From Limnohabitans sp. MORI2 (GTDB taxonomy: Bacteria; Pseudomonadota; Gammaproteobacteria; Burkholderiales; Burkholderiaceae_C), in assembly GCF_027925025.1 (NCBI RefSeq), contig NZ_AP027058.1, positions 682,001-746,000 of the forward strand: a stretch of 64,000 nt of DNA, in the 5' to 3' direction. The notes below the pieces were generated by a model. That model saw only the letters and a list, made by a program, of their open reading frames with translations. It was not told where the DNA came from and searched no databases. Below, piece by piece: positions 1-64,000 of the stretch. A program made the translations under genes and the position numbers. Position 1 is the first letter of the stretch, and each line of letters begins with the position of its first letter.

Positions 1-754
1 CCAAGGTTTCTCGGTCGTACAGCGAGAACGCGCCTTGCGCCACCAGCGTGCCTTGAAACAACGACTGAATGCGCTTGATGGCGGCAATGCCCAAGAAGTA
101 GTCCCACTCTTGCGCTTTGGTCAGCCAGTTTTGGCGCGAGTTGCGAATCAAAATTGCACCGGCCACCGCGCGTGTGTTGGGCGGGTCAGCCAAGCGTCGG
201 CCCACCAAGTTTTGAATGCCGTCTTTCCAAATCCAGCAATCGGCATCGACCGTGATGACGTAGGGGGTGTTGCACTGCGCCAAGCCTTGGTTGAGTGCGT
301 TGGCTTTGCCTGCGTTTTGTTTGAGGTCTATGAGGTTGAGGTTGGGGTATTCAAACAACAGATCGCGCACGATGCCTGCGGTGTTGTCTGCCGAACCATC
401 GTTGATGACCGTGACGTGCAGCGCGCCAGGGTAAGTTTGGCGCATGAGGCTGCGCACGGTGTCTTCGATGGACTCTGCTTCGTTGTACGCCGCCACCAGC
501 ACGGTGACACTGGGGTAATGGTCGTGCAGCGGCACGCGTGGACGTTTGTCGAGCGCCAAAGCCACCATGATGAAAGCATTCATGAAGCCGGGAATGATGG
601 CGATGAAGCCAATCAAAAACGCAGCAATAGCCGGTGCGGTGTGATGGCTGAGTTGCTCATACCAAGGAATGGAAAGCCAAATAGACAGCAGCATCCACGC
701 GGTGGACACGGCAACGGTGATGATGAATTTCCAACGAATCGTGATGTAGGGCAT
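1..754 (-). CDS. Glycosyltransferase family 2, membrane-bound (3' end beyond window)
   Basis: Partial gene: it starts with ATG at 754 and runs open off the left edge, giving 251 codons. The N-terminus holds two hydrophobic segments (about residues 9-30 and 40-65). A GT-A fold follows, with VTVLVAAYNEAESIEDT, VINDGSADNTAGI, NAGKANALNQGL and the metal-binding VDADCW, then EWDYFLG and QGAFSLYDRETL near the edge. This order matches processive GT2 synthases such as PgaC/IcaA or hyaluronan-synthase-like enzymes, which make and export a polysaccharide at the inner membrane. The ATG directly abuts the stop of the EAL gene, so the two are very probably co-transcribed. Substrate sugar and polymer cannot be told from this fragment. 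Confidence 0.88.
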   Translation of the reverse strand, partial: MPYITIRWKFIITVAVSTAWMLLSIWLSIPWYEQLSHHTAPAIAAFLIGFIAIIPGFMNAFIMVALALDKRPRVPLHDHYPSVTVLVAAYNEAESIEDTVRSLMRQTYPGALHVTVINDGSADNTAGIVRDLLFEYPNLNLIDLKQNAGKANALNQGLAQCNTPYVITVDADCWIWKDGIQNLVGRRLADPPNTRAVAGAILIRNSRQNWLTKAQEWDYFLGIAAIKRIQSLFQGTLVAQGAFSLYDRETL

Positions 755-1549
755 TCAAGGGGCGGGCGCGTGGCTGGCGATGAGCCAATGCGCCAAGGGC
801 TGAGGTTGAGAGAAATAAAAACCTTGCACCAAGCGGCAGTTCAAGCCCTGCAAGGCTTGGCACTGCTCGGCGGTTTCAACGCCTTCGGCAATCAGCTCAA
901 TGCCAAATTCGTCAGCAAAGGCAATCGCGGCTTTGACGATGGCGTGCACCATGGGGTGATCCATTTGTTGCGCAAACTGTTTGTCGAGTTTGATGACATC
1001 AAAGGGCAGCATGTGCAAACGGCTCAAGCTCGATTGCCCCGAACCAAAGTCGTCCATGACGATGCGCACGCCGCGCTTGCGTAGGGCGTGCAAACCATCA
1101 ATCACGGTTTGTGAGATGCGCTGAAAGTAGGTTTCGGTGATTTCAAAATCCAAACGTGTGATGGTGGCGGGTGGCAGCGCGTCGAGCCAGCCGTTGATGA
1201 AGGATGAAAAATCCAGCGCAGTGATGTGTCGGATCGACAAATTCACACTCACACGAATATCGGGGTGGGCGGCGAGAAGTTGTGGCAAGTCACGCGCCAC
1301 TTGCTGAAAAACCAAACGCTCCAGCGGTGCAATCAACCCAATGTGTTCGGCCACAGGAATGAATTGATCGGGCGTCACTTCGCCCCAAGGCCCAGGCGCA
1401 ATGCGGCACAGCGCTTCCACGCCCACGAGCTTGTGCGAGGGCAAAGCGTTTTGACCTTGGTAGACCAGGTCAATGTGTTGTTGTTCGATCGCGGACAAAA
1501 GCGCCTGCTTGATGTGGGGGAGGCGACTTGTCAAAACATCGGGTTCCAT
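755..1549 (-). CDS. EAL-domain cyclic-di-GMP phosphodiesterase
   Basis: A 264-residue protein that is almost entirely an EAL domain, with no visible membrane segment or sensor domain. EAL proteins hydrolyse c-di-GMP to pGpG. The signature residues look intact: GVEALCR (E45), SVNLS (N103), DFEITET (E136), MDDFGSG (D166, D167), KLDK (K187), AEGVET (E222) and QGFYF (Q242). Activity is therefore plausible. The stop codon touches the start of the downstream glycosyltransferase, so the pair probably links c-di-GMP turnover to polysaccharide synthesis. That functional link is inference. The ATG at 1549 gives the full domain. Confidence 0.93.
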   Translation of the reverse strand: MEPDVLTSRLPHIKQALLSAIEQQHIDLVYQGQNALPSHKLVGVEALCRIAPGPWGEVTPDQFIPVAEHIGLIAPLERLVFQQVARDLPQLLAAHPDIRVSVNLSIRHITALDFSSFINGWLDALPPATITRLDFEITETYFQRISQTVIDGLHALRKRGVRIVMDDFGSGQSSLSRLHMLPFDVIKLDKQFAQQMDHPMVHAIVKAAIAFADEFGIELIAEGVETAEQCQALQGLNCRLVQGFYFSQPQPLAHWLIASHAPAP

Positions 1550-1716
1550 GCGGTGATTTTCCTATTCAATGTGGTGCATTTCGGTTCAAGCTGTCTTGAA
1601 TTGCATAAAAACACGCGATGCGAATTGGCGTTGAGTTCTATCGTTTTAATTTTGAAGAATTTTTGTTGTATCAGTGTCTTGATAATGAGCATGCAAACAG
1701 ACAGAGAGGTTGGCAC

Positions 1717-2028
1717 ATGGTTATGACAGAGCGACGCCGTGCGGACAACGCGCTATTGCGCGAGAAGATTGACCACATTCAACAGACCAGTCAGCAGCTC
1801 AAAGACTTGGTCGATCAGGTGCAGGGCCAAGCTGTGGCATGGGCGCGTGAGGGCAAAGTCGTTGACCTGCCCAATGCTGAGTTGGCGCAAGTGCTAACCG
1901 TGGCATTTGCGCAGCAAGGCCAAGCGATGACACACATTCAGCAACACATCAAGGGGGTGGCTGTGCGTGAGGTTGCTGCAGCTGCTGCGCTGATCAGTGA
2001 TGAAGAATTGGCCGCCTTGTTGAAGTGA
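1717..2028 (+). CDS. Small coiled-coil protein of unknown function
   Basis: A 103-residue protein not recognised as a named family. The start ATG at 1717 was chosen because AGAGAGG lies 8 bases upstream; the open frame extends back to 1618 without a better site. The N-terminal half is strongly charged and helical (RRRADNALLREKIDHI, then repeated QQLKDLVDQ), suggesting a coiled coil. The C-terminal half is Ala/Gln-rich and ends in ISDEELAALLK. No signal peptide or membrane segment is seen. It stands alone between the divergent EAL gene and rdgC and is followed by its own terminator, so it is probably monocistronic. Confidence 0.65.
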   Translation: MVMTERRRADNALLREKIDHIQQTSQQLKDLVDQVQGQAVAWAREGKVVDLPNAELAQVLTVAFAQQGQAMTHIQQHIKGVAVREVAAAAALISDEELAALLK

Positions 2029-2078
2029 AGCGGCTGGGTGAGTGCGCAGGTCGCACGCTAAAATCGAAACAACGTACA

Positions 2079-2106
2079 AAGCCAACTCTTGCGGTTGGCT
2101 TTTTTA
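2079..2106 (+). terminator. Rho-independent terminator
   Basis: The arms GCCAAC and GTTGGC enclose a short loop and are followed by a run of six T. It lies about 50 bases after the coiled-coil gene and just before rdgC. Confidence 0.85.
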
Positions 2107-2138
2107 TTGCGGCACATGCCGGTGAGTAAAGGTAACTC

Positions 2139-3032
2139 GTGTTTAAAAATGTGATGGTGTATCGCGTGGCTGAGGGATGGAGCCCTAGTCTTGAGCAACT
2201 GGAGCAGGCGCTAGATGCTGAGCGTTTTGTGCCCTGTGGGGCCAGTCAAGAAAAGTCAGTGGGTTGGGTAGAGCCGCGCGGTGAAGCGTTTGGCCCGCTG
2301 GTGGAAGCGGTGAGTGGTCAACGCATTTTGAAGCTCAAAATTGAAACCCGTGGCGTGCCTGGCTCGGTGGTGACGCGTAAAACCAAAGAGCGCTGCGCCC
2401 ACATTGAAGCCACTGAAGGCCGCAAGCCCGGCAAGAAAGAAACGCAAGAAATCAAAGAAGACGTGAAGTTGTCTTTGATGCCGATGGCGTTCAGCAAAGA
2501 GTCGTCCGTGTGGGTGTGGTTCGACCCAGCGACGAATTTGTTGGTGCTCGATGCAGGCAGCCAAGCGAAAGCGGATGAAGTGGTGACGATGTTGGTCAAG
2601 TCGTTGGCAGGACTTAGCCTGACGCTCATCAACACCGAGATGTCCCCTCAATCAGCAATGGCTCAATGGCTGATCAGCCAAGAGCCACCTGCTGGCTTTA
2701 GCGTAGACCGTGAATGTGAACTCAAAGCTGCCGATGAATCCAAATCGGTGGTGCGCTATGTACGTCACCCGCTCGACACGGACGAGGTCAAGCAACATGT
2801 GCAAGACGGTAAGTTGCCCACACGCTTGGCCATGACGTGGGACGCGCGCGTGTCGTTCTCGCTCACCGAGGGGATGCAGCTCAAGAAGGTGACGTTCTTG
2901 GATGTGGTGTTTGAAGGTGCGTCTGAGCAAGACGGTGGTTTTGATGCCGATGTGGCCATTGCAACGGGCGAACTACGCAAATTGCTGCCAGACTTGCTAG
3001 AGGCCTTAGGCGGTGAAATGGCGCTTGGCTAA
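2139..3032 (+). CDS. rdgC: Recombination-associated protein RdgC
   Basis: A 297-residue homologue of RdgC, the ring-shaped dimeric DNA-binding protein that encircles duplex DNA and restrains RecA-driven recombination (E. coli RdgC is 303 residues). Family features seen are the N-terminal FKNVMVYRV strand, the FVPCGASQEKSVGWVEPRG segment, RKTKERCAHIEATEGRKPG in the middle and LPTRLAMTWDARVSF near residue 235. GTG at 2139 is taken as the start because it directly precedes FKNVMVYR and has AAAGG upstream. It is convergent with the next gene. No partner gene is seen beside it. Confidence 0.95.
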   Translation: MFKNVMVYRVAEGWSPSLEQLEQALDAERFVPCGASQEKSVGWVEPRGEAFGPLVEAVSGQRILKLKIETRGVPGSVVTRKTKERCAHIEATEGRKPGKKETQEIKEDVKLSLMPMAFSKESSVWVWFDPATNLLVLDAGSQAKADEVVTMLVKSLAGLSLTLINTEMSPQSAMAQWLISQEPPAGFSVDRECELKAADESKSVVRYVRHPLDTDEVKQHVQDGKLPTRLAMTWDARVSFSLTEGMQLKKVTFLDVVFEGASEQDGGFDADVAIATGELRKLLPDLLEALGGEMALG

Positions 3033-3052
3033 ACGCCCGCAGCGCCCAGCGT

Positions 3053-3436
3053 TTAGTCGCTGATGAGTTCAGCGTTCAAACGACGTGCGCGGTGGTCCAC
3101 ATAGTAGCCACCAAACTCGGTGTAACGCAGCACATGCTGTTGACATTGGCTGCACGCGTGTACATCGCAACGGTTGTACGGGAAAAATTTCAAAGCCACG
3201 GGCGCATCAGTTGATTCATACCGAGTGCCGTTGGGATGCTGTTCCTCAAACGTGGGTTCGTAAGCCTCAGGGTCACGCAGCGTGGCCACCAAGCTCATTT
3301 GCTGCGCAGGCCATGCGGTGTCGTTGATGCTCTCCCAGCCTGTGCAGTGTTGTAGGCTGCATTGGCAAGGCGTGTGTGGGTGATCGGTCAGTTGACGCAG
3401 GGCTTCGGGTGTGCTGATGAATGGTGCAGAACTCAT
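3053..3436 (-). CDS. Cysteine-rich protein of unknown function
   Basis: About 127 residues from the ATG at 3436 (MSSAPF). The frame is open back to 3484, but that ATG lies inside the gltA terminator, so the shorter form is preferred. The sequence carries a PCQCSLQHC cluster near the N-terminus and a CDVHACSQCQQH cluster near residue 93, a spacing that suggests a bound metal such as zinc. A GGYYVDHRARRL motif follows close to the C-terminus. No signal peptide or membrane segment is visible. It lies downstream of gltA on the same strand, separated by the terminator. I cannot assign a family. Confidence 0.65.
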   Translation of the reverse strand: MSSAPFISTPEALRQLTDHPHTPCQCSLQHCTGWESINDTAWPAQQMSLVATLRDPEAYEPTFEEQHPNGTRYESTDAPVALKFFPYNRCDVHACSQCQQHVLRYTEFGGYYVDHRARRLNAELISD

Positions 3437-3482
3437 AGGGGCAGAGCCTACCACTGCGCTGTCTTGCAAACGCCCCAAAAAC

Positions 3483-3511
3483 AAAAAAGCCCTGCAGTGC
3501 AGGGCTTTTTG
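3483..3511 (-). terminator. Terminator after gltA
   Basis: The arms AAGCCCTGCA and TGCAGGGCTT form an almost perfect palindrome with A- and T-runs on both sides. It can act on either strand; its position 30 bases past gltA fits termination of the sdh-gltA transcript. Confidence 0.85.
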
Positions 3512-3540
3512 CTGTCGCGCACGAGTCGCAACTGTGGCAG

Positions 3541-4854
<1,314 letters not shown>

Positions 4855-4892
4855 GGTGGTTCCTAAATGTCTTTTTAAAAGCGGTACTCGGT

Positions 4893-5216
4893 TCAGTGTC
4901 TCAACATACGCAGCACTTCGACTGCTTCTTCGGTCAGCGGCTTTTCGGGCAACTGTTTGCGTTCCAAGAGGAGGTCCAGCAAATCGTTGTCAGATAAGTC
5001 CATCAATTCATACATGCCTCGTGCATGACCCACGGTTAAGCGAGATTCATGCCGCTCGAAAAATTTTTGAATGAACAAATCGTTTTCGAGCAGGCCGCGC
5101 CGGCTGCGCCAGTGCAGTTTGCTCAGGGCTCTTTCGTCCAGCGCAAGCTTTCCGTCCAAGCCGTCGAGCAACGGATCACCAACCGAGGTGTCGCGAAATG
5201 GTGCGGCCACGTCCAT
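4893..5216 (-). CDS. sdhE: FAD assembly factor SdhE
   Basis: A 107-residue DUF339 protein that promotes covalent flavinylation of SdhA. The family signature RGxxExD appears as RGLLEND near residue 40, followed by the acidic helix [15 protein letters not shown]. It is slightly longer than E. coli SdhE (88 residues) because of an N-terminal extension ([16 protein letters not shown]). It sits 31 bases downstream of sdhB, next to its client enzyme, which supports the call. An internal start would shorten the extension; ATG at 5216 is the first in frame. Confidence 0.95.
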
Positions 5217-5247
5217 GTTGGTGCTCCGTGTGATGCTTTGTCGTGCC

Positions 5248-5952
5248 TTAGATGGCGCGACGTACCATCAATTCTTTGATTTTGCCGATGGCCTTGGTGG
5301 GGTTCAAACCCTTGGGGCACACGTCAACGCAGTTCATGATGGTGTGGCAACGGAAGAGGCGGTAAGGGTCTTCCAAGTTGTCCAAACGCTCGCCAGTGGC
5401 TTGGTCGCGGCTATCAGCAATGAAGCGATAGGCTTGCAACAAACCAGCAGGGCCCACGAACTTGTCGGGGTTCCACCAGAACGAGGGGCAGCTGGTGGAG
5501 CAGCTGGCGCACAAAATACATTCGTACAAGCCGTTCAACTCTTCGCGCTCTTCAGGCGACTGCAAACGCTCGCGCTCAGGCGCAGGCGTGTTGTTGATGA
5601 GGTAGGGCTTGATGGAGTGGTATTGCTTGAAGAACTGGGTCATGTCCACGATCAAGTCGCGGATGACGGGCAGACCTGGCAGGGGCTTCAACACGATGTC
5701 GCCGCTGAGAGATTTCAAGTTGGTCAAGCAAGCCAAACCGTTTTTGCCGTTGATGTTCATGGCGTCAGAGCCACACACACCTTCGCGGCAAGAGCGACGG
5801 AAAGACAAAGTGGGGTCAACCGCTTTGAGTTTGACCAAGGCGTCAAGCAACATGCGCTCTGAACCGTCGAGTTCGATCTCGATGGATTGCATGTACGGTT
5901 TCGCGTCGGTGTCAGGGTCGTAGCGGTAGATCTTGAAAGTACGTTTTGCCAT
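5248..5952 (-). CDS. sdhB: Succinate dehydrogenase iron-sulfur subunit
   Basis: A 234-residue SdhB that passes electrons from the SdhA flavin to ubiquinone through three Fe-S centres. The [2Fe-2S] ligands are in [12 protein letters not shown] (C55, C60) and LACL (C75). The [4Fe-4S]/[3Fe-4S] ligands are in [14 protein letters not shown] and [16 protein letters not shown]. Length and order match the family. It follows sdhA by 33 bases and precedes sdhE, within the sdhCDAB-sdhE-gltA series. Confidence 0.98.
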
Positions 5953-5985
5953 TTTTCAAATTCCTTTAATCGTGCGATGCGACGC

Positions 5986-7788
5986 TTAGAACGTACGGGG
6001 CTTGGGTGGCACGGTTTCAGCCGTCAAAGGCTTCATGCGCACGGGCTTGTAAGTCAAGCTGTTGTTGGCGCTGTGCCACAAGGTGTGCTTCATCCACTCA
6101 GCATCGTTGCGGCCCAGAGGGCAGGTGGGGTGAGTCACATCGTGTTCGTAGTCGCGGACCAAGTGGGCGCCACGGCACTCTTTACGAGCAGCGGCAGACT
6201 CCATGGTGGCCTGGGCGGCTTCCATGAGGTTGTCCACTTCCAAGGCTTCGATGCGTGCGGTGTTGAAGACTTTGGAGTTGTCTTTGAGGCCAATGTTGGC
6301 CACGCGAGCACGCAACTCAGCGATCTTGCGCACGCCTTCGTCCATGGACTCTTGGCTACGGAACACGCCAGCATGCGTTTGCATGATGGCGCGCATGTCG
6401 TTGGCGATGTCTTGGGCGTATTCGCCGTTCTTGTTGTTTTCCAAGCGGGCCAAACGTGCCAAGGTGAAGTCAGATGCGTTCGCTGGCAAGTCGGCTTGTG
6501 TAGCGCCGGCCACTGTGTTGGCAATGATGTGGTCGCCAGCAGCTTTGCCGAATACCAACAAATCGAGCAAGGAGTTAGTACCCAAGCGGTTGGCGCCGTG
6601 CACCGACACACATGAACACTCGCCCACAGCGTAGAGGCCCTTGACGGGTTTGTCTTCGCCGTTGACTTGTTCCACCACTTGACCGTGGATGTTGGTTGGA
6701 ATGCCACCCATTTGATAGTGGATGGTAGGCACCACAGGAATAGGCTCTTTGGTGATGTCGACGTTGGCAAAGTTGTGGCCAATTTCTTCCACCGAAGGCA
6801 AACGCTTGCGGATGGTGTCGGCGCCCAAGTGGTCCAACTTCATGTGGATGTAGTCTTTGTTAGGACCGCAGCCGCGACCTTCCAAAATTTCTTGGCCCAT
6901 GCAGCGTGACACGAAGTCGCGGGGTGCCAAGTCTTTCAGTGTGGGCGCATAGCGCTCCATGAAGCGCTCGCCTTCGCTGTTGAGCAAAATCGCGCCTTCG
7001 CCGCGGCAGCCTTCGGTCAACAACACGCCAGCACCGGCCACGCCAGTGGGGTGGAATTGCCAGAATTCCATGTCTTGCAAAGCAATGCCTGCGCGAGCAG
7101 CCATGCCCAAGCCGTCACCGGTGTTGATGAACGCGTTGGTGGACGATTGGAAGATACGGCCAGCGCCGCCTGTGGCGAACAACACGGTTTGCGCTTGCAA
7201 CTCGTACACGTCGCCAGTTTCCATTTCAAGCGCGGTCACGCCCACCACATCGCCGTCGGCGTTGCGGATCAAATCAAGCGCCATCCACTCCACAAAGAAA
7301 GTGGTGCGGGCTGCCACGTTGGCTTGGTACAAGGTGTGCAGCATGGCGTGGCCTGTACGGTCAGCCGCAGCACAAGCACGTTGCACAGGCTTTTCACCAA
7401 AGTTGGCGGTGTGGCCGCCGAAAGGACGTTGGTAAATGGTGCCGTCGGCGTTGCGGTCGAAAGGCATGCCCATGTGTTCGAGTTCGTACACGACTTTGGG
7501 CGCTTCACGACACATGTATTCGATCGCGTCTTGGTCGCCGAGCCAGTCGGAGCCTTTGACGGTGTCGTAGAAGTGATATTCCCAGTTGTCTTCAGACATG
7601 TTGCCCAAAGAGGCAGACACGCCGCCTTGCGCTGCCACGGTGTGCGAGCGAGTGGGGAACACTTTAGACAAAACAGCAACGTTCAAACCTGCGCGAGCAA
7701 GTTGCAACGATGCACGCATGCCAGAGCCACCGGCACCGACGATGACCACATCAAACTTGCGACGTGGGATAGAGCTTTTAACGGTCAT
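5986..7788 (-). CDS. sdhA: Succinate dehydrogenase flavoprotein subunit
   Basis: A 600-residue SdhA that oxidises succinate to fumarate at the inner face of the cytoplasmic membrane. The FAD-binding VVIVGAGGSGMRA begins near residue 14. The covalent flavinylation motif RSHTVAAQGG places the flavin on H49. GGHTANFGEKPVQRAC, the active-site region with LAPRDFVSRCM, and the substrate loop VPTIHYQMGGIPTN are all present. The C-terminal domain ends with VPPKPRTF. It starts 3 bases after sdhD, so translation is probably coupled. Confidence 0.98.
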   Translation of the reverse strand: MTVKSSIPRRKFDVVIVGAGGSGMRASLQLARAGLNVAVLSKVFPTRSHTVAAQGGVSASLGNMSEDNWEYHFYDTVKGSDWLGDQDAIEYMCREAPKVVYELEHMGMPFDRNADGTIYQRPFGGHTANFGEKPVQRACAAADRTGHAMLHTLYQANVAARTTFFVEWMALDLIRNADGDVVGVTALEMETGDVYELQAQTVLFATGGAGRIFQSSTNAFINTGDGLGMAARAGIALQDMEFWQFHPTGVAGAGVLLTEGCRGEGAILLNSEGERFMERYAPTLKDLAPRDFVSRCMGQEILEGRGCGPNKDYIHMKLDHLGADTIRKRLPSVEEIGHNFANVDITKEPIPVVPTIHYQMGGIPTNIHGQVVEQVNGEDKPVKGLYAVGECSCVSVHGANRLGTNSLLDLLVFGKAAGDHIIANTVAGATQADLPANASDFTLARLARLENNKNGEYAQDIANDMRAIMQTHAGVFRSQESMDEGVRKIAELRARVANIGLKDNSKVFNTARIEALEVDNLMEAAQATMESAAARKECRGAHLVRDYEHDVTHPTCPLGRNDAEWMKHTLWHSANNSLTYKPVRMKPLTAETVPPKPRTF

Positions 7789-7791
7789 GAC

Positions 7792-8157
7792 TTAGAGCCT
7801 CCAGAGAACCTGAATGGCCCAGCCGAGACAAGACACCAGCCAGACCAAAGTGAATACTTGCAGAACCAAACGCAGGCCAACGGCCTTGACGTAGTCCATC
7901 CAAATGTCGCGAACACCCACCCACACGTGGATGGCCAAAGCGATAAAGACTGAGAAGGTCAAAGCCTTCATGAATTGGGTGCTGAAAATGCCAGCCCATT
8001 TGTCGTAGCTGATTTCGCCGCTGGTCAAGAGCACTTGGCCCAACACGGCCAAGGTGAACAACACCATCAAAACACCAGTGACGCGCTGGGCGAGCCAGTC
8101 ACGCAGACCGTAGTGAGCGCCGACAACGACGCGCTTGGAACCGTAATTCACGGACAT
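7792..8157 (-). CDS. sdhD: Succinate dehydrogenase membrane anchor subunit SdhD
   Basis: A 121-residue hydrophobic protein with three predicted transmembrane segments (about residues 28-47, 60-80 and 94-118). It anchors SdhAB and helps form the quinone site and haem b pocket. HVWVGVRDIWMDYV after the second segment carries the likely haem ligand His and the conserved RDIxMDY pattern of SdhD. It lies 18 bases after sdhC and 3 bases before sdhA. Position and topology make the call firm despite low sequence conservation of this family. Confidence 0.95.
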   Translation of the reverse strand: MSVNYGSKRVVVGAHYGLRDWLAQRVTGVLMVLFTLAVLGQVLLTSGEISYDKWAGIFSTQFMKALTFSVFIALAIHVWVGVRDIWMDYVKAVGLRLVLQVFTLVWLVSCLGWAIQVLWRL

Positions 8158-8175
8158 GTTGTAACTCCTCGAGAA

Positions 8176-8607
8176 TTAGTAAAGGCCAAACAGCTTGGCG
8201 CCCAATGCGGCGGTCAAACCAAGGCTCACCACCAGGGTGAACACGGCAGATGATTTGCCGAACTCTTTGCTCACAGCATGGCAAACGTCCATGTAGACGT
8301 GACGCACGCCAGCGATCAAGTGGTGCAAGTAAGCCCAGATCAGGCCCAACACCACCACTTTCACCAACACAGCAGGCACAAAGCCCAGACCGACGTTGAA
8401 CGCGGCGCTGAATTTGGCGAAGGAGATTTCAGATGACACAGAGGTGTCAAACATCCAAACGAGCAAGGGCAACAACAAGAACATGATCAAACCGCTGATG
8501 CGGTGCAAGATCGACACGATGCCGGCCGCTGGAAGGCGATAAGAAGGCAGATCGGTGAGGGCGTTGATGTTGCGGAACTCAGGCCGCTTTTTGGCAAGCT
8601 GGGTCAT
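8176..8607 (-). CDS. sdhC: Succinate dehydrogenase cytochrome b556 subunit SdhC
   Basis: A 143-residue membrane subunit with three hydrophobic helices. GIVSILHRISG near residue 30 carries the Ser and Arg that line the ubiquinone site in characterised SdhC. HHLIAGVRHVYMD near residue 90 contains the axial haem ligand His. It is the first gene of the minus-strand sdh operon. The 89-base gap upstream, up to the GntR gene, should hold the operon promoter, but I could not pick a convincing -35/-10 pair. A weak TAGAAT lies there on the minus strand. Confidence 0.96.
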   Translation of the reverse strand: MTQLAKKRPEFRNINALTDLPSYRLPAAGIVSILHRISGLIMFLLLPLLVWMFDTSVSSEISFAKFSAAFNVGLGFVPAVLVKVVVLGLIWAYLHHLIAGVRHVYMDVCHAVSKEFGKSSAVFTLVVSLGLTAALGAKLFGLY

Positions 8608-8696
8608 GTGGGGTCTTTCTTCAGGGTTATCTGCAAGTCAAAACAACTTTTCATTCTATTTCACTTCATCAAACTGACGTGAGGGTTTCAAGCCTG

Positions 8697-9500
8697 TCAG
8701 CTCAAAGCATTACGGTAATGGTGCGTGTCGGTTCGGTAGAGTCCGCGGCGCAGCTCCATGGGGGTGTCGTTGTAGGTGTAGGCCACCCGTTCTACGCTCA
8801 GCAAAGGCGCTGTGGTGGTCACTTTGAGCAACTCAGCTTGCTCTGCATCGGGGTTGACGGCTCGAATGTTTTCGTCGGCGCGCACCATGCGCACGCCGAA
8901 CTCGGTTTCGAACAAAGCGTACATCGGGCCGTTGTAATTACTTAAGCGTTCGGCCGTGAGGCCTTTGAACGGTGTGCCAGGGAGCCACAGCTCTTCCAAA
9001 ATGGTGGGCACCCCTGCATAAGCCAACACGCGGCGCACTTGCAGCACAGGGTCGCCGCTGCGTAGGCTGAGGGCGCGGGCCACATCGGCACTGGCACGAA
9101 GACGTTTGCAGTCGATGATGGTGCGCTCGGCCGGGCCTTCGCTTTGGGTGTCACCGTTGTCGGGTTGTAGCTTCAAAAAGCGGTATTGCACATGCTGTTC
9201 GGCGTGTGTGGCGACAAATGTGCCTTTGCCTTGACGGCGCACCACCAAGTTTTCTGCGGCCAACTCGTCAATGGCTTTGCGAACCGTGCCTTGGCTGACG
9301 CGAAAACGCGCCGCCAAATCCATTTCGCTGGGGATGGCTTCGCCCGGTTTCCATTCCCCCGATTGCAAGCTTTGCAGGATGAGGCCTTTGATCTGCTGGT
9401 ACAGCGGGCTGAATGCAGGGCCGGGCGCGCCCAAGGCGCTGCCACCCGCGGTTGGCGGGGGGGCGCTGAAGGTAAAAGCGGGCGCGGAGGAGGTGGCCAT
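8697..9500 (-). CDS. GntR-family (HutC/UTRA) transcriptional regulator
   Basis: A 267-residue regulator. An N-terminal winged helix (SPLYQQIKGLILQSL, then PSEMDLAARFRVSQGTVRKAIDEL and VVRRQGKGTFV) spans about residues 30-105. A C-terminal UTRA ligand domain (VRRVLAYAGVPTILEE to ELRRGLYRTDTHHYR) follows. A Pro/Ala-rich 28-residue leader precedes the HTH, so a later start is possible. It is divergent from mdh and directly upstream of sdhC, hence probably a regulator of TCA-cycle genes. The effector is not deducible. A palindrome at 9552-9563 is a candidate operator. Confidence 0.93.
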   Translation of the reverse strand: MATSSAPAFTFSAPPPTAGGSALGAPGPAFSPLYQQIKGLILQSLQSGEWKPGEAIPSEMDLAARFRVSQGTVRKAIDELAAENLVVRRQGKGTFVATHAEQHVQYRFLKLQPDNGDTQSEGPAERTIIDCKRLRASADVARALSLRSGDPVLQVRRVLAYAGVPTILEELWLPGTPFKGLTAERLSNYNGPMYALFETEFGVRMVRADENIRAVNPDAEQAELLKVTTTAPLLSVERVAYTYNDTPMELRRGLYRTDTHHYRNALS

Positions 9501-9532
9501 GTTTAGATTGAAAACGCGTGGGCGTCAGTTCT

Positions 9533-9563
9533 TTGTCAAGCTCATATCATATCTTCTATAAGA
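9533..9563 (+). promoter_or_regulatory. Candidate mdh promoter with overlapping palindromic operator
   Basis: TTGTCA (9533-9538) and CTATAA (9556-9561) are spaced 17 bases apart. The imperfect palindrome TCTTCTATAAGA (9552-9563) covers the -10. An additional half-like ATAAGAC follows. Binding by the divergent GntR protein is inference. Confidence 0.5.
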
Positions 9564-9643
9564 CATAAGACAGCTCATTTGCTCGAATTCGCGGGTAAAC
9601 TCTGTCGATTCTCTTTTTTTCATCACTTATTTGGAGTTCTCCC

Positions 9644-10630
9644 ATGAGCAAGAAGCCTGTTCGCGTGGCCGTCACTGGTGCCGCTGGTCAAATTGGTTAC
9701 GCCCTGTTGTTCCGTATCGCCTCTGGCGAAATGTTGGGCAAAGATCAACCTGTGATCTTGCAATTGTTGGAAATCCCTGACGAGAAAGCACAAAAAGCGC
9801 TCAAGGGCGTGATGATGGAACTCGAAGACTGCGCGTTCCCATTGTTGGTGGGTATGGAAGCTCACGCTGACCCCATGACTGCATTCAAAGATACTGACTA
9901 CGCTTTGTTGGTCGGTTCACGTCCACGCGGCCCTGGCATGGAGCGCGCTGAATTGCTCGCCATCAACGGCGCCATCTTCACGGCTCAAGGCAAGGCTTTG
10001 AACGCTGTGGCTTCACGCGACGTGAAAGTTTTGGTGGTCGGCAACCCAGCCAACACCAACGCCTACATCGCCATGAAAGCTGCACCTGACCTCAAGCCAG
10101 GCAACTTCACCGCCATGCTGCGTTTGGACCACAACCGCGCTTTGTCGCAAATCGCTGCCAAGACTGGCAAAGCCGTGGCCGACATCGAGAAATTGTGCGT
10201 GTGGGGCAACCACTCGCCCACCATGTACGCTGACTACCGCTTCGCCACCATCAAGGGCGAGTCTGTCAAGGCCATGATCAACGACCAAGAGTGGAACGCC
10301 AACGTGTTCTTGCCAACCGTGGGCAAGCGCGGCGCTGCCATCATTGACGCACGTGGTTTGTCTTCTGCCGCTTCTGCTGCCAACGCTGCCATCGACCACA
10401 TGCGCGATTGGGCTTTGGGCACCAACGGCAAGTGGGTGACCATGGGTATCCCATCACAAGGCTGGTACGGCATTCCTAAAGACGTCATGTTCGGTTTCCC
10501 CGTGACCTGCGAAAACGGCCAATACAAAGTGGTCGAAGGTTTGGAAATCGACGCATTCAGCCAAGGCTGCATCGACAAGACTCTGAAAGAGTTGACCGAC
10601 GAGCAAGCTGGCGTTGCCCACTTGATCTAA
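9644..10630 (+). CDS. mdh: Malate dehydrogenase
   Basis: A 328-residue NAD-dependent malate dehydrogenase of the long, cytosolic-like group found in betaproteobacteria. It interconverts malate and oxaloacetate. The nucleotide-binding [19 protein letters not shown] opens the protein. The substrate arginine loop is [15 protein letters not shown], followed by [12 protein letters not shown]. The catalytic His is in [11 protein letters not shown] near residue 190, with RLDHNRA before it. A GGAG Shine-Dalgarno precedes ATG 9644. It begins a plus-strand run with a CoA-ester lyase and acnB. Confidence 0.98.
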
Positions 10631-10649
10631 TTCTCAACAGAGAACTAGA

Positions 10650-11630
10650 GTGAGCCATCCGCGCGACGTTCTGCTGGGGGCACAGGCTTCGGGGGTATCC
10701 ATCCCCGTCTGTGACCACTACAGCGGTGTCGAAGCGCGGATGCGCAAAAGCTTGCAGCTGCAAGCAGAGATGACGCAAGAGTTTGGTACCTGCGTCTTTG
10801 ATGTGACCCTTGATTGTGAAGACGGTGCCCCCGTGGGCGGCGAGGCAGAACATGCCGCGCTGGTCACCGAGTTGGCATTGAGTGCCGCACCCGAAGCCCG
10901 CGTGGCTGTGCGTGTGCACCCCGTGGATCACCCCAGTTTTCAAGCAGACATGGCCACCATTGCGGGCCAAGCTGCGAACCGCTTGACGCACATCATGGTG
11001 CCCAAGGTCGAGTCAGTGGCCGATGTGCAACTGGCCGAGCAAGCCTTGATTCAAGCCGGTGCCAAAGATTTGGCATTGCACGTATTGATTGAGTCGCCCG
11101 CTGCAGTGCACCGCGCGTTTGACATTGCGGCTCACCCTCGCGTGCAGTCGCTCAGTTTTGGTTTGATGGACTTTGTGTCAGCCCATGGCGGTGCAATTCC
11201 TGCGCACGGCATGAGTGGTCAAGGTCAGTTCACCCATCCCTTGGTGGTGCGTGCCAAGCTTGACATTGCGAGCGCCTGCCATGCCCATGGCAAAGTACCG
11301 TCGCATTGCGTGGTGACCGAGTTCAATGACACCGTGGCCATGCGTGCCGCAGCCCAGCGTGCCGCCCACGAGTTTGGCTACACACGCATGTGGAGCATCC
11401 ACCCTGCGCAAATTCGCCCCATCCTCGAGGCGATGGCTCCTGATGCGGCGGCCATTGAAGTAGCCAGCGAGATTGTGCTGGCGGCGCGTGCCGCCCAGTG
11501 GGCGCCCATCAGTCACAAAGGTCAGTTGCATGACCGAGCCAGCTACCGCTTCTTTTGGCAAGTGTTGGAACGTGCGCACAGCACGGGCTGTAGCTTGCCA
11601 GCGGAAGTCCAGTTATTCTTCAAGGATTGA
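10650..11630 (+). CDS. HpcH/HpaI aldolase-family CoA ester lyase (CitE-like)
   Basis: A 326-residue TIM-barrel protein of the CitE/HpcH family, whose members cleave or form citramalyl-, malyl- or related CoA thioesters. Family marks are FDVTLDCEDGAPVG (Mg-binding Glu/Asp), VRVHPVDH, MVPKVESVADVQ, LIESPAAVHRAFDIA and FGLMDFVSAHGG. The GTG start at 10650 has no strong Shine-Dalgarno but the alignment of SHPRDVLLGAQASGV supports it. It sits 19 bases after mdh and upstream of acnB, so a role beside the TCA cycle is likely. The exact substrate is unknown; it is unlikely to be a citrate lyase subunit because no citD/citF lies nearby. Confidence 0.9.
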   Translation: MSHPRDVLLGAQASGVSIPVCDHYSGVEARMRKSLQLQAEMTQEFGTCVFDVTLDCEDGAPVGGEAEHAALVTELALSAAPEARVAVRVHPVDHPSFQADMATIAGQAANRLTHIMVPKVESVADVQLAEQALIQAGAKDLALHVLIESPAAVHRAFDIAAHPRVQSLSFGLMDFVSAHGGAIPAHGMSGQGQFTHPLVVRAKLDIASACHAHGKVPSHCVVTEFNDTVAMRAAAQRAAHEFGYTRMWSIHPAQIRPILEAMAPDAAAIEVASEIVLAARAAQWAPISHKGQLHDRASYRFFWQVLERAHSTGCSLPAEVQLFFKD

Positions 11631-11642
11631 CCGGAGATGAGC

Positions 11643-12212
11643 ATGCGCAAAATGATAGTGATGTGGATGTTGACCTTGTCGACTGCAGCTTGGGCCGCTG
11701 AGCCTGTCAAAGCTCAATCGGGCAAGCCTGTGGCTGCCAAGCCAGCTGTCGCCAAGCACAAGCCTGCGGCTCCCAAATACTATTACGTCAGAGCCACACC
11801 CATGGTGGCTGCGCCTGTTGCCGCAGCGGCAGTGGTCAACGCGGCAAACCCAGTGCAGACTGCGGAGCCAGCGGTGGGCGAGGTGCATACCGGACGCATT
11901 GTGTGCGAGCTAGGCAACTCAGTCACTGTCACGCCAGATCCGCAGCAAGCTCAAACTTTCATCGTGCAGATGAAAAAGAACACATACCGCATGAGCCCTG
12001 TGGCAACCACCACGGGCGCTGTGCGTTTAGAGGATGCCCAAGCCGGCGCGATGTGGCTGCAGCTGCCGCACAAATCCATGCTGATGAACAGCAAACTCGG
12101 TCAGCGCATGGCCGATGAATGCCAAAGCGAACACCAAACGGCTGTCGCTCACCGCATGAAACTAGATCCACCGCCGAGCTTGCTCGACGCACCTGCGTTG
12201 GCTAAGAAATAA
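11643..12212 (+). CDS. Secreted protein with possible MliC-like (lysozyme inhibitor) domain
   Basis: About 189 residues. ATG 11643 is preferred to 11637 because GGAG at 11633-11636 is then at normal spacing. A signal peptide (MWMLTLSTAAWA, cleavage after AWA) is followed by a long Ala/Pro/Lys linker. The C-terminal domain begins GRIVCELGNSVTVTP and has NTYRMSPVATTTGAVR and ends near MADECQSEH. Two cysteines (about 88 and 160), and the order of a Tyr-rich strand and a GA-x-R strand, recall MliC/PliC C-type lysozyme inhibitors. The resemblance is by eye and weak, so periplasmic location is firmer than function. It lies between the CoA lyase and acnB. Confidence 0.6.
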   Translation: MRKMIVMWMLTLSTAAWAAEPVKAQSGKPVAAKPAVAKHKPAAPKYYYVRATPMVAAPVAAAAVVNAANPVQTAEPAVGEVHTGRIVCELGNSVTVTPDPQQAQTFIVQMKKNTYRMSPVATTTGAVRLEDAQAGAMWLQLPHKSMLMNSKLGQRMADECQSEHQTAVAHRMKLDPPPSLLDAPALAKK

Positions 12213-12249
12213 ACCCGCGATTTTTTGATTTGATAGACAGGAGAAAACC

Positions 12250-14841
12250 ATGTTGAAAGCCTACCGTGAACACGTAGCCGAGCGCGCAGCGCTGGGCATC
12301 CCCCCACTGGCCTTGGATGCCAAGCAAGTGGCTGACTTGATCGAGTTGATCAAGAACCCACCCAAAGGGGAAGAAGAGTTCTTGATGGACTTGTTGACCC
12401 ACCGCGTGCCACCCGGCGTGGACGATGCGGCCAAAGTCAAAGCCTCTTTCTTGGCCGCTGTGGCTCACGGCGATGTCAAAGTGGCCTTGATCTCCAAAGC
12501 CAAAGCGACTGAGTTGTTGGGCACCATGGTCGGTGGCTACAACGTCAAGCCTTTGATCGACTTGCTCGACGACGCCGAAGTGGCTGCTGTGGCCGCCGAA
12601 GGTCTGAAGAAAACTTTGTTGATGTTCGACGCCTTCCATGACGTGACCGACAAAGCCAAAGCGGGCAACGCCAAAGCCAAAGAAGTGATTCAAAGCTGGG
12701 CCGACGCCGAGTGGTTCACCAGCCGTCCCGAAGTGCCCAAGAGCATCACCGTGACCGTGTTCAAAGTGCCAGGCGAAACCAACACCGACGACTTGTCGCC
12801 AGCACCCGACGCGACCACACGTCCTGACATCCCCATGCACTACTTGGCGATGTTGAAAAACACCCGCCCAGACGCAGCGTTCAAGCCCGAAAAAGACGGC
12901 GTGCGCGGCCCCATGCAGTTCATCGACGACCTGAAGAAAAAAGGCCATTTGGTGGCCTACGTCGGCGACGTGGTGGGTACAGGTTCCAGCCGTAAATCGG
13001 CCACCAACAGCGTGATCTGGGCTACTGGCCAAGACATCCCCTTCGTGCCCAACAAGCGTTTTGGTGGCGTGACTTTGGGCGGCAAGATTGCCCCCATCTT
13101 CTTCAACACCCAAGAGGACTCTGGCTCTTTGCCCATCGAAGTGGACGTGTCCAAACTCGAAATGGGTGACGTGATCGAAGTTTTGCCCTACGACGGCAAA
13201 GTCACCAAAGGTGGCGCCACTGTGGCCGAGTTCTCGCTCAAGAGTGATGTGTTGTTGGACGAAGTCCGCGCTGGCGGCCGTATCAACCTCATCATCGGTC
13301 GTTCATTGACTGGTAAGGCCCGTGAATTCTTGGGCTTGCCTGCTTCCACCTTGTTCCGCTTGCCCCAAGCGCCTGTGGACAGCGGCAAAGGTTTCACCTT
13401 GGCTCAAAAAATGGTCGGTCGCGCATGCGGTTTGCCAGAAGGCAAGGGCGTTCGCCCCGGCACTTACTGCGAACCCAAGATGACCACCGTGGGTTCACAA
13501 GACACCACTGGCCCCATGACCCGCGACGAGTTGAAAGACTTGGCTTGCTTGGGCTTCAGCGCTGACTTGGTGATGCAATCGTTCTGCCACACCGCGGCTT
13601 ATCCCAAGCCCGTGGACGTGAAGATGCACCGCGAACTGCCTAGCTTCATCAGCAACCGTGGCGGCGTGGCCCTGCGTCCTGGTGACGGCGTGATTCACTC
13701 TTGGTTGAACCGTTTGCTGTTGCCTGACACCGTCGGTACAGGCGGCGACAGCCACACACGGTTCCCCATCGGTATCAGCTTCCCCGCGGGTTCTGGTTTG
13801 GTGGCCTTCGGTGCAGCTACTGGCGTGATGCCTTTGGACATGCCTGAGTCTGTGTTGGTGCGTTTCAAAGGCAAGATGCAAGCGGGCATCACCTTGCGCG
13901 ACTTGGTGCACGCGATTCCTTTGTACGCCATCAAAGCCGGTTTGTTGACCGTTGAGAAAAAGGGCAAGAAAAACGTGTTCTCTGGCCGCGTGCTCGAGAT
14001 CGAAGGCTTGCCAGATCTCAAAGTGGAACAAGCGTTTGAATTGTCTGACGCCGCTGCCGAACGTTCTGCTGCAGCTTGCGCGATTCAGTTGAACCCTGAA
14101 CCTATCGCCGAGTACCTGCGTTCGAACATCGTGTTGATGAAAAACATGATTGCCAACGGCTACCAAGATGCACGCACTTTGGAGCGCCGCATCAAGTCTG
14201 TCGAAGCTTGGTTGGCTAACCCCCAATTGCTCAAGGCCGACAAAGACGCCGAGTACGCTGCCGTCATCGAAATCGATTTGGCCGACATCAAAGAGCCGAT
14301 CGTGTGCTGCCCCAACGACCCCGATGACGCCAAGTTCATGTCTGAAGTGTCTGGCACCAAGATCGATGAAACTTTCATCGGTTCTTGCATGACCAACATC
14401 GGCCACTTCCGTGCTGCAGGCAAGTTGCTCGAAGGCAAGAAGGACATCCCTGTTCGCATGTGGATCGCACCTCCTACCAAGATGGATGCTGCCGAGTTGA
14501 CCAAAGAAGGCTACTACGCCACTTTGGGCGGCGCTGGCGCCCGCATGGAAATGCCTGGCTGCTCGTTGTGCATGGGTAACCAAGCGCAGATCAAAGAAGG
14601 CGCTACTGCCATCTCGACTTCCACACGTAACTTCCCCAACCGCTTGGGCAAGAACACCAACGTGTTCTTGGGCTCTGCCGAACTCGTGGCTGTATGCTCC
14701 AAGTTGGGCCGCATCCCCACCGTGGAAGAGTACATGGGCGAAATCGGCGTGGTCACCAAAGACGCTGACAAGATCTACAAGTACATGAACTTCGACCAAA
14801 TCGAAGAGTACGCAGAGACTGCGAAAACTGTGAAGGCCTAA
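12250..14841 (+). CDS. acnB: Aconitate hydratase B
   Basis: An 863-residue AcnB (E. coli AcnB is 865), which isomerises citrate to isocitrate and can also hydrate 2-methyl-cis-aconitate. The N-terminal HEAT-like helical domain ([20 protein letters not shown]) and swivelling domain come first, as is specific for AcnB. The [4Fe-4S] ligand cysteines are in [15 protein letters not shown] and [26 protein letters not shown] and [13 protein letters not shown] carry active-site residues. AGGAG precedes ATG 12250 and a double terminator follows. The final aconitase gene of the plus-strand mdh run may share its transcript. Confidence 0.98.
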
Positions 14842-14857
14842 ACCTTCTCAGCCAATC

Positions 14858-14924
14858 CCTCAGCACCTCGGTGCTGAGGCGATAAAAAACCCGCAAAGCG
14901 TGAGCCTTGCGGGTTTTTTATTTT
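14858..14924 (+). terminator. Tandem hairpins terminating acnB (and trhP from the other side)
   Basis: A first palindrome, CCTCAGCAC/GTGCTGAGG (14858-14879), lacks a T-run. A second, AAAACCCGCAA/TTGCGGGTTTT (14886-14918), has T-runs on both strands and sits between the convergent acnB and trhP. Confidence 0.85.
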
Positions 14925-14939
14925 GTGTGCTGATGTCGC

Positions 14940-16307
14940 TTAGAACATCCGAGCCAACAAACCGCCCTCGGCGGGGCCGTCCACAGGAATCCACACATGC
15001 GTGGGGCTGCCTGCGGCCACATCAATGGCTTTGCCATCTTTGTCTTTCATTTGCTCCAGCTTGACGATGCGGTTGCCGCTGGGGTGAATGATTTCAATGC
15101 GGTCGCCAACTGAGAATTTGTTTTTCGTTTCAATCTCAGCCCAGCCATCGTTCACGCCACGCACTTCGCCCACAAACTGGCTGCGGTGCGCGATGGAGTG
15201 GCCGGTTTCATAGTTTTGGTAGTCGTTGGCGGGACGGCGATCCATCAGGCCAGCGGTGTAGCCACGGTTGGCCAAGCCTTCGAGTTCGGTGATGAGCTCG
15301 GGGTTGAACGGGCGGCCTGCCACGGCATCGTCAATCGCGCGGCGGTAGACCTGTGCGGTACGTGCCACGTAGTACAAGCTCTTGGTGCGGCCTTCGATCT
15401 TGAGTGAGTCCACGCCAATTTGCGTGAGGCGCTCTACATACTCCACCGCGCGCAAGTCCTTGCTGTTCATGATGTAGGTGCCGTGCTCGTCTTCCATGAT
15501 AGGCATGAGCTGGCCGGGGCGGCCTTTTTCTTCGAGCAAGTAAATGTTGTCGGCAGCGGGGTGACGCTCGCCGTTGCCGCAGGACGAGAAGCTGGCCTCG
15601 GCTTCCTGTTGCGACTTGGCAAAGTCAAAATCGCCGTCCATGGGGATGGCCATGGCTTCGCCCGTGTTGGGGTCAGTAGCGCTGGGTTGGGTGCCGTAGC
15701 TCCAGCGGCAAGCGTTGGTGCAGGTGCCTTGGTTGGGGTCGCGGCGGTTGAAGTAGCCCGACAGCAAACAACGGCCTGAGTAGGCAATGCACAGCGCGCC
15801 GTGCACAAACACTTCGAGCTCCATATCGGGGCACTCTTGGCGAATTTTTTCAATCTCGTCAAAGCTGAGTTCGCGACTCAAGATGATGCGGCGCACGCCC
15901 ACCTTTTGCCAGAACTTCACCGTCGCCCAGTTGGTCGTGTTCGCCTGAACGGAGAGGTGAATGTCAACTTCAGGCCACTTCTCGCGAACCATGGTGATGA
16001 GCCCAGGGTCTGCCATGATGAGCGCATCGGGCTTCATGGCGATGATGGGTTCGATGTCGCGCAGGTAGGTGCGCACTTTGTCGTTGTGCGGAATCAGGTT
16101 GCTGGTGACAAAGAACTTTTTGCCACGCGCATGGGCTTCGGCAATGCCGATGCCAATTTGTTCAAGGCGGAATTCGTTGTTGCGCGCACGCAGGCTGTAG
16201 CGGGGTTGGCCTGCGTAGATGGCGTCCGCGCCGAAGTCATAAGCGGCGCGCATTTTGTCGAGCGAACCTGCGGGTAGCAGGAGCTCGGGAGCTTTGAGTG
16301 TGGTCAT
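14940..16307 (-). CDS. trhP: U32 peptidase-family tRNA hydroxylation protein P
   Basis: A 455-residue homologue of E. coli TrhP (YegQ, 453 residues), needed for prephenate-dependent 5-hydroxyuridine formation at wobble U34 of tRNA. The U32 signature is complete: EVFVHGALCIAYSGRC followed by LLSGYFNRRDPNQGTC and TNACRW. These cysteines probably bind an Fe-S cluster. The N-terminal ELLLPAGSLDKMRAAYDFGADAIYAG marks the TIM-barrel start, and the C-terminal domain ends in a beta-rich GDRIEIIHPSGN region. It stands alone, convergent with acnB. Confidence 0.93.
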   Translation of the reverse strand: MTTLKAPELLLPAGSLDKMRAAYDFGADAIYAGQPRYSLRARNNEFRLEQIGIGIAEAHARGKKFFVTSNLIPHNDKVRTYLRDIEPIIAMKPDALIMADPGLITMVREKWPEVDIHLSVQANTTNWATVKFWQKVGVRRIILSRELSFDEIEKIRQECPDMELEVFVHGALCIAYSGRCLLSGYFNRRDPNQGTCTNACRWSYGTQPSATDPNTGEAMAIPMDGDFDFAKSQQEAEASFSSCGNGERHPAADNIYLLEEKGRPGQLMPIMEDEHGTYIMNSKDLRAVEYVERLTQIGVDSLKIEGRTKSLYYVARTAQVYRRAIDDAVAGRPFNPELITELEGLANRGYTAGLMDRRPANDYQNYETGHSIAHRSQFVGEVRGVNDGWAEIETKNKFSVGDRIEIIHPSGNRIVKLEQMKDKDGKAIDVAAGSPTHVWIPVDGPAEGGLLARMF

Positions 16308-16339
16308 AAGAGTGTGCTGCTTACAGGGCAGCTAGAAAA

Positions 16340-17317
16340 TCATTCAGGGTCGATTTTCGCATCTCGCACAACTTTTGCCCAACGTGGGGCTTCTGCCTTG
16401 ATGAGGGCTGCAAATTGCTCAGGCGTGCCGCCACCCACTTCATTGCCTTGGCTCAAGATTTTTTCTTTCACCTCGGCGGTTTGCAGGGCTTGGTTGCACA
16501 CCGCATTGAGCTGCTTGACCAATTCTGTTGCCATGCCTTTGGGGCCAATCAAGCCTTGCCAGTTGAGGACTTCGACCTCAGGAAAGCCCTGTTCTGCCAT
16601 TGTTGGGATGTTGGGCAACAAGGGCGAGCGCTTTTTTGTGGTGATGGCCAGCGCGCGCATGCGGCCGCCTTGGATGGCAGGCATGGCGGCGTACATCTGT
16701 TCAAACATCATGTGCACTTGCCCCCCCATCAAGTCGGTGGCTGCTGCTGAGCCGCTTTTGTAAGGGGCATGAATCATGTCAATGCCAGCTGAGTGCTCAA
16801 ACAAGGCACCGCTCAAATGGTGTGAGCCACCAATGCCGCCCGAGCCATAGCTGAGTTTGCCGGGGGAAGCTTTGGCAGCGGCCACGAGGTCTTTGACTGT
16901 TTTGTAAGGCGAGTCGTTGCGCACCATCAAGATGAGTGGGCCACGCTCAATCAAGCAAATGGGAACGAGGTCGTTGAGCGGATCGAAATTGAGCTTCTTG
17001 AAGAGAGCTTGGTTGACGGCCAAGGGGGCAAAGTTGCCCATACCCAAGGTGTAGCCGTCGGGTTTGCCGCGCGCGATGGCTTCAGTGCCGATGTTGCCGC
17101 CAGCGCCCGCTTTGTTGTCAATGATGATGGGCTGGCCCAGGAGGGTACCCATGGCTTTGGCCACTTGGCGTGAGCGGCTGTCAGCATTGCCACCTGCAGC
17201 GTAGGGGCAAATCCACATGATGGTTTTTGCAGGGTTGGGGTATTTGTCTTGGGCTTGTGCAAACAATGGCAGCAAGCTGGTGCTGGCAGCGGCTTGAATC
17301 AGGGCGCGTCGTTTCAT
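16340..17317 (-). CDS. Bug-family (TctC-like) tripartite tricarboxylate-type solute-binding protein
   Basis: About 325 residues from ATG 17317; the frame runs further upstream, but MKRRALIQAAASTSLLPLF is a clear signal peptide and GGAGACG precedes this ATG. Bug proteins are periplasmic binders of organic acids, abundant in Burkholderiales. Typical motifs are PAKTIMWICPYAAGGNAD, IIDNKAGAGGNIGTEAIA, YTLGMGNFAPLAVN and LSYGSGGIGGSHHLSG. No TctA/TctB membrane genes are nearby, as is common for orphan Bug proteins. It is divergent from a flavin monooxygenase, and a shared aromatic or carboxylic substrate is possible but unproven. Confidence 0.93.
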   Translation of the reverse strand: MKRRALIQAAASTSLLPLFAQAQDKYPNPAKTIMWICPYAAGGNADSRSRQVAKAMGTLLGQPIIIDNKAGAGGNIGTEAIARGKPDGYTLGMGNFAPLAVNQALFKKLNFDPLNDLVPICLIERGPLILMVRNDSPYKTVKDLVAAAKASPGKLSYGSGGIGGSHHLSGALFEHSAGIDMIHAPYKSGSAAATDLMGGQVHMMFEQMYAAMPAIQGGRMRALAITTKKRSPLLPNIPTMAEQGFPEVEVLNWQGLIGPKGMATELVKQLNAVCNQALQTAEVKEKILSQGNEVGGGTPEQFAALIKAEAPRWAKVVRDAKIDPE

Positions 17318-17403
17318 GGTGGGCGTCTCCGTTTTTGTATCAGGCAAATCATAGGCGTGCTGTTGTGTTTTTTCAGTGAGGCAGACATAGCACAATCACG
17401 TAT

Positions 17404-18624
17404 ATGAATCGAAATGTGTTGATTGCGGGTGGTGGCATTGCAGGCATGGCAGCAGGCTTTGCGCTGGCGCGTGCAGGCTGGCAAGCCACGGTGTTTGAAC
17501 GGGCGGCCGAGTTCTCTGAAGTAGGTGCAGGTGTGCAGCTCGGCCCCAATGTGATGCGCATTTTGCAAGCGTGGGGTCTACACGATGCGCTGGCGCAAGT
17601 GGCCGCATTCCCTTCAGGCTTGCATGCGCGCAGCATGAACACGGGTGAGGTTTTAGCAACCTTGCCTTTGAATGCTGCGAGCTCGGTCTATGGCGCACCG
17701 TATGTGACGATTCATCGTGCAGATTTGCATGGCTTGTTGTTGCAAGCCGCGGTGCGTGAAGGTGTGCAAGTGCAGAGCGATGCGGTGGTGCAACGCACCA
17801 GTCAAACGCCCGATGCTGTGACGCTTGAAGTCATGCAACATGGATCGACTCAACAACACCGTGCGGCCATGACGGTTGCCGCCGATGGCGTGTGGAGCCC
17901 TTTGCGTCAGCAATTGCTAGGTGATGGGTTACCCAAGTTCACAGGGCATATCGCTTATCGTGCACTGGTGGCGCAAGCTGATTTGCCAGCGCATTTGCGT
18001 AGCCAAGATGTGTCGGTCTGGATGGGCGAACAAGCCCATGTGGTTAGCTACCCTGTGCGTGGCGGCGAGTACCTCAATGTGGTGTGTTTGGCTGAAGGTC
18101 GTTTGTTGGACGACGAAGCGCACAACTTGCAGGCATTGCAAACATGGAATGCACATAAGTCAGAGGCACAAACGTTGGCCGAGCTGCACCATGCTTTGCG
18201 TGGTGCCTGCGCGTCGTTGACCGACTTGATGTCAGCTTGCAGCGATTGGCGCTTGTGGCCTTTGTGCGGCAGGCCCGCGATGCAAGGGGCACACCAACAT
18301 GTGCAAGGGCGTATCGCGTTGGTGGGTGATGCTGCACACCCCATGCTGCCGTACTTGGCGCAAGGTGCAGGCATGGCGATAGAAGATGCCGCTGAGTTGG
18401 CGCTGCAGTTGAACCAAGCCACTGCCGCTGATGTGCCGCAGCGCTTGCAACAGTTTGCGCAAGCCCGCTGGCAACGCAATGCGCGTGTGCAGGCGAGGGC
18501 GGTGCGCAATGGCCAAATTTTTCATGCCACAGGGCCGATGCGTGTGGGCCGGGACATGGGCTTGCGCCTGATGGGGTCAAAGCTGATGGATGTGCCGTGG
18601 CTGTACGGCTATCAACGTAGCTGA
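17404..18624 (+). CDS. FAD-dependent aromatic-ring monooxygenase (salicylate/6-hydroxynicotinate hydroxylase-like)
   Basis: A 406-residue group A flavin monooxygenase. The FAD-binding GGGIAGMAAGFALARAGW is at the N-terminus. The mid-chain VAADGVWSPLRQQL matches the DG motif for FAD and NAD(P)H, and IALVGDAAHPMLPYLAQGAG is the second FAD-binding GD motif. The fold and length match NahG/NicC-like hydroxylases and UbiH relatives. The substrate cannot be told. It is divergent from the Bug-family binding protein across an 86-base gap, a pairing common for aromatic-acid catabolism. Confidence 0.9.
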   Translation: MNRNVLIAGGGIAGMAAGFALARAGWQATVFERAAEFSEVGAGVQLGPNVMRILQAWGLHDALAQVAAFPSGLHARSMNTGEVLATLPLNAASSVYGAPYVTIHRADLHGLLLQAAVREGVQVQSDAVVQRTSQTPDAVTLEVMQHGSTQQHRAAMTVAADGVWSPLRQQLLGDGLPKFTGHIAYRALVAQADLPAHLRSQDVSVWMGEQAHVVSYPVRGGEYLNVVCLAEGRLLDDEAHNLQALQTWNAHKSEAQTLAELHHALRGACASLTDLMSACSDWRLWPLCGRPAMQGAHQHVQGRIALVGDAAHPMLPYLAQGAGMAIEDAAELALQLNQATAADVPQRLQQFAQARWQRNARVQARAVRNGQIFHATGPMRVGRDMGLRLMGSKLMDVPWLYGYQRS

Positions 18625-18630
18625 GGTAGG

Positions 18631-18936
18631 TTAGTCGAGCGCAGGCAAGCCGTGGCGCATGCGCGCACGTTGGCACGCATCGCTGCCTTCTTCAAACTCG
18701 CGGCAAGGGGAGGGGCGCCATTCGTAAATGCCGCATGTGGCTTTCTCGCCCACTTTGCCACTCAGCGCTGCGCAGCGGGGGGGCGAGTAGTCGGTGCCGC
18801 GCATGCGGCACATCGTGGCCGTGAGTTCTTGGCCCAAGCCTGTGGGCACAGAGCCACCATGCGTGTCCATTTCTTCCACGCTGAAGTCCACCCGAAAACT
18901 GGCGCAGCATGCGCCGCAGCTGGTGCAAGCCGACAT
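18631..18936 (-). CDS. YkgJ-family cysteine cluster protein
   Basis: About 101 residues with a CxxCxxCC cluster at the start (ACTSCGACCASFR), a second CRMRG, then RCAALSGKVGEKATCGIYEWRPSPCREF. This pattern defines the YkgJ/UPF0153 family of probable metal- or Fe-S-binding proteins with no settled function. The ATG at 18936 overlaps the argF stop as TGATG, so translation is likely coupled; a GTG one codon upstream is also possible. It is the last gene of the argD-argF-ykgJ-like unit and convergent with the monooxygenase. Confidence 0.87.
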   Translation of the reverse strand: MSACTSCGACCASFRVDFSVEEMDTHGGSVPTGLGQELTATMCRMRGTDYSPPRCAALSGKVGEKATCGIYEWRPSPCREFEEGSDACQRARMRHGLPALD

Positions 18937-19871
18937 CACTGGCGTCCGAGCAGCAGGTACTCCATGAGCGCTTTTTGCACGTGCATGCGGTTTTCGGCTT
19001 CATCCCACACCACGCTTTGCGGCCCGTCAATCACCTCGGCGGTGACTTCTTCGCCACGGTGCGCAGGCAAGCAGTGCATGAACAAGGCGTCGGGCTTGGC
19101 AGCAGCCATCATCTCGGTGTTGACGCACCACTTGGCAAACGCCGCTTTGCGGGCTTCGTTTTCGGCTTCAAAGCCCATGCTGGTCCAGACGTCGGTGGTC
19201 ACCAAGTCGGCACCTTTGCAGGCTTCGAGCGGATCGGCAAACACTTTGTAGCAAGCCGTGTTTTTGAGGCCCGCCACTTCGGGGTTGACTTCGTAGCCGC
19301 TGGGTGTGCTCACGTGCACTGTAAAGCCCAGCATGTCAGCGGCTTGAAGCCAAGTGTTGGCCATGTTGTTGCCGTCGCCCACCCAGGCCACCACTTTGCC
19401 TTTGAGGCATTCGAGCGGATGCACGGTCAAACCACGGTGCTCGATGAGGGTGAACAAGTCCGCCATGATTTGGCAGGGGTGGAATTCGTTGGTCAGGCCG
19501 TTGATCACGGGCACGCGCGAGTTGGCAGCGAAGCGCTCGATCTTGTCTTGGCCGTAGGTGCGAATCATCACCAAGTCGGTCATGCGGCTGATGACCTTGG
19601 CGCTGTCTTCAATCGGCTCAGAGCGACCCAGTTGGCTGTCGCCCGTGGTCAAGTGGACCACCGAGCCGCCCAACTGATACATACCGGCTTCAAAGCTCAC
19701 GCGGGTGCGGGTGGAGGCTTTTTCGAAAATCATGGCCAACGTGCGGTCAGCCAAGGTGTGGTGCTTTTCGTAGGCTTTGAATTTCTTTTTGATCAGCGCC
19801 GCACGCTGAAACACATAGGCGTACTCATCCACCGACAAGTCGGTGAACTGCAGGTAATGTTTGATCGTCAT
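18936..19871 (-). CDS. argF: Ornithine carbamoyltransferase
   Basis: A 311-residue enzyme that makes citrulline from ornithine and carbamoyl phosphate in arginine synthesis. The carbamoyl-phosphate motif KASTRTRVSFE is at residues 51-61, FHPCQIMADL near 130, and the ornithine loop MHCLPAHRGEEV near 268. All catalytic signatures look intact. The start overlaps the argD stop as ATGA, and its stop overlaps the next gene as TGATG, giving a tightly coupled three-gene unit. Confidence 0.98.
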   Translation of the reverse strand: MTIKHYLQFTDLSVDEYAYVFQRAALIKKKFKAYEKHHTLADRTLAMIFEKASTRTRVSFEAGMYQLGGSVVHLTTGDSQLGRSEPIEDSAKVISRMTDLVMIRTYGQDKIERFAANSRVPVINGLTNEFHPCQIMADLFTLIEHRGLTVHPLECLKGKVVAWVGDGNNMANTWLQAADMLGFTVHVSTPSGYEVNPEVAGLKNTACYKVFADPLEACKGADLVTTDVWTSMGFEAENEARKAAFAKWCVNTEMMAAAKPDALFMHCLPAHRGEEVTAEVIDGPQSVVWDEAENRMHVQKALMEYLLLGRQ

Positions 19872-21076
19872 GCTTTTTCAGCCAAGAAGGTTTTGATCAG
19901 GGGCACCAAGATGCCAATCAGCTCATCGCACTCAGCTTGGGTGATGATGAGCGGCGGCAGCAAGCGCACCACGGTGTCGGCGGTGACGCTGAGCAACAAG
20001 CCCGCATCCAACGCGCGGTTCATGATGGCGCCGCAAGCGCGGTCGAGCTCAATGCCAATCATCAAGCCTTGGCCGCGAATGTCTTTGACACCTGGCTCAT
20101 TCGCGAATTCGCGCTTGAACGCATCGGTGAGGTACTGCCCCATGCGTGCGGCGTTGCCCATGAGGTCGTCTTGTTCCATGATGCGGATGGTTTCTAAACC
20201 TGCACGCACGGCCAGTGGGTTGCCACCAAACGTGGAGCCATGGGTGCCAGCGGTCAACACGCCTGCGGCTTTGGGGCCTGCCACCACCGCGCCAATCGGC
20301 ACACCAGAGGCCAAGCCTTTGGCCAAGGGCATCACATCAGGCACCACGCCAGCCCATTGGTGGGCAAACCATTTGCCGGTACGGCCCATGCCGCTTTGCA
20401 CTTCATCGACCATCATCAACCAATCGCGTTGGTTGCACAGCTCGCGCACTTGGCGCAGGTAGTCCATGTGCATGGCGTTGATGCCGCCTTCGCCTTGGAT
20501 GGTTTCGAAGAACACGGCCACCACATTGGGGTTGCCTTCGGTGGCTTGTTTCAATGCGTCGATGTCGTTCAGGGGCACGCGGATGAAGCCTTCGACCAAA
20601 GGCTCAAAGCCTTTTTGAATTTTGGGGTTGCCCGTGGCGCTGAGCGTGGCAATGCTGCGGCCATGGAAGGCCTTTTCGTACACCACGATTTGTGGGTTGC
20701 TGATGCCTTTGTCGTGGCCGTATTTGCGGGCGAGTTTGATGGCTGCTTCGTTGGCCTCTAAGCCGCTGTTGCAATAAAACACATTGGTCATGCCTGAGAA
20801 CTCGACCAGTTTGGCGGCCAGCTTTTCGGCATTGGGTGTGTAGTAGTAGTTGCAACAGTGAATCACTTCAGTCATTTGCTGCTGCAGTGCGGCCACAAAC
20901 TCAGCGTGGTTGTGGCCCAAGGTGTTGACTGCAATGCCTGCCAACGCATCTAAGTATTGGCGACCCTCGGTGTCCCACACGCGGCAACCCTGACCGCGTG
21001 CGATGGCGATGGGCAAGCGCCCAAAAGTCGGCATGACATGAGGTTCGGTTGGTACGGTGCGTGTAGCAGCTGACAT
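19868..21076 (-). CDS. argD: Acetylornithine/N-succinyldiaminopimelate aminotransferase family (ArgD)
   Basis: About 402 residues from ATG 21076 (MSAATRTVPTEPHVMPTF), chosen for TTTTGGAG upstream; the open frame extends to 21214. It is a class III PLP aminotransferase converting N-acetylglutamate semialdehyde to acetylornithine. Motifs: NSGLEANEAAIKLARK, KAFHGRSIATLSATGN, MVDEVQSGMGRTGKW and the PLP lysine in MPLAKGLASGVPIGAV. The direct overlap with argF supports the arginine role rather than another class III aminotransferase. Confidence 0.95.
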   Translation of the reverse strand: MSAATRTVPTEPHVMPTFGRLPIAIARGQGCRVWDTEGRQYLDALAGIAVNTLGHNHAEFVAALQQQMTEVIHCCNYYYTPNAEKLAAKLVEFSGMTNVFYCNSGLEANEAAIKLARKYGHDKGISNPQIVVYEKAFHGRSIATLSATGNPKIQKGFEPLVEGFIRVPLNDIDALKQATEGNPNVVAVFFETIQGEGGINAMHMDYLRQVRELCNQRDWLMMVDEVQSGMGRTGKWFAHQWAGVVPDVMPLAKGLASGVPIGAVVAGPKAAGVLTAGTHGSTFGGNPLAVRAGLETIRIMEQDDLMGNAARMGQYLTDAFKREFANEPGVKDIRGQGLMIGIELDRACGAIMNRALDAGLLLSVTADTVVRLLPPLIITQAECDELIGILVPLIKTFLAEKA

Positions 21077-21192
21077 TTCTGAGGTTCTCCAAAAGAAAAC
21101 GACCCAACGAAGGTTGAGCCGTTGAAGCGTGATTTTAGAGGCTATGGTGTGACAAAACGATGGCGAATTCATGTTCATGAAAATGCCACAAG

Positions 21193-21210
21193 TCTTATAT
21201 AAGATAGAAT
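21193..21210. promoter_or_regulatory. Perfect palindrome TCTTATATAAGA overlapping a probable -10
   Basis: TCTTATATAAGA at 21193-21204 is a perfect 12-base palindrome followed by TAGAAT (21205-21210), in the gap between divergent argD and the DUF3579 gene. It differs by one base from the palindrome at 9552-9563 beside the GntR gene. Confidence 0.5.
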
Positions 21211-21274
21211 ACAAGCTTCACAGCGAGCTAGGGTGATCCCTTAGTCGTTTCTTCCCGATTTCCGCCTCTACCCG

Positions 21275-21607
21275 ATGGTCTCTCACTCCGCCAAAGAAGT
21301 TTTCATCATGGGCGTCACCCAAGATGGACGCACGTTTCGCCCCAGCGATTGGGCAGAGCGTTTGGCGGGCGTGATGAGCCAGTTCCGCCCCGGCGGCGCC
21401 ACCCCTGGCAGCCATTTGAGCTATTCGCCTTGGTGTGTGCCCAATGTGTTGGATGGCAAAAAATGCGTGATCGTTCACACCGACCTGCGCGACGAAGAAC
21501 CCATGGCCTGGAACTTCGTGATGAACTTCGCCAAAGACAACAACTTGCAAGTCGTGGAAGCTTGCTTGTTGCCTGAGCACCCACCTGCGGCCTTCAAAAA
21601 CGAATAG
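21275..21607 (+). CDS. DUF3579 domain protein
   Basis: A 110-residue protein of DUF3579, a family mainly seen in betaproteobacteria. The conserved block KEVFIMGVTQDGRTFRPSD followed by WAERLAGVMSQF is complete, as is CVIVHTDLRDEEPMAW near residue 65. The start at 21275 is used because the later ATG at 21311 would cut into the conserved block. No signal peptide or membrane segment is seen. It is divergent from argD, with a palindrome in the gap, and ends at its own terminator. Function is unknown. Confidence 0.88.
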   Translation: MVSHSAKEVFIMGVTQDGRTFRPSDWAERLAGVMSQFRPGGATPGSHLSYSPWCVPNVLDGKKCVIVHTDLRDEEPMAWNFVMNFAKDNNLQVVEACLLPEHPPAAFKNE

Positions 21608-21613
21608 ACAACA

Positions 21614-21637
21614 AAAAACCCGCCGAGGCGGGTTTTT
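21614..21637 (+). terminator. Terminator after DUF3579
   Basis: AAAACCCGCC and GGCGGGTTTT form a near-perfect hairpin ending in a T-run, 6 bases after the stop codon. It could also serve rpsT on the other strand. Confidence 0.85.
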
Positions 21638-21713
21638 GCTTTTTCTTTGCTTGACAGCGCACCCGTTACAAACGGCGGGCTGAACATTCAGCCCGGGCTG
21701 GTTGCTTAATTTA

Positions 21714-22013
21714 TTAAGCGGCGAGGGCCAAGGCTTTCACCTTAGCAGACAAGCGGCTCTTGTCGCGAGCAGCTTTGTTTTTGTGGAAGATGCCTTTGTC
21801 AGCAATCGAGTCCACCACAGCTTGCATCTTGGCAAACAGTTCGGTAGCTTTGGTCTTGTCGCCAGCCAAAACAGCTTTCTCGACGTTCTTCACCACAGTG
21901 CGGTACTTCGAGCGCAACGAGGTGTTGGCAGCGTTGATTTTGATGTCCTGACGGACGCGTTTACGGCCTGATGCCAGGCGTGGGTTCTTTTTCTTGGGTT
22001 TGGCTGAAGCCAT
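21714..22013 (-). CDS. rpsT: 30S ribosomal protein S20
   Basis: A 99-residue S20, which binds 16S rRNA early in 30S assembly. The basic N-terminus [19 protein letters not shown] and conserved [17 protein letters not shown] are present, then [18 protein letters not shown] near the C-terminus. ATG 22013 is used because it begins the conserved S20 sequence; the frame is open further upstream. It is divergent from murJ, a neighbour pair common in proteobacteria. A GGGCTGA/TCAGCCC hairpin at 21677-21694 downstream has no T-run. Confidence 0.97.
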
Positions 22014-22131
22014 GATTAAATTCCTTAAGTGTCTGAGGATGATGTCAGCAAAGCCGACGATTGTAGCAAATCCCAAAACCAGGGCCAAAGCCCAGCCAGA
22101 AGGTCTGTCAAGGCCTCGCTACACTCCAAAC

Positions 22132-23697
22132 GTGTCATTGTTCAAATCTGCTTCCATTGTTTCGGGCTTGACCCTGGTTTCGCGCATCACTGGCCTGATG
22201 CGCGAACTGCTGATTGCCTCGACGTTCGGGGCCAGTGCCCTGACCGACGCCTTCAATGTGGCGTTTCGTATCCCCAATTTGTTCCGCCGCCTGTTTGCCG
22301 AAGGCGCGTTCAGCCAAGCCTTTGTTCCGGTACTGGCCGCCAGCCGCCAACAGCACGGCGATGAAGCCACCCATGTGCTGATCAACCAAGTGGCCACCTT
22401 GCTGATTTGGGCCTTGTTCATCACTTCAGTGCTCGGGGTTTTGGCTGCGCCTTGGCTGGTGTGGGTCATGGCGAGTGGTTTGCAGCAGTCGCCCGAAGGT
22501 TTTGATGTGGCGGTGGTGATGACGCGCTTCATGTTTCCGTACATTGCCTTCATGTCGCTGGTGGCTTTGGCGGCTGGCGTGCTCAACACTTGGAAGCGCT
22601 TTGCCGTGCCCGCGGCCACGCCCGTGTTGTTGAATGTGTCGATGATTGCCGCTGCTTGGTGGGGCGGGCCTTGGTTTGGCAGCTTGGGCGTGCCACCCAT
22701 TTATGCCTTGGCTGTGGGTGTGATGCTGGGTGGTGTGGCCCAACTCAGTGTGCAGCTGTTGGCCTTGCGACGTTTGGGGCTACTGCCCCACGTGGGCCTG
22801 AGCTGGCGTGCAGTGCGCGAGGCGTGGGGTGGCGAAGGCCCTAAGCGCATCTTGCAGCTCATGGCGCCTGCCTTGTTGGGGGTGAGCGTGGCGCAGATTT
22901 CTTTGCTCATCAACACCCAAATTGCTTCGCAGCTCACACCGGGCAGCGTGAGTTGGCTGAGCTATGCCGACCGCTTGATGGAGTTCCCCACGGCCTTGTT
23001 GGGCGTGGCTTTGGGCGTGGTGCTGATGCCGCAGCTCTCGGCTGCCAAAGCGGCCAACGACACTGCCAAATATTCAGAAATGCTCGACTGGGGGCTACGC
23101 TTGGTGTTGTTGCTCGCGCTGCCCTGTGCATTGGCGTTATTGGTGTTCTCCAAAGCCTTGGTGGCCGTGCTTTACAACTACGGCGCATTCAGCGCCCACG
23201 ATGTGCAACAAACCACACTGGCGCTGATGGGGTATGGCGTGGGCTTGCTTGGCCTGGTCGCCATCAAGGTGCTGGCGCCTGGTTATTACGCCAGCCAAGA
23301 CATTCGCACGCCGGTGCGCATTGCCGTGGTGGTCCTCATCATCACGCAGGTGTTTAACGTGGTCTTGGTGCCTTATTTGGCCCACGTGGGTTTGGCTTTG
23401 TCGATTGGCTTGGGGGCCTTGGTCAACGCCGCTTGGTTGCTGTGGGGCCTACGTCACAACGGCACCTATGTGATGAACGGTGGTTGGCTGCGGTTTGTGC
23501 TGCAAGTCTTGCTGGCGTGTGCGGTGCTTGGCACTTGGCTGTGGTGGGCTGCGCAATACTGGGATTGGACCGCCTTGCACGCGACACCGCTGTTGCGTGT
23601 AGGCTTGATGACAAGCGTGTTGGCCGTGAGTGCCGTGCTGTACTTTGCGACACTCGCCGCGGTTGGTTTGAAGTTGCGTGCGCTGTTGCGCCGATAA
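22132..23697 (+). CDS. murJ: Lipid II flippase MurJ
   Basis: A 521-residue multispan membrane protein that moves lipid II across the inner membrane for peptidoglycan synthesis. GTG 22132 is chosen because it starts the conserved SLFKSASIVSGLTLVSRITG block; an upstream in-frame ATG at 21994 would overlap the rpsT start. Family marks include RIPNLFRRLFAEGAFSQAF near residue 45 and LSYADRLMEFPTALLGVALG near 280. About 13-14 hydrophobic segments are seen. Next gene: a SirB1-type protein 34 bases on. Confidence 0.96.
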   Translation: MSLFKSASIVSGLTLVSRITGLMRELLIASTFGASALTDAFNVAFRIPNLFRRLFAEGAFSQAFVPVLAASRQQHGDEATHVLINQVATLLIWALFITSVLGVLAAPWLVWVMASGLQQSPEGFDVAVVMTRFMFPYIAFMSLVALAAGVLNTWKRFAVPAATPVLLNVSMIAAAWWGGPWFGSLGVPPIYALAVGVMLGGVAQLSVQLLALRRLGLLPHVGLSWRAVREAWGGEGPKRILQLMAPALLGVSVAQISLLINTQIASQLTPGSVSWLSYADRLMEFPTALLGVALGVVLMPQLSAAKAANDTAKYSEMLDWGLRLVLLLALPCALALLVFSKALVAVLYNYGAFSAHDVQQTTLALMGYGVGLLGLVAIKVLAPGYYASQDIRTPVRIAVVVLIITQVFNVVLVPYLAHVGLALSIGLGALVNAAWLLWGLRHNGTYVMNGGWLRFVLQVLLACAVLGTWLWWAAQYWDWTALHATPLLRVGLMTSVLAVSAVLYFATLAAVGLKLRALLRR

Positions 23698-23731
23698 CTG
23701 GTGTGGTTCACTTCAATAAAGAAAGGCTGCT

Positions 23732-24457
23732 ATGGATTTCAAACTCGAAGTACCCACGGCCTTGGAATACTTTGCGTCGCTGGTGCAAAGTGACGAACAC
23801 TTTCCTTTGTTGGAAGCAGCAGCCAGCTTAGGTCAAGACGAATACCCAGACCTCGATATTCAAGAGGTGTTGGACTTGGTTGACCAACTCAGCAGCCGTC
23901 TCAAGCGCCGCTTGCCTGCCGATGCAGGCGCTTTGCAAAAACTGCGCATGCTCAATAAGTTTTTCTTTGATGAGCAAGGCTTCAGTGGCAACCTCAACAA
24001 CTATTACGACCCCGACAACAGTTATTTGTCAGTGGTGTTGCGCACGCGCCGTGGCATCCCCATCAGCCTGGCAGTCTTGTGGCTAGAAATTGCCCAAAAC
24101 ATTGGGCTGCGTGCCCAAGGCGTGGGTTTTCCGGGGCACTTCTTGGTGAAGGTGCGTTTGCCTTATCCGCACGAAGGGCAGGTGGTGATTGATCCGTTCA
24201 CGGGCGAATCGCTCGGCAAAGAAGACTTGTCGGAGCGTTTGGTCCCACTGCATGCCGAGTCTGGTTTGCTCAGCAGCGGGCAAGTGTCAGACGAGTTGCT
24301 CAAACACTATTTGCGTGCCGCCACGCCTCGTGAAATTGTGGCGCGCATGTTGCGCAACTTGGAAGAGGTGTACACCTCACACCAAGACGCAGAGCGCTTG
24401 GCGATGGTGCGGCAACGCTTGGCGGTGTTGCTGCCGCAAGTGCAAGCAGATGCATAA
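23732..24457 (+). CDS. SirB1-family transglutaminase-like protein
   Basis: A 241-residue protein with the SirB1 N-terminal, transglutaminase-like fold. Marks are LRMLNKFFFDEQGFSGN, SYLSVVLRTRRGIPISLAVLW, GVGFPGHFLVKV and VVIDPFTGESL. The canonical transglutaminase Cys is not obvious here, so catalysis is doubtful. A short C-terminal helical, TPR-like part (LRNLEEVYTSHQDAERLAMV) follows, as in many SirB1/YchA relatives. It probably shares a transcript with murJ and ends at a hairpin. The cellular role is not established. Confidence 0.88.
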   Translation: MDFKLEVPTALEYFASLVQSDEHFPLLEAAASLGQDEYPDLDIQEVLDLVDQLSSRLKRRLPADAGALQKLRMLNKFFFDEQGFSGNLNNYYDPDNSYLSVVLRTRRGIPISLAVLWLEIAQNIGLRAQGVGFPGHFLVKVRLPYPHEGQVVIDPFTGESLGKEDLSERLVPLHAESGLLSSGQVSDELLKHYLRAATPREIVARMLRNLEEVYTSHQDAERLAMVRQRLAVLLPQVQADA

Positions 24458-24483
24458 AAAAAGCACCTGAAGGTGCTTTTTTT
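24458..24483 (+). terminator. Terminator between convergent sirB1-like gene and purM
   Basis: AAAAGCACCT and AGGTGCTTTT form a short-looped hairpin with A- and T-runs on both sides, directly after the stop codon. It can serve both convergent genes. Confidence 0.88.
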
Positions 24484-24498
24484 GATTGAGGGTCAGAG

Positions 24499-25527
24499 TT
24501 AAGCCACCACGACCGCCGCGCCTTCACCACGCTCGGCAATCACACCGATGGTGTACACCTGTTCGCCTTGTGCACGCAGCGTGGCGGCGCAAGCTTCGGC
24601 ATGGGCGGCGTCGATGACGACGACCATGCCAATGCCGTTGTTGAAGGTGCGGTTCATTTCGATGTCGTCAATGCCCGCTGTGTTCTGCAACCAGGCAAAC
24701 AGCTCGGTTTGAGGCCAACTGCCTTTTTTCAGATGAGCGGCAGTGCCTTCGGGCAACACGCGTGGGATGTTTTCTAGCAAACCACCGCCGGTGATGTGGG
24801 CGAGGGCCTTGATGGGTGTCTCGGCCAAAGCGGTCAACACGCTCTTCACATACAAGCGGGTGGGGGCCATGATGGCTTCTTTGAACGGCTTGCCGTCCAA
24901 GGTGGCAGGGGCGTTTGCACCTGCGCGGTCAATCACTTTGCGCACCAGCGAGAAGCCGTTGGAGTGCACGCCGTTGGAGGCCAAGCCCAGCACCACGTCA
25001 CCGGGCTTCACGTTTTGGCCAGTCAAGATTTTGGATTTTTCTACCGCACCCACGGCAAAGCCCGCGAGGTCGTACTCGCCATCGGGGTACATGCCGGGCA
25101 TTTCGGCGGTTTCGCCGCCAATCAGGGCACAGCCTGAAAGCTCGCAGCCTTTGGCAATGCCGCCAACCACCGCAGCGGCGGTGTCCACATGCAGCTTGCC
25201 GCAGGCAAAGTAGTCGAGGAAGAACAGGGGCTCAGCGCCTTGCACCAGCACGTCGTTGACGCTCATGGCCACCAAGTCGATGCCCACGGTGTCGTGCATA
25301 TTCCACTCAAACGCCAGCTTGAGCTTGGTGCCCACGCCGTCGGTGCCGCTGACCAAGACAGGTTCTTTGTAGCGCTTGGGCACTTCAAACAAAGCGCCAA
25401 AGCCGCCGATACCGGCCAACACGCCTTCGCGCATGGTTTTCTTGGCTAGGGGTTTGATGCGTTCGACCAAGGCATCGCCTGCGTCAATGTCAACGCCAGC
25501 GTCTTTGTAGGAAAGGGGTTTGTTCAT
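24499..25527 (-). CDS. purM: Phosphoribosylformylglycinamidine cyclo-ligase
   Basis: A 342-residue PurM (AIR synthetase), which closes the imidazole ring in purine synthesis using ATP. Signatures: [19 protein letters not shown] at the N-terminus, [50 protein letters not shown], and the C-terminal [16 protein letters not shown]. Length matches the family (E. coli 345). It is divergent from the PerM-like permease gene with an 84-base gap. Confidence 0.98.
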
Positions 25528-25611
25528 GGTGAAGAGGTGCTGAGGCGCAGCAGAAGGTGTGCGCCGATAGAATCAAGCGGTAATTTTAAAGCCTCCCCCG
25601 TTTCACGCTGT

Positions 25612-26685
25612 ATGCAATTCACCCCCGCACAACAACACGCCTTGGCTTGGACAGGCCTTGCAGGCGTGTCTGCGCTTGTGTTGTGGCTCTTGGGGCCTGT
25701 GCTGATGCCGTTTGTGGTGGCTGCTGTGCTGGCTTATGTGCTGAGCCCATTGGTGCGTGGCTTGCAACGTCTGTGCGGCCGTCGCGTGCCTCGCTTGGTG
25801 GTGGTGGTGCTGGTGGAGGTTTTGTTTTTGCTGCTGCTGGTGGCTTTGTTGACCTTGCTCGTTCCCATTTTGGCGCACGAGCTGCCCCGCATGCGAGACC
25901 AAGTGCCGGTGTTGATTGAGCGTTTACAAAACGACATCGCGCCATGGCTGCAAGCCAAAGGCATTCCGGTCATGTTGGACAGTGCCAGCATCAAAGCCTT
26001 TGTGCTGCAAACCTTCAGTACCTCATTTGACGATGGTTTCAAACAAGCCCTAACCTCACTGCGCATTGGCGGCAGCGTGGCCTTGGCGGTGGTGGGTAAC
26101 TTGGTGCTCATTCCCGTGGTGCTGTTTTATTTGTTGGTCGATTGGCATCGGTTTGTGCGCCACATCGAGGCTTTGGTTCCTATGCCAGCTCGCAGCACCT
26201 ACGACAGTTTTGTCAACGAATGCGACGAAGTGTTGGGTCAATACCTGCGCGGTCAGCTGTCAGTGATGGCCTTGTTGGCGGTGTACTACAGCGCGGCTTT
26301 GTGGGCTTTTGGTTTGGAGCTGGCTTTCCCAATTGGGGTGTTCACAGGTCTTGCTGTGTTCGTGCCTTATGTGGGTTATGGCTTGGGGCTGGCGTTGGCT
26401 GTGTTGGCGGGCGTGTTGCAGTTTTCGCCCAGCGAAGCGTTGTTGATGGTGGGGGTGGTCTATGGCTTGGGCCAGCTCATTGAGAGCTTTGTGCTGACGC
26501 CCCGCTTGGTGGGCGAGCGCATTGGCTTGCACCCGCTACATGTGATTTTTGCTTTGATGGCTTTTGGCCAATTGTTTGGTTTTGTGGGTGTGCTGGTAGC
26601 ACTGCCTGCCAGTGCGGTGTTGTTGGTGGCGATTCGCCGTTTGCGTGCACAGTACCAAGCCAGCGCTTTGTACCGTGGTGTTTGA
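25612..26685 (+). CDS. AI-2E family transporter (PerM-like membrane protein)
   Basis: About 357 residues from ATG 25612 (MQFTPAQQHALAW); the frame is open back to 25537. Roughly eight transmembrane helices are seen. A soluble stretch (ELPRMRDQVPVLIERL to TSFDDGFKQAL) lies after the third, as in PF01594. VPYVGYGLGLALAVLAG, and FVLTPRLVGERIGLHPLHV near the end, are conserved. Family members include TqsA and sodium/proton antiporters, so the substrate is open. The purM/permease/hda neighbourhood is recurrent in betaproteobacteria. Stop and next start are a few bases apart. Confidence 0.93.
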   Translation: MQFTPAQQHALAWTGLAGVSALVLWLLGPVLMPFVVAAVLAYVLSPLVRGLQRLCGRRVPRLVVVVLVEVLFLLLLVALLTLLVPILAHELPRMRDQVPVLIERLQNDIAPWLQAKGIPVMLDSASIKAFVLQTFSTSFDDGFKQALTSLRIGGSVALAVVGNLVLIPVVLFYLLVDWHRFVRHIEALVPMPARSTYDSFVNECDEVLGQYLRGQLSVMALLAVYYSAALWAFGLELAFPIGVFTGLAVFVPYVGYGLGLALAVLAGVLQFSPSEALLMVGVVYGLGQLIESFVLTPRLVGERIGLHPLHVIFALMAFGQLFGFVGVLVALPASAVLLVAIRRLRAQYQASALYRGV

Positions 26686-26691
26686 GTGCAG

Positions 26692-27378
26692 ATGAAGCAG
26701 ATCGCACTCGATATTGGTTTGGCCCCAGGCCCTACGCTCAAGAACTTTTTTGCAGGCCCCAACCTTGCCGCGCTGCAGCACTTGCAGCTCTGGGCTGGCA
26801 ACGACAAGCGTTCACCCGTGCCTACCTATGTGTGGGGTGAGGGCGGCAGCGGAAAAACCCATTTGCTGCGTGCTGTGCAAGCCGCTTTGCGCGAGCAAGG
26901 ATGCCCTGTGGGCTGGCTCGATGCGTCGGTGGCTGAGCCCACGGCATTTGATGAGTCGTGGCGAGTGGTCATCTTGGACGATGTGCACCTCTACACCGCC
27001 GTGCAGCAACATGCTGCTTTCAATTGGTTTGTCAACGCCACCACGCCCAGCGATGGCCAGCAGCGCTGGGTGTTGGCTGCAGGCAATGTGCCGCCCAGCG
27101 ACTTGGCCTTGCGCGAAGATTTGCGCACGCGCCTAGGCTGGGGGCATATTTTTCAATTGCAGGTGCTCAGCGAAACCGAGCGCCGTGCCGTGCTGCGCCA
27201 ACAGGCCGATGACCGAGGCGTGTTCTTGAGCGACGAGGTGATGGACTTCATGCTCAACCGCTTCAGCCGTGACCTCAGCAGCCTCATTCAACTTCTTGAT
27301 CAACTCGATGGTTACGCTCTGCAAACGCAACGCGCCATCACCATCCCGTTGATCAAAGCCATGCTGGAAACCATGTGA
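26692..27378 (+). CDS. hda: DnaA regulatory inactivator Hda-like AAA protein
   Basis: About 228 residues from ATG 26692 (an in-frame GTG at 26686 is an alternative). It is homologous to the AAA+ domain of DnaA. Hda acts with the beta clamp to promote DnaA-ATP hydrolysis after initiation. The N-terminal MKQIALDIGLAPGPTL holds a QxxLxL-like clamp-binding segment (QIALDI). Walker A is WGEGGSGKTHLL, Walker B VVILDDVHLY, and sensor motifs lie in LREDLRTRLGWGH. It lies 6 bases past the permease stop and overlaps the next gene. Confidence 0.93.
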   Translation: MKQIALDIGLAPGPTLKNFFAGPNLAALQHLQLWAGNDKRSPVPTYVWGEGGSGKTHLLRAVQAALREQGCPVGWLDASVAEPTAFDESWRVVILDDVHLYTAVQQHAAFNWFVNATTPSDGQQRWVLAAGNVPPSDLALREDLRTRLGWGHIFQLQVLSETERRAVLRQQADDRGVFLSDEVMDFMLNRFSRDLSSLIQLLDQLDGYALQTQRAITIPLIKAMLETM

Positions 27379-28049
27379 TGAAACTCGCCTTATTCGACCT
27401 TGACCACACCTTGCTACCGATCGACTCTGACCAGTCGTGGGGCGAGTTCACTGTGCGTTTGGGCTGGCATGAGCGGGATGCATTCATCAAGCGCAATGAC
27501 CAGTTTTATGCCGACTACCAAGCCGGTACTTTGGATATTCACGAATACGTGCGCTTTGCCTCTGAGGCGTTTTGCCAGCGCGGGCCAGAGGTGGCAGCCG
27601 AGGCCCATGCGCAATTCATGCGTGAGGTGATTGAACCTGCCATCCGTCCCGAGGCCTTGGCCTTGGTGCAAAAGCACCGTGAAGCGGGCGAGCGCGTCAT
27701 CATCATCACCGCTACCAACGAGTTTGTGACCCGCCCAATTGCCAAAGCCTTTGGCGTGGACGACCTCATTGCGGTCGAGCTGGTACGTGATGCGAATGGC
27801 TGGTTCACCAACGAAATCAGCGGTGTGCCCACCCTGCGCGAAGGAAAAGTGCAACGTCTGCAACAATGGCTCACACGCGAAGGTTTGGACTGGGCCGATG
27901 TAGAGACCACCTTCTACAGCGATTCCCGCAACGATTTGCCCCTGTTGGAACGCGTCAACCACCCCGTGGCGACCAACCCCGACAACACACTGCGCGCCGT
28001 GGCCCTCGAAAAAGGCTGGCCGATTTTGGAACTCTTTCCCAAACAATGA
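27378..28049 (+). CDS. HAD-superfamily subfamily IB phosphatase (SerB-like)
   Basis: A 223-residue HAD phosphatase. Motif I is LALFDLDHTLLPIDSD, with the nucleophile Asp and acid/base Asp. Motif II is IIITATNEF, the motif III lysine is in REGKVQRL, and motif IV is FYSDSRNDLPLL. The cap is helical, as in subfamily IB, which covers phosphoserine phosphatases and histidinol-phosphatase-like enzymes. The ATG at 27378 overlaps the hda stop as TGATG and its stop overlaps pcnB as ATGA. Substrate unknown. Confidence 0.92.
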   Translation: MKLALFDLDHTLLPIDSDQSWGEFTVRLGWHERDAFIKRNDQFYADYQAGTLDIHEYVRFASEAFCQRGPEVAAEAHAQFMREVIEPAIRPEALALVQKHREAGERVIIITATNEFVTRPIAKAFGVDDLIAVELVRDANGWFTNEISGVPTLREGKVQRLQQWLTREGLDWADVETTFYSDSRNDLPLLERVNHPVATNPDNTLRAVALEKGWPILELFPKQ

Positions 28050-29590
28050 TCAAACACTTCATCAACAAGCTGATGGGCAAAACGTCCAGCAGCCACAAGC
28101 CAGACTTGGGCAAGCGCCATGTGGTGCCAGCCAAAGTGCATGGCATCAATGTCGACTGGGTCGACGAGCGCGCCCTGAACGTGGTGCGCACCCTGCAAGA
28201 CCGAGGCTTTGAGGCCTACATCGTGGGCGGAGCCGTGCGCGATTTGTTGCTTGGCTTGAAGCCCAAAGACTTTGACGTGGCCACCAACGCCACGCCCGAG
28301 CAAGTCAAAGCGGCATTCCGCCGTGCTTTCATCATTGGCCGCCGTTTCCGTATCGTGCATGTGGTGTATGGCCGAGGCCGTGAGCATGAAGTGATTGAGG
28401 TGTCTACCTTCCGTGCACACCTCGATAACGCAGACGCCGAAAAAGTCAAAGGCAACGAGCGCACCAGCAAGCGCCAACTTGAAGGCATTCAACACGCGGT
28501 AGACGCCAGCGGCCGAGTGCTGCGTGACAACGTGTGGGGGCCGCAAGACCAAGACGCGGCACGCCGCGACTTCACCATCAACGCCATGTATTACGACCCC
28601 GAAACGGGCAACGTGATTGACTACCACGGCGGCATTGCCGACGCGAAGAAAAAAGTCATCCGCATGATTGGCGACCCCGCCGCCCGCTACCGCGAAGACC
28701 CCGTGCGCGTGATTCGTGCTGTGCGTTTTGCGGCCAAGCTCTCGGGTTTAGGTTTCAAGATGGAAGCCAAAACAGCCGCGCCGTTGAAGAAAGCCGCCAA
28801 GCTCTTGGCCGATGTGCCGCAGAGCCGCTTGTTTGACGAAATGCTCAAGCTCTTGCAAACGGGGCACGCGCTGGCCAGTATTGCGCAGCTCAAGCAGCAC
28901 GGTTTAGCCAAAGGCATCTACCCGCTGCTCGACATCGTGGTGGACCGCTCAGACGAACAATTTGTGCAAACCGCTTTGAACGATACCGACCGTCGCGTGA
29001 GCGAAGGCAAGCCCGTGGCGCCCAGCTTCTTGCTGGCTTGTGTGCTGTGGTCGGATGTGCGCGAAGTGTGGGCGCAACGCCGCGCCAAGCAGCCGTCTTT
29101 CCCTGCCTTGCAAGATGCGATTGACGAAGTGTTTGATTCGCGCATTGGTGATGTGTCGGGACGCGGCAAGCTCGGTGCCGATATGCGCGAAATTTGGATG
29201 ATGCAGCCGCGCTTTGAAAAGCGCACCGGCAGCGGCCCTTGGACTTTGGTGGACCAATCGCGCTTCCGTGCTGGCTTTGACTTCATGCGTCTGCGTGCCG
29301 ATGTGGGCGAGGTCGATGAATCCTTGTCGGATTGGTGGCAAGAGTTCAGCACAGCCAGCGACAGCGTGCGCGAAGACCTGTTGCAGCAAGTGCGCCAAGA
29401 ACAACAAAAAGCCCAACGCGCACCCCGCGTGCATTCGGTGCGTCGTGCCCCTAAGCCCGAAGCTGAAGATCCCCGCTTTCGTGAGCTGGCACCCGAAGGT
29501 GAAGAGGGCGCAGTCGCACCTGCCAGAAAACGCCGCCGTCGCCGTCGTAAGCCCACAGGTGAAGCAGGCGGCGCACCCGCCGCCGAGTAA
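28046..29590 (+). CDS. pcnB: Poly(A) polymerase I
   Basis: About 514 residues from ATG 28046 (MIKHFINKLMGK), which overlaps the HAD gene stop; the frame is open much further upstream, inside that gene. PcnB adds poly(A) tails that mark RNA for decay. The nucleotidyltransferase core GGAVRDLLLGLKPKDFDVAT is intact, followed by GRRFRIVHVVYGRG, RRDFTINAMYYDPETG and REDPVRVIRAVRFAAKLSG. The long C-terminus ends in a very basic tail with a KRRRRRRK run, probably RNA-binding. E. coli PcnB is 465 residues; the difference is mainly this tail. Confidence 0.96.
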   Translation: MIKHFINKLMGKTSSSHKPDLGKRHVVPAKVHGINVDWVDERALNVVRTLQDRGFEAYIVGGAVRDLLLGLKPKDFDVATNATPEQVKAAFRRAFIIGRRFRIVHVVYGRGREHEVIEVSTFRAHLDNADAEKVKGNERTSKRQLEGIQHAVDASGRVLRDNVWGPQDQDAARRDFTINAMYYDPETGNVIDYHGGIADAKKKVIRMIGDPAARYREDPVRVIRAVRFAAKLSGLGFKMEAKTAAPLKKAAKLLADVPQSRLFDEMLKLLQTGHALASIAQLKQHGLAKGIYPLLDIVVDRSDEQFVQTALNDTDRRVSEGKPVAPSFLLACVLWSDVREVWAQRRAKQPSFPALQDAIDEVFDSRIGDVSGRGKLGADMREIWMMQPRFEKRTGSGPWTLVDQSRFRAGFDFMRLRADVGEVDESLSDWWQEFSTASDSVREDLLQQVRQEQQKAQRAPRVHSVRRAPKPEAEDPRFRELAPEGEEGAVAPARKRRRRRRKPTGEAGGAPAAE

Positions 29591-29601
29591 AAGACCTCGC
29601 C

Positions 29602-30069
29602 GTGTCAGCAGCTCCCGTCATGGCATGTGTGGCTCTGGGCGCCAATTTGGGCGATCCTGTGGCCACTGTGCAGCAAGCCTTGCGCGATGTGGCGGCTTTG
29701 CCTGAGACGCAGTTGTTCAAAGCGTCGTCGCTGTACTGCAGTGCACCCTACGAGGCGCAAGGCCCAGACTTCATCAATGCAGTGGTCCTCGTCCAGACTC
29801 AGCTTAGTCCACTGGCTTTGCTGCATGCGTTGCAAGCGCTCGAGCTGCAAAGTGGGCGTGAACGACCATTTAAAAATGCGCCGCGCACGCTCGACCTTGA
29901 CATCATTTTTTATGGTGACACTGAGCTGCTCACACCAGAGCTGACTTTGCCGCATCCACGTTGGCACGAGCGAGCCTTTGTGTTGCTGCCCTTGGCTGAG
30001 GTATGGCCGGAGCGGGTGAGTGCAGAGCAATTGTCTGCAGTGCAGACTCAAGCTATTCAGGTGATCTGA
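29602..30069 (+). CDS. folK: 2-amino-4-hydroxy-6-hydroxymethyldihydropteridine diphosphokinase
   Basis: A 155-residue HPPK, which transfers pyrophosphate from ATP to the pterin alcohol in folate synthesis. Seen: MACVALGANLGDPVATVQ at the start, LYCSAPYEAQGPDFINAV, the signature RPFKNAPRTLDLDII followed by FYGD, and LPHPRWHERAFVLLPL. GTG 29602 is taken as the start, 11 bases after pcnB; ATG 29620 is an alternative that keeps the domain. pcnB-folK pairing is widespread in proteobacteria. Confidence 0.96.
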   Translation: MSAAPVMACVALGANLGDPVATVQQALRDVAALPETQLFKASSLYCSAPYEAQGPDFINAVVLVQTQLSPLALLHALQALELQSGRERPFKNAPRTLDLDIIFYGDTELLTPELTLPHPRWHERAFVLLPLAEVWPERVSAEQLSAVQTQAIQVI

Positions 30070-30121
30070 TTGCCCGAGCCTTCAGATAGGTATGACGCAG
30101 CGCGGGATGTTCATAGAATTC

Positions 30122-30478
30122 TTATGAACATTTTTTCTGCGTATTTGCGGTTTGAATCGCTTCGTATTCTCCCTTCAAGCGAGAGAGTTCAGCTTCTTGT
30201 TGCTTAGTTCCGCCCAGTGCGAACCATGCTGGAAAAAATAATATGCCTCCTGCCGCGATGGCCTTGTCATTGCTTGCAGCTTCATCTAAACGTCCTGTCA
30301 ATTGATTGACTCGGCCGCTCAGGCGAGCCATTTCACTTCTTAATTGGTCGCAATCTAAGTTCGAGAACTGTGTTGGGGAAACGTAAGACGCAGTGATATC
30401 TTTTCCAGCGGTTGCGCATCCAGCTAACAACGAAATAACAGACACGGTAGTCAGGAACACATTTATTTTGTTTTTCAT
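30122..30478 (-). CDS. Small lipoprotein of unknown function
   Basis: A 118-residue protein with a lipoprotein signal: MKNKINVFLTTVSVISLLAG followed by C21, so it is probably lipid-anchored. The mature part has a helical region (LDCDQLRSEMARLSGRVNQL), then a short hydrophobic stretch IAAGGILFFPAWFALGG, and another charged helix (QEAELSRLKGEYEAIQ). This coiled-coil / glycine-rich hydrophobic / coiled-coil layout recurs in small uncharacterised lipoproteins. Its codon use and flanks look more AT-rich than the neighbours, which suggests recent gain. No partner gene. Confidence 0.75.
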   Translation of the reverse strand: MKNKINVFLTTVSVISLLAGCATAGKDITASYVSPTQFSNLDCDQLRSEMARLSGRVNQLTGRLDEAASNDKAIAAGGILFFPAWFALGGTKQQEAELSRLKGEYEAIQTANTQKKCS

Positions 30479-30647
30479 CAGGGCCTCTACAAATTGGTAA
30501 GTTGAATTGCACCTCGCATTTATGAATTAAGGTGTCATTTAATTGTACTTATAAAGTATCAATTTAATTCCTACTCAGGTCTGGTTTGAATTGACCAGAA
30601 AGCTTGATGATGTGAATAAAGAGAGCTTATGGTTTTTAGAATTGGCT

Positions 30648-31010
30648 ATGAACTTTTCTACCATTCCACTTGCTGTTCAAGCCGTGTTGCTGTTGGTTGC
30701 GGCCAATGTGTTCATGACCTTCGCTTGGTACGGCCACCTCAAGAGCTTGGCTAATTCGCCTTGGTATACCGCTGCGTTGGTGAGTTGGGGTATTGCATTG
30801 ATGGAGTATTTGCTGCAAGTGCCGGCCAATCGCATTGGTTTTCATGAGGCGGGTTTGCAAGTGGGGCAGCTCAAAATCATGCAAGAAGTGATCACTTTGG
30901 CGGTGTTCGTGCCGTTTTCGGTGTTTTTCTTGAACGAACCCCTCAAGCTTGACTACTTGTGGGCAGGTTTGTGCATGGTGGGTGCGGTGTATTTCATCTT
31001 CCGAACTTGA
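30648..31010 (+). CDS. DMT-superfamily membrane protein (DUF486)
   Basis: About 120 residues with four hydrophobic helices. ATG 30648 (MNFSTIPLAVQAVLLL) is chosen because the first helix starts there; the frame is open back to 30591. DUF486 motifs are seen: FMTFAWYGHLK after helix 1, SWGIALMEYLLQVPANRIG in the middle, and LKIMQEVITLAVFVPFSVFF near the end. The family has the size of half a drug/metabolite transporter and probably dimerises. Substrate unknown. It lies 40 bases before the DUF47 gene on the same strand. Confidence 0.87.
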   Translation: MNFSTIPLAVQAVLLLVAANVFMTFAWYGHLKSLANSPWYTAALVSWGIALMEYLLQVPANRIGFHEAGLQVGQLKIMQEVITLAVFVPFSVFFLNEPLKLDYLWAGLCMVGAVYFIFRT

Positions 31011-31050
31011 GCCCGTTTACACTTTCACACAGTTTCATAGGAGTTACCCC

Positions 31051-31698
31051 ATGCTGTTTGGGAAGTTGCTGCCCACCGAGGGCAATTTTTTCGTCATGTT
31101 CAACCAGCACGCTGACCGCATTGTCGAAGCTGCGCACGCGTTCTCAAACTTGGTGGCCAACTATGGCGACACCATGCTGCGCGAGAAGTACAACACCGAT
31201 GTCGACAACGCCGAGCGCGGCGCCGACCGTGTGACACACGAGTGCAACGTCGCTATTCACAAAACTTTCATCACGCCCATTGACCGTGAGCAAATTCACT
31301 CGCTCATCAACACCATGGACGATGTGGCTGACCTGATTCAAGACACAGCCGAGACCATGGCCTTGTACGACGTGCGCGTGATGAACGAAGAAATCACACG
31401 TTTGACCGACTTGAGCGTGAAGTGCTGCGAGCGCTTGCGTGATGCCGTGTACATGCTCGAAAAAATCTCCGACCACGCCACTGCTGAAGCCGCTTTGAAG
31501 ACGTGCGAAGAAATCGACAAACTTGAATCTGATGCCGACCGTGTGATGCGCAGCGCCATGAGCAAGTTGTTCCGCGAAGAACCCGATGTGCGTGAAGTGC
31601 TCAAGCTCAAAGCCATTTATCAGCTGTTGGAAACTATCACTGACAAATGCGAAGACGTGGCCAACTTGATCGAGGGCATCGTCCTCGAGAACTCTTGA
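31051..31698 (+). CDS. DUF47 PhoU-like protein, partner of Pit transporter
   Basis: A 215-residue all-helical PhoU-related protein (DUF47). ATG 31051 has AGGAG at 31039-31043. It begins LFGKLLPTEGNFFVMFNQHA. Repeated ExxxD patterns such as NTMDDVADLIQDTAETMALY and LEKISDHATAEAALKTCEEI are likely metal-binding positions of the PhoU fold. DUF47 genes regularly stand beside pit genes, here 13 bases upstream, and are thought to modulate phosphate uptake. An earlier frame extension to 30949 overlaps DUF486 and is not used. Confidence 0.93.
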   Translation: MLFGKLLPTEGNFFVMFNQHADRIVEAAHAFSNLVANYGDTMLREKYNTDVDNAERGADRVTHECNVAIHKTFITPIDREQIHSLINTMDDVADLIQDTAETMALYDVRVMNEEITRLTDLSVKCCERLRDAVYMLEKISDHATAEAALKTCEEIDKLESDADRVMRSAMSKLFREEPDVREVLKLKAIYQLLETITDKCEDVANLIEGIVLENS

Positions 31699-31711
31699 TC
31701 ACGGGCTGACC

Positions 31712-32722
31712 ATGGAAACCGTACAAACCGCCTTTTGGGTGGTCGCTTTGTTGGTGGCATTGGCTTTGCTGTTCGACTTCATGAACGGCTTTCATGATGC
31801 GGCCAATTCCATTGCCACCGTGGTGTCGACGGGTGTTTTGAAGCCAGCGCAAGCGGTGTTGTTTGCTGCGTTTTTCAACTTCGTGGCGATCTTCATCTTT
31901 CATCTGAGCGTGGCCGCCACAGTGGGCAAGGGCATTGTGATGCCTGGCGTTGTGGACACCCATGTGGTGTTTGGTGCTTTGACTGGAGCGATCACTTGGA
32001 ACGTGATCACTTGGTATTACGGCATCCCCAGCAGCTCGTCGCATGCGTTGATCGGTGGTATTTCTGGGGCTGTGATTGCCAAGGCGGGCACCAGTGCTTT
32101 GTTGGCGGCTGGCATTTTGAAAACCGTGGCCTTTATTTTTGTTTCACCTTTGTTGGGCTTTTTGTTGGGCTCATTGATGATGGTGGCCGTGGCTTGGATC
32201 TTCCGCAGCTTTCGCCCCTCTCGGGTGGATAAGTGGTTCCGCCGTTTGCAGTTGGTGTCTGCTGGCGCCTACAGCTTGGGTCACGGCGGTAACGATGCCC
32301 AAAAAACCATTGGCATCATTTGGATGCTGCTTTTGGCGACAGGCTACGCCTCGGCTGAAGACAAGTCGCCTCCGAGCTGGGCCATCGTTAGCTGTTATAT
32401 GGCCATTGGCTTGGGCACCATGTTTGGTGGCTGGCGCATTGTGAAAACCATGGGCCAAAAAATCACCAAGCTCAAGCCGGTGGGTGGCTTTTGTGCCGAA
32501 ACGGGCGGTGCCATGACCTTGTTCTTGGCAACGGCCTTGGGCATTCCAGTCTCCACCACACACACCATCACCGGCGCCATCGTGGGCGTGGGTTCGACGC
32601 AACGCGCCAGTGCGGTGCGTTGGGGTGTGGCCGGTGGCATTGTCTGGGCTTGGATTTTGACCATTCCCGCCAGTGCTTTTGTGGCAGGCGTGGCTTACTG
32701 GGTGAGCTTGCAGCTGTTCTGA
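31712..32722 (+). CDS. pit: Low-affinity inorganic phosphate transporter, PiT family
   Basis: A 336-residue inner-membrane symporter. The duplicated PiT signature is visible: FDFMNGFHDAANSIATVVST in the N-terminal half, and SLGHGGNDAQKTIGIIWM in the second half. Further marks are WNVITWYYGIPSSSSHALIG and GIPVSTTHTITGAIVGVG. About ten hydrophobic helices. It is shorter than E. coli PitA (499 residues) because the central cytoplasmic loop is small, as usual in DUF47-linked members. It ends before a hairpin terminator. Confidence 0.95.
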   Translation: METVQTAFWVVALLVALALLFDFMNGFHDAANSIATVVSTGVLKPAQAVLFAAFFNFVAIFIFHLSVAATVGKGIVMPGVVDTHVVFGALTGAITWNVITWYYGIPSSSSHALIGGISGAVIAKAGTSALLAAGILKTVAFIFVSPLLGFLLGSLMMVAVAWIFRSFRPSRVDKWFRRLQLVSAGAYSLGHGGNDAQKTIGIIWMLLLATGYASAEDKSPPSWAIVSCYMAIGLGTMFGGWRIVKTMGQKITKLKPVGGFCAETGGAMTLFLATALGIPVSTTHTITGAIVGVGSTQRASAVRWGVAGGIVWAWILTIPASAFVAGVAYWVSLQLF

Positions 32723-32744
32723 GCTACTTTTTAGGCCTTGTCAT

Positions 32745-32783
32745 GACGCACCGTTTGGGACACCAGCGGTGCGTTTTGTTTTG
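32745..32783 (+). terminator. Terminator after pit
   Basis: The arms ACGCACCG (32746-32753) and CGGTGCGT (32767-32774) are followed by TTTGTTTT. It lies directly upstream of the rpsP promoter core. Confidence 0.75.
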
Positions 32784-32787
32784 GGCG

Positions 32788-32808
32788 CTATAATGGCAGG
32801 CTTTTCAG
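32788..32808 (+). promoter_or_regulatory. Probable rpsP operon promoter core
   Basis: TATAAT at 32789-32794 is preceded by CGC and followed by GGCAGGCTTTTC. No good -35 hexamer is visible at 17 bases. The same core occurs before rplS at 34491-34511. Confidence 0.6.
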
Positions 32809-32878
32809 CGTGTCGCAGGCCGGGTGGCTTAGCGCGTGTCTCAAACGTTGAAAGAATTTTCCACCCGAAGGATTCATC

Positions 32879-33130
32879 ATGGTCGTTATCCGACTCTCAC
32901 GCGGCGGTTCTAAAGCCCGTCCGTTTTTTAACATTGTTGTGGCTGACAAGCGCGATCGTCGCGATGGTCGCTTCATCGAGCGCATTGGTTTTTACAACCC
33001 AATCGCCAAAGGCCAAGCTGAAAGCTTGCGCGTTGCACAAGACCGCTTGAACCACTGGACCAGCGTGGGTGCTCAATGCTCTCCCACTGTGATCCGTTTG
33101 GTCAAGCAAGCTGCTAAAGCTGCTGCTTAA
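32879..33130 (+). CDS. rpsP: 30S ribosomal protein S16
   Basis: An 83-residue S16, a small 30S assembly protein. The start [20 protein letters not shown] is a clear family hallmark, followed by [16 protein letters not shown] and a short Ala-rich tail. It opens the rpsP-rimM-trmD-rplS block, a conserved bacterial ribosome and tRNA-modification operon. An 84-base leader separates it from the promoter core. Confidence 0.98.
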
Positions 33131-33148
33131 TTGAACAAAGGCACCGCG

Positions 33149-33712
33149 ATGACGCTGGGCTTAGAGTCCGCAGAACTTCCTGCGGACGCTATCGAAGTCG
33201 GGCGCATCGCAGATGCTTGGGGCATCAAAGGCTGGTTCAAGGTCTTGCCCTATAGCGCTTCTCCGGAAGCGCTTTTTTCTTCCAAGCGTTGGTTTTTACA
33301 ACCCGCTGAACGAGGTGCCAAAACCTTCTCTGGCACCGTGCTTCTGAAAGTCAAAGAAGCCAAAGAACACTCTGATTCTGTGGTGGCCACATCGGCCGAA
33401 GTGCCTGACCGCAACGCCGCAGAACTACTCAAAGGCGCACGCATTTTTGTCTCGCGTGCCAGCTTTCCTACCCCCGAAACCGACGAGTACTACTGGGTTG
33501 ACCTGATTGGCTTGGATGTGGTCAACCGCGAAGGCGTGGCGCTCGGTGCTGTGCGCGAGCTGTTGCATACAGGTCCGCAAACCGTGTTAGTGCTTGCTTA
33601 CGAGGAAGACGGCAAGGCCAAAGAGCGCATGATTCCGTTTGTATCGGCCTATATCGATACGGTCGACTTGCCCGGTCGCCGCATCATTGCCGATTGGCAA
33701 CCCGATTACTGA
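33149..33712 (+). CDS. rimM: Ribosome maturation factor RimM
   Basis: About 187 residues from ATG 33149, which has AAAGG at good spacing; a TTG at 33131 is an in-frame alternative directly after the rpsP stop. RimM binds S19 and the 30S head during maturation. The N-terminal domain has VGRIADAWGIKGWFKVLPYS, and the C-terminal PRC barrel has DEYYWVDLIGLDVVNREG and MIPFVSAYIDTVDLPGRRI. Gene order rpsP-rimM-trmD is standard. Confidence 0.96.
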   Translation: MTLGLESAELPADAIEVGRIADAWGIKGWFKVLPYSASPEALFSSKRWFLQPAERGAKTFSGTVLLKVKEAKEHSDSVVATSAEVPDRNAAELLKGARIFVSRASFPTPETDEYYWVDLIGLDVVNREGVALGAVRELLHTGPQTVLVLAYEEDGKAKERMIPFVSAYIDTVDLPGRRIIADWQPDY

Positions 33713-33730
33713 ATCCACTCGTCCAAGGCC

Positions 33731-34486
33731 ATGGCCATGCGCTTTGACATCATCACTTTATTTCCAGAATTGTTTGAGCCGTTTCTCAAAACAGGCGTGA
33801 CGCGTCGTGCCTATGAGTCGGGGCAAGTCGAGGTGCGTTTGTGGAATCCGCGCGACTACGCCGAGGGCAACTACCGCCGTGTCGATGACCGTCCCTTTGG
33901 CGGCGGTCCTGGCATGGTGATGCTGGCTGAGCCTTTGGCTGCATGTTTACATGCCATTCGCGCCCAGCGTGGGCAAGACCGCGATGTGGCTCCGTTGGTG
34001 TTGTTTTCACCCATTGGTGAGACCCTGCACCATGCCGCGGTGCAACGTTGGTCGGACAGCCAGGGGGCTGTGTTGTTGTGCGGTCGTTATGAAGGCATTG
34101 ATCAACGCTTCATCGATACCTATGTCGACGCTCAAATCAGCCTTGGTGACTTTGTGTTGTCAGGTGGCGAAATCGCAGCCATGACGCTGCTGGATGCTGT
34201 GGCCCGTTTGCAGCCAGGTGTGCTCAATGACGAAGGCAGCCACCAGCTCGATAGCTTCAACCCCGCCTTGGATGGCTTGCTGGACTGCCCGCACTACACC
34301 CGTCCCGAGCAGTGGGAAGGGCAGGGTGTGCCGCCCGCGCTGGTGTCAGGCCACCACATCAACATCGAGCGCTGGCGCCGTGACCAGCGCTTGCTGCTGA
34401 CCGCCCGTCTGAGGCCTGAGCTGATTGAGGCGGCCCGCGCCGCATCCAAGTTGACCCCGCAAGACGAGGCTGTTTTAAAGGCCTAA
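33731..34486 (+). CDS. trmD: tRNA (guanine-N1)-methyltransferase
   Basis: A 251-residue SPOUT enzyme that makes m1G37 in tRNAs and so prevents frameshifting. Motifs: [49 protein letters not shown] [14 protein letters not shown], and the knotted SAM site [20 protein letters not shown]. The Asp in [10 protein letters not shown] region and the C-terminal helices are present. Start could be ATG 33731 or 33737. It precedes rplS, which has its own promoter-like core inside the 3' end of this gene. Confidence 0.97.
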
Positions 34487-34490
34487 AACT

Positions 34491-34511
34491 CGCTATAATG
34501 GTGGGCTTTTC
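34491..34511 (+). promoter_or_regulatory. Probable rplS promoter core
   Basis: TATAAT at 34494-34499 has the flanks CGC and GGTGGGCTTTTC, matching the rpsP promoter core in all but two positions. It starts only a few bases after the trmD stop codon. Confidence 0.6.
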
Positions 34512-34589
34512 GATCCTCTGGTCGGCCGCTTCGCGCCTTTGTTGCAAGAAGCCTTTTGTGTAGCGCGATCAAGATCTTTAGAGGAAAAC

Positions 34590-34985
34590 ATGAACCTGAT
34601 CCAAACTCTCGAGGCAGAAGAAATTGCCCGCCTCGGCAAATCTATCCCTGAATTCGCACCTGGCGACACAGTCATTGTGAACGTCAACGTGGTTGAAGGT
34701 ACACGCAAGCGTGTGCAGGCCTACGAAGGTGTGGTGATCGCTAAGCGTAACCGTGGCCTCAACAGCGGCTTCACCGTTCGCAAGATCTCTAGCGGCGAAG
34801 GCGTGGAGCGTACGTTCCAAACTTACAGCCCATTGATTGCTAGCATCGAAGTCAAGCGTCGTGGTGATGTGCGTCGTGCCAAGTTGTACTACTTGCGTGA
34901 CCGCAGCGGTAAATCGGCTCGTATCAAAGAAAAATTGGTCACCAAGTCGGCCGCAGCTTCTAAAGCCGCAGCAGCCGCTCAATAA
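34590..34985 (+). CDS. rplS: 50S ribosomal protein L19
   Basis: A 131-residue L19 at the 30S-50S interface. ATG 34590 has AGAGGAAAA upstream; the frame is open back to 34539. Conserved parts: [60 protein letters not shown], and [20 protein letters not shown]. The Ala/Lys-rich C-terminal tail ([12 protein letters not shown]) is longer than in E. coli (115 residues) but usual for Burkholderiales. A strong terminator follows. Confidence 0.98.
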
Positions 34986-35005
34986 GCAGGTTAGCCCTTG
35001 CTTAG

Positions 35006-35039
35006 AAGCCACCCCAAGTGAAACTTGCGGTGGCTTTTT
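35006..35039 (+). terminator. Terminator after rplS
   Basis: AAGCCACC (35006-35013) pairs with GGTGGCTT (35029-35036), and an inner CAAGT/ACTTG closes a GAA loop. A T-run follows. It overlaps the untranslated start of the next gene. Confidence 0.87.
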
Positions 35040-35041
35040 CT

Positions 35042-35716
35042 ATGTCCAAACTTCCTGCTTTCGATCCCCAACAAGTACCCGTGTTCCAAGTGGACACGCA
35101 TCTGGATGCCGTGCCTGCCCACCACCTCACGCCGCAGGCTTTGCAAGCGCGTTTTGCCAATCCACCGCAGTGGCAGCCCGAACTGGTACGCGAGCGAAAG
35201 TTCATGGATCGTCAGCCTGCCCAAGCTGCCGTGTTGTTGGGCATAGTGATGCGTGACGAGCCCACCGTGCTCTTGACCCAACGTCCCTCACACATGTCCA
35301 CGCATGCAGGGCAGATTGCTTTTGCAGGTGGCAAGTGCGACGAGGCGGATGTGGATGTCGCTGCCACTGCCTTACGTGAAGCGCAAGAGGAGGTCGGACT
35401 AGACGCTCATCATGTGCAGGTGCTGGGCACCTTGCCCGAATACGTCACCGGTTCGGCTTTTTATGTGACGCCCGTGGTGGCTCTGATTTCACCGGCTATG
35501 ACGCTACAACTCAACACCCACGAGGTGTCGGATGCCTTTGAAGTGCCATTGGCTTTTTTGATGAATCCCGCGCATCACCGCTGGCACCGCTACGACTTTG
35601 AGGGTGTGACGCGCGAATGGTTGTCTATGCCTTACCAAGACGGCGATCAGATGCGCTTTGTGTGGGGCGCGACCGCGGGGATGTTGCGTAACTTTTACCG
35701 ATTCCTGTCTGCTTAA
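35042..35716 (+). CDS. Nudix-family CoA pyrophosphatase (NudL-like)
   Basis: About 224 residues. ATG 35042 lies just after the rplS terminator; the open frame extends to 35018 inside the terminator. The CoA-pyrophosphatase signature LLTQRPSHMSTHAGQIAFAG precedes the Nudix box GGKCDEADVDVAATALREAQ with EEVG. This combination marks NudL/NUDT7-like enzymes that split CoA to 4'-phosphopantetheine and 3',5'-ADP. LPEYVTGSAFYVTPVVAL is also typical. The Nudix metal-binding Glu residues (REAQEE) are intact. Confidence 0.92.
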   Translation: MSKLPAFDPQQVPVFQVDTHLDAVPAHHLTPQALQARFANPPQWQPELVRERKFMDRQPAQAAVLLGIVMRDEPTVLLTQRPSHMSTHAGQIAFAGGKCDEADVDVAATALREAQEEVGLDAHHVQVLGTLPEYVTGSAFYVTPVVALISPAMTLQLNTHEVSDAFEVPLAFLMNPAHHRWHRYDFEGVTREWLSMPYQDGDQMRFVWGATAGMLRNFYRFLSA

Positions 35717-35765
35717 GCTGACTGAAGTCAGCAAAATTGAAAGATCTGACAGCTATCATTCAGAC

Positions 35766-36722
35766 ATGAGTTTTCTTTCCCTGCTCCTTGCGTTGTTGAT
35801 TGAACAAGCCCGCCCCTTGGCGCGAGGCAATTGGGTGCACGGCACCATTCGCACATGGGTCATGTGGATTAGCCAAACCTTGGATGCAGGCCACCCTCGG
35901 TTGGCGTGGACCACATGGTCCTTGGCTGTTGGTTTGCCTGCGCTCATCGCTACGGTGGTTCACTGGGTGTTGATCGGCATTTTTGGATGGCCTGTGGCGA
36001 TGGTTTGGAGCGTGGCGGTTTTGTATGTCACGCTCGGTTTTCGGCAGTTCAGCCACCACTTCACAGACATTCGCGATGCCTTGGATGTGGGCGACGAACG
36101 CTTGGCGCGTGAGTTGTTTGCGCAGTGGCAGCATGTGGAGGTGAGCACCTTGCCTCGTAGCGAGTTTTTGCGGCATGTGATTGAGCATTCGGTGCTGTCT
36201 GCGCATCACCATGTGTTTGGTGTGCTCACATGGTTCTCTGTGTTGGCTGCTTTGGGATTGGGGCCAGCAGGCGCTGTGATTTACCGCATGAGCCAAACGG
36301 TGTCACGCACTTGGCAAGCCACGCCCAAGGCCACCAAAGGTTGGGTGAGCGACACCTTGCAAAATGCCGCACGCCAAGCTTGGCGGCGCGTCGACTGGCT
36401 ACCTGCACGGCTGACTGCCATAGCGTTTGCCGTGATGGGAAATTTCGAAGAAGCCATTGATTGCTGGCGCACCCATGCCCAACGATTCCCAGATGACAAC
36501 GATGGTGTGGTGTTGGCCGCTACGGCTGGTGCACTGAATGTCCGCTTGGGCGGTGAGGCACTGCATGCGACTGAAGATGACCTCAGCCAAGACAGCGAAA
36601 GCACACCGGGTCGTGCGCCTGAGATGGCCCATTTGCCCAGTGTGGTGGGCCTGATTTGGCGCAGCGTGGTCATGTGGATGGTGTTGCTGGCCCTATTGAC
36701 CTTGGCGCGTTTGCTGGGCTAA
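35766..36722 (+). CDS. CobD/CbiB-like membrane protein
   Basis: About 318 residues from ATG 35766 (MSFLSLLLALLIEQARPL); earlier open frame overlaps the Nudix gene. Four to five hydrophobic helices are seen (about 1-13, 55-95, 155-175, 300-316). Features such as VEVSTLPRSEFLRHVIEHSV and HHHVFGVLTWF, followed by LGPAGAVIYRMSQ, match the CobD/CbiB-AmpE type (aminopropanol-phosphate attachment in cobalamin synthesis for the true enzyme). No other cobalamin gene is nearby and the sequence is diverged, so a cobalamin role is doubtful. It is convergent with rsgA without a gap. Confidence 0.8.
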   Translation: MSFLSLLLALLIEQARPLARGNWVHGTIRTWVMWISQTLDAGHPRLAWTTWSLAVGLPALIATVVHWVLIGIFGWPVAMVWSVAVLYVTLGFRQFSHHFTDIRDALDVGDERLARELFAQWQHVEVSTLPRSEFLRHVIEHSVLSAHHHVFGVLTWFSVLAALGLGPAGAVIYRMSQTVSRTWQATPKATKGWVSDTLQNAARQAWRRVDWLPARLTAIAFAVMGNFEEAIDCWRTHAQRFPDDNDGVVLAATAGALNVRLGGEALHATEDDLSQDSESTPGRAPEMAHLPSVVGLIWRSVVMWMVLLALLTLARLLG

Positions 36723-37610
36723 TCAGTAGTTCGCAGGCTGCGTGAGTTCGGCAAACAACATGCCGTACAGCTTGTAACGCGATGGGCTGATAGCCCCAGC
36801 TTCTACCGCGTCTTGCACCCCGCACGAAGGCTCGTGCAAATGCGTGCAGTTGTAAAACTTGCAGTTCGCCACATGCGGTTTGAAGTCGGGCATGTAGGCT
36901 GCCAACTGCATGGCATCGATGTGATGCACGCCAAATTCTTGAAAGCCTGGCGAGTCAATCAAACCCGTTGTGCGCTCGGCATCCACCCAATGCCAGGTGG
37001 TCGATGTGGTGGTGTGTTTGCCTGAGTTGAGCGCCTGCGAAATCTCTGCGGTCGCGACATTGGCGTTGGGTACCAACGCATTGATGAGTGTGCTTTTTCC
37101 TGTGCCTGAAGGGCCGAGTACCAGCGTGGTTTTGTGCTTCAAGCGCTCAGGCAAGTCGGCCAAATCGCCGGTTTTAAACGCCCCCTGCAGCACGGTGTAG
37201 CCCATTTTGACGTAGGGCTCAAGTCGGTTGAGGGCGCGCGTAAAAGGCTCTTTCAAATCACTTTTGTTGAGCGCGATGATGGGCGTGATGTGCTCTGCCT
37301 CGGCTGCAATGAGGGCACGCGTGAGCTGCATTTCAGAAAACTCAGGCTCGGCGGCAAGCAGGATCAAGACTTGGTCTAAGTTGGCCGCAAACGATTTGGT
37401 GCGAATCTCGTCTTGTCGGTAAAACAAGTTGTGACGTGGCTCTACTTTTTCAATCGTGCCTTCGTCGCTGCTGGCTAACCACTGCACGTGGTCGCCCACC
37501 ACCACTTGGCTTTTTTTGCCACGCGGGTGGCAAATGCGGCGCTCACCATCAGGTGTTTCCACCACGCAGTGTCGTCCGTGGCTGGCCACCACCAAGCCGG
37601 CTTGCTTCAT
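36723..37610 (-). CDS. rsgA: Ribosome small subunit-dependent GTPase A
   Basis: About 295 residues from ATG 37610, which overlaps the M48 gene stop as ATGA; the frame extends to 37673. RsgA tests late 30S maturation. An OB-fold (GLVVASHGRHCVVETPDGE) is followed by the circularly permuted GTPase: G4 ALNKSDL, G1 LGPSGTGKSTLINAL, G2 region HTTTSTTWHWV, G3 IDSPGFQEFG. The zinc knuckle ANCKFYNCTHLHEPSC is complete. In the switch it has TTSTTW, close to the usual TT-x-hydrophobic pattern. Confidence 0.97.
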   Translation of the reverse strand: MKQAGLVVASHGRHCVVETPDGERRICHPRGKKSQVVVGDHVQWLASSDEGTIEKVEPRHNLFYRQDEIRTKSFAANLDQVLILLAAEPEFSEMQLTRALIAAEAEHITPIIALNKSDLKEPFTRALNRLEPYVKMGYTVLQGAFKTGDLADLPERLKHKTTLVLGPSGTGKSTLINALVPNANVATAEISQALNSGKHTTTSTTWHWVDAERTTGLIDSPGFQEFGVHHIDAMQLAAYMPDFKPHVANCKFYNCTHLHEPSCGVQDAVEAGAISPSRYKLYGMLFAELTQPANY

Positions 37611-38866
37611 GCGGCCATGCGCGCCAAGCGCTGTGAGGCGGGCGGGTGCGAGTAGTAAAACGCCACATACCAAGGGTCTGGCGTGAGAGTGGAGGCGTTG
37701 TCTTGATAGAGCTTGAGCAGTGCGTTGGCGAGGGCTTTGCCATCGCTGTTGGCCACGGCATAGGCATCGGCTTCAAACTCAAATTTGCGTGAGCGACGCG
37801 CCGACAAGGGGGACACAAAAAACGTGAACAAAGGCAGCACCAACATGAACAGCAGCAAGGCCAAGGCACTGTTGTTGCCATTGAGGTTAGGCATCACGCC
37901 CAAGCCTGTGTAAAACCATACTTGCTGCGATAACCAACCCAACAAAGCTAGACCAGCCAAACTTGTGGCAAAGCTGGTGGCCATCATTTTCAAAATGTGG
38001 CGGTGTTTGAAGTGGCCGAGTTCGTGGGCCAACACGGCTTCCATTTCATCGCCATTCAATTTGGCGAGCAGCGTGTCGAAAAAGACCACGCGCTTGGCGG
38101 CTCCAAAGCCAGTGAAGAAGGCGTTGGAGTGGGCAGAGCGGCGGCTACCGTCCATCACGAAAAAACCTTTGGCGGTAAAGCCTGAACGGGTCATCAGCGC
38201 TGTAACGCGATCTTTGAGCGTGGCGTCTTCCAGGGGGGTGAACTTGTTGAACAAGGGCATGATGACGTTGGGCGCAATCCACATCACAAACAGTTGGTAG
38301 GCCACCAAGGCTGCCCAGGTGTAGAGCCACCACAAGGTGCCGCCCGCTTGCATGAGCCACAGTACCAACCAGAGAATAGGCAAGCCCAACACCATGCCCA
38401 CCAACAAGCCTTTGAGTAGGTCGCTCACCCACAGCTTGGGCGTGGTGTTGTTAAAGCCAAAGCGCTGCTCGATGCCAAAGGTTTGAAACAGGGACAAAGG
38501 CAAGCCAATCAAACCACCAATCAAACTGAAGCTCACCACCAATGCAATTTGCTGGCCCATGCCCGCACCCAACAAGTCGAGTGTGATTTGGTTAAGTAAG
38601 TCCAAACCACCGAGCAATGTCCACGCCACCAAGGTGAGGGCATCTAGCCCCATATCGGCCACACCCACGCGCGCTTTGGCCATGGTGTAGTCGGCTGCTT
38701 TTTGGTGAGCCTCTAAGCTGATGGTGTGCGCAAAAGCTGCTGGCACTTGGTCGCGGTGTTGTGCCACGTGACGCACTTGACGGCTCATGAGCCAGAGTTT
38801 GGTGAGCAAGTTGGCGACCAGCAAAACTGCCAGCGTCAAGGTCATCGCGAGAGAGGGATTCATCAT
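37607..38866 (-). CDS. M48-family (Ste24-like) membrane metallopeptidase
   Basis: About 419 residues from ATG 38866 (an ATG at 38863 is equivalent). The open frame runs to 39064, but that would overlap orn on the other strand. The zinc motif VLAHELGHFKHRH contains HExxH, with the third ligand Glu probably in FEFEADAYAV. Several membrane helices precede it, as in Ste24/CAAX protease 1, and FNKFTPLEDATLKDRV is typical of that group. The bacterial substrate is unknown; membrane protein quality control is likely. Coupled to rsgA through a 4-base overlap. Confidence 0.92.
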   Translation of the reverse strand: MMNPSLAMTLTLAVLLVANLLTKLWLMSRQVRHVAQHRDQVPAAFAHTISLEAHQKAADYTMAKARVGVADMGLDALTLVAWTLLGGLDLLNQITLDLLGAGMGQQIALVVSFSLIGGLIGLPLSLFQTFGIEQRFGFNNTTPKLWVSDLLKGLLVGMVLGLPILWLVLWLMQAGGTLWWLYTWAALVAYQLFVMWIAPNVIMPLFNKFTPLEDATLKDRVTALMTRSGFTAKGFFVMDGSRRSAHSNAFFTGFGAAKRVVFFDTLLAKLNGDEMEAVLAHELGHFKHRHILKMMATSFATSLAGLALLGWLSQQVWFYTGLGVMPNLNGNNSALALLLFMLVLPLFTFFVSPLSARRSRKFEFEADAYAVANSDGKALANALLKLYQDNASTLTPDPWYVAFYYSHPPASQRLARMAA

Positions 38867-38903
38867 GGGGGAGGAGTTTAGATGATGGGCGACAATCTGG
38901 CTT

Positions 38904-39488
38904 ATGTCTGAAGTTGCTACCTCTCCTGTTGCCCCCCAAAAACTCGCCAAGTCGGACTTGAACTTGGTTTGGCTCGATTGCGAAATGACGGGGCTGGACC
39001 CCGAGCGTGAGCGCTTGCTGGAAATTGCGGTCATTGTCACCAGCCCTGATTTGTCGGTGCGCATCGAAGGGCCCGTGTTTGTGATTCATCAAAGCGATGA
39101 ACTGCTCAACAAAATGGACGCATGGAACAAGGGCACGCACGGTAAGAGCGGCTTGATCGACAAAGTCAAAGCCTCGACTGTGACCGAGGCTGAGGCTGAA
39201 GCGCAGCTGATTGCCTTCATGAAGCAATACGTGACCAAAGGTGTGTCACCCATGTGCGGCAATACCATTGGTCAGGACCGCCGCTTTTTGAACAAGTACA
39301 TGCCCAAGCTCGAAGCGTGGTTCCACTACCGCAACGTGGATGTGAGCACTTTGAAAGAGCTGTCACGCCGCTGGAAGCCCGAGGTGTTGAACGCCTTCAA
39401 AAAGGCACAGAAACACACAGCGCTGGCCGATGTGCATGAGTCCATCGACGAGATGATTCACTACCGTGAACACTTTTTGAAACTGTGA
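38904..39488 (+). CDS. orn: Oligoribonuclease
   Basis: A 194-residue DEDDh 3'-5' exonuclease that degrades 2-5-mer RNAs and also pGpG, the product of EAL enzymes. Exo I is [15 protein letters not shown], Exo II is [15 protein letters not shown], and Exo III is [20 protein letters not shown], so all catalytic acids and the His are present. It starts with [18 protein letters not shown], a slightly long N-terminus. It is divergent from the M48 gene with a 37-base gap. Confidence 0.98.
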
Positions 39489-39525
39489 TTAGGTAAAAAC
39501 CCGAATCCGTGTCATAATCACCTTC

Positions 39526-39680
39526 TTCGCTACCAAGACGTAGCGAATTTGTACATCTCCCTTCATTCACCGGGCTCGCGAAATGAGCCCCATGCACTGA
39601 TAGCCCCGTTGCGGGTCAGAGCAAGTTCCGTTTGATGGTTGATGTTTTTTAACCATGAACGGAGCAGCCGCACAACTTGC
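39526..39680 (+). promoter_or_regulatory. Structured leader of the DEAD-box helicase gene (three hairpins)
   Basis: Three successive inverted repeats lie in the 218-base gap. They are TTCGCTAC/GTAGCGAA (39526-39547), GGGCTC/GAGCCC (39572-39590) and a long two-part hairpin. In the last, the outer arms GCAAGTT (39621-39627) and AACTTGC (39674-39680) frame inner arms TCCGTT-ATGGTT and AACCAT-AACGGA (39627-39663). A -10-like CATAAT lies at 39513. The helicase start is 26 bases after the last arm. Confidence 0.6.
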
Positions 39681-39706
39681 GGCGCTCACGTGCGAGAGAA
39701 AAAATC

Positions 39707-41533
39707 ATGACTGACACTTTGAACGTGACAGGCGAATTTGCGCCTGCCGAAACTATTTCTATGCCTGAGCAAGAAGCACAACAGACCAACGGCTTTGTTG
39801 AATTGGGTCTGGCCCGCGAATTGGTGCAAGCTGTGGCCGACCTCGGCTACACCCAACCCACCACGGTCCAACAAAAAACCATTCCATTGGCATTGCCTAA
39901 TGAAAGCAGCCAAGGCTTCATCGACTTGATGGTGTCTAGCCAAACAGGCAGCGGCAAAACCGCAGCCTTCTTGTTGCCTGTGTTGCACACCTTGATCCAG
40001 CAACAAGCCCAAGCTGAAGCCGCAGACAAAGCTGCTTGGGACAAGCTCGTGGCCGATGCTGCTGCCAAAGGCGAAGAGCCACCTAAGCGCCCCAAGCGCA
40101 AAGACCCCACCAATGTGCGCAACTTCAAAGCCCCCACACCCGGCGCTTTGATCGTGTGCCCTACACGTGAATTGGCCCAGCAAGTGGCGCATGACGCGAT
40201 CGACTTGGTTAAGCACTGCCGTGGCTTGCGCGTGGCCAACGTGGTGGGCGGTATGCCTTATCAGTTGCAAATTGCCAAGCTGCAAAACGCCAACCTTGTG
40301 GTGGCTACGCCTGGTCGCTTGCTCGACTTGCAACGCTCCATGCAAATCAAGCTGGAAAAAGTGCAGTTCTTGGTGGTGGACGAAGCCGACCGCATGCTCG
40401 ACTTGGGTTTTGCCGATGACTTGGCTGAAATCAACCAACTCACCATCGGCCGCAAACAAACCATGATGTTCAGCGCCACGTTTGCGCCGCGCATTCAGCA
40501 ATTGGCCGCACGTGTGATGCGTGAACCTCAACGCGTGCAAATCGACTCACCTCAAGAGAAGCACAACAACATTCGTCAAGTGCTGCACTGGGCAGACAAC
40601 GCACAACACAAGCGCCGCTTGTTGGATCACCTCTTGCGCGATACCACCATCAACCAAGCGGTGGTGTTTGCCAGTACCCAAATTGAGTGCGATGGCCTAG
40701 CCAATGACTTGCAGCAAGAAGGCTTCTCGGCTGTCGCTTTGCACGGCGCTTTGAGCCAAGGTTTGCGTAACCGCCGCTTGATGGCTTTGCGCAATGGTCA
40801 AGTGCAGTTTTTGGTGGCCACCGATGTGGCCGCACGCGGCATTGACGTGCCCACCATCACCCACGTGTTCAACTTTGGCTTGCCCATGAAGTCAGAGGAC
40901 TACACCCACCGCATTGGCCGTACAGGCCGCGCGGGTCGTGATGGCTTGGCTGTGACGTTGGCTGAATTCCGCGACAAGCGCAAAATTTTCGACATCGAAG
41001 CCTACACACGCCAACAGTTCACAGCTGAAGTGATTCCAGGTTTGGAACCCACACAACGCCTCGAACAACGTGGCGGTGGTCGTGACTACGATCGCAAAGG
41101 TGGCGGCAAGTTTGGTGGCGGTGGCCGTGGCTTTGGTGGTAAAAAATTCGGTGGCCGTTCAGAAGGTCAAGGTTATGGCCGTTTCGAGCCGCGCTTTGAT
41201 GACCGTCGTTCGTCCGGTAACCGTTTTGAAGGTCGCTCAGACAACCGCTTCGAAGGCCGCCAAGACGCTCCGCGTTTTGAAGATCGCCGCGGTGGCAACT
41301 TTGAGCCACGCAGCCATGAATCACGTGGTCACTTTGGCGAAGGCCGTGGCGCACCTCGCGGTAACTTCGGTGCACCTCGTAGCTTCGAAGATCGTGCACC
41401 ATCACGCGGCCCTCGTGCCCCGTTTGAAGCCGGCCGCACGCCATTTGACAAGCCTGCACGCCCTGCCGGTAAATCGTTCGGTGGTGGCTTTGATGCGAAG
41501 AAACGCACGCCTAAGCCACGCGTGGCGCGTTAA
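39707..41533 (+). CDS. DEAD-box ATP-dependent RNA helicase (RhlE-like)
   Basis: A 608-residue helicase; ATG 39707 follows GAGAGAAAAA. It has Q-motif GYTQPTTVQQKTIPLAL, motif I SSQTGSGKTAAFLLP, Ia PTRELAQQ, II VDEADRMLDLG, III SAT, and VI HRIGRTGRAGRDG. An insert of about 40 residues rich in Ala/Lys (QAQAEAADKAAWDKLVADAA) lies between motifs I and Ia. The C-terminal 120 residues are a low-complexity RNA-binding tail of FGGGGRGFGG and repeated RFEGR/RFEDR units. Such helicases help ribosome assembly and mRNA decay, often in the cold. The structured leader suggests post-transcriptional control. Confidence 0.95.
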   Translation: MTDTLNVTGEFAPAETISMPEQEAQQTNGFVELGLARELVQAVADLGYTQPTTVQQKTIPLALPNESSQGFIDLMVSSQTGSGKTAAFLLPVLHTLIQQQAQAEAADKAAWDKLVADAAAKGEEPPKRPKRKDPTNVRNFKAPTPGALIVCPTRELAQQVAHDAIDLVKHCRGLRVANVVGGMPYQLQIAKLQNANLVVATPGRLLDLQRSMQIKLEKVQFLVVDEADRMLDLGFADDLAEINQLTIGRKQTMMFSATFAPRIQQLAARVMREPQRVQIDSPQEKHNNIRQVLHWADNAQHKRRLLDHLLRDTTINQAVVFASTQIECDGLANDLQQEGFSAVALHGALSQGLRNRRLMALRNGQVQFLVATDVAARGIDVPTITHVFNFGLPMKSEDYTHRIGRTGRAGRDGLAVTLAEFRDKRKIFDIEAYTRQQFTAEVIPGLEPTQRLEQRGGGRDYDRKGGGKFGGGGRGFGGKKFGGRSEGQGYGRFEPRFDDRRSSGNRFEGRSDNRFEGRQDAPRFEDRRGGNFEPRSHESRGHFGEGRGAPRGNFGAPRSFEDRAPSRGPRAPFEAGRTPFDKPARPAGKSFGGGFDAKKRTPKPRVAR

Positions 41534-42133
41534 TTAGGCTTTCACCGCTTGGGCCACAAAGTCCAAGCGGTCTTGTCCCCAAAACATCTCGCCATTCACC
41601 ATGTAGGTAGGTGCGCCAAACACCTGCGTGTCGATGGCGCTTTGGGTGTAGGCGTCGTAGCGAGCTTGCACCTCGGGCGTGTCAGACAGCGCCATACAGG
41701 CCGCATCCAATTGATGCGCGCTCAGCAAGGCCGCTAAGGTGGCCGCATCGGCAATGTCGCGTTCTTCCTGCCACACCGCTGACAACACTGCACCGGTGAT
41801 GGTCAACGCGGCATCCGTGCCGTGGTGCATGTCCACCGCAATGATGAGTTTGGCTGCTGGGTCCCCTGCGACAGGGAAAAACTTCGGGTGCAAGTTGATT
41901 GGCAAGTTCAGCGCTTTGCCAAAGCGTGCCAATTCCACCAGTCGATAGGCTTGACGCTGTGGTGCACGTTTACCCAAGGGTAGGCCTCCTGAAATAGGGA
42001 ACACTTTTCCCAAATCCATGGGCATCACACGCACGGTAGCGCCTGCTGCCTTGGCGATGTTCACAAAGCGTTGGTGGCCCAGATATGTCCAAGGGCTTTG
42101 AGGGGCTAAGTAGTAATCCACGGTTTTGCTCAT
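41534..42133 (-). CDS. 2-hydroxychromene-2-carboxylate isomerase / DsbA-family (GST kappa-like) protein
   Basis: A 199-residue thioredoxin-fold protein of the HCCA isomerase/GST kappa group. VDYYLAPQSPWTYLGHQRFV carries the conserved Ser-Pro-Trp that binds glutathione in place of CxxC. The central helical insert and FGAPTYMVNGEMFWGQDRL near the C-terminus, with its cis-Pro GAPT, are typical. The classic reaction lies in naphthalene breakdown, but chromosomal homologues are common outside such pathways, so the substrate is open. It is convergent with the helicase gene with no gap and begins a small run with slyX. Confidence 0.9.
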   Translation of the reverse strand: MSKTVDYYLAPQSPWTYLGHQRFVNIAKAAGATVRVMPMDLGKVFPISGGLPLGKRAPQRQAYRLVELARFGKALNLPINLHPKFFPVAGDPAAKLIIAVDMHHGTDAALTITGAVLSAVWQEERDIADAATLAALLSAHQLDAACMALSDTPEVQARYDAYTQSAIDTQVFGAPTYMVNGEMFWGQDRLDFVAQAVKA

Positions 42134-42150
42134 GTCTGTCTCCTGTGTGT

Positions 42151-42366
42151 TTAATAGTGCGGGGGCAATTCATCGCGTAGGCTACGAAAGCCGCCTGTGC
42201 CTCCATCGGGTGCTTGCTGGCGCAGCTGGCTCACTTCGCGAATGAGCGCATCAATTTGCTGTTGTTGCTGAAAGATGGTTTGGTTGAGTTGCTCCACCAA
42301 GTCTTCGGTGAAGCTGGCCTTGATTTCAAGGTCCATCAAACGTTTGTCAATCTCGGTGTTGGGCAT
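42151..42366 (-). CDS. slyX: SlyX family protein
   Basis: A 71-residue coiled-coil protein. The pattern DKRLMDLEIKASFTEDLVEQ, then LNQTIFQQQQQIDALIREV and the C-terminal DELPPHY, defines SlyX. Its function is not settled; the name comes from its position beside slyD in enterics, which is not the case here. It lies 17 bases before the isomerase gene and 7 bases after the hypothetical gene, all on the minus strand. Confidence 0.92.
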   Translation of the reverse strand: MPNTEIDKRLMDLEIKASFTEDLVEQLNQTIFQQQQQIDALIREVSQLRQQAPDGGTGGFRSLRDELPPHY

Positions 42367-42373
42367 GGGTTGT

Positions 42374-42973
42374 TTATTCGTGTGTTTTATCGAGCTTGTT
42401 CAGTTCTGTGCGCAATGCTTCGAGCTCTCGCTTGTAGCTTTCGGCGTCGCCAAAATCAACAAAGCCTGTGTAGTAGGGGTGGGCTGCCATGATTTTGCGT
42501 GCGTGTTTGATGGGGCACCAATACTGTTCGGTGCGTGCCACCACTTCGCGTGCGTAGGCCATCAAGCCATTGCCGTATGAGCAATACGCACAGTTGAATT
42601 TTTCCAGCAAGTTCAAATACGCCAAGTGTGAGCGGTCAAACACAAAATAATCTGAGCGTTTGACACGTGCGATGCCATACACCGGAAAGCAAATGGCTTG
42701 GTACAAGGTCACAGCCACATCCAGCAACACCATGGGGAAGAACACGGCATAAATGACGGGGGCGGTCAGTGCAGTGAGCAAACTGCCTGAGAGGATGTAG
42801 GCCAGTAGCCCCGTTTTGAAGCGGCGTTGTTGTTCTAGCACCTCATGTTCAAAGCGCACACGGGTTTCTTCAAAGTCGGCCTGCAATTCAGCGCGTTTGC
42901 GCTTCATTTCGAGCTCGATTTCTGCTTCCATGTGCTGGATACGAGCCAGCAATTCACTGATTTTTGGATTCAT
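42374..42973 (-). CDS. Conserved membrane protein with CxxC and WCPIKH motifs, unknown function
   Basis: A 199-residue protein with no family I can name. It starts with a charged coiled-coil (ARIQHMEAEIELEMKRKRAE to FEHEVLEQQRR, residues 10-50). Two hydrophobic segments follow (about 55-75 and 78-98). The C-terminal part carries KFNCAYCSYGNGLMAYAREV and then ARTEQYWCPIKHARKI, a Cys-x2-Cys and a third Cys plus His that could bind metal. It ends with a charged helix. It forms an apparent operon with slyX and the HCCA isomerase-like gene. Confidence 0.75.
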   Translation of the reverse strand: MNPKISELLARIQHMEAEIELEMKRKRAELQADFEETRVRFEHEVLEQQRRFKTGLLAYILSGSLLTALTAPVIYAVFFPMVLLDVAVTLYQAICFPVYGIARVKRSDYFVFDRSHLAYLNLLEKFNCAYCSYGNGLMAYAREVVARTEQYWCPIKHARKIMAAHPYYTGFVDFGDAESYKRELEALRTELNKLDKTHE

Positions 42974-43072
42974 AAATCACCTTGTTTCGCTAGATTATGG
43001 GTGGTTACGTGCGAAAATGCGCTGTACTTGTGGCCTAATTAGGGGCTGTAACTTTTTTTACTTGGAAATTTC

Positions 43073-43243
43073 ATGGGAAACAAAATCGTCACTGAAGCCG
43101 ACCGCAAACGCGCACCAAAACCAATTCCACTGCCAGGCACTGTGCTGCGCACAGGCGGTCGTGGCCAACGCGTGAGCCTTGAGCGCGGTGTTGCGACACG
43201 TAGCAAAAAGAACCCTGGCAAGCGCACCAACAAAGGCGGTTAA
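43073..43243 (+). CDS. Small basic protein, 56 residues
   Basis: A short gene from ATG 43073 to TAA 43241-43243. The product is rich in Lys, Arg, Gly and Pro (MGNKIVTEADRKRAPKPIPL at the start, RTGGRGQRVSLERG in the middle, ending KNPGKRTNKGG). There is no cysteine, hydrophobic stretch or signal peptide. Its composition looks like an RNA- or ribosome-binding tail protein. GGAAATTTC upstream gives a weak ribosome site. It is followed immediately by a strong bidirectional terminator, which supports a real transcript. Family not recognised. Confidence 0.6.
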   Translation: MGNKIVTEADRKRAPKPIPLPGTVLRTGGRGQRVSLERGVATRSKKNPGKRTNKGG

Positions 43244-43262
43244 TCCGCTTTTGTCCTTGTGA

Positions 43263-43305
43263 CAGCCAAACAAAAAGCGACCCTTGGGTCGCTTTTTTGT
43301 TGGCT
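43263..43305. terminator. Bidirectional terminator between the small gene and minE
   Basis: The inner AAGCGACCC/GGGTCGCTT has a two-base loop and flanking A- and T-runs. An outer AGCCAA/TTGGCT extends it to about 20 base pairs. Confidence 0.9.
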
Positions 43306-43319
43306 GGGCATGAAGCCCA

Positions 43320-43571
43320 TCACTCGGGTAGTTCGATTTTGACTTCGAGCACTTCGAGGTTGTCGTGACGCTCCAGATTCACCTTGATGTCATCTGGATT
43401 GATCTTCACGTATTTGGAGAGCACGGCCACCAAATCGCGCTGCAAATCAGGCAGGTAGTCGGGCTGTGGGTTGCGGCCTGTGCGCTCGTGGGTAAGGATG
43501 AACTGCAAACGCTCTTTGGCAACGTTCGCTGTTTTTTTCTTCTCACCGAGTAAGAGAGAGAGCAACGACAT
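43320..43571 (-). CDS. minE: Cell division topological specificity factor MinE
   Basis: An 83-residue MinE, which stimulates MinD ATPase and drives pole-to-pole Min oscillation. The N-terminal membrane-targeting [20 protein letters not shown] and the MinD-contact helix [15 protein letters not shown] are present, then the dimer domain [20 protein letters not shown] and [20 protein letters not shown]. It is the last gene of minCDE, 3 bases after minD. Confidence 0.97.
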
Positions 43572-43574
43572 GGT

Positions 43575-44390
43575 TTACTTCCCGCCAAAAATACGTTTGA
43601 GCAAACTAGGCTTGACGTTCTCGGTGAAGCGCATGGGCAAGTCTTCGCCCAAGAAGCGGCTGATCACGTCTTTGTAGGCTTCTGATACATCTGTTTTTTC
43701 CAAATGCACAGCGGGCAAGCCTTGGTTAGAAGCGGTGAGCACGGTTTCAGATTCGGGAATCACACCGATCAAAGGAATGCGCAAGATGTCTTGGATGTCC
43801 TCGAGCGACAGCATGTGACCATCTTCTACGCGGCTAGGGTTGTAGCGCGTGATGAGCAAGTGTTCTTTGATGGGTGTGTCGCCTTCGATGGCACGCTTGG
43901 TTTTGCTGCTGAGCATGCCCAAGATGCGGTCAGAGTCACGCACCGAAGACACTTCGGGGTTGGTCACCACCAAGGCTTCATCGGCAAAGTGCATGGCCAT
44001 CATGGCGCCTACTTCGATACCGGCGGGGGAGTCGCACACGATGTAGTCGAACTTCATTTCTTTGAGTTCGTTCAACACGCGCTCTACGCCGTCTTGTGAC
44101 AGCGCATCTTTGTCACGCGTTTGCGAAGCCGCCAACACGTACAAGTTGTCGCATTGCTTGTCTTTGATCAAGGCTTGGTTCAGCGTGGCTTCACCATTGA
44201 TGACGTTGATGAAGTCATACACCACGCGACGCTCGCAGCCCATGATCAGGTCGAGGTTACGCAAGCCCACGTCAAAGTCGATGACGACCGTTTTGAAGCC
44301 GCGCAAGGCGAGGCCAGAGGAAAAACTGGCGCTGGTTGTGGTCTTGCCCACACCGCCTTTGCCAGAGGTCACCACCACGATTTTTGTCAT
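43575..44390 (-). CDS. minD: Septum site-determining ATPase MinD
   Basis: A 271-residue deviant Walker A ATPase. KIVVVTSGKGGVGKTTTSAS carries the signature lysine pair, DFDVGLRNLDLIMGCE the switch I region, and FDYIVCDSPAGIE the Walker B. The C-terminal amphipathic helix PSLLKRIFGGK anchors it to the membrane when ATP-bound. It recruits MinC and MinE. Middle gene of minCDE. Confidence 0.98.
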   Translation of the reverse strand: MTKIVVVTSGKGGVGKTTTSASFSSGLALRGFKTVVIDFDVGLRNLDLIMGCERRVVYDFINVINGEATLNQALIKDKQCDNLYVLAASQTRDKDALSQDGVERVLNELKEMKFDYIVCDSPAGIEVGAMMAMHFADEALVVTNPEVSSVRDSDRILGMLSSKTKRAIEGDTPIKEHLLITRYNPSRVEDGHMLSLEDIQDILRIPLIGVIPESETVLTASNQGLPAVHLEKTDVSEAYKDVISRFLGEDLPMRFTENVKPSLLKRIFGGK

Positions 44391-44431
44391 GAATAAAGCC
44401 CTAGTTGTTTCTGATAATTAATTGATGAATT

Positions 44432-45178
44432 TTACAGTGCTTGCATCACCAACTTATCGCCTTGCAGGCTGATTTGCGCAGGCTTACCCGCCACGTCTGA
44501 AGGCAGCGGTGCATCACCGCTGGTGCGGTAGGTGCCAGCGATCGAAATGAGCTCAGCCTCAAGGCTGGAGGTGAAGATGCGTGCTTGTTCGTCACCACGC
44601 GCACCGGCAATCGCTTTGCCACGCAGCGGAGCGTACACATGGATGTGGCCATCGGCCATGATTTCAGCGCCGGGGTTCACCATGGCCAGCACGATCAAGT
44701 CGCGGCCTTTGGCGTACACGTGCTGGCCTGAGCGCAATGGCTTGTCGATGACCATGGCTGCGCTGTTGCCGGTTTGTACTTCGCGCACCACTTCCACTTC
44801 GCGAATCACCTCTTGCACCACGGTTTCCACGCGAGGCGCAGCAGGCGCTTGAATGCTCAAGTCGCGCGCTTCAAACAAACCGGCTTGGTGAGCGTTAGCT
44901 AATTGGTGTTCATTCGCGCCGCGTACGGCCACAGGCAGCATTTGGTGGGTGCGCAACATCAAGCACACCGAAGGGAGATCCAGCAGGTTGTCAGGGTCTT
45001 CTAGGACGCTCAGATCGATCACCACGGGGTCGTTGTCAAAGAAGCCAGGGGTAGCCCCCAAACGGCGTGCCATGTCGGCTTGCAGGGCTGATATGTCTGG
45101 GGTTTTGAGGAGGAAAGACACCAAGGGCAACGAGGCACTTTTGATTTCGTAGGCGTGTGGCGCGGAGGCTTGGCTCAT
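44432..45178 (-). CDS. minC: Septum site-determining protein MinC
   Basis: A 248-residue inhibitor of FtsZ polymerisation. The N-terminal domain (YEIKSASLPLVSFLLKTPD) is followed by a Pro/Ala/Glu-rich linker. The C-terminal beta-helix binds MinD: RSGQHVYAKGRDLIVLAMVN, GAEIMADGHIHVYAPLRGKA and ARIFTSSLEAELISIAGTYR are diagnostic. First gene of minCDE; a 41-base gap precedes minD. It is divergent from the TonB receptor gene with a 71-base gap. Confidence 0.97.
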   Translation of the reverse strand: MSQASAPHAYEIKSASLPLVSFLLKTPDISALQADMARRLGATPGFFDNDPVVIDLSVLEDPDNLLDLPSVCLMLRTHQMLPVAVRGANEHQLANAHQAGLFEARDLSIQAPAAPRVETVVQEVIREVEVVREVQTGNSAAMVIDKPLRSGQHVYAKGRDLIVLAMVNPGAEIMADGHIHVYAPLRGKAIAGARGDEQARIFTSSLEAELISIAGTYRTSGDAPLPSDVAGKPAQISLQGDKLVMQAL

Positions 45179-45249
45179 AAGACTTGCAAAAATTGGAAAA
45201 CCTGAACTTTACACGGCAAGGGTATTGATACCTAGGTAAACTTTTTCAA

Positions 45250-47424
45250 ATGCACACCCATTACCTTGCCCGTTCCATTTTTGTGCCTTTTGCACTCAGT
45301 GCTACCGCGGTCTTGGCGCAGCAAGCCACAGCGCCTGCTGCTGCCCCTTCGGACATGGGGCGCATCGAAATTACCAGCGGCCGTGACAACGACACACAGC
45401 AGCGCCGTGAATCCACCGCCAGCAAAATTGTGATTGGTCGTGAAGAGATTGAGCGCCAAGGTGATTCCAACTTGGGCGAAATTTTGAAGCGCATGCCTGG
45501 CATCACCTTGGGCGGTGCGCCTGGGCGAGGCGGCGGTATTCGCATGCGTGGCTTGAGCCAAGGCTACACACAAATCTTGCTTGATGGTCAGCGTGTGCCG
45601 CCCGGCTTTAACGTCGAGTCACTCACGCCCGAGATGATTGAGCGCGTTGAAATTTACCGCGCGCCCACGGCGGAGACCGGTGCACAGGCCATTGCAGGCA
45701 CCGTCAACATCATCACCCGCGAAGGCCGCAAAGGCATGCCCACCGAGCTGAAAGTGGGCTCGTCGTTTCAAGGGGGCTATGCGTCGCCGACCGCTTCAGT
45801 GGTCAAGTACCACGATGCGGATCAATGGACCGCCAACTACACACTGTCTGTGAACCGATACGCAGCGCCGGACCACAGTGAGAACGATTTAACGCGCACA
45901 GAAACCGTGGGTGCGAATTCGTACAAAACAGACCGTCAACGCGTGAGCGATAGCCATTACGCTCGCGAAGGTCTGCATGCGACGGCCCGTTTGCAGCTCA
46001 AGGGCGATCCAGGTGAAACCTTCACACTGATGCCATTCATCGCCCTGTCACAAGGCACAACGCCCGGAACGATTTTGGCGACGCAAACATCGACCAACCC
46101 GACCACCGCGGTTGGCTCAGCCACGGCCACCAACGAAAACCAAAATCATTTTGCGGTGATGCGCTTGAATGGCCAATGGCGACGCAAGCTCTCGGCCGAC
46201 AGCAGCATGGAATGGAAGTTCAATGTCGGTGGGTGGAACAGCCACAACGAATACCAACAAACATCGACAGCACCTCGCTTATTGCCCGCCCTGTCTGAAA
46301 ACTCACATGTTCAAGATCGCTCAGCAAGTCTCAGCGGCAAGTACACCAACGTGAGGGGTGGAGGACATCAGTGGGTGAGTGGAGCCGAGGCCGAATCGGT
46401 GCGACGCACACAGACCGTGGTGGGTGCTTACCAAAGCGTGGCGGGCAGTGCGGACTACCAAGCCAGCTCCATGCGCTACGCCGTGTATTCGCAAGACGAG
46501 TGGCAACTCACACCTCACTGGGCCACGCACCTAGGCGCGCGCTACGAGGGCTTGACCACCGAAGGCAACACCTCAGCAGGTGATGTGACCAACCGTAACA
46601 GCGTGTTCACCCCTTTGTTGCATGCCATGTGGCGACCTGATCCTGACAGCCGTGATCAAGTGCGCATGAGCCTCACGCGCAGCTTCAAAACGCCCACCAT
46701 GCCCACGCTGTTGGCGCGTCGCGCCTACACGCGTGATGACAACACCGCGACCAACCCCGATGTCTCTGGCAACCCCAATCTCAAACCTGAGATTGCGACA
46801 GGCCTAGATGTGGCCGTCGAGCGTTATTTGCCTCAAGGTGGCGTGTTGAGTGCCAGTGCTTTTCATCGCAAGGTGCAAAACCTGATTCGCAATGTGACCA
46901 CGCAAGAGTCGAGTGGGCGCTGGCTGTCTAGCCCGCAAAACATCAGTGAAGCCGTCACCGAGGGTGTTGAGCTGGAAGCGAAGTTCCGCATGGACCAATG
47001 GATCGCCGATGCACCGCACATTGACCTGCGTAACAACCTGAGCTTTTACCGCTCCCGCGTGCTCAGCATCATGGGGCCAGACAACCGTCTCGACCAACAA
47101 CCGAGTATGACGGCCAACTTCGGTGCGGATTACAAACTCAAGTCGGCGCCGCTCACGGTCGGCGGCAACATCAGCTACAACCCCGGCTACAGCACGCGCT
47201 TGAGTGCAGAGCAGTTGAGTCTCATTTCGCAAAAACGTGTCATGGATGTGTACGGTTTGTGGCGTGTCGATGGCACGACCGCTTGGCGTGTCACCCTCAG
47301 CAACCTCAATCCGCTCAACTACAACACGGGTAGCATCTACAGCGGCAACGGCGTGGTTGAAAACAGCCACACCACCAACCGCAGCTGGACCAATGTGCAA
47401 ATCCTCTTGGAGAAAAAACTATGA
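45250..47424 (+). CDS. TonB-dependent outer membrane receptor
   Basis: A 724-residue receptor. A signal peptide (FVPFALSATAVLAQQ) is followed by a plug domain: ASKIVIGREEIERQGDSNLG, EILKRMPGI, GGIRMRGLSQGYTQILLDGQ, RVEIYRAPTAETGAQAIAGT and VNIITREG. A 22-strand barrel follows, ending SWTNVQILLEKKL with alternate hydrophobics. NPNLKPEIATGLDVAVERYL is the usual late-barrel signature. No periplasmic binder, ABC gene or Fur box was spotted beside it. Its stop overlaps the next gene as ATGA, so receptor and hydrolase are probably made together. Ligand unknown. Confidence 0.94.
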   Translation: MHTHYLARSIFVPFALSATAVLAQQATAPAAAPSDMGRIEITSGRDNDTQQRRESTASKIVIGREEIERQGDSNLGEILKRMPGITLGGAPGRGGGIRMRGLSQGYTQILLDGQRVPPGFNVESLTPEMIERVEIYRAPTAETGAQAIAGTVNIITREGRKGMPTELKVGSSFQGGYASPTASVVKYHDADQWTANYTLSVNRYAAPDHSENDLTRTETVGANSYKTDRQRVSDSHYAREGLHATARLQLKGDPGETFTLMPFIALSQGTTPGTILATQTSTNPTTAVGSATATNENQNHFAVMRLNGQWRRKLSADSSMEWKFNVGGWNSHNEYQQTSTAPRLLPALSENSHVQDRSASLSGKYTNVRGGGHQWVSGAEAESVRRTQTVVGAYQSVAGSADYQASSMRYAVYSQDEWQLTPHWATHLGARYEGLTTEGNTSAGDVTNRNSVFTPLLHAMWRPDPDSRDQVRMSLTRSFKTPTMPTLLARRAYTRDDNTATNPDVSGNPNLKPEIATGLDVAVERYLPQGGVLSASAFHRKVQNLIRNVTTQESSGRWLSSPQNISEAVTEGVELEAKFRMDQWIADAPHIDLRNNLSFYRSRVLSIMGPDNRLDQQPSMTANFGADYKLKSAPLTVGGNISYNPGYSTRLSAEQLSLISQKRVMDVYGLWRVDGTTAWRVTLSNLNPLNYNTGSIYSGNGVVENSHTTNRSWTNVQILLEKKL

Positions 47425-48278
47425 CGCAACGTGACGGCGCTTGGTACGACCGCATGTACAACAACCGCGCGCTTGTCCCCGAGTTCGCTGAGCACTTTGC
47501 ATACTGGCGCAACACTTCGGCGCAAGTGCGAGCCACGCATCGTTGCTTTCAAGACGTGGCCTATGGCCGTGGTTTGAATGAAACCTTGGATATTTTCCCG
47601 AGTGACACAACAGCTGACAAAGCCCCTGTGGTGGTGTTCATTCATGGCGGTTATTGGCGCTCGCTCGACAAAGCGGATCACTCATTCATTGCACCCACCT
47701 TCACCGCACAAGGCGCGCATGTGGTGGTGCCCAACTATGCCTTGTGCCCCGCAGTGACGGTGTCTGACATCACATTGCAAATGGTCAAAGCTGTGGCATG
47801 GGTGTGGCGCAACATCCACCGTTTTGGCGGTGACCCGAGTCGCATCACCCTCGTGGGGCACTCAGCGGGTGGTCATTTGGCAGCCATGTTGCTGGCGTGC
47901 GATTGGCCTGCCTTCGCCGCTGATTTGCCAGCGCATTTGGTTACCAAAGCGTTGTCGATTTCAGGTTTGTACGAGCTGCAGTCTGTGCAAGCTGCGCCTT
48001 ACCTCAAAGACAGTTTGCGCCTCACCGATGACGTGGTGTTGCGCAACAGCCCAGCATGGATGCCCGCACCTAAGAAAGGCATGCTTTACAGCGTGGCCGG
48101 TGGCATCGAGAGCGAAGAGTTCATTCGTCACAACCTGCTCATTCAGCAGTCTTGGGGCAAAGGCTGCGTGCCTGTGGCTGAGACCTTGGAAGGCTTGCAA
48201 CACTTCAGCATCGTTGAGGCGTTGACTCAACCAGGCCATCGTTTGAACACCTTGGCCATTGAGCTGCTGAACAAGTAA
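47421..48278 (+). CDS. Alpha/beta hydrolase (kynurenine formamidase/BD-FAE-like)
   Basis: A 285-residue serine hydrolase. The oxyanion motif VVVFIHGGYWRSLDKADHSF is followed by the nucleophile elbow TLVGHSAGGHLAAML and the His in LQHFSIVEAL near the C-terminus. This arrangement matches arylformamidase-like and BD-FAE esterases. The start ATG overlaps the TonB receptor stop, so a role in processing the imported ligand is an attractive inference. A tryptophan-catabolism role is possible, but kynA and kynU are not nearby. It ends at a strong hairpin. Confidence 0.88.
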   Translation: MTQRDGAWYDRMYNNRALVPEFAEHFAYWRNTSAQVRATHRCFQDVAYGRGLNETLDIFPSDTTADKAPVVVFIHGGYWRSLDKADHSFIAPTFTAQGAHVVVPNYALCPAVTVSDITLQMVKAVAWVWRNIHRFGGDPSRITLVGHSAGGHLAAMLLACDWPAFAADLPAHLVTKALSISGLYELQSVQAAPYLKDSLRLTDDVVLRNSPAWMPAPKKGMLYSVAGGIESEEFIRHNLLIQQSWGKGCVPVAETLEGLQHFSIVEALTQPGHRLNTLAIELLNK

Positions 48279-48302
48279 ATACACCAAGCTGAACCAGCGC
48301 AA

Positions 48303-48343
48303 TAAAAAAGCCTGTCATGCGTAAAGCAGACAGGCTTTTTGTT
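48303..48343. terminator. Terminator between hydrolase gene and guaC
   Basis: AAAAAGCCTGTC (48305-48316) pairs with GACAGGCTTTTT, with a loop of about 12 bases. A-rich and T-rich flanks allow action on both converging genes. Confidence 0.85.
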
Positions 48344-48361
48344 AAGGGCCAAGCGCGAGGT

Positions 48362-49339
48362 TTACATCAACAGATGTTCGCCCGCGTTATCGCCGCCCAA
48401 GATGACGTAGTTCACCTTGCGCACATCCATCAACTTGGTGCCGCCGGCATAGCTGATCGAGCTTTGCACGTCTTGCTCCATTTCGATGAGTGTGTTGGCC
48501 AACTTGCCTTTGACGGGCTCGAGGATGCGTTTGCCTTCCACGTGCTTGTATTCGCCTTTGTTGAAGTCAGAGGCTGAGCCGTAATACTCTTTGAACAACT
48601 CGCCGTTGACTTCCACCGTCTTGCCTGGCGACTCTTCGTGGCCTGCAAACAGCGAGCCAATCATCACCATGCTGGCGCCAAAGCGAATGCTCTTGGCAAT
48701 GTCGCCGTGACTGCGAATGCCGCCGTCCGCAATGATGGGCTTGGTCGCCACGCGGGCGCACCACTTGAGCGCTGACAACTGCCAGCCGCCTGTGCCAAAA
48801 CCAGTTTTGAGTTTGGTGATACACACCTTGCCTGGACCCACACCCACTTTGGTCGCGTCAGCGCCCCAGTTTTCGAGGTCGATCACAGCTTCAGGTGTGG
48901 CCACGTTGCCCGCAATGATGAAGCTCTTTGGCAACTTGGCCTTGATGTAGCCAATCATGTCGCGCACGCTGTCGGCGTGGCCATGGGCAATGTCGATGGT
49001 GATGTATTCAGGTGTCAAACCAGCAGCGGCCAGTGTGTCCACTGTTTCGCGATCTGGGGCTTTGACGCCCAAAGAGATGGAGGCAAACACGCCCTTGGCA
49101 TGCATGTCTTTCACGAATTGGACGTTGTCCAAATCGAAACGATGCATCACATAGAAGTAGTTGTTTTGCGCCATCCACAAGCAGATGTTTTCATCCACCA
49201 CGGTTTTCATGTTGGCGGGCACAACTGGCAAGCGAAACTTGCGGCCACCGAGTTCAACACCTGCATCGCATTCAGAGCGGCTTTCCACGCGGCACTTGCG
49301 TGGCAGCAACAAGATGTTGTCGTAATCAAAAATTTCCAT
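48362..49339 (-). CDS. guaC: GMP reductase, B. subtilis/Staphylococcus-type
   Basis: A 325-residue TIM-barrel enzyme that reductively deaminates GMP to IMP. The catalytic Cys loop [20 protein letters not shown] has Lys where the E. coli type has Ser. [39 protein letters not shown] and [20 protein letters not shown] complete the active site. These variants place it in the Firmicutes-type GuaC branch rather than the E. coli branch, which suggests an old transfer or a widespread second type. It is divergent from uvrD. Confidence 0.95.
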
Positions 49340-49477
49340 TTCCCAAGCTCCAGAAAATAACGTTCGAAGATTGAGCGCTTGGCTTGGCCGGTTTTTTCAG
49401 GCGCAAAAGGCAGGCCAAAAAAAACCGAGCACAAGAATCTTGGGCCCGGTGGCTGATTCTAAACCTAAAATCTTTCG

Positions 49478-51880
49478 ATGCATTTTTCACCCGATACCTC
49501 GCCCTTGCTCCAAGGCCTCAACAACGAGCAAGCTGCCGCAGTCACGCTGCCGCAGGCACATGCGCTCATCTTGGCGGGCGCGGGTTCGGGCAAGACGCGG
49601 GTGCTGACCACGCGCATTGCGTGGCTCATGCAAACGGGGCAGGTGTCGCCGGGGGGCATCTTGGCGGTTACGTTTACCAACAAGGCTGCCAAAGAAATGC
49701 TCACGCGTTTGTCGGCCATGTTGCCGGTGAATGTGCGTGGCATGTGGGTGGGCACGTTTCACGGGCTGTGCAACCGTTTTTTGCGCGCCCACTGGAAGCT
49801 GGCCAATTTGCCACAGACCTTTCAAATTTTGGACACGCAAGACCAGCTCAGCGCCATCAAGCGTTTGAGCAAACAGTTCAACGTGGATGACGAGCGTTTT
49901 CCCCCCAAAGAAACCATGCGCTTCATAGCCGGTTGCAAAGAAGACGGCTTGCGCCCCAAAGATGTGGTGGCCCGCGACCCCGATGATCGCAAACGTGTGG
50001 AACTGTACGAGCTGTACGAAGCCCAATGCCAACGCGAAGGCGTGGTGGACTTTGGTGAGCTCATGCTTCGCTCCTACGAGCTGCTGCGCGACAACGAAGC
50101 CGTGCGCGAGCACTACCGTCGCCGCTTTCAGCACATCTTGGTGGACGAGTTTCAAGACACCAACAAGCTGCAATACGCTTGGCTCAAGCAACTCGCTGGG
50201 CCAGTGGGCCAAGGCGGCGGAGCCATCTTGGCCGTGGGTGACGATGACCAAAGCATTTACGCCTTCCGTGGCGCACGCGTGGGCAATATGGCTGACTTTG
50301 TGCGCGAGTACCAAGTGACGCACCAAATCAAACTGGAGCAAAACTACCGCAGCTACAGCAATATTTTGGACAGTGCCAACCACCTCATCAGTCACAACAA
50401 AGGCCGCTTGGGTAAAAACCTGCACACCACGCAGGGCGCAGGTGAGCCCGTGCGTGTGTATGAATCGCCCAGCGACTTTGCCGAAGCGCAATGGATGGTG
50501 GAAGAGATGAAGCAACTCTTGCGCGATGGTCAAAACGGCGATGGCAGCAACGGCGTGCAACACCGCGCCGAAATCGCGGTGCTCTACCGCAGCAACGCGC
50601 AAAGCCGCGTGATTGAAACTGCGCTCTTTAATGCCGCCATGCCTTACCGCGTGTATGGTGGTTTGCGCTTCTTTGAACGCGCTGAAATCAAACACGCCTT
50701 GGCCTATTTGCGCTTGCTAGAAAACCCACGCGACGACACCAGCTTTTTGCGTGTGGTCAACTTCCCGCCGCGCGGCATTGGCGCTCGCAGCATTGAGCAG
50801 CTGCAAGACGCCGCCCGCGCCATGGGTTGTGCCATGAGCGATGCCGTCACTGCGGTGGCGGGCAAAGCAGGTGCCAACCTCAGTGCCTTTGTCGCCAAGA
50901 TTGATGTGTTGCGCGAGCAAACGCAAGGCCAAAACCTGCGCCAAATCATTGAGCTGTTGCTCGACCACTCAGGCCTCATCACGCATTACCAAGGCGAACG
51001 CGAAGGCCAAGACCGCATTGAGAACTTGCAGGAATTGGTCAACGCCGCTGAAAGCTTTGTCACGCAAGAAGGTTTTGGCCGCGATGCCGTGGCCTTGCCC
51101 ATTGATGAGCATGGGGCCTCTGCCTTGAGTGACAACGCTGCCTCCAACAATGCCGTAAACCAAGCGACAGCGCAAACCATGATCAACGCCGACACGGGTG
51201 AAACCTTGTCGCCTTTGGCGGCCTTTTTGACGCACGCTGCTTTGGAAGCTGGCGACAACCAAGCCCAAGCAGGTCAAGACGCGATTCAGCTGATGACGGT
51301 GCATGCCTCAAAGGGCTTGGAGTTTGATTGCGTGTTCATCACGGGCATGGAAGAGGGCTTGTTCCCTCACGAGAACTCGATGAACGACTTTGACGGTCTT
51401 GAAGAAGAACGCCGCCTGATGTACGTGGCCATTACGCGTGCGCGCAAGCGTTTGTACCTCAGCCATTCGCAAACCCGCATGTTGCATGGCCAAACGCGCT
51501 ACAACTTGAAGAGCCGTTTCTTTGAAGAGTTGCCCGAGCACACGCTCAAGTGGATCACGCCTGCGCGTTCAGCGTTTGCAGATGCGATGCCCACCCGACG
51601 CGATGCCTGGCAGAACAACAACGGCTGGCAAAACAACGCATGGGGTGGCGGTGCAGCCACAGCCGTGGCGCCTAAGCCTGTGCCTCAGCGCGCAGCCCCT
51701 GTGACCAGTGGCCCGAATGCGTGGGTGCGCAGCGGTGTGCAAGTGTTCCACGCCAAGTTTGGCGAGGGAGCGGTGATCAGCATTGAAGGTGTGGGCGACG
51801 ATGCCCGTGCGCAAGTGAATTTCCCACGTCACGGCACCAAGTGGTTGGCGCTGAGTGTGGCTAAGCTCACACAGGTGTGA
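49478..51880 (+). CDS. uvrD: ATP-dependent DNA helicase UvrD/PcrA
   Basis: An 800-residue SF1A 3'-5' helicase for nucleotide-excision and mismatch repair. Motifs: LNNEQAAAVTLP (Q), LAGAGSGKTRVLTTRIAWL (I), VDEFQDTNKLQYAWL (II), AVGDDDQSIYAFRGA (III), LEQNYRSYSNIL (IV), LMTVHASKGLEFDCVFI (V) and YVAITRARKRLYLSHS (VI). The insert around 510-590 (NAAESFVTQEGFGRDAVALP) is longer than in E. coli. A C-terminal Tudor-like domain (FHAKFGEGAVISIEGVGDDA) is present, used for RNA polymerase contact in PcrA. Confidence 0.96.
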   Translation: MHFSPDTSPLLQGLNNEQAAAVTLPQAHALILAGAGSGKTRVLTTRIAWLMQTGQVSPGGILAVTFTNKAAKEMLTRLSAMLPVNVRGMWVGTFHGLCNRFLRAHWKLANLPQTFQILDTQDQLSAIKRLSKQFNVDDERFPPKETMRFIAGCKEDGLRPKDVVARDPDDRKRVELYELYEAQCQREGVVDFGELMLRSYELLRDNEAVREHYRRRFQHILVDEFQDTNKLQYAWLKQLAGPVGQGGGAILAVGDDDQSIYAFRGARVGNMADFVREYQVTHQIKLEQNYRSYSNILDSANHLISHNKGRLGKNLHTTQGAGEPVRVYESPSDFAEAQWMVEEMKQLLRDGQNGDGSNGVQHRAEIAVLYRSNAQSRVIETALFNAAMPYRVYGGLRFFERAEIKHALAYLRLLENPRDDTSFLRVVNFPPRGIGARSIEQLQDAARAMGCAMSDAVTAVAGKAGANLSAFVAKIDVLREQTQGQNLRQIIELLLDHSGLITHYQGEREGQDRIENLQELVNAAESFVTQEGFGRDAVALPIDEHGASALSDNAASNNAVNQATAQTMINADTGETLSPLAAFLTHAALEAGDNQAQAGQDAIQLMTVHASKGLEFDCVFITGMEEGLFPHENSMNDFDGLEEERRLMYVAITRARKRLYLSHSQTRMLHGQTRYNLKSRFFEELPEHTLKWITPARSAFADAMPTRRDAWQNNNGWQNNAWGGGAATAVAPKPVPQRAAPVTSGPNAWVRSGVQVFHAKFGEGAVISIEGVGDDARAQVNFPRHGTKWLALSVAKLTQV

Positions 51881-52657
51881 TCAAGCGTACAGCGTGTCTG
51901 ACGTGAAGCAGTCTTTGAAGCTGTAATACGTCGAGCAAAAAAACATCGACGCCAACATCAGCATGGCGGGCAGCATGGCCATCGCGGCAAATTCACCATC
52001 GCCCAAAGCGCTGCCAATGAGCGTGATTGCAAACATGGTGGCCACGAAGATCAATGCCCACATCAGGCCAAACACCAAAAACGCACGCCAATTGCTCAGG
52101 CACGCCACGGTGCTGAAAAACAAGCTTTTGGCCACAGGCACGCCATGCCAGTGGGTGAGTGCGGGCGCATGCCAAAATACCAGCGACAAGGGCAAGTACA
52201 GCATCATCGACAACCACATCGCGTTTTGAAACTCGGGCTTCATCAAGGTGTCCATCTCTAAGGACCCACCGCCCAGATACAAATTGGCAAAGTCACCCCC
52301 ATCCACCAAGGTGGACAGACCCATCACGCCCACAAAACACAGTGCGTAAATAAGACCCAACACCAGCATGTTGCGCTTGCCATCTGCGCCCGTTCTAAAA
52401 CCTGCGGCCAAGATGAAAGGCATGGGGAACTTGCCCAACTCCACCTCGCGAGTAGCGGCCATCAGGCCCAATGTGATCGCTGGCAACAACATGAGCGCCA
52501 AAAACTCGCCCAGCATTGGCACGAGTGAGAGGATGGACATGCTCGCCATGAACATGAAGAACAAGCCGGTGAGGGCGAGCGGTTGCTTCCAAAAAGCACG
52601 AATGCCTTGGCGCACCCAGAGCGAGCCAGTTTTTGCGGGGACGACGTTGAGTTTCAT
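51881..52657 (-). CDS. BPSS1780-family membrane protein
   Basis: A 258-residue protein with about six hydrophobic helices. It begins MKLNVVPAKTGSLWVRQGIR, the usual BPSS1780 start, followed by AFWKQPLALTGLFFMFMASM. VFWHAPALTHWHGVPVAKSL in the middle and CSTYYSFKDCF near the end are family marks. The family is mostly betaproteobacterial and without a known role. It follows thrB by 3 bases on the minus strand and abuts uvrD tail to tail. Confidence 0.88.
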   Translation of the reverse strand: MKLNVVPAKTGSLWVRQGIRAFWKQPLALTGLFFMFMASMSILSLVPMLGEFLALMLLPAITLGLMAATREVELGKFPMPFILAAGFRTGADGKRNMLVLGLIYALCFVGVMGLSTLVDGGDFANLYLGGGSLEMDTLMKPEFQNAMWLSMMLYLPLSLVFWHAPALTHWHGVPVAKSLFFSTVACLSNWRAFLVFGLMWALIFVATMFAITLIGSALGDGEFAAMAMLPAMLMLASMFFCSTYYSFKDCFTSDTLYA

Positions 52658-52660
52658 GGC

Positions 52661-53623
52661 TCAGAGTGTCACAGGATTGGCAATGCGTTGCTGCAACACA
52701 CGCTCAAAGTGTGTAGGGTCGTGGGGTTGCAACATGCTGGCTTCGCGTGGCAGGTAGAAGTCCCACAGGCGAGACGTCCAAAAACGCAAGGCGCCTGCAC
52801 GCAACATAGGGTTGAGCAGCTGGCGCTCAGCCGCGGTGAACGGGCGTACCGCTTGGTACGCATCGATAAAGGCCTTTGCCTTGACTGCATCGTGCGTGCC
52901 ATCAGCATGGGTAATGCACCAGTCGTTCAAACACACAGCCACATCAAACAACCAAGTGTCGACGCCTGCAAAGTAAAAGTCGAAGAAGCCTGTGAGTTCG
53001 GGTAATTCGGCTGTGCCATCAAACATCACGTTGTCGCGGAACAAATCGGCATGCACAGGGCCACGGGGCAGGGCGGTGTACGCCGATGACGCAGCAATGT
53101 GGTTTTGGTAGGCCAGCTCGGTTTGAATGAGCGCTGCTTGTGATTCGTTCAGATGTGGCAACACCACAGGCACGGTCTCGTTCCACCAAGGCAGGCCGCG
53201 CAAGTTGGGTTGTTGACGGTTGTAGTCGCGGCCAGCCAAGTGCATACGGGCCAGCATGTCACCCACCGCAGCGCAATGCGCATGTGTGGGGGCGAGTTCG
53301 CTTTTGCCACGCAAGCGGTTGACCACCGCCGCAGGCTTGCCTTCGACCGTGAGCAAGATGTCGCCATCTTGGTTAGACATCGGGTCGGGCACAGGAATAC
53401 CGCCTTGTGCCAAGTGTTTCATCAGGTACAGATAAAACGGCAGTTGCTCGTGGGTGAGGCGCTCAAACAGCGTGAGCACGTATTGGCCTTCGCTGCTGGT
53501 GAGGAAGTAATTGGTGTTCTCAATGCCACCTTGGATGCCTTTGAGTTCGACCAACTCGCCAAGCTTGAGTTGGGTCAGCAGTTCTTGTGCGGAGGACTCT
53601 GAAACTTCGGTGAAAACTGCCAT
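52661..53623 (-). CDS. thrB: Homoserine kinase (type II, APH-like fold)
   Basis: About 320 residues from ATG 53623 (MAVFTEVSESSAQELL); an open frame extends to 53653. This is the HSK2 homoserine kinase of betaproteobacteria and pseudomonads, in the aminoglycoside-phosphotransferase fold rather than the GHMP fold. It phosphorylates homoserine for threonine synthesis. GGIENTNYFLTSSEGQYVLT is the ATP-site region. The catalytic loop is PVHADLFRDNVMF, with metal ligands in LTGFFDFYFAGVD. LPREASMLQPHDPTHFERVL closes it. Confidence 0.95.
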   Translation of the reverse strand: MAVFTEVSESSAQELLTQLKLGELVELKGIQGGIENTNYFLTSSEGQYVLTLFERLTHEQLPFYLYLMKHLAQGGIPVPDPMSNQDGDILLTVEGKPAAVVNRLRGKSELAPTHAHCAAVGDMLARMHLAGRDYNRQQPNLRGLPWWNETVPVVLPHLNESQAALIQTELAYQNHIAASSAYTALPRGPVHADLFRDNVMFDGTAELPELTGFFDFYFAGVDTWLFDVAVCLNDWCITHADGTHDAVKAKAFIDAYQAVRPFTAAERQLLNPMLRAGALRFWTSRLWDFYLPREASMLQPHDPTHFERVLQQRIANPVTL

Positions 53624-53668
53624 GACTGCCAAGGTATTAAAAGTTGTCAGCATTGTAGTTGGCTTGTT

Positions 53669-53758
53669 TTGCTGGGCTCGCTTGTGGGTTGAGGGATGAG
53701 CGGGTTCCTCATGCTGGGGTACCAGAAATCGTCACCCGCTCATCCCTCAACCCACAAG
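53669..53758 (+). repeat. Hairpin unit 1 of the thrB-polA intergenic element
   Basis: The unit has four parts. A 14-base box TTGCTGGGCTCGCT (53669-53682) is followed by a 25-base left arm (53681-53705), then a 22-base loop box (53709-53730, TCATGCTGG then a variable base then GTACCAGAAATC). A 25-base right arm (53734-53758) is the exact reverse complement of the left arm. The arms start CTTGTGGGTT and end AACCCACAAG. No open frame here looks coding. Confidence 0.85.
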
Positions 53759-53819
53759 ACTACGGCCCGCATTTGGGCGACTTCACCGTAGGCGTGCCAA
53801 AACCTATGCCGCAGACTGG

Positions 53820-53904
53820 GCGTGACTGGTGGGCGTCGCCATGATTTCTGGTACTCCAGCATGAAGCAGCGACGCCTACCAGTCGCGCTCAGCGAGCCCA
53901 GCAA
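53820..53904 (-). repeat. Hairpin unit 2 of the thrB-polA intergenic element (inverted)
   Basis: On the minus strand it repeats the design of unit 1. The same 14-base box is at 53891-53904. A 20-base arm follows (53869-53888), then the same 22-base loop box with one change (53843-53864), and a complementary arm (53820-53839, two mismatches). The arm sequence (GCGACTGGTAGGCGTCGC core) is unrelated to unit 1. The 61 bases between units contain a short CTACGG/CCGTAG pair. Confidence 0.85.
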
Positions 53905-53933
53905 CAAAAACACACAAGGCACAATCACAACCT

Positions 53934-56726
53934 ATGAGTGAATCCAAAACCTTGCTGCTGGTCGACGGCTCCAGCTACCTCTATCGCGCCTTTCATGCCA
54001 TGCCCGATTTGCGAGCCGTTCCTGGCGACCCAACGAGCGCAGCCACAGGTGCTATTCGCGGCATGATCAACATGATGCAAGCCTTGCGCAAAGAGGTGCC
54101 CACCGATTACGCCGCTTGCGTGTTTGACGCCAAAGGCCCGACCTTTCGCGACGAGATGTACCCCGAGTACAAAGCCAACCGCTCACCTATGCCCGATGAT
54201 TTGCGCTCGCAAATCGAACCCATTCACCAAATGGTGCGCTTGCTCGGCTGGACCGTGCTCGATGTGCCTGGTGTAGAGGCCGACGACGTGATTGCCACCT
54301 TGGCCGTCACCGCAGCCAAGCAAGGCGTGAACGTGGTGGTGTCGAGTGGCGACAAAGACTTGAGCCAACTGGTGAACGAGCACATCACCATCATGGACAC
54401 CATGAATGGCAAGAAGCGCGACGTGGCTGGCGTGACCGCCGAGTTTGGCGTGCCTCCGCATTTGATGATCGACTACCAAACCTTGGTGGGCGACACCGTG
54501 GACAACGTGCCCGGCGTGGCCAAGGTAGGCCCCAAGACCGCGGCCAAGTGGCTGGCCGAATATGGCTCGCTCGACAACCTCATTCAACACGCTGACCAAA
54601 TCAAAGGCGTGGCGGGCGAGAACCTGCGCCAAGCACTGAGTTGGCTACCTATGGGTCGTCAGCTGGTGACCATGAAAACCGATTGCGACTTGTCGGCCTA
54701 CGTGGCGGGCTTGCCCGCGCTCGACGCGCTGCATTTAGCCGAGCCCAACAAGCATGAGCTGAAAAACTTTTACGAGACCTATGGCTTCAAAGGCTTGGCA
54801 CGCGCTATCAGCGAGGGCACAGATGCAGGTGTCGGTGGTGCAGCCCCCGCTGCTGCGAAAGCCAAGTTTGAACCCACGCCCGGTTTGTTTGACGAGCTCG
54901 AGCCCATCGTGTCTGCTGTGACCGATAAGGCTTACGACTGCGTGCTCACGTGGGAAGCCTTTGACGCTTGGCACGCCAAGCTGCAAGCCGCTGAGCTGGT
55001 GGCGTTTGACACCGAAACCTCGTCGCTCAGCGAAATGTTGGCCGAGGTGGTGGGCCTGAGCTTTTCGGTCAAGCCGGGCGAGGCTTGCTACATCCCGCTC
55101 GCGCACAGCTATGGCGATGCGCCCGAGCAACTGCCGCGCGACGAAGTGCTGGCAAAACTCAAGCCGTGGTTTGAAAACCCCAACGCCAAAAAACTGGGCC
55201 AACACATCAAGTACGACCGCCACGTCATGGCCAACCACGGCATTGAGGTGCAGGGCTATGCGCACGACACCATGCTGCAAAGCTATGTGCTCGAAGTGCA
55301 CAAGCCACACGGCCTGGCCAGCTTGGCCGAGCGCCATGTGGGCCGCAAGGGCTTGAGCTACGAAGACCTATGTGGCAAAGGCGCACACCAAATTCCGTTC
55401 TCGCAAGTCGACGTGGCGCGTGCCACCGAGTACTCGTGCGAAGACTCCGACATGACGCTGGAAGTGCACCAAGCCCTTTGGCCGCGCTTGCAAGCCGACG
55501 AGAAATTGCAATTCATCTATCAGCTAGAGATGGACAGCAGCGAAGCGCTGTACCGCATCGAGCGCAACGGCGTGTTGATTGACGCGCCCACACTCGCCGC
55601 ACAAAGCCATGCGCTGGGCCAGCGCATTTTGCAGCTCGAAAACGAGGCGTACGAGATTGCAGGCCAGCCGTTTAATTTGGCGTCGCCCAAACAGTTGGGC
55701 GAAATCTTCTTTGACAAACTCGGCTTGCCCGTCATCAAAAAAACCGCCACCGGCGCACGCAGCACCGACGAAGAGGTGTTGGAGAAGTTGGCCGAAGACT
55801 ACCCACTGCCCGCCAAAATTTTGGAGCACCGCAGTCTTAGCAAACTCAAAGGCACCTACACCGACAAACTAGCTCTTATGGCCCACCCCCGCACTGGCCG
55901 CGTGCACACGCACTACGCGCAAGCCGTGGCGGTGACAGGCCGCTTGTCCAGCAACGACCCTAACTTGCAGAACATTCCCATTCGCACTGCCGAAGGTCGC
56001 AAAGTGCGCGAAGCCTTTGTAGCCCCCGCAGGCTGCGTGATAGCCAGTGCCGACTACAGCCAGATCGAGCTGCGCATCATGGCGCACATCAGTGGCGACG
56101 AGGCGTTGGTGAAGGCCTTTCACGAAGGGCTTGACGTGCACCGCGCCACCGCTGCTGAAGTGTTTGGCGTGAGCGTGGACGCCGTGAGCACCGAGCAACG
56201 CCGCTACGCCAAGGTCATCAACTTTGGCCTCATCTACGGCATGAGCGCGTTTGGTTTGGCCAAGGCGCTGGGCATCGATAACGGTGCTGCCAAAAACTAC
56301 ATCACCCGCTACTTTGAACGCTTCGCGGGCGTCAAGCGCTACATGGACGACACACGCGAACAAGCCAAAGCCCAAGGCTTTGTGCAAACCGTGTTTGGCC
56401 GCCGCTTGTACTTGCCCGAAATCAACAGCCCCAACGGCCCACGCCGCGCAGGCGCAGAGCGCGCTGCCATCAACGCGCCCATGCAAGGCACGGCAGCCGA
56501 CCTCATCAAGATGAGCATGGTCGCCGTGCAAAAAGCCATTGACGATCAACAACGCCAAACCAAAGTCATCATGCAAGTGCACGATGAACTGGTGTTTGAA
56601 GTGCCCGAGTCAGAAGTGGAATGGGTCCGCACCGAAGTGCCACGCCTGATGGCTGAAGTGGCGCAGCTGAAAGTGCCGTTGTTAGCTGAGGTGGGAGTGG
56701 GGTTGAACTGGGATGAGGCGCATTGA
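53934..56726 (+). CDS. polA: DNA polymerase I
   Basis: A 930-residue Pol I (E. coli 928). The N-terminal 5'-3' exonuclease (LLLVDGSSYLYRAFHAMP, FDAKGPTFRDEMYPEYKANR, VVVSSGDKDLSQLV) spans residues 1-290. The 3'-5' exonuclease has VAFDTETSSL with the metal-binding Asp/Glu intact, so it should proofread, and its Exo III YSCEDSDMT. The polymerase domain has DYSQIELRIMAHISGD (motif A), RRYAKVINFGLIYGMSAFGL (motif B) and MQVHDELVFEVPE (motif C). It acts in Okazaki fragment maturation and repair. Confidence 0.98.
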   Translation: MSESKTLLLVDGSSYLYRAFHAMPDLRAVPGDPTSAATGAIRGMINMMQALRKEVPTDYAACVFDAKGPTFRDEMYPEYKANRSPMPDDLRSQIEPIHQMVRLLGWTVLDVPGVEADDVIATLAVTAAKQGVNVVVSSGDKDLSQLVNEHITIMDTMNGKKRDVAGVTAEFGVPPHLMIDYQTLVGDTVDNVPGVAKVGPKTAAKWLAEYGSLDNLIQHADQIKGVAGENLRQALSWLPMGRQLVTMKTDCDLSAYVAGLPALDALHLAEPNKHELKNFYETYGFKGLARAISEGTDAGVGGAAPAAAKAKFEPTPGLFDELEPIVSAVTDKAYDCVLTWEAFDAWHAKLQAAELVAFDTETSSLSEMLAEVVGLSFSVKPGEACYIPLAHSYGDAPEQLPRDEVLAKLKPWFENPNAKKLGQHIKYDRHVMANHGIEVQGYAHDTMLQSYVLEVHKPHGLASLAERHVGRKGLSYEDLCGKGAHQIPFSQVDVARATEYSCEDSDMTLEVHQALWPRLQADEKLQFIYQLEMDSSEALYRIERNGVLIDAPTLAAQSHALGQRILQLENEAYEIAGQPFNLASPKQLGEIFFDKLGLPVIKKTATGARSTDEEVLEKLAEDYPLPAKILEHRSLSKLKGTYTDKLALMAHPRTGRVHTHYAQAVAVTGRLSSNDPNLQNIPIRTAEGRKVREAFVAPAGCVIASADYSQIELRIMAHISGDEALVKAFHEGLDVHRATAAEVFGVSVDAVSTEQRRYAKVINFGLIYGMSAFGLAKALGIDNGAAKNYITRYFERFAGVKRYMDDTREQAKAQGFVQTVFGRRLYLPEINSPNGPRRAGAERAAINAPMQGTAADLIKMSMVAVQKAIDDQQRQTKVIMQVHDELVFEVPESEVEWVRTEVPRLMAEVAQLKVPLLAEVGVGLNWDEAH

Positions 56727-56804
56727 GGGCTAACTTGCCGTTGCCACATTCAAGAAATGCACACAAGTGCATGCAATAAAGTAATTATTGAGTTCGAATC
56801 CAAG

Positions 56805-57506
56805 ATGAAAACTCGTTTTGTCATTGATGTGGAAGGTTCACCTCGAACTGTGTTCGCCGTGCATGAAACACGGGGCGGTGATTTGAATATTCACATCACC
56901 AGCGGAGGCAGAGCCTATTCTTCCGCTACGTTTGGCGAACTGGTGGCGGTTTGTGATGAGTCTAAATTTGAAGCTTGCGAAAAGCACATTTCTGTTCACG
57001 CAAGCAAGAAAAGCCCAGCGGTCAATGTCATCAAACGGACCCAAACGTTCCCTGATAGGACCGAGGACATATGCCAATACACGACCGGCATTAAGCTAGA
57101 CAATTTGTTCGTCCCTGTCCTGTTTCGTATTTGTGGTGATCTATCTCGCGACAGATACCAATTGCCTGTCAAGTGCGTTGACCGGCTAGAGTCATTGGGA
57201 GTTTATGAACCAAACCAAGGGCAGCTGAGGTTCATGGCTGTTTGCAGTCGGCGCGGAACTTCGTTTCCAAAGGACGAAGAACACCCATCAAACGTGAAAC
57301 AAGTGGACTTTGAGAACTTCACGCTTACGGTGATTTGGTCTTATCTGAACAAGCCATCCCATCCGCAGGCAATTGATTTCTTTCTTTCAACTAAGGCGGA
57401 GACTGGGCCTATTCGCGGTTTGCACTGGTTTGAGATTTACAACCTCTATACCGATCTGTACATGACCCACGCTCAAGAGTATTTCAAGATGTACGGCGAT
57501 GATTAA
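56805..57506 (+). CDS. Orphan protein of unknown function
   Basis: About 233 residues from ATG 56805 (MKTRFVIDVEGSPRTVFAVH); ATG 56757 is in frame but its extra 16 residues look non-conserved. No signal peptide or membrane segment. A predicted N-terminal beta-rich part (NIHITSGGRAYSSATFGELV) is followed by a mixed domain with YTTGIKLDNLFVPVLFRICG and a C-terminal helix (WFEIYNLYTDLYMTHAQEYF). Codon use is more AT-rich than in polA, suggesting a later arrival. No family recognised and no partner on the same strand. It begins the accessory patch after polA. Confidence 0.65.
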   Translation: MKTRFVIDVEGSPRTVFAVHETRGGDLNIHITSGGRAYSSATFGELVAVCDESKFEACEKHISVHASKKSPAVNVIKRTQTFPDRTEDICQYTTGIKLDNLFVPVLFRICGDLSRDRYQLPVKCVDRLESLGVYEPNQGQLRFMAVCSRRGTSFPKDEEHPSNVKQVDFENFTLTVIWSYLNKPSHPQAIDFFLSTKAETGPIRGLHWFEIYNLYTDLYMTHAQEYFKMYGDD

Positions 57507-57538
57507 GCGCATCAAAATCTATCAATAAGTGTGTTTAT

Positions 57539-57973
57539 TCACAATGCTTCTGTCATCTTCGTTGTATTTTCGATTAGGTCGGTTACCAAGATACAAAGCT
57601 GCGTAATCTGCGACTCCTCAATTTCCAAATAGCCTTCGTACTCAGCCAGGTTGCGTTTTTGGTGGGCCATGTCCAACGCACGCCATTGGTGTGCGGGCCA
57701 GTTCAGTGTGTGGGTGAGGCACTGAAACACGGTGTAGCGGTTTTCGCTTCGGTAGCCATGCCAGCGCAGTGCGGCCAGGGCGGCGGCGTGTGCCGCGTTG
57801 TACGCGCTGGTAAATCGCCCTTCGGCTGATAGGCTGCCAATTTGCGCATCTGCCAATCGGATGCGTGCCATGTCGAGCATGCGTCGCACCTCGGCATCGT
57901 TGCGTGGTTCAACTTTCAGTTGACCTATTCGAGCCAAGTTCTCCAGAGCGTTGGGTGGCATGCACATCTCCAA
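57539..57973 (-). CDS. HEPN-domain protein, partner of the nucleotidyltransferase
   Basis: A 144-residue all-alpha protein of HEPN type, paired with an MNT nucleotidyltransferase. The helical repeat SAYNAAHAAALAALRWHGYR and the C-terminal HQKRNLAEYEGYLEI (R107, N108, Y112) match the small HEPN proteins carried with MNT genes. The standard RNase motif Rx4-6H is not evident; an RNxxxY pattern stands in that area. The start region overlaps the upstream gene by 65 bases (or 53 with ATG 57961), so translation is coupled. Toxin activity is inference from such pairs. Confidence 0.78.
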   Translation of the reverse strand: MEMCMPPNALENLARIGQLKVEPRNDAEVRRMLDMARIRLADAQIGSLSAEGRFTSAYNAAHAAALAALRWHGYRSENRYTVFQCLTHTLNWPAHQWRALDMAHQKRNLAEYEGYLEIEESQITQLCILVTDLIENTTKMTEAL

Positions 57974-58529
57974 TCAAGGGCAGCGTGGGCTGCGCCAAGA
58001 TGCGGTTCACAAAAGAGTCCGGCTCTGCCAAACGCTTGGCATATTCGCCAGGCGTGTAGCAGGTCGGATTGATTTTGCGACCCAACGAGGTTTCGATTGG
58101 AAGTAGCAGTTGAAGAATGTCACTCAGCACCAAGCCTTTACCCACCAGCAACACGTCCACATCGCTGTTGGCGGTGTCGTTACCTTTCGCCACGGAACCA
58201 AAAATAAAGGCAGTGTCAATGCGCTGCGCCATGGGCTGCAAGGCTTGTAGCAGCAGTGGGGCTGCGCCCATGGTTTTGCGGATGATTGCAACCAGCTCTG
58301 CAAACACAGGGCTTTGTGCATTGGCTTGAAAACACCGCAAGTTTCCCACGCGTGTCGAGAGCACGAGCTGCGAGTCGACCAAGCGGTTGAGCTCGCGTTG
58401 CAGTGTGGCGCTGCCCAAGGATGTGAGGCGGCGCAGCTCACTCAGGTGATAGCTGCGCTCGGGCTGGCCAAATAGCCAGGGCAACAGCCTAACTTGGCTA
58501 TTACTGAACAGACACGATGCGATAGACAT
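57909..58529 (-). CDS. Winged-helix / minimal nucleotidyltransferase fusion (MNT antitoxin type)
   Basis: A 206-residue two-domain protein. Residues 8-75 form an ArsR-like winged helix (YHLSELRRLTSLGSATLQRE, then LVLSTRVGNLRCFQAN). Residues 100-190 are a minimal nucleotidyltransferase with FIFGSVAKGNDTANSDVDVL (G111, S112, D123, D125). A third acidic residue is not clear: the usual position reads GRKINPTCYTP. In some MNT-HEPN pairs the MNT AMPylates the HEPN toxin. The HTH and the palindrome 17 bases upstream suggest it represses its own operon. Overlaps the HEPN gene. Confidence 0.85.
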   Translation of the reverse strand: MSIASCLFSNSQVRLLPWLFGQPERSYHLSELRRLTSLGSATLQRELNRLVDSQLVLSTRVGNLRCFQANAQSPVFAELVAIIRKTMGAAPLLLQALQPMAQRIDTAFIFGSVAKGNDTANSDVDVLLVGKGLVLSDILQLLLPIETSLGRKINPTCYTPGEYAKRLAEPDSFVNRILAQPTLPLIGDVHATQRSGELGSNRSTES

Positions 58530-58545
58530 TGCTGGATATTAGCAC

Positions 58546-58570
58546 GATCATGCTATTTATTAGCATGATC
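58546..58570. promoter_or_regulatory. Palindromic operator candidate upstream of the MNT-HEPN operon
   Basis: GATCATGCTA (58546-58555) and TAGCATGATC (58561-58570) are a perfect inverted repeat around TTTAT. A further TTAGCACGATC (58539-58549) adds a related direct copy. It lies between the divergent MNT and LysE genes. Confidence 0.6.
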
Positions 58571-58590
58571 TGGGAGTGGTCTCTTTTAGA

Positions 58591-59229
58591 ATGAACCTCA
58601 CCATGCTCACCCTCGACCAACTCCTTGCCTTCTTGCTGGCCGCCAGCCTGCTCACCATCTCCCCCGGCCCCGACAACCTCATGGTGTTGAGCTTGGGCAT
58701 GTCGCGTGGGCGCAAGCAGGGTATGGCGTTTGGGTTGGGATGTGCGATGGGCTGCTTGAGCCACACCACCTTGGCGGCGATTGGGGTGAGCTCGCTGTTG
58801 TTGGCTTCGCCCATGGCGTTTGCGGCCTTGCGTGTGGCGGGCGGTTTGTATTTGTTTTGGCTCGGCGTGCAGGCCTTGCGCAGCCGCGGTGGCGCAAGCG
58901 TGCCGAGTGACGCGCCTGACCAAACAGCCATGCAGCTTTTTTGGCGCGGTGTGTTGGCCAATGCCATCAACCCCAAGGTGATGTTGTTTTTCTTGGCTTT
59001 CTTGCCGCAGTTTGTGCGGGCCGAGCGTGGCGATGTGCCTTGGCAGTTGGCGGCGCTGGGCGTGGCGTTTACGTTGCAGGCTGCGTTGCTGTTTGGCACG
59101 CTGGGTTACTTTGCAGGCACGGTGGGGCAGTGGTTTGCGCGTTGGCCAAAAGTGGCGTTGTGGTTTGACCGATTGGCAGGCCTGATTTTTTGTGGCCTCG
59201 GTTTGCGCTTGATTAACTTGGATTTGTGA
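58591..59229 (+). CDS. LysE-family amino-acid exporter
   Basis: About 212 residues with six hydrophobic helices. Family marks: LLTISPGPDNLMVLSLGMSR near the N-terminus, QGMAFGLGCAMGCLSHTTLA, and WRGVLANAINPKVMLFFLAF in the middle. Members export amino acids or homoserine lactone-like compounds. Start is uncertain between GTG 58576, ATG 58591 and ATG 58603; GGGAG at 58572-58576 favours 58591. It is divergent from the MNT-HEPN operon and probably unrelated to it. Confidence 0.92.
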   Translation: MNLTMLTLDQLLAFLLAASLLTISPGPDNLMVLSLGMSRGRKQGMAFGLGCAMGCLSHTTLAAIGVSSLLLASPMAFAALRVAGGLYLFWLGVQALRSRGGASVPSDAPDQTAMQLFWRGVLANAINPKVMLFFLAFLPQFVRAERGDVPWQLAALGVAFTLQAALLFGTLGYFAGTVGQWFARWPKVALWFDRLAGLIFCGLGLRLINLDL

Positions 59230-59272
59230 TGCGGCGACAATAGCGCGAGCCTGTTAGCAAGAAGTCACCACC

Positions 59273-60118
59273 ATGTCAGAACCCAAGCAATTCAAATTGG
59301 CCGGCATCATCGGGATGCCGGTTTTTCAATCTCGTTCACCCATCATTTACAACCACTGGATCAAAAAGCACGGTATTTTGGGTGCTTACGGGCATTTCCC
59401 TGTGCAGATTGAAAACATCGAAGCCGCCATTCGTGGCATGCGGGCTTTGGGTATTGCAGGTGGCAACATCACGCAGCCGCATAAATTGCTGGCCATGCCG
59501 TTGATGGATTCAATCGATCCGATGGCCGAAAAAATTGGGGCCATCAACTGCATCGTGCGCAGAGCCGATGGCAGCTTGCATGGCTTTAACAGCGATTGGA
59601 TTGGCTACATCACCAGTTTGAAAGTCGCCAAGCCCGGCTGGCGTGCAGACGAAGGTCCCATCGTCGTGTTGGGTGCAGGTGGCGCAGCGCGTGCGGTGCT
59701 GTTTGGTTTGATTCACGAAGGGGCCAAAGAAATTCGACTGCTCAACCGCACACTGGCCACTGCGCAAGAACTGGCCAGCATTGCGCCGCACATTGTCAAA
59801 GCCTATGACTGGGATGAGCGCCACAGCGCTTTGGATGGTTGTGCGATGTTGATCAACTCCACCAACCAAGGCATGTACGGTCAGCCGCCTTTGGACATTC
59901 ATCTGGATGCCTTGCCCAAAACAGCGATCGTGTCTGATTTGATTTACATCCCTCTGGAAACTCCATTGCTCGAAGCTGTACGTCTGCGTGGCAACTTGAC
60001 CGTGAATGGTTTAGAGATGTTGTTGCATCAAGCCGTGCCCGCTTTTGAGTCTTGGTTTGACATCAAGCCCGAGGTGACACCAGAGCTGCGCCAAGAGGTG
60101 TTGAACACGTTCAAGTGA
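59273..60118 (+). CDS. Shikimate/quinate dehydrogenase-family protein (AroE-like)
   Basis: A 281-residue AroE-fold enzyme. AGIIGMPVFQSRSPIIYN holds the substrate Ser residues, NITQPHKLL the catalytic Lys (K71), GAINCIV an Asn, and FNSDWIGY the catalytic Asp (D108). The nucleotide loop is VVLGAGGAARAVLF, and NGLEMLLHQA is the conserved late motif. It differs from biosynthetic AroE at the usual VTxPxK and NTDGxG motifs. The neighbours (MarR, acyl-CoA dehydrogenase, liv transporter) suggest a catabolic or alternative role. Whether this is the main aroE cannot be judged here. Confidence 0.87.
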   Translation: MSEPKQFKLAGIIGMPVFQSRSPIIYNHWIKKHGILGAYGHFPVQIENIEAAIRGMRALGIAGGNITQPHKLLAMPLMDSIDPMAEKIGAINCIVRRADGSLHGFNSDWIGYITSLKVAKPGWRADEGPIVVLGAGGAARAVLFGLIHEGAKEIRLLNRTLATAQELASIAPHIVKAYDWDERHSALDGCAMLINSTNQGMYGQPPLDIHLDALPKTAIVSDLIYIPLETPLLEAVRLRGNLTVNGLEMLLHQAVPAFESWFDIKPEVTPELRQEVLNTFK

Positions 60119-60130
60119 TTGGGACGTGTC

Positions 60131-60634
60131 TTAACGGATGTAAATTTTTTGCAGCAAACGCGTGAGCGTTTTGCGCTCAGCCGCTGTGAGGTGGGCGGTG
60201 CCTTGTGCGTCGGCATCGCTCGCAGCTTTTTCGGCTTTCTTCATCAAGGCTTTGCCGCTGGTACTGAGCGACAAGCCCATGGCACGGCCATCGGTGGGGT
60301 GAGGGGTGCGTTCAATCAAACCACGCTTGTCCAAGTCGCGCAGCAGCACCACCATATTGGGTGGCAACACATTGAGCAGTTGGCACAGTTGGCGCGACGT
60401 GACGCCTGGCTGATGCGCCATGATGGAGAGCACAGAAAAATCAACCGTGCGCAAATCAAACTGGTTCACCCCACGCATGAAGTGCGACACCATGGTTTGC
60501 GAGGCACGGCTGGCGTTGTAGCCCATCAGTGTTTCCAAATACGCTGTGCCGTTGTCAGACACCACAGCCTCAGCGGCTGCGGCTTTCTTAACGGTTTTGC
60601 GTGGGGTGGTGCTGGCGCGGGGCGATGGGGTCAT
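60131..60634 (-). CDS. MarR-family transcriptional regulator
   Basis: A 167-residue winged-helix regulator. The core LSIMAHQPGVTSRQLCQLLN, NMVVLLRDLDKRGLIERTPH and DGRAMGLSLSTSGKALM forms the recognition helix and wing. A Thr/Ala/Lys-rich N-terminal stretch (TTPRKTVKKAAAAEAV) precedes it. Its ATG lies 2 bases after the acyl-CoA dehydrogenase stop, so it may be co-transcribed with that gene and feed back on it. Ligand unknown; aromatic acids or acyl-CoA are common for this family. It is convergent with the AroE-like gene. Confidence 0.93.
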   Translation of the reverse strand: MTPSPRASTTPRKTVKKAAAAEAVVSDNGTAYLETLMGYNASRASQTMVSHFMRGVNQFDLRTVDFSVLSIMAHQPGVTSRQLCQLLNVLPPNMVVLLRDLDKRGLIERTPHPTDGRAMGLSLSTSGKALMKKAEKAASDADAQGTAHLTAAERKTLTRLLQKIYIR

Positions 60635-60636
60635 GG

Positions 60637-62349
60637 TCAGGCTTTGAGCTGGGCCTCAATGATGCCAGAGCGCATGCCAAACTCAGGCAGCACCCACGCA
60701 CGCAGCGCGGCCGCAGGGGTTTGCCAACGCGGTGCTTGGCTACCTTCTGCAGCTTCAATGCGTGTCCAGCTCCAAGCCAACAGGGCCAGTGTGGCCATGC
60801 GCAAGTAGTCGCCCGCAATCCAGCTCAAGCGTACTTGGCCGTCTGGCTGTTGTGCCGCTTGCAAGCAGGTGTGCGTGGTGGCCTTGAGTTGGTCAAAGAG
60901 TTGCAACACTTGGGCTTCGTGAGCCTTGCTCGCAGACAAGCCGCTGCTCAGTGCGTCGAGCATGGCGGTCATGGCAGCACCACCGTCGCTCACCACTTTG
61001 CGCATGAGCAAGTCGATGGCTTGAATTTCATTGGTGCCTTCGTAAATCATGGCGATGCGTGCGTCGCGCACGTTTTGCTCGATGCCCCATTCGCTCACAT
61101 AGCCGTGGCCGCCAAAGACTTGCAGGCACTCGCTCGCGCCATGAAAGCCTTGGTCGGTGCACGACGCTTTGAGGATGGGGGTGATGAGCGCGCACCAACG
61201 CTGCGCGGCTTCGCGCTGTGCAGCGTCGGGGTGGTGTTTGGCTTCGTCCAGAGCCAAGCCGGTTTCGTAGGCCAACACGCGTGAGCCATCGACCCACGCA
61301 CGTTGCGTGTCCAAGATGCGGCGCATGGCGGGGTGTTCGATGATGAGGTCGGCGGGGGCCGAGCCTTTTTCGCCCGCAACGCGTGGGGCGCGCATTTGGC
61401 GGCGCTCATGCGCATACGCATCGGCCTTTTGCAAAGCGGCATCGAGCAAACCCACGCCTTGCAAGGCGACGTGCAAGCGGGCGGCGTTCATCATCACAAA
61501 CATAGCGTTCAAGCCACGGCCAATGTCGCCCACCAACCAAGCGCGTGCTTCGTCAAAGCGCATGACGCAAGTGGGGCTGCCGTGGATGCCCATTTTTTCT
61601 TCAATGCGTTCGCAGTGCACGGCACTGCGTGTGCCATCGGCATAAAACTTGGGCACGAGGAACAGCGACAAACCTTTGGGGCCAGCCGGTGCATCGGGCA
61701 AGCGGGCCAGCACCAAGTGAACGATGTTGTCGGTCAGGTCGTGTTCGCCACCGCTGATGAAAATTTTGGTGCCCGAAATCAAATACGCGCCATCGGGTTG
61801 CGGCACGGCTTTGGTCGATGCCAAGCCTAAGTCGCTGCCTGCATGTGGCTCGGTCAAGCACATGGTGGCCAGCCATTCGCCGGTGCCCACTTTGCTGAGG
61901 TACTGCGCTTTGAGTTCGTCACTGGCGTGGTGCTTGATGCACTCATACGCGCCGTGCAACAAACCGGGGGCCATGGTCCAGCCGTGGTTGGCGGCAGACA
62001 GCCATTCGTACAGCACGCTCTCCAACACCGCAGGCAAGCCTTGGCCACCGTCATCGGTGGCGGTACACAGCGACGCCCAGCCCGCTTGCCAAAACGCTTG
62101 GTACGCGTCCTTGAAGCCGGGGGGCATGGTCACGTTGCCGTCTTTCCATTGCGCGCCCACATGGTCGCCCACAGGGTTGAGCGGTGCAATTTGTTCAGCA
62201 ATGAACTTGCCGCTTTCTTCCAAAATTTGGTTCATCAAGTCGGCGTCCACTTCGCCGTAGGGGGCGAGGGCTGCAATGCGTTCTGGCGCGTGCAGCACGT
62301 TGTGCAGCACAAACTGAACATCGTCTAAACGGGGTTGGTAGTCGGCCAT
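60637..62349 (-). CDS. Acyl-CoA dehydrogenase with C-terminal extension
   Basis: A 570-residue FAD enzyme that oxidises acyl-CoA at the alpha-beta bond. Seen are the N-terminal YQPRLDDVQFVLHNVLHAPE segment, MCLTEPHAGSDLGLASTKAV, KIFISGGEHDLTDNIVHLVL, and FGGHGYVSEWGIEQNVRDAR. The catalytic Glu is in IAMIYEGTNEIQAIDLLMRK. A roughly 120-residue C-terminal domain follows, as in the DUF1974-unrelated AcdB/very-long-chain-like group (about 590 residues). It lies 3 bases downstream of livF and is followed by marR, suggesting use of imported branched or aromatic acids after CoA activation. Confidence 0.95.
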   Translation of the reverse strand: MADYQPRLDDVQFVLHNVLHAPERIAALAPYGEVDADLMNQILEESGKFIAEQIAPLNPVGDHVGAQWKDGNVTMPPGFKDAYQAFWQAGWASLCTATDDGGQGLPAVLESVLYEWLSAANHGWTMAPGLLHGAYECIKHHASDELKAQYLSKVGTGEWLATMCLTEPHAGSDLGLASTKAVPQPDGAYLISGTKIFISGGEHDLTDNIVHLVLARLPDAPAGPKGLSLFLVPKFYADGTRSAVHCERIEEKMGIHGSPTCVMRFDEARAWLVGDIGRGLNAMFVMMNAARLHVALQGVGLLDAALQKADAYAHERRQMRAPRVAGEKGSAPADLIIEHPAMRRILDTQRAWVDGSRVLAYETGLALDEAKHHPDAAQREAAQRWCALITPILKASCTDQGFHGASECLQVFGGHGYVSEWGIEQNVRDARIAMIYEGTNEIQAIDLLMRKVVSDGGAAMTAMLDALSSGLSASKAHEAQVLQLFDQLKATTHTCLQAAQQPDGQVRLSWIAGDYLRMATLALLAWSWTRIEAAEGSQAPRWQTPAAALRAWVLPEFGMRSGIIEAQLKA

Positions 62350-62352
62350 TTT

Positions 62353-63084
62353 TTAATCCTTGCGTGCTGCGCCAAGGTAGGTGTCAATCACGCGGCTGTC
62401 TTGGGCCAGCTCAGAGGCTACGCCGTGCAAGCTGACTTCGCCCATTTCCAGTACGTAGCCGTAGTCGGCCACGGCCAATGCGGCGCGTGCGTTTTGTTCG
62501 ACCAACACAATGGTCACGCCAGTTTTGCGCAGGGTTTCGATGATGGTGAAAATTTCTTTGACGATGAGTGGCGCCAAGCCGAGGCTGGGCTCGTCCAGCA
62601 TGAGCACATCAGGGCGCGACATCATGGCGCGACCCACGGCCAACATTTGACGCTCGCCACCCGAGAGTGTGCCCGCTTGTTGCAAGCGGCGTTCTTTGAG
62701 GCGGGGGAAGATGTCATACACATCGTCCATGCGCTGACGCCATTGCAGGTTGCCCATGCGCATTTGGCGAAAGCCGCCCAGCTCCAAGTTGTCTTCCACC
62801 GTCATCGTGCTGAACAACTCGCGCTTTTCAGGCACCAAGGCAATGCCCATCATCACGCGTTCTTCGAGGGTGAAGTCGCTGATGTCTTCGCCACGGTAAA
62901 ACATTTGGCCACGCGTGGGCAGCAAGCCCATGAGGGTGTTGAGTAGGGTGGTTTTGCCTGCGCCGTTGGGGCCAATGACGGTGATCACTTGGCCTTTGTC
63001 GGCGTGCAGGTCGATGCCGTGCAGCACTTCGGCTTTGCCGTAGCCTGCATGGAGGTCTCGGATGTCGAGAAGAGGCGTTGTCAT
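62353..63084 (-). CDS. livF: Branched-chain amino acid-type ABC transporter ATP-binding protein LivF
   Basis: A 243-residue ABC ATPase. Walker A GPNGAGKTTLLNTLMGLLP, signature LSGGERQMLAVGRAMM, Walker B VLMLDEPSLGLAP, and the H-loop area VLVEQNARAALAVADYGYVL match LivF. The family imports branched amino acids, but many Burkholderiales copies carry aromatic acids or amides. It is 9 bases after livG. The acyl-CoA dehydrogenase follows 3 bases on, so all are likely one transcript. Specificity would come from a binding protein outside the window. Confidence 0.95.
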   Translation of the reverse strand: MTTPLLDIRDLHAGYGKAEVLHGIDLHADKGQVITVIGPNGAGKTTLLNTLMGLLPTRGQMFYRGEDISDFTLEERVMMGIALVPEKRELFSTMTVEDNLELGGFRQMRMGNLQWRQRMDDVYDIFPRLKERRLQQAGTLSGGERQMLAVGRAMMSRPDVLMLDEPSLGLAPLIVKEIFTIIETLRKTGVTIVLVEQNARAALAVADYGYVLEMGEVSLHGVASELAQDSRVIDTYLGAARKD

Positions 63085-63093
63085 GGCCGGTCC

Positions 63094-64000
63094 TTAGTGT
63101 TCGGTGCCCAAGTAGGCGGCGCGCACCACGGGGCTTTCTTGAATTTCTTTGGGCGTGCCTTCGAGCAACAACGTGCCGAATTCCATCACCACCAATTTGT
63201 CACAGACTTGCATCACCAAGTCCATGTCGTGTTCCACCAGCAAGATGCTCACGCCTTCGCTTTGCAGCTGACGGAGCACATCGGCCAAGGCTTGTTTTTC
63301 TTTGTGGCGCAAACCGGCTGCAGGCTCGTCAAGCAGCAGCAGGGCAGGGTCGGCACACAAGGCACGCGCAATTTCCATCAGGCGTTGTTGGCCCATGGCC
63401 AAGTTGCCTGCGGTCTCGTGCATCGTGTGACCAATGCCCACGCGCTCGAGTTGTTGTTGTGCCAATTTGAAGAGGCGTTTTTCTTCTTCGTGGTTGGTGC
63501 CCAACATGCCCGAGAGCACGCCGGTGTGACCACGGCTGTAGCCACCAATCGCCACGTTCTCCAGCACGGTCATGTCGGGGATCATCTTCACGTGCTGGAA
63601 GGTGCGTGCCATGCCGCTGCGCAAAATTTCACGCGAAGGCAAACCGCTGATGGTTTCGCCACGGAACTTCACTGCGCCGGATGTGAGAGGTAACACGCCG
63701 GTGATGAGGTTGAATGTGGTTGACTTGCCCGCACCGTTCGGACCAATGAGGCCGACGATTTGACCTGCATTGATTTGGAAGCGAATGTCGTTGACCGCCA
63801 CCAAGCCACCAAACTGTTTGCGAATGTCTTGCACGTCGAGCAACAGCTCACCGCGTTGGGGCTTGTGTGTTTCAGGCAAGTGGCCGGCATTGGCCCAGTT
63901 CACCTCACGGTCACGGCGAGGCATATAGCGCGCCACCAAAGACCAAATGCCATCGGGCAAGTACTTGAGTACGAGCACCAACAACACACCAAACACAATC
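63094..64000 (-). CDS. LivM-LivG fusion, permease C-terminus plus ATPase (5' end beyond window)
   Basis: Open through the right edge. The first residues visible (FGVLLVLVLKYLPDGIWSLV) look like the last membrane helix of a LivM permease; a linker (PRRDREVNWANAGHLPETHK) leads into a complete LivG ATPase. Walker A is GPNGAGKSTTFNLITGVLPL, signature LAMGQQRLMEIARAL, Walker B LLLLDEPAAGL, and the LivG-specific end VEHDMDLVMQVCDKLVVMEF is present. The GTG at 63996 is not a convincing start because it lies inside the helix. Fusion of permease and ATPase is known in Burkholderiales; the window shows only its 3' part. Confidence 0.85.
   Translation of the reverse strand, partial: IVFGVLLVLVLKYLPDGIWSLVARYMPRRDREVNWANAGHLPETHKPQRGELLLDVQDIRKQFGGLVAVNDIRFQINAGQIVGLIGPNGAGKSTTFNLITGVLPLTSGAVKFRGETISGLPSREILRSGMARTFQHVKMIPDMTVLENVAIGGYSRGHTGVLSGMLGTNHEEEKRLFKLAQQQLERVGIGHTMHETAGNLAMGQQRLMEIARALCADPALLLLDEPAAGLRHKEKQALADVLRQLQSEGVSILLVEHDMDLVMQVCDKLVVMEFGTLLLEGTPKEIQESPVVRAAYLGTEH

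Follow-up and report, generated by a model that had tools for sequence, protein, structure and literature searches.

Hairpin units with a near-constant tip on freely changing, compensating stems in Limnohabitans and its relatives: most likely single-strand elements of the REPIN kind

The inverted pair between a kinase gene and polA

In the window – the 64,000-nt stretch of the Limnohabitans sp. MORI2 genome analysed here – two hairpin units stand in inverted orientation, foot to foot, at positions 53664–53909, between two divergent genes identified by ORF and Pfam: an APH-family kinase gene on the left (52661–53653, minus strand), which we take to be thrB, and polA on the right (53934–56726, plus strand). 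Unit 1 has its tip on the minus strand. It comprises an outer foot box (53664–53682), a 3' arm (53681–53705) and a 5' arm (53734–53758) that pair at 25 of 25 positions, and, between the arms, the constant tip (53709–53730), which reads GATTTCTGGTACCCCAGCATGA on the minus strand; the covariance model matches at 53684–53755. Beyond a spacer (53759–53815), unit 2 follows on the plus strand with a 5' arm (53816–53839), the constant tip (53843–53864, reading GATTTCTGGTACTCCAGCATGA), a 3' arm (53869–53892) that pairs with the 5' arm at 21 of 24 positions, and an outer foot box (53891–53909); here the model match spans 53819–53889.

This anatomy agrees with the first-pass annotation, made from the sequence alone. 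The 14-base foot box is identical (53669–53682 is the exact reverse complement of 53891–53904), the 22-base loop box differs by one change (53709–53730 matches the reverse complement of 53843–53864 in 21 of 22 positions), the arms of unit 1 pair throughout, and the arms of the two units are unrelated in sequence; the 18 of 20 pairs given earlier for unit 2 reflect a shorter frame. The two loops are, as had been pointed out, complementary to each other, but merely because the units stand in inverted orientation.

A chance origin of the pair was ruled out by three results. Folded as DNA, the stretch 53660–53910 lies 12 standard deviations below 200 dinucleotide shuffles (z −12.1), none of which folded equally well; the tip pattern is found twice in the window against an expectation of 0.00 in window shuffles; and the 20-mer of the tip has 14 exact copies in the 2.65-Mb genome, seven per strand, while the reversed tip, used as a control, gave a single match even at up to 3 mismatches. 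A search in 'distant' mode gave no match to the window's pair in plasmids or phages, and carriage by either was dropped as a candidate.

Copies of the tip, their stems and the folded strand

All 14 exact tips of the window's genome stand on stems of 19–27 bp, no two of which are alike, and the covariance model finds at least 19 units in this genome, five of them with altered apical loops. Across GTDB species genomes the tip occurs in at least 120 stretches; among the 80 matches listed, 78 belong to Limnohabitans, Rhodoferax, Polaromonas, other Comamonadaceae, Burkholderiales or beta-proteobacteria. The 20-mer also stands without a stem in a Prevotellaceae MAG among the matches listed (L109) and in one viral contig (L174), both taken as chance matches. 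A complete tip hairpin with a genuine stem was seen on a contig labelled as a Chitinophaga pinensis MAG (L112:198–217), which is probably misbinned. Occurrence within the bacterial family is scattered, with the tip at up to 1 mismatch in 23 of 299 evenly sampled genomes; the order-wide model search, whose counts are lower bounds given its strict filters and the 19 candidates scored per genome, matched in at least 3 of 250 genomes, the window's own included. Stems have a median length of 26 bp (10th percentile 22 bp) and mostly measure 22–32 bp, the few below 22 bp (down to 2 bp) including contig ends, one bulged stem and the stemless L109 and L174. Copies take the form of inverted pairs with two different stems, of single units or, in three genomes, of single hairpins enclosed by the terminal repeats that belong to the resident Y1 (HuH) transposase gene.

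The first-pass annotation had suspected a repeat family in which the tip stays constant and the stems compensate, and the own-genome tips and the GTDB stretches bear this out. Copies in other genomes with a constant tip and differing self-complementary arms, which were looked for with a covariance model among other means, are present, and 22 of 22 stem pairs covary. The supposed constancy of the boxes holds in part: the tip recurs, but the foot boxes vary across the family, and within the loop less is constant than the box first drawn would imply. Because most copies were found via the tip, its constancy is partly selected; the unselected check is provided by the thrB–polA orthologs, which were retrieved by gene. 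In the open-access literature searched, none of six strings taken from the tip and its complement had a match, and a look for papers on repeats of Limnohabitans and related ones led no further.

Among 35 divergent copies (less than 72% alike), two-sided changes occur at 22 of 22 stem pairs, with a covariation score of 1.005 as compared to 0.203 after shuffling. In these copies 96.6% of stem cells pair, against 56.2% when shuffled and at most 48.6% when slid, a figure that is flattered by the choice of copies: all 35 come from a set of 264 in which at least 17 of 22 pairs were Watson-Crick to begin with. The covariation itself is no product of this filter. Taken unfiltered, 133 distinct stems in the main register, whose 5' arms have a median identity of 0.41, pair at 20.1 of 22 positions, as compared to 8.9 when arms are swapped between units.

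The build of a unit is that of a long stem carrying an internal loop, GATTT / YATGA, and above it a short apical hairpin, the tip being near constant. The exact tip is missing from 29 of the 150 model hits that were aligned; the 25 ungapped ones among the 29 retain CGATTT / YATGAG without exception, and it is the apical helix that varies, in part with compensation. Exceptions to CGATTT / YATGAG lie outside that set, in L342 (GATTC) and L271 (GACTT). Read antiparallel, the internal loop would offer tandem G.A pairs followed by T.T, T-A and T.Y.

Stem mismatches are strongly asymmetric between the strands. On the tip strand of 168 units we counted 246 G.T against 24 A.C, both given equal penalties; since a G.T mismatch reads as A.C on the opposite strand, it is the tip strand whose fold is kept. 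The bias recurs whichever way the flanking genes run: among 191 classified units, G.T and A.C stand at 73:6 in those sense to both neighbours, 96:2 in those antisense to both, 69:10 between convergent and 35:1 between divergent genes, and the orientation of units relative to neighbouring genes is free. The tip strand thus keeps its fold regardless of the direction in which the neighbours are transcribed, and this fold is not that of the neighbours' mRNA. The earlier suggestion of a structured RNA, as far as it concerns an RNA of the flanking genes, is not supported, given this free orientation and the G.T excess that is equally present in antisense units.

An RNA family in which each unit has its own promoter, the tip binds a protein or ligand and G.T stands for G.U pairs would look alike in its strong covariation and its tolerance of G.T. 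Internal loops with constant letters are, moreover, typical of RNA motifs. We nevertheless regard this explanation as improbable: orientation to the genes is free and the asymmetry is as strong in antisense units, the window's pair would require transcripts from both strands, and Rfam gave no match near gathering score in positions 50000–58000, where three miRNA models, far below gathering, were the only ones to appear. Ordinary intrinsic terminators or chance palindromes, for which it can be said that 63 of the 191 classified units lie between convergent genes, we hold to be hardly credible in view of the excess of exact tips over the reversed control, the asymmetry between G.T and A.C on the tip strand, and the lack of a T run on either side of the window's stems. 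The tip-strand bias fits recognition of folded single-stranded DNA, as by Y1 (HuH) enzymes (PMC8266576); the accessible part of that source describes TnpA-REP enzymes as reading single-strand hairpins in a manner that depends on the loop and on irregularities.

Units also keep a fixed relation to one another. Of 98 pairs of neighbouring units less than 400 nt apart, 96 are inverted with their feet outward, and in none of the 96 are the two stems at least 70% alike, while 4% would be expected between pairs overall. The strongest case comes from a Polaromonas MAG (G064), with like stems in 0 of 27 pairs as compared to 29% under random pairing (0 of 600 shuffles gave as few), and amounts to one element: the 28 pairs of this genome, at different sites with different flanks and with tips 155–157 nt apart, look like copies of one two-ended element, and the 27 are hence not independent choices. 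Crude typing of the stems gave 11 P+Q, 2 Q+R and 1 Q+Q pairs and 14 with at least one untyped stem. In several copies of this genome (L284–L313) the likeness continues past the element into the flank, on one side or on both, as if they were part of a larger repeat.

Age of the loci, Y1 genes and modes of stem change

The thrB–polA gap was surveyed in 30 loci taken of 59 matching genomes, 28 of them readable. Eight of the 28 gaps in the genus are filled, and 20, of 62–128 nt, are without a unit. One gap (L209) has no tip at four mismatches, yet holds both units with shortened apical loops; in another (L210) there is a single unit. Seven orthologs have both units; their stems pair at 19–22 of 22 positions, while the weakly conserved spacer varies from 49 to 137 nt. 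The totals of a table of 32 ortholog comparisons are left aside, four comparisons of L015 in it being shifted by one base. Furthermore, at least 7 of the 10 exact-tip loci of the window's genome have a counterpart in G080 or G184 that likewise carries the tip and is orthologous in both flanks, a minimum since the G080 locus list is incomplete; these loci are old, and movement in this genome is therefore infrequent. Units also occupy the gap between an aldehyde dehydrogenase gene and a DUF779 gene in 10 of 10 tip-selected loci, with several different stems and two loci of the same sequence (L149, L250, L243–L245, L078, L134, L141, L166 and L093).

Such conserved positions speak for old, vertically kept sites for a chromosomal protein (of replication, repair or the nucleoid) that reads the folded tip strand, some of which Y1 repeats have merely captured. 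The orthology of most own-genome loci, the pairing retained between thrB and polA despite spacer change, the units in the aldehyde dehydrogenase–DUF779 gap and a Y1 gene with no tip hairpin alongside all favour this explanation. We consider it doubtful all the same, given the scattered occurrence in the bacterial family, the 20 thrB–polA gaps without units, the copies of fixed anatomy that have expanded in one Polaromonas MAG, and the hairpins that lie inside Y1 repeats in three genomes, as described below.

The window's genome has one Y1 gene (PF01797); the Y1 protein scores 47.4 bits against PF01797 and 80.1 bits, just at the cut-off of 80, against NCBIfam NF047646 (REP-associated tyrosine transposase). 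Repeats of the sequence GGGGTCAG stand beside the Y1 genes of this genome (G000), of G080, G184, G064 and G260, and of three MAGs. In these three (behind L057, L087 and L106) the Y1 repeats are TTAATTGGGGTCAGATCAACATTAATTT, the gene being split over contigs in the third. Of the 45 distinct tip hairpins of the three MAGs, 31 are enclosed by the Y1 terminal repeats in elements of ~140 bp, one has a repeat on one side and 13 have none; enclosure means repeats on both sides at up to 2 mismatches, and one further hairpin at a contig edge was left out. The first-pass suggestion of a non-autonomous mobile element is likely correct in view of these 31 hairpins, and we infer that the Y1 enzyme would be what moves tip hairpins. 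In the window's genome, Y1 repeats do not flank tip hairpins, the window's own pair included. It speaks against such a link that 30 loci of the Y1 gene held no tip hairpin (at up to 3 mismatches) within ~1.5 kb of it, and that a further 4 loci held none either.

The mere presence of Y1 genes, which are nearly universal in the bacterial family, was dropped as evidence of a link. Homologues of the query protein at E 1e-40 occur in 23 of 23 tip-bearing genomes and also in 239 of 276 tip-less ones; Pfam Y1_Tnp was found in 21 of 23 tip-bearing as compared to 12 of 22 hand-picked tip-less genomes.

Two side observations concern the Y1 genes themselves. In L318, L319, L321 and L190 a second, shifted repeat with GGGGACAG adjoins GGGGTCAG at one end of the gene. 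In two MAGs the Y1 gene stands beside the start of one and the same gene, presumably that of the glutamate synthase large subunit, as if it had settled there (L318:1250–1520, L319:2150–2500). The enclosed elements (L351–L394, L057, L087 and L106) have, for their part, outer flanks beyond GGGGTCAG that are complementary and copy-specific: over 32 matches, a few of them overlapping, flank nucleotides 5–12 pair at 4.81 of 8 positions as compared to 3.32 (sd 0.23) with exchanged flanks, and nucleotides 13–20 at 3.09 as compared to 2.24 (sd 0.22). This complementarity could come from palindromic targets, nested copies or rewriting.

Stems appear to change in two modes. The 31 enclosed stems, with 27 different arms of median identity 0.625, are almost perfect (735 of 744 pairs are Watson-Crick); with only four G.T and two A.C among them, no strand asymmetry can be read there. 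Between close copies, counted on minimum-spanning-tree edges of up to 4 changed positions and not on a phylogeny, the enclosed stems of the three MAGs show 24 two-arm against 6 one-arm changes, as compared to 35 against 135 at other loci (Fisher p 5.5e-10 against the enclosed) and 25 against 22 in the Polaromonas MAG. Of 23 two-arm changes between Watson-Crick pairs in enclosed stems, 15 are transversions; a transversion from one Watson-Crick pair to another has no route via a single G.T step. One pair of copies differs at a single stem position, T-A in one and A-T in the other, and a third copy has T.T there.

We read this as suggesting that, in dispersing copies, one arm may be copied from the other. 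The two-arm excess could also come from transfer of perfect hairpins only, or from arm merging in short-read assembly. The first-pass annotation had attributed the compensating stems either to selection for structure or to templated copying, and each finds support in a different setting: the former in the preponderance of G.T over A.C in resident copies, the latter in the two-arm changes of dispersing copies in three genomes. A measurable signature separates two causes of compensating stems: resident copies change in one arm, often to G.T, and dispersing copies in both arms at once, in many cases by transversion. Taken to its extreme, copying of the folded strand with arm templating arm would make the unit a self-rewriting palindrome, a perfect, drifting and copy-specific stem between constant recognition boxes, with pairing upheld by copying and not by selection and with the internal loop as the address for a Y1 class that has no known hairpin substrate; we put this forward tentatively, as possible.

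Proposed mechanism and known systems

We conclude that the family is real and that its members most likely work as REPIN-like single-strand hairpins, with the tip as their address. On balance the window's inverted pair is probably a member of such small non-autonomous DNA elements, its tip being read on the folded single strand, probably by Y1. A protein, most likely the resident Y1 transposase of the TIRYT type, would act during replication, reading the tip of the folded single strand. Under this proposal the length and pairing of the stem would therefore matter and its sequence would not, so that the stem could drift. In dispersing copies one arm would probably be re-copied from the other, by fold-back or quasi-palindrome templated repair as candidate mechanisms, and stems would stay perfect while diverging; resident copies would afterwards change by single bases and tolerate G.T. 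That the two inverted units bear different stems would serve to let them fold apart. No insertion with exact ends was seen, and the evidence for movement consists of presence and absence between species and of dispersed copies.

The small dispersed repeats of Elhai and the double-hairpin elements of Allomyces may be comparable. Volvox organelle palindromes, as presented in the accessible part of their description (PMC2670323), were considered as a comparison that led nowhere. The beta-proteobacterial repeat element BRE, likewise a dispersed intergenic repeat found in Polaromonas and Rhodoferax too, is set apart by its description only, as a sequence-conserved unit of ~90 bp in direct tandem (PMC3110155). 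Caulobacter CIR elements share two hairpin arms joined by a linker and a motif exposed at the terminal loop, but in the part of the source consulted the motif is GANTC, stands on one arm only and is described from Caulobacter and Brucella (PMC2229807).

Closer are the GTAG and CGTC REPs, extragenic hairpins with inverted dimers, a preference for two different stems per dimer and G.T pairs (PMC3733652). Inverted dimers are found here in the 96 of 98 neighbouring pairs, and most REP families prefer heterodimers, without obvious explanation, protection from hairpin-cleaving enzymes having been suggested (PMC3733652). Their stems, however, measure 5–13 bp and carry a 5' tag (PMC3733652), unlike the 22–32 bp stems without a GYAG tag described here. 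Membership among the GTAG REPs was rejected on the count of GYAG tags within 12 nt 5' of the stem, 14 of 141 stem clusters as compared to 22 of 141 in the control; CGTC REPs are defined by a CGTC tag at one end and a stem of 8–9 bp, shorter than our median of 26 bp.

REPINs are REP doublets that form hairpins, associated with RAYTs, in which inverted boxes surround a variable hairpin spacer (PMC3116915). As far as the accessible part of that source goes, the likeness extends to inverted constant boxes, a spacer that retains its length and its ability to form a hairpin, and common compensatory changes; the statement of the first-pass annotation that REP/RAYT elements keep their stem is hence only partly true. 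The inverted doublets, their dispersal and the presence in the genome of a Y1 transposase bearing the same ends are further points in common with REPINs as there described. The REPIN plan of two constant inverted end boxes around a compensating spacer, the boxes being common to the Y1 gene, is found in the 31 enclosed hairpins of the three genomes and not in the window's pair. Compared with what that part of the source reports, the present elements differ in having a constant central tip and stems of 22–32 bp, and in that most copies outside the three genomes lack shared end boxes. We read the constant tip above a freely changing stem as new relative to REPIN-like elements.

In a TIRYT, terminal inverted repeats that contain GGGGWSAS flank a Y1 gene (PMC3733652; PMC6006769), and the Y1 gene described here combines a transposase of the REP-associated type with GGGGWSAS terminal repeats. 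It likewise lies between GGGGTCAG repeats, and miniature elements carry the same repeats. In two Y1 proteins nothing beyond the first Pfam match appeared up to E 0.1, subclass 2.1 being marked by a C-terminal helix-turn-helix domain. Around subclass 2.1 Y1 genes, automatic and manual searches gave no REP-like sequences nearby (PMC6006769). For TIRYTs, near whose genes no such sequences are reported (PMC6006769), no hairpin substrate has been described, and the tip hairpin now becomes a candidate one.
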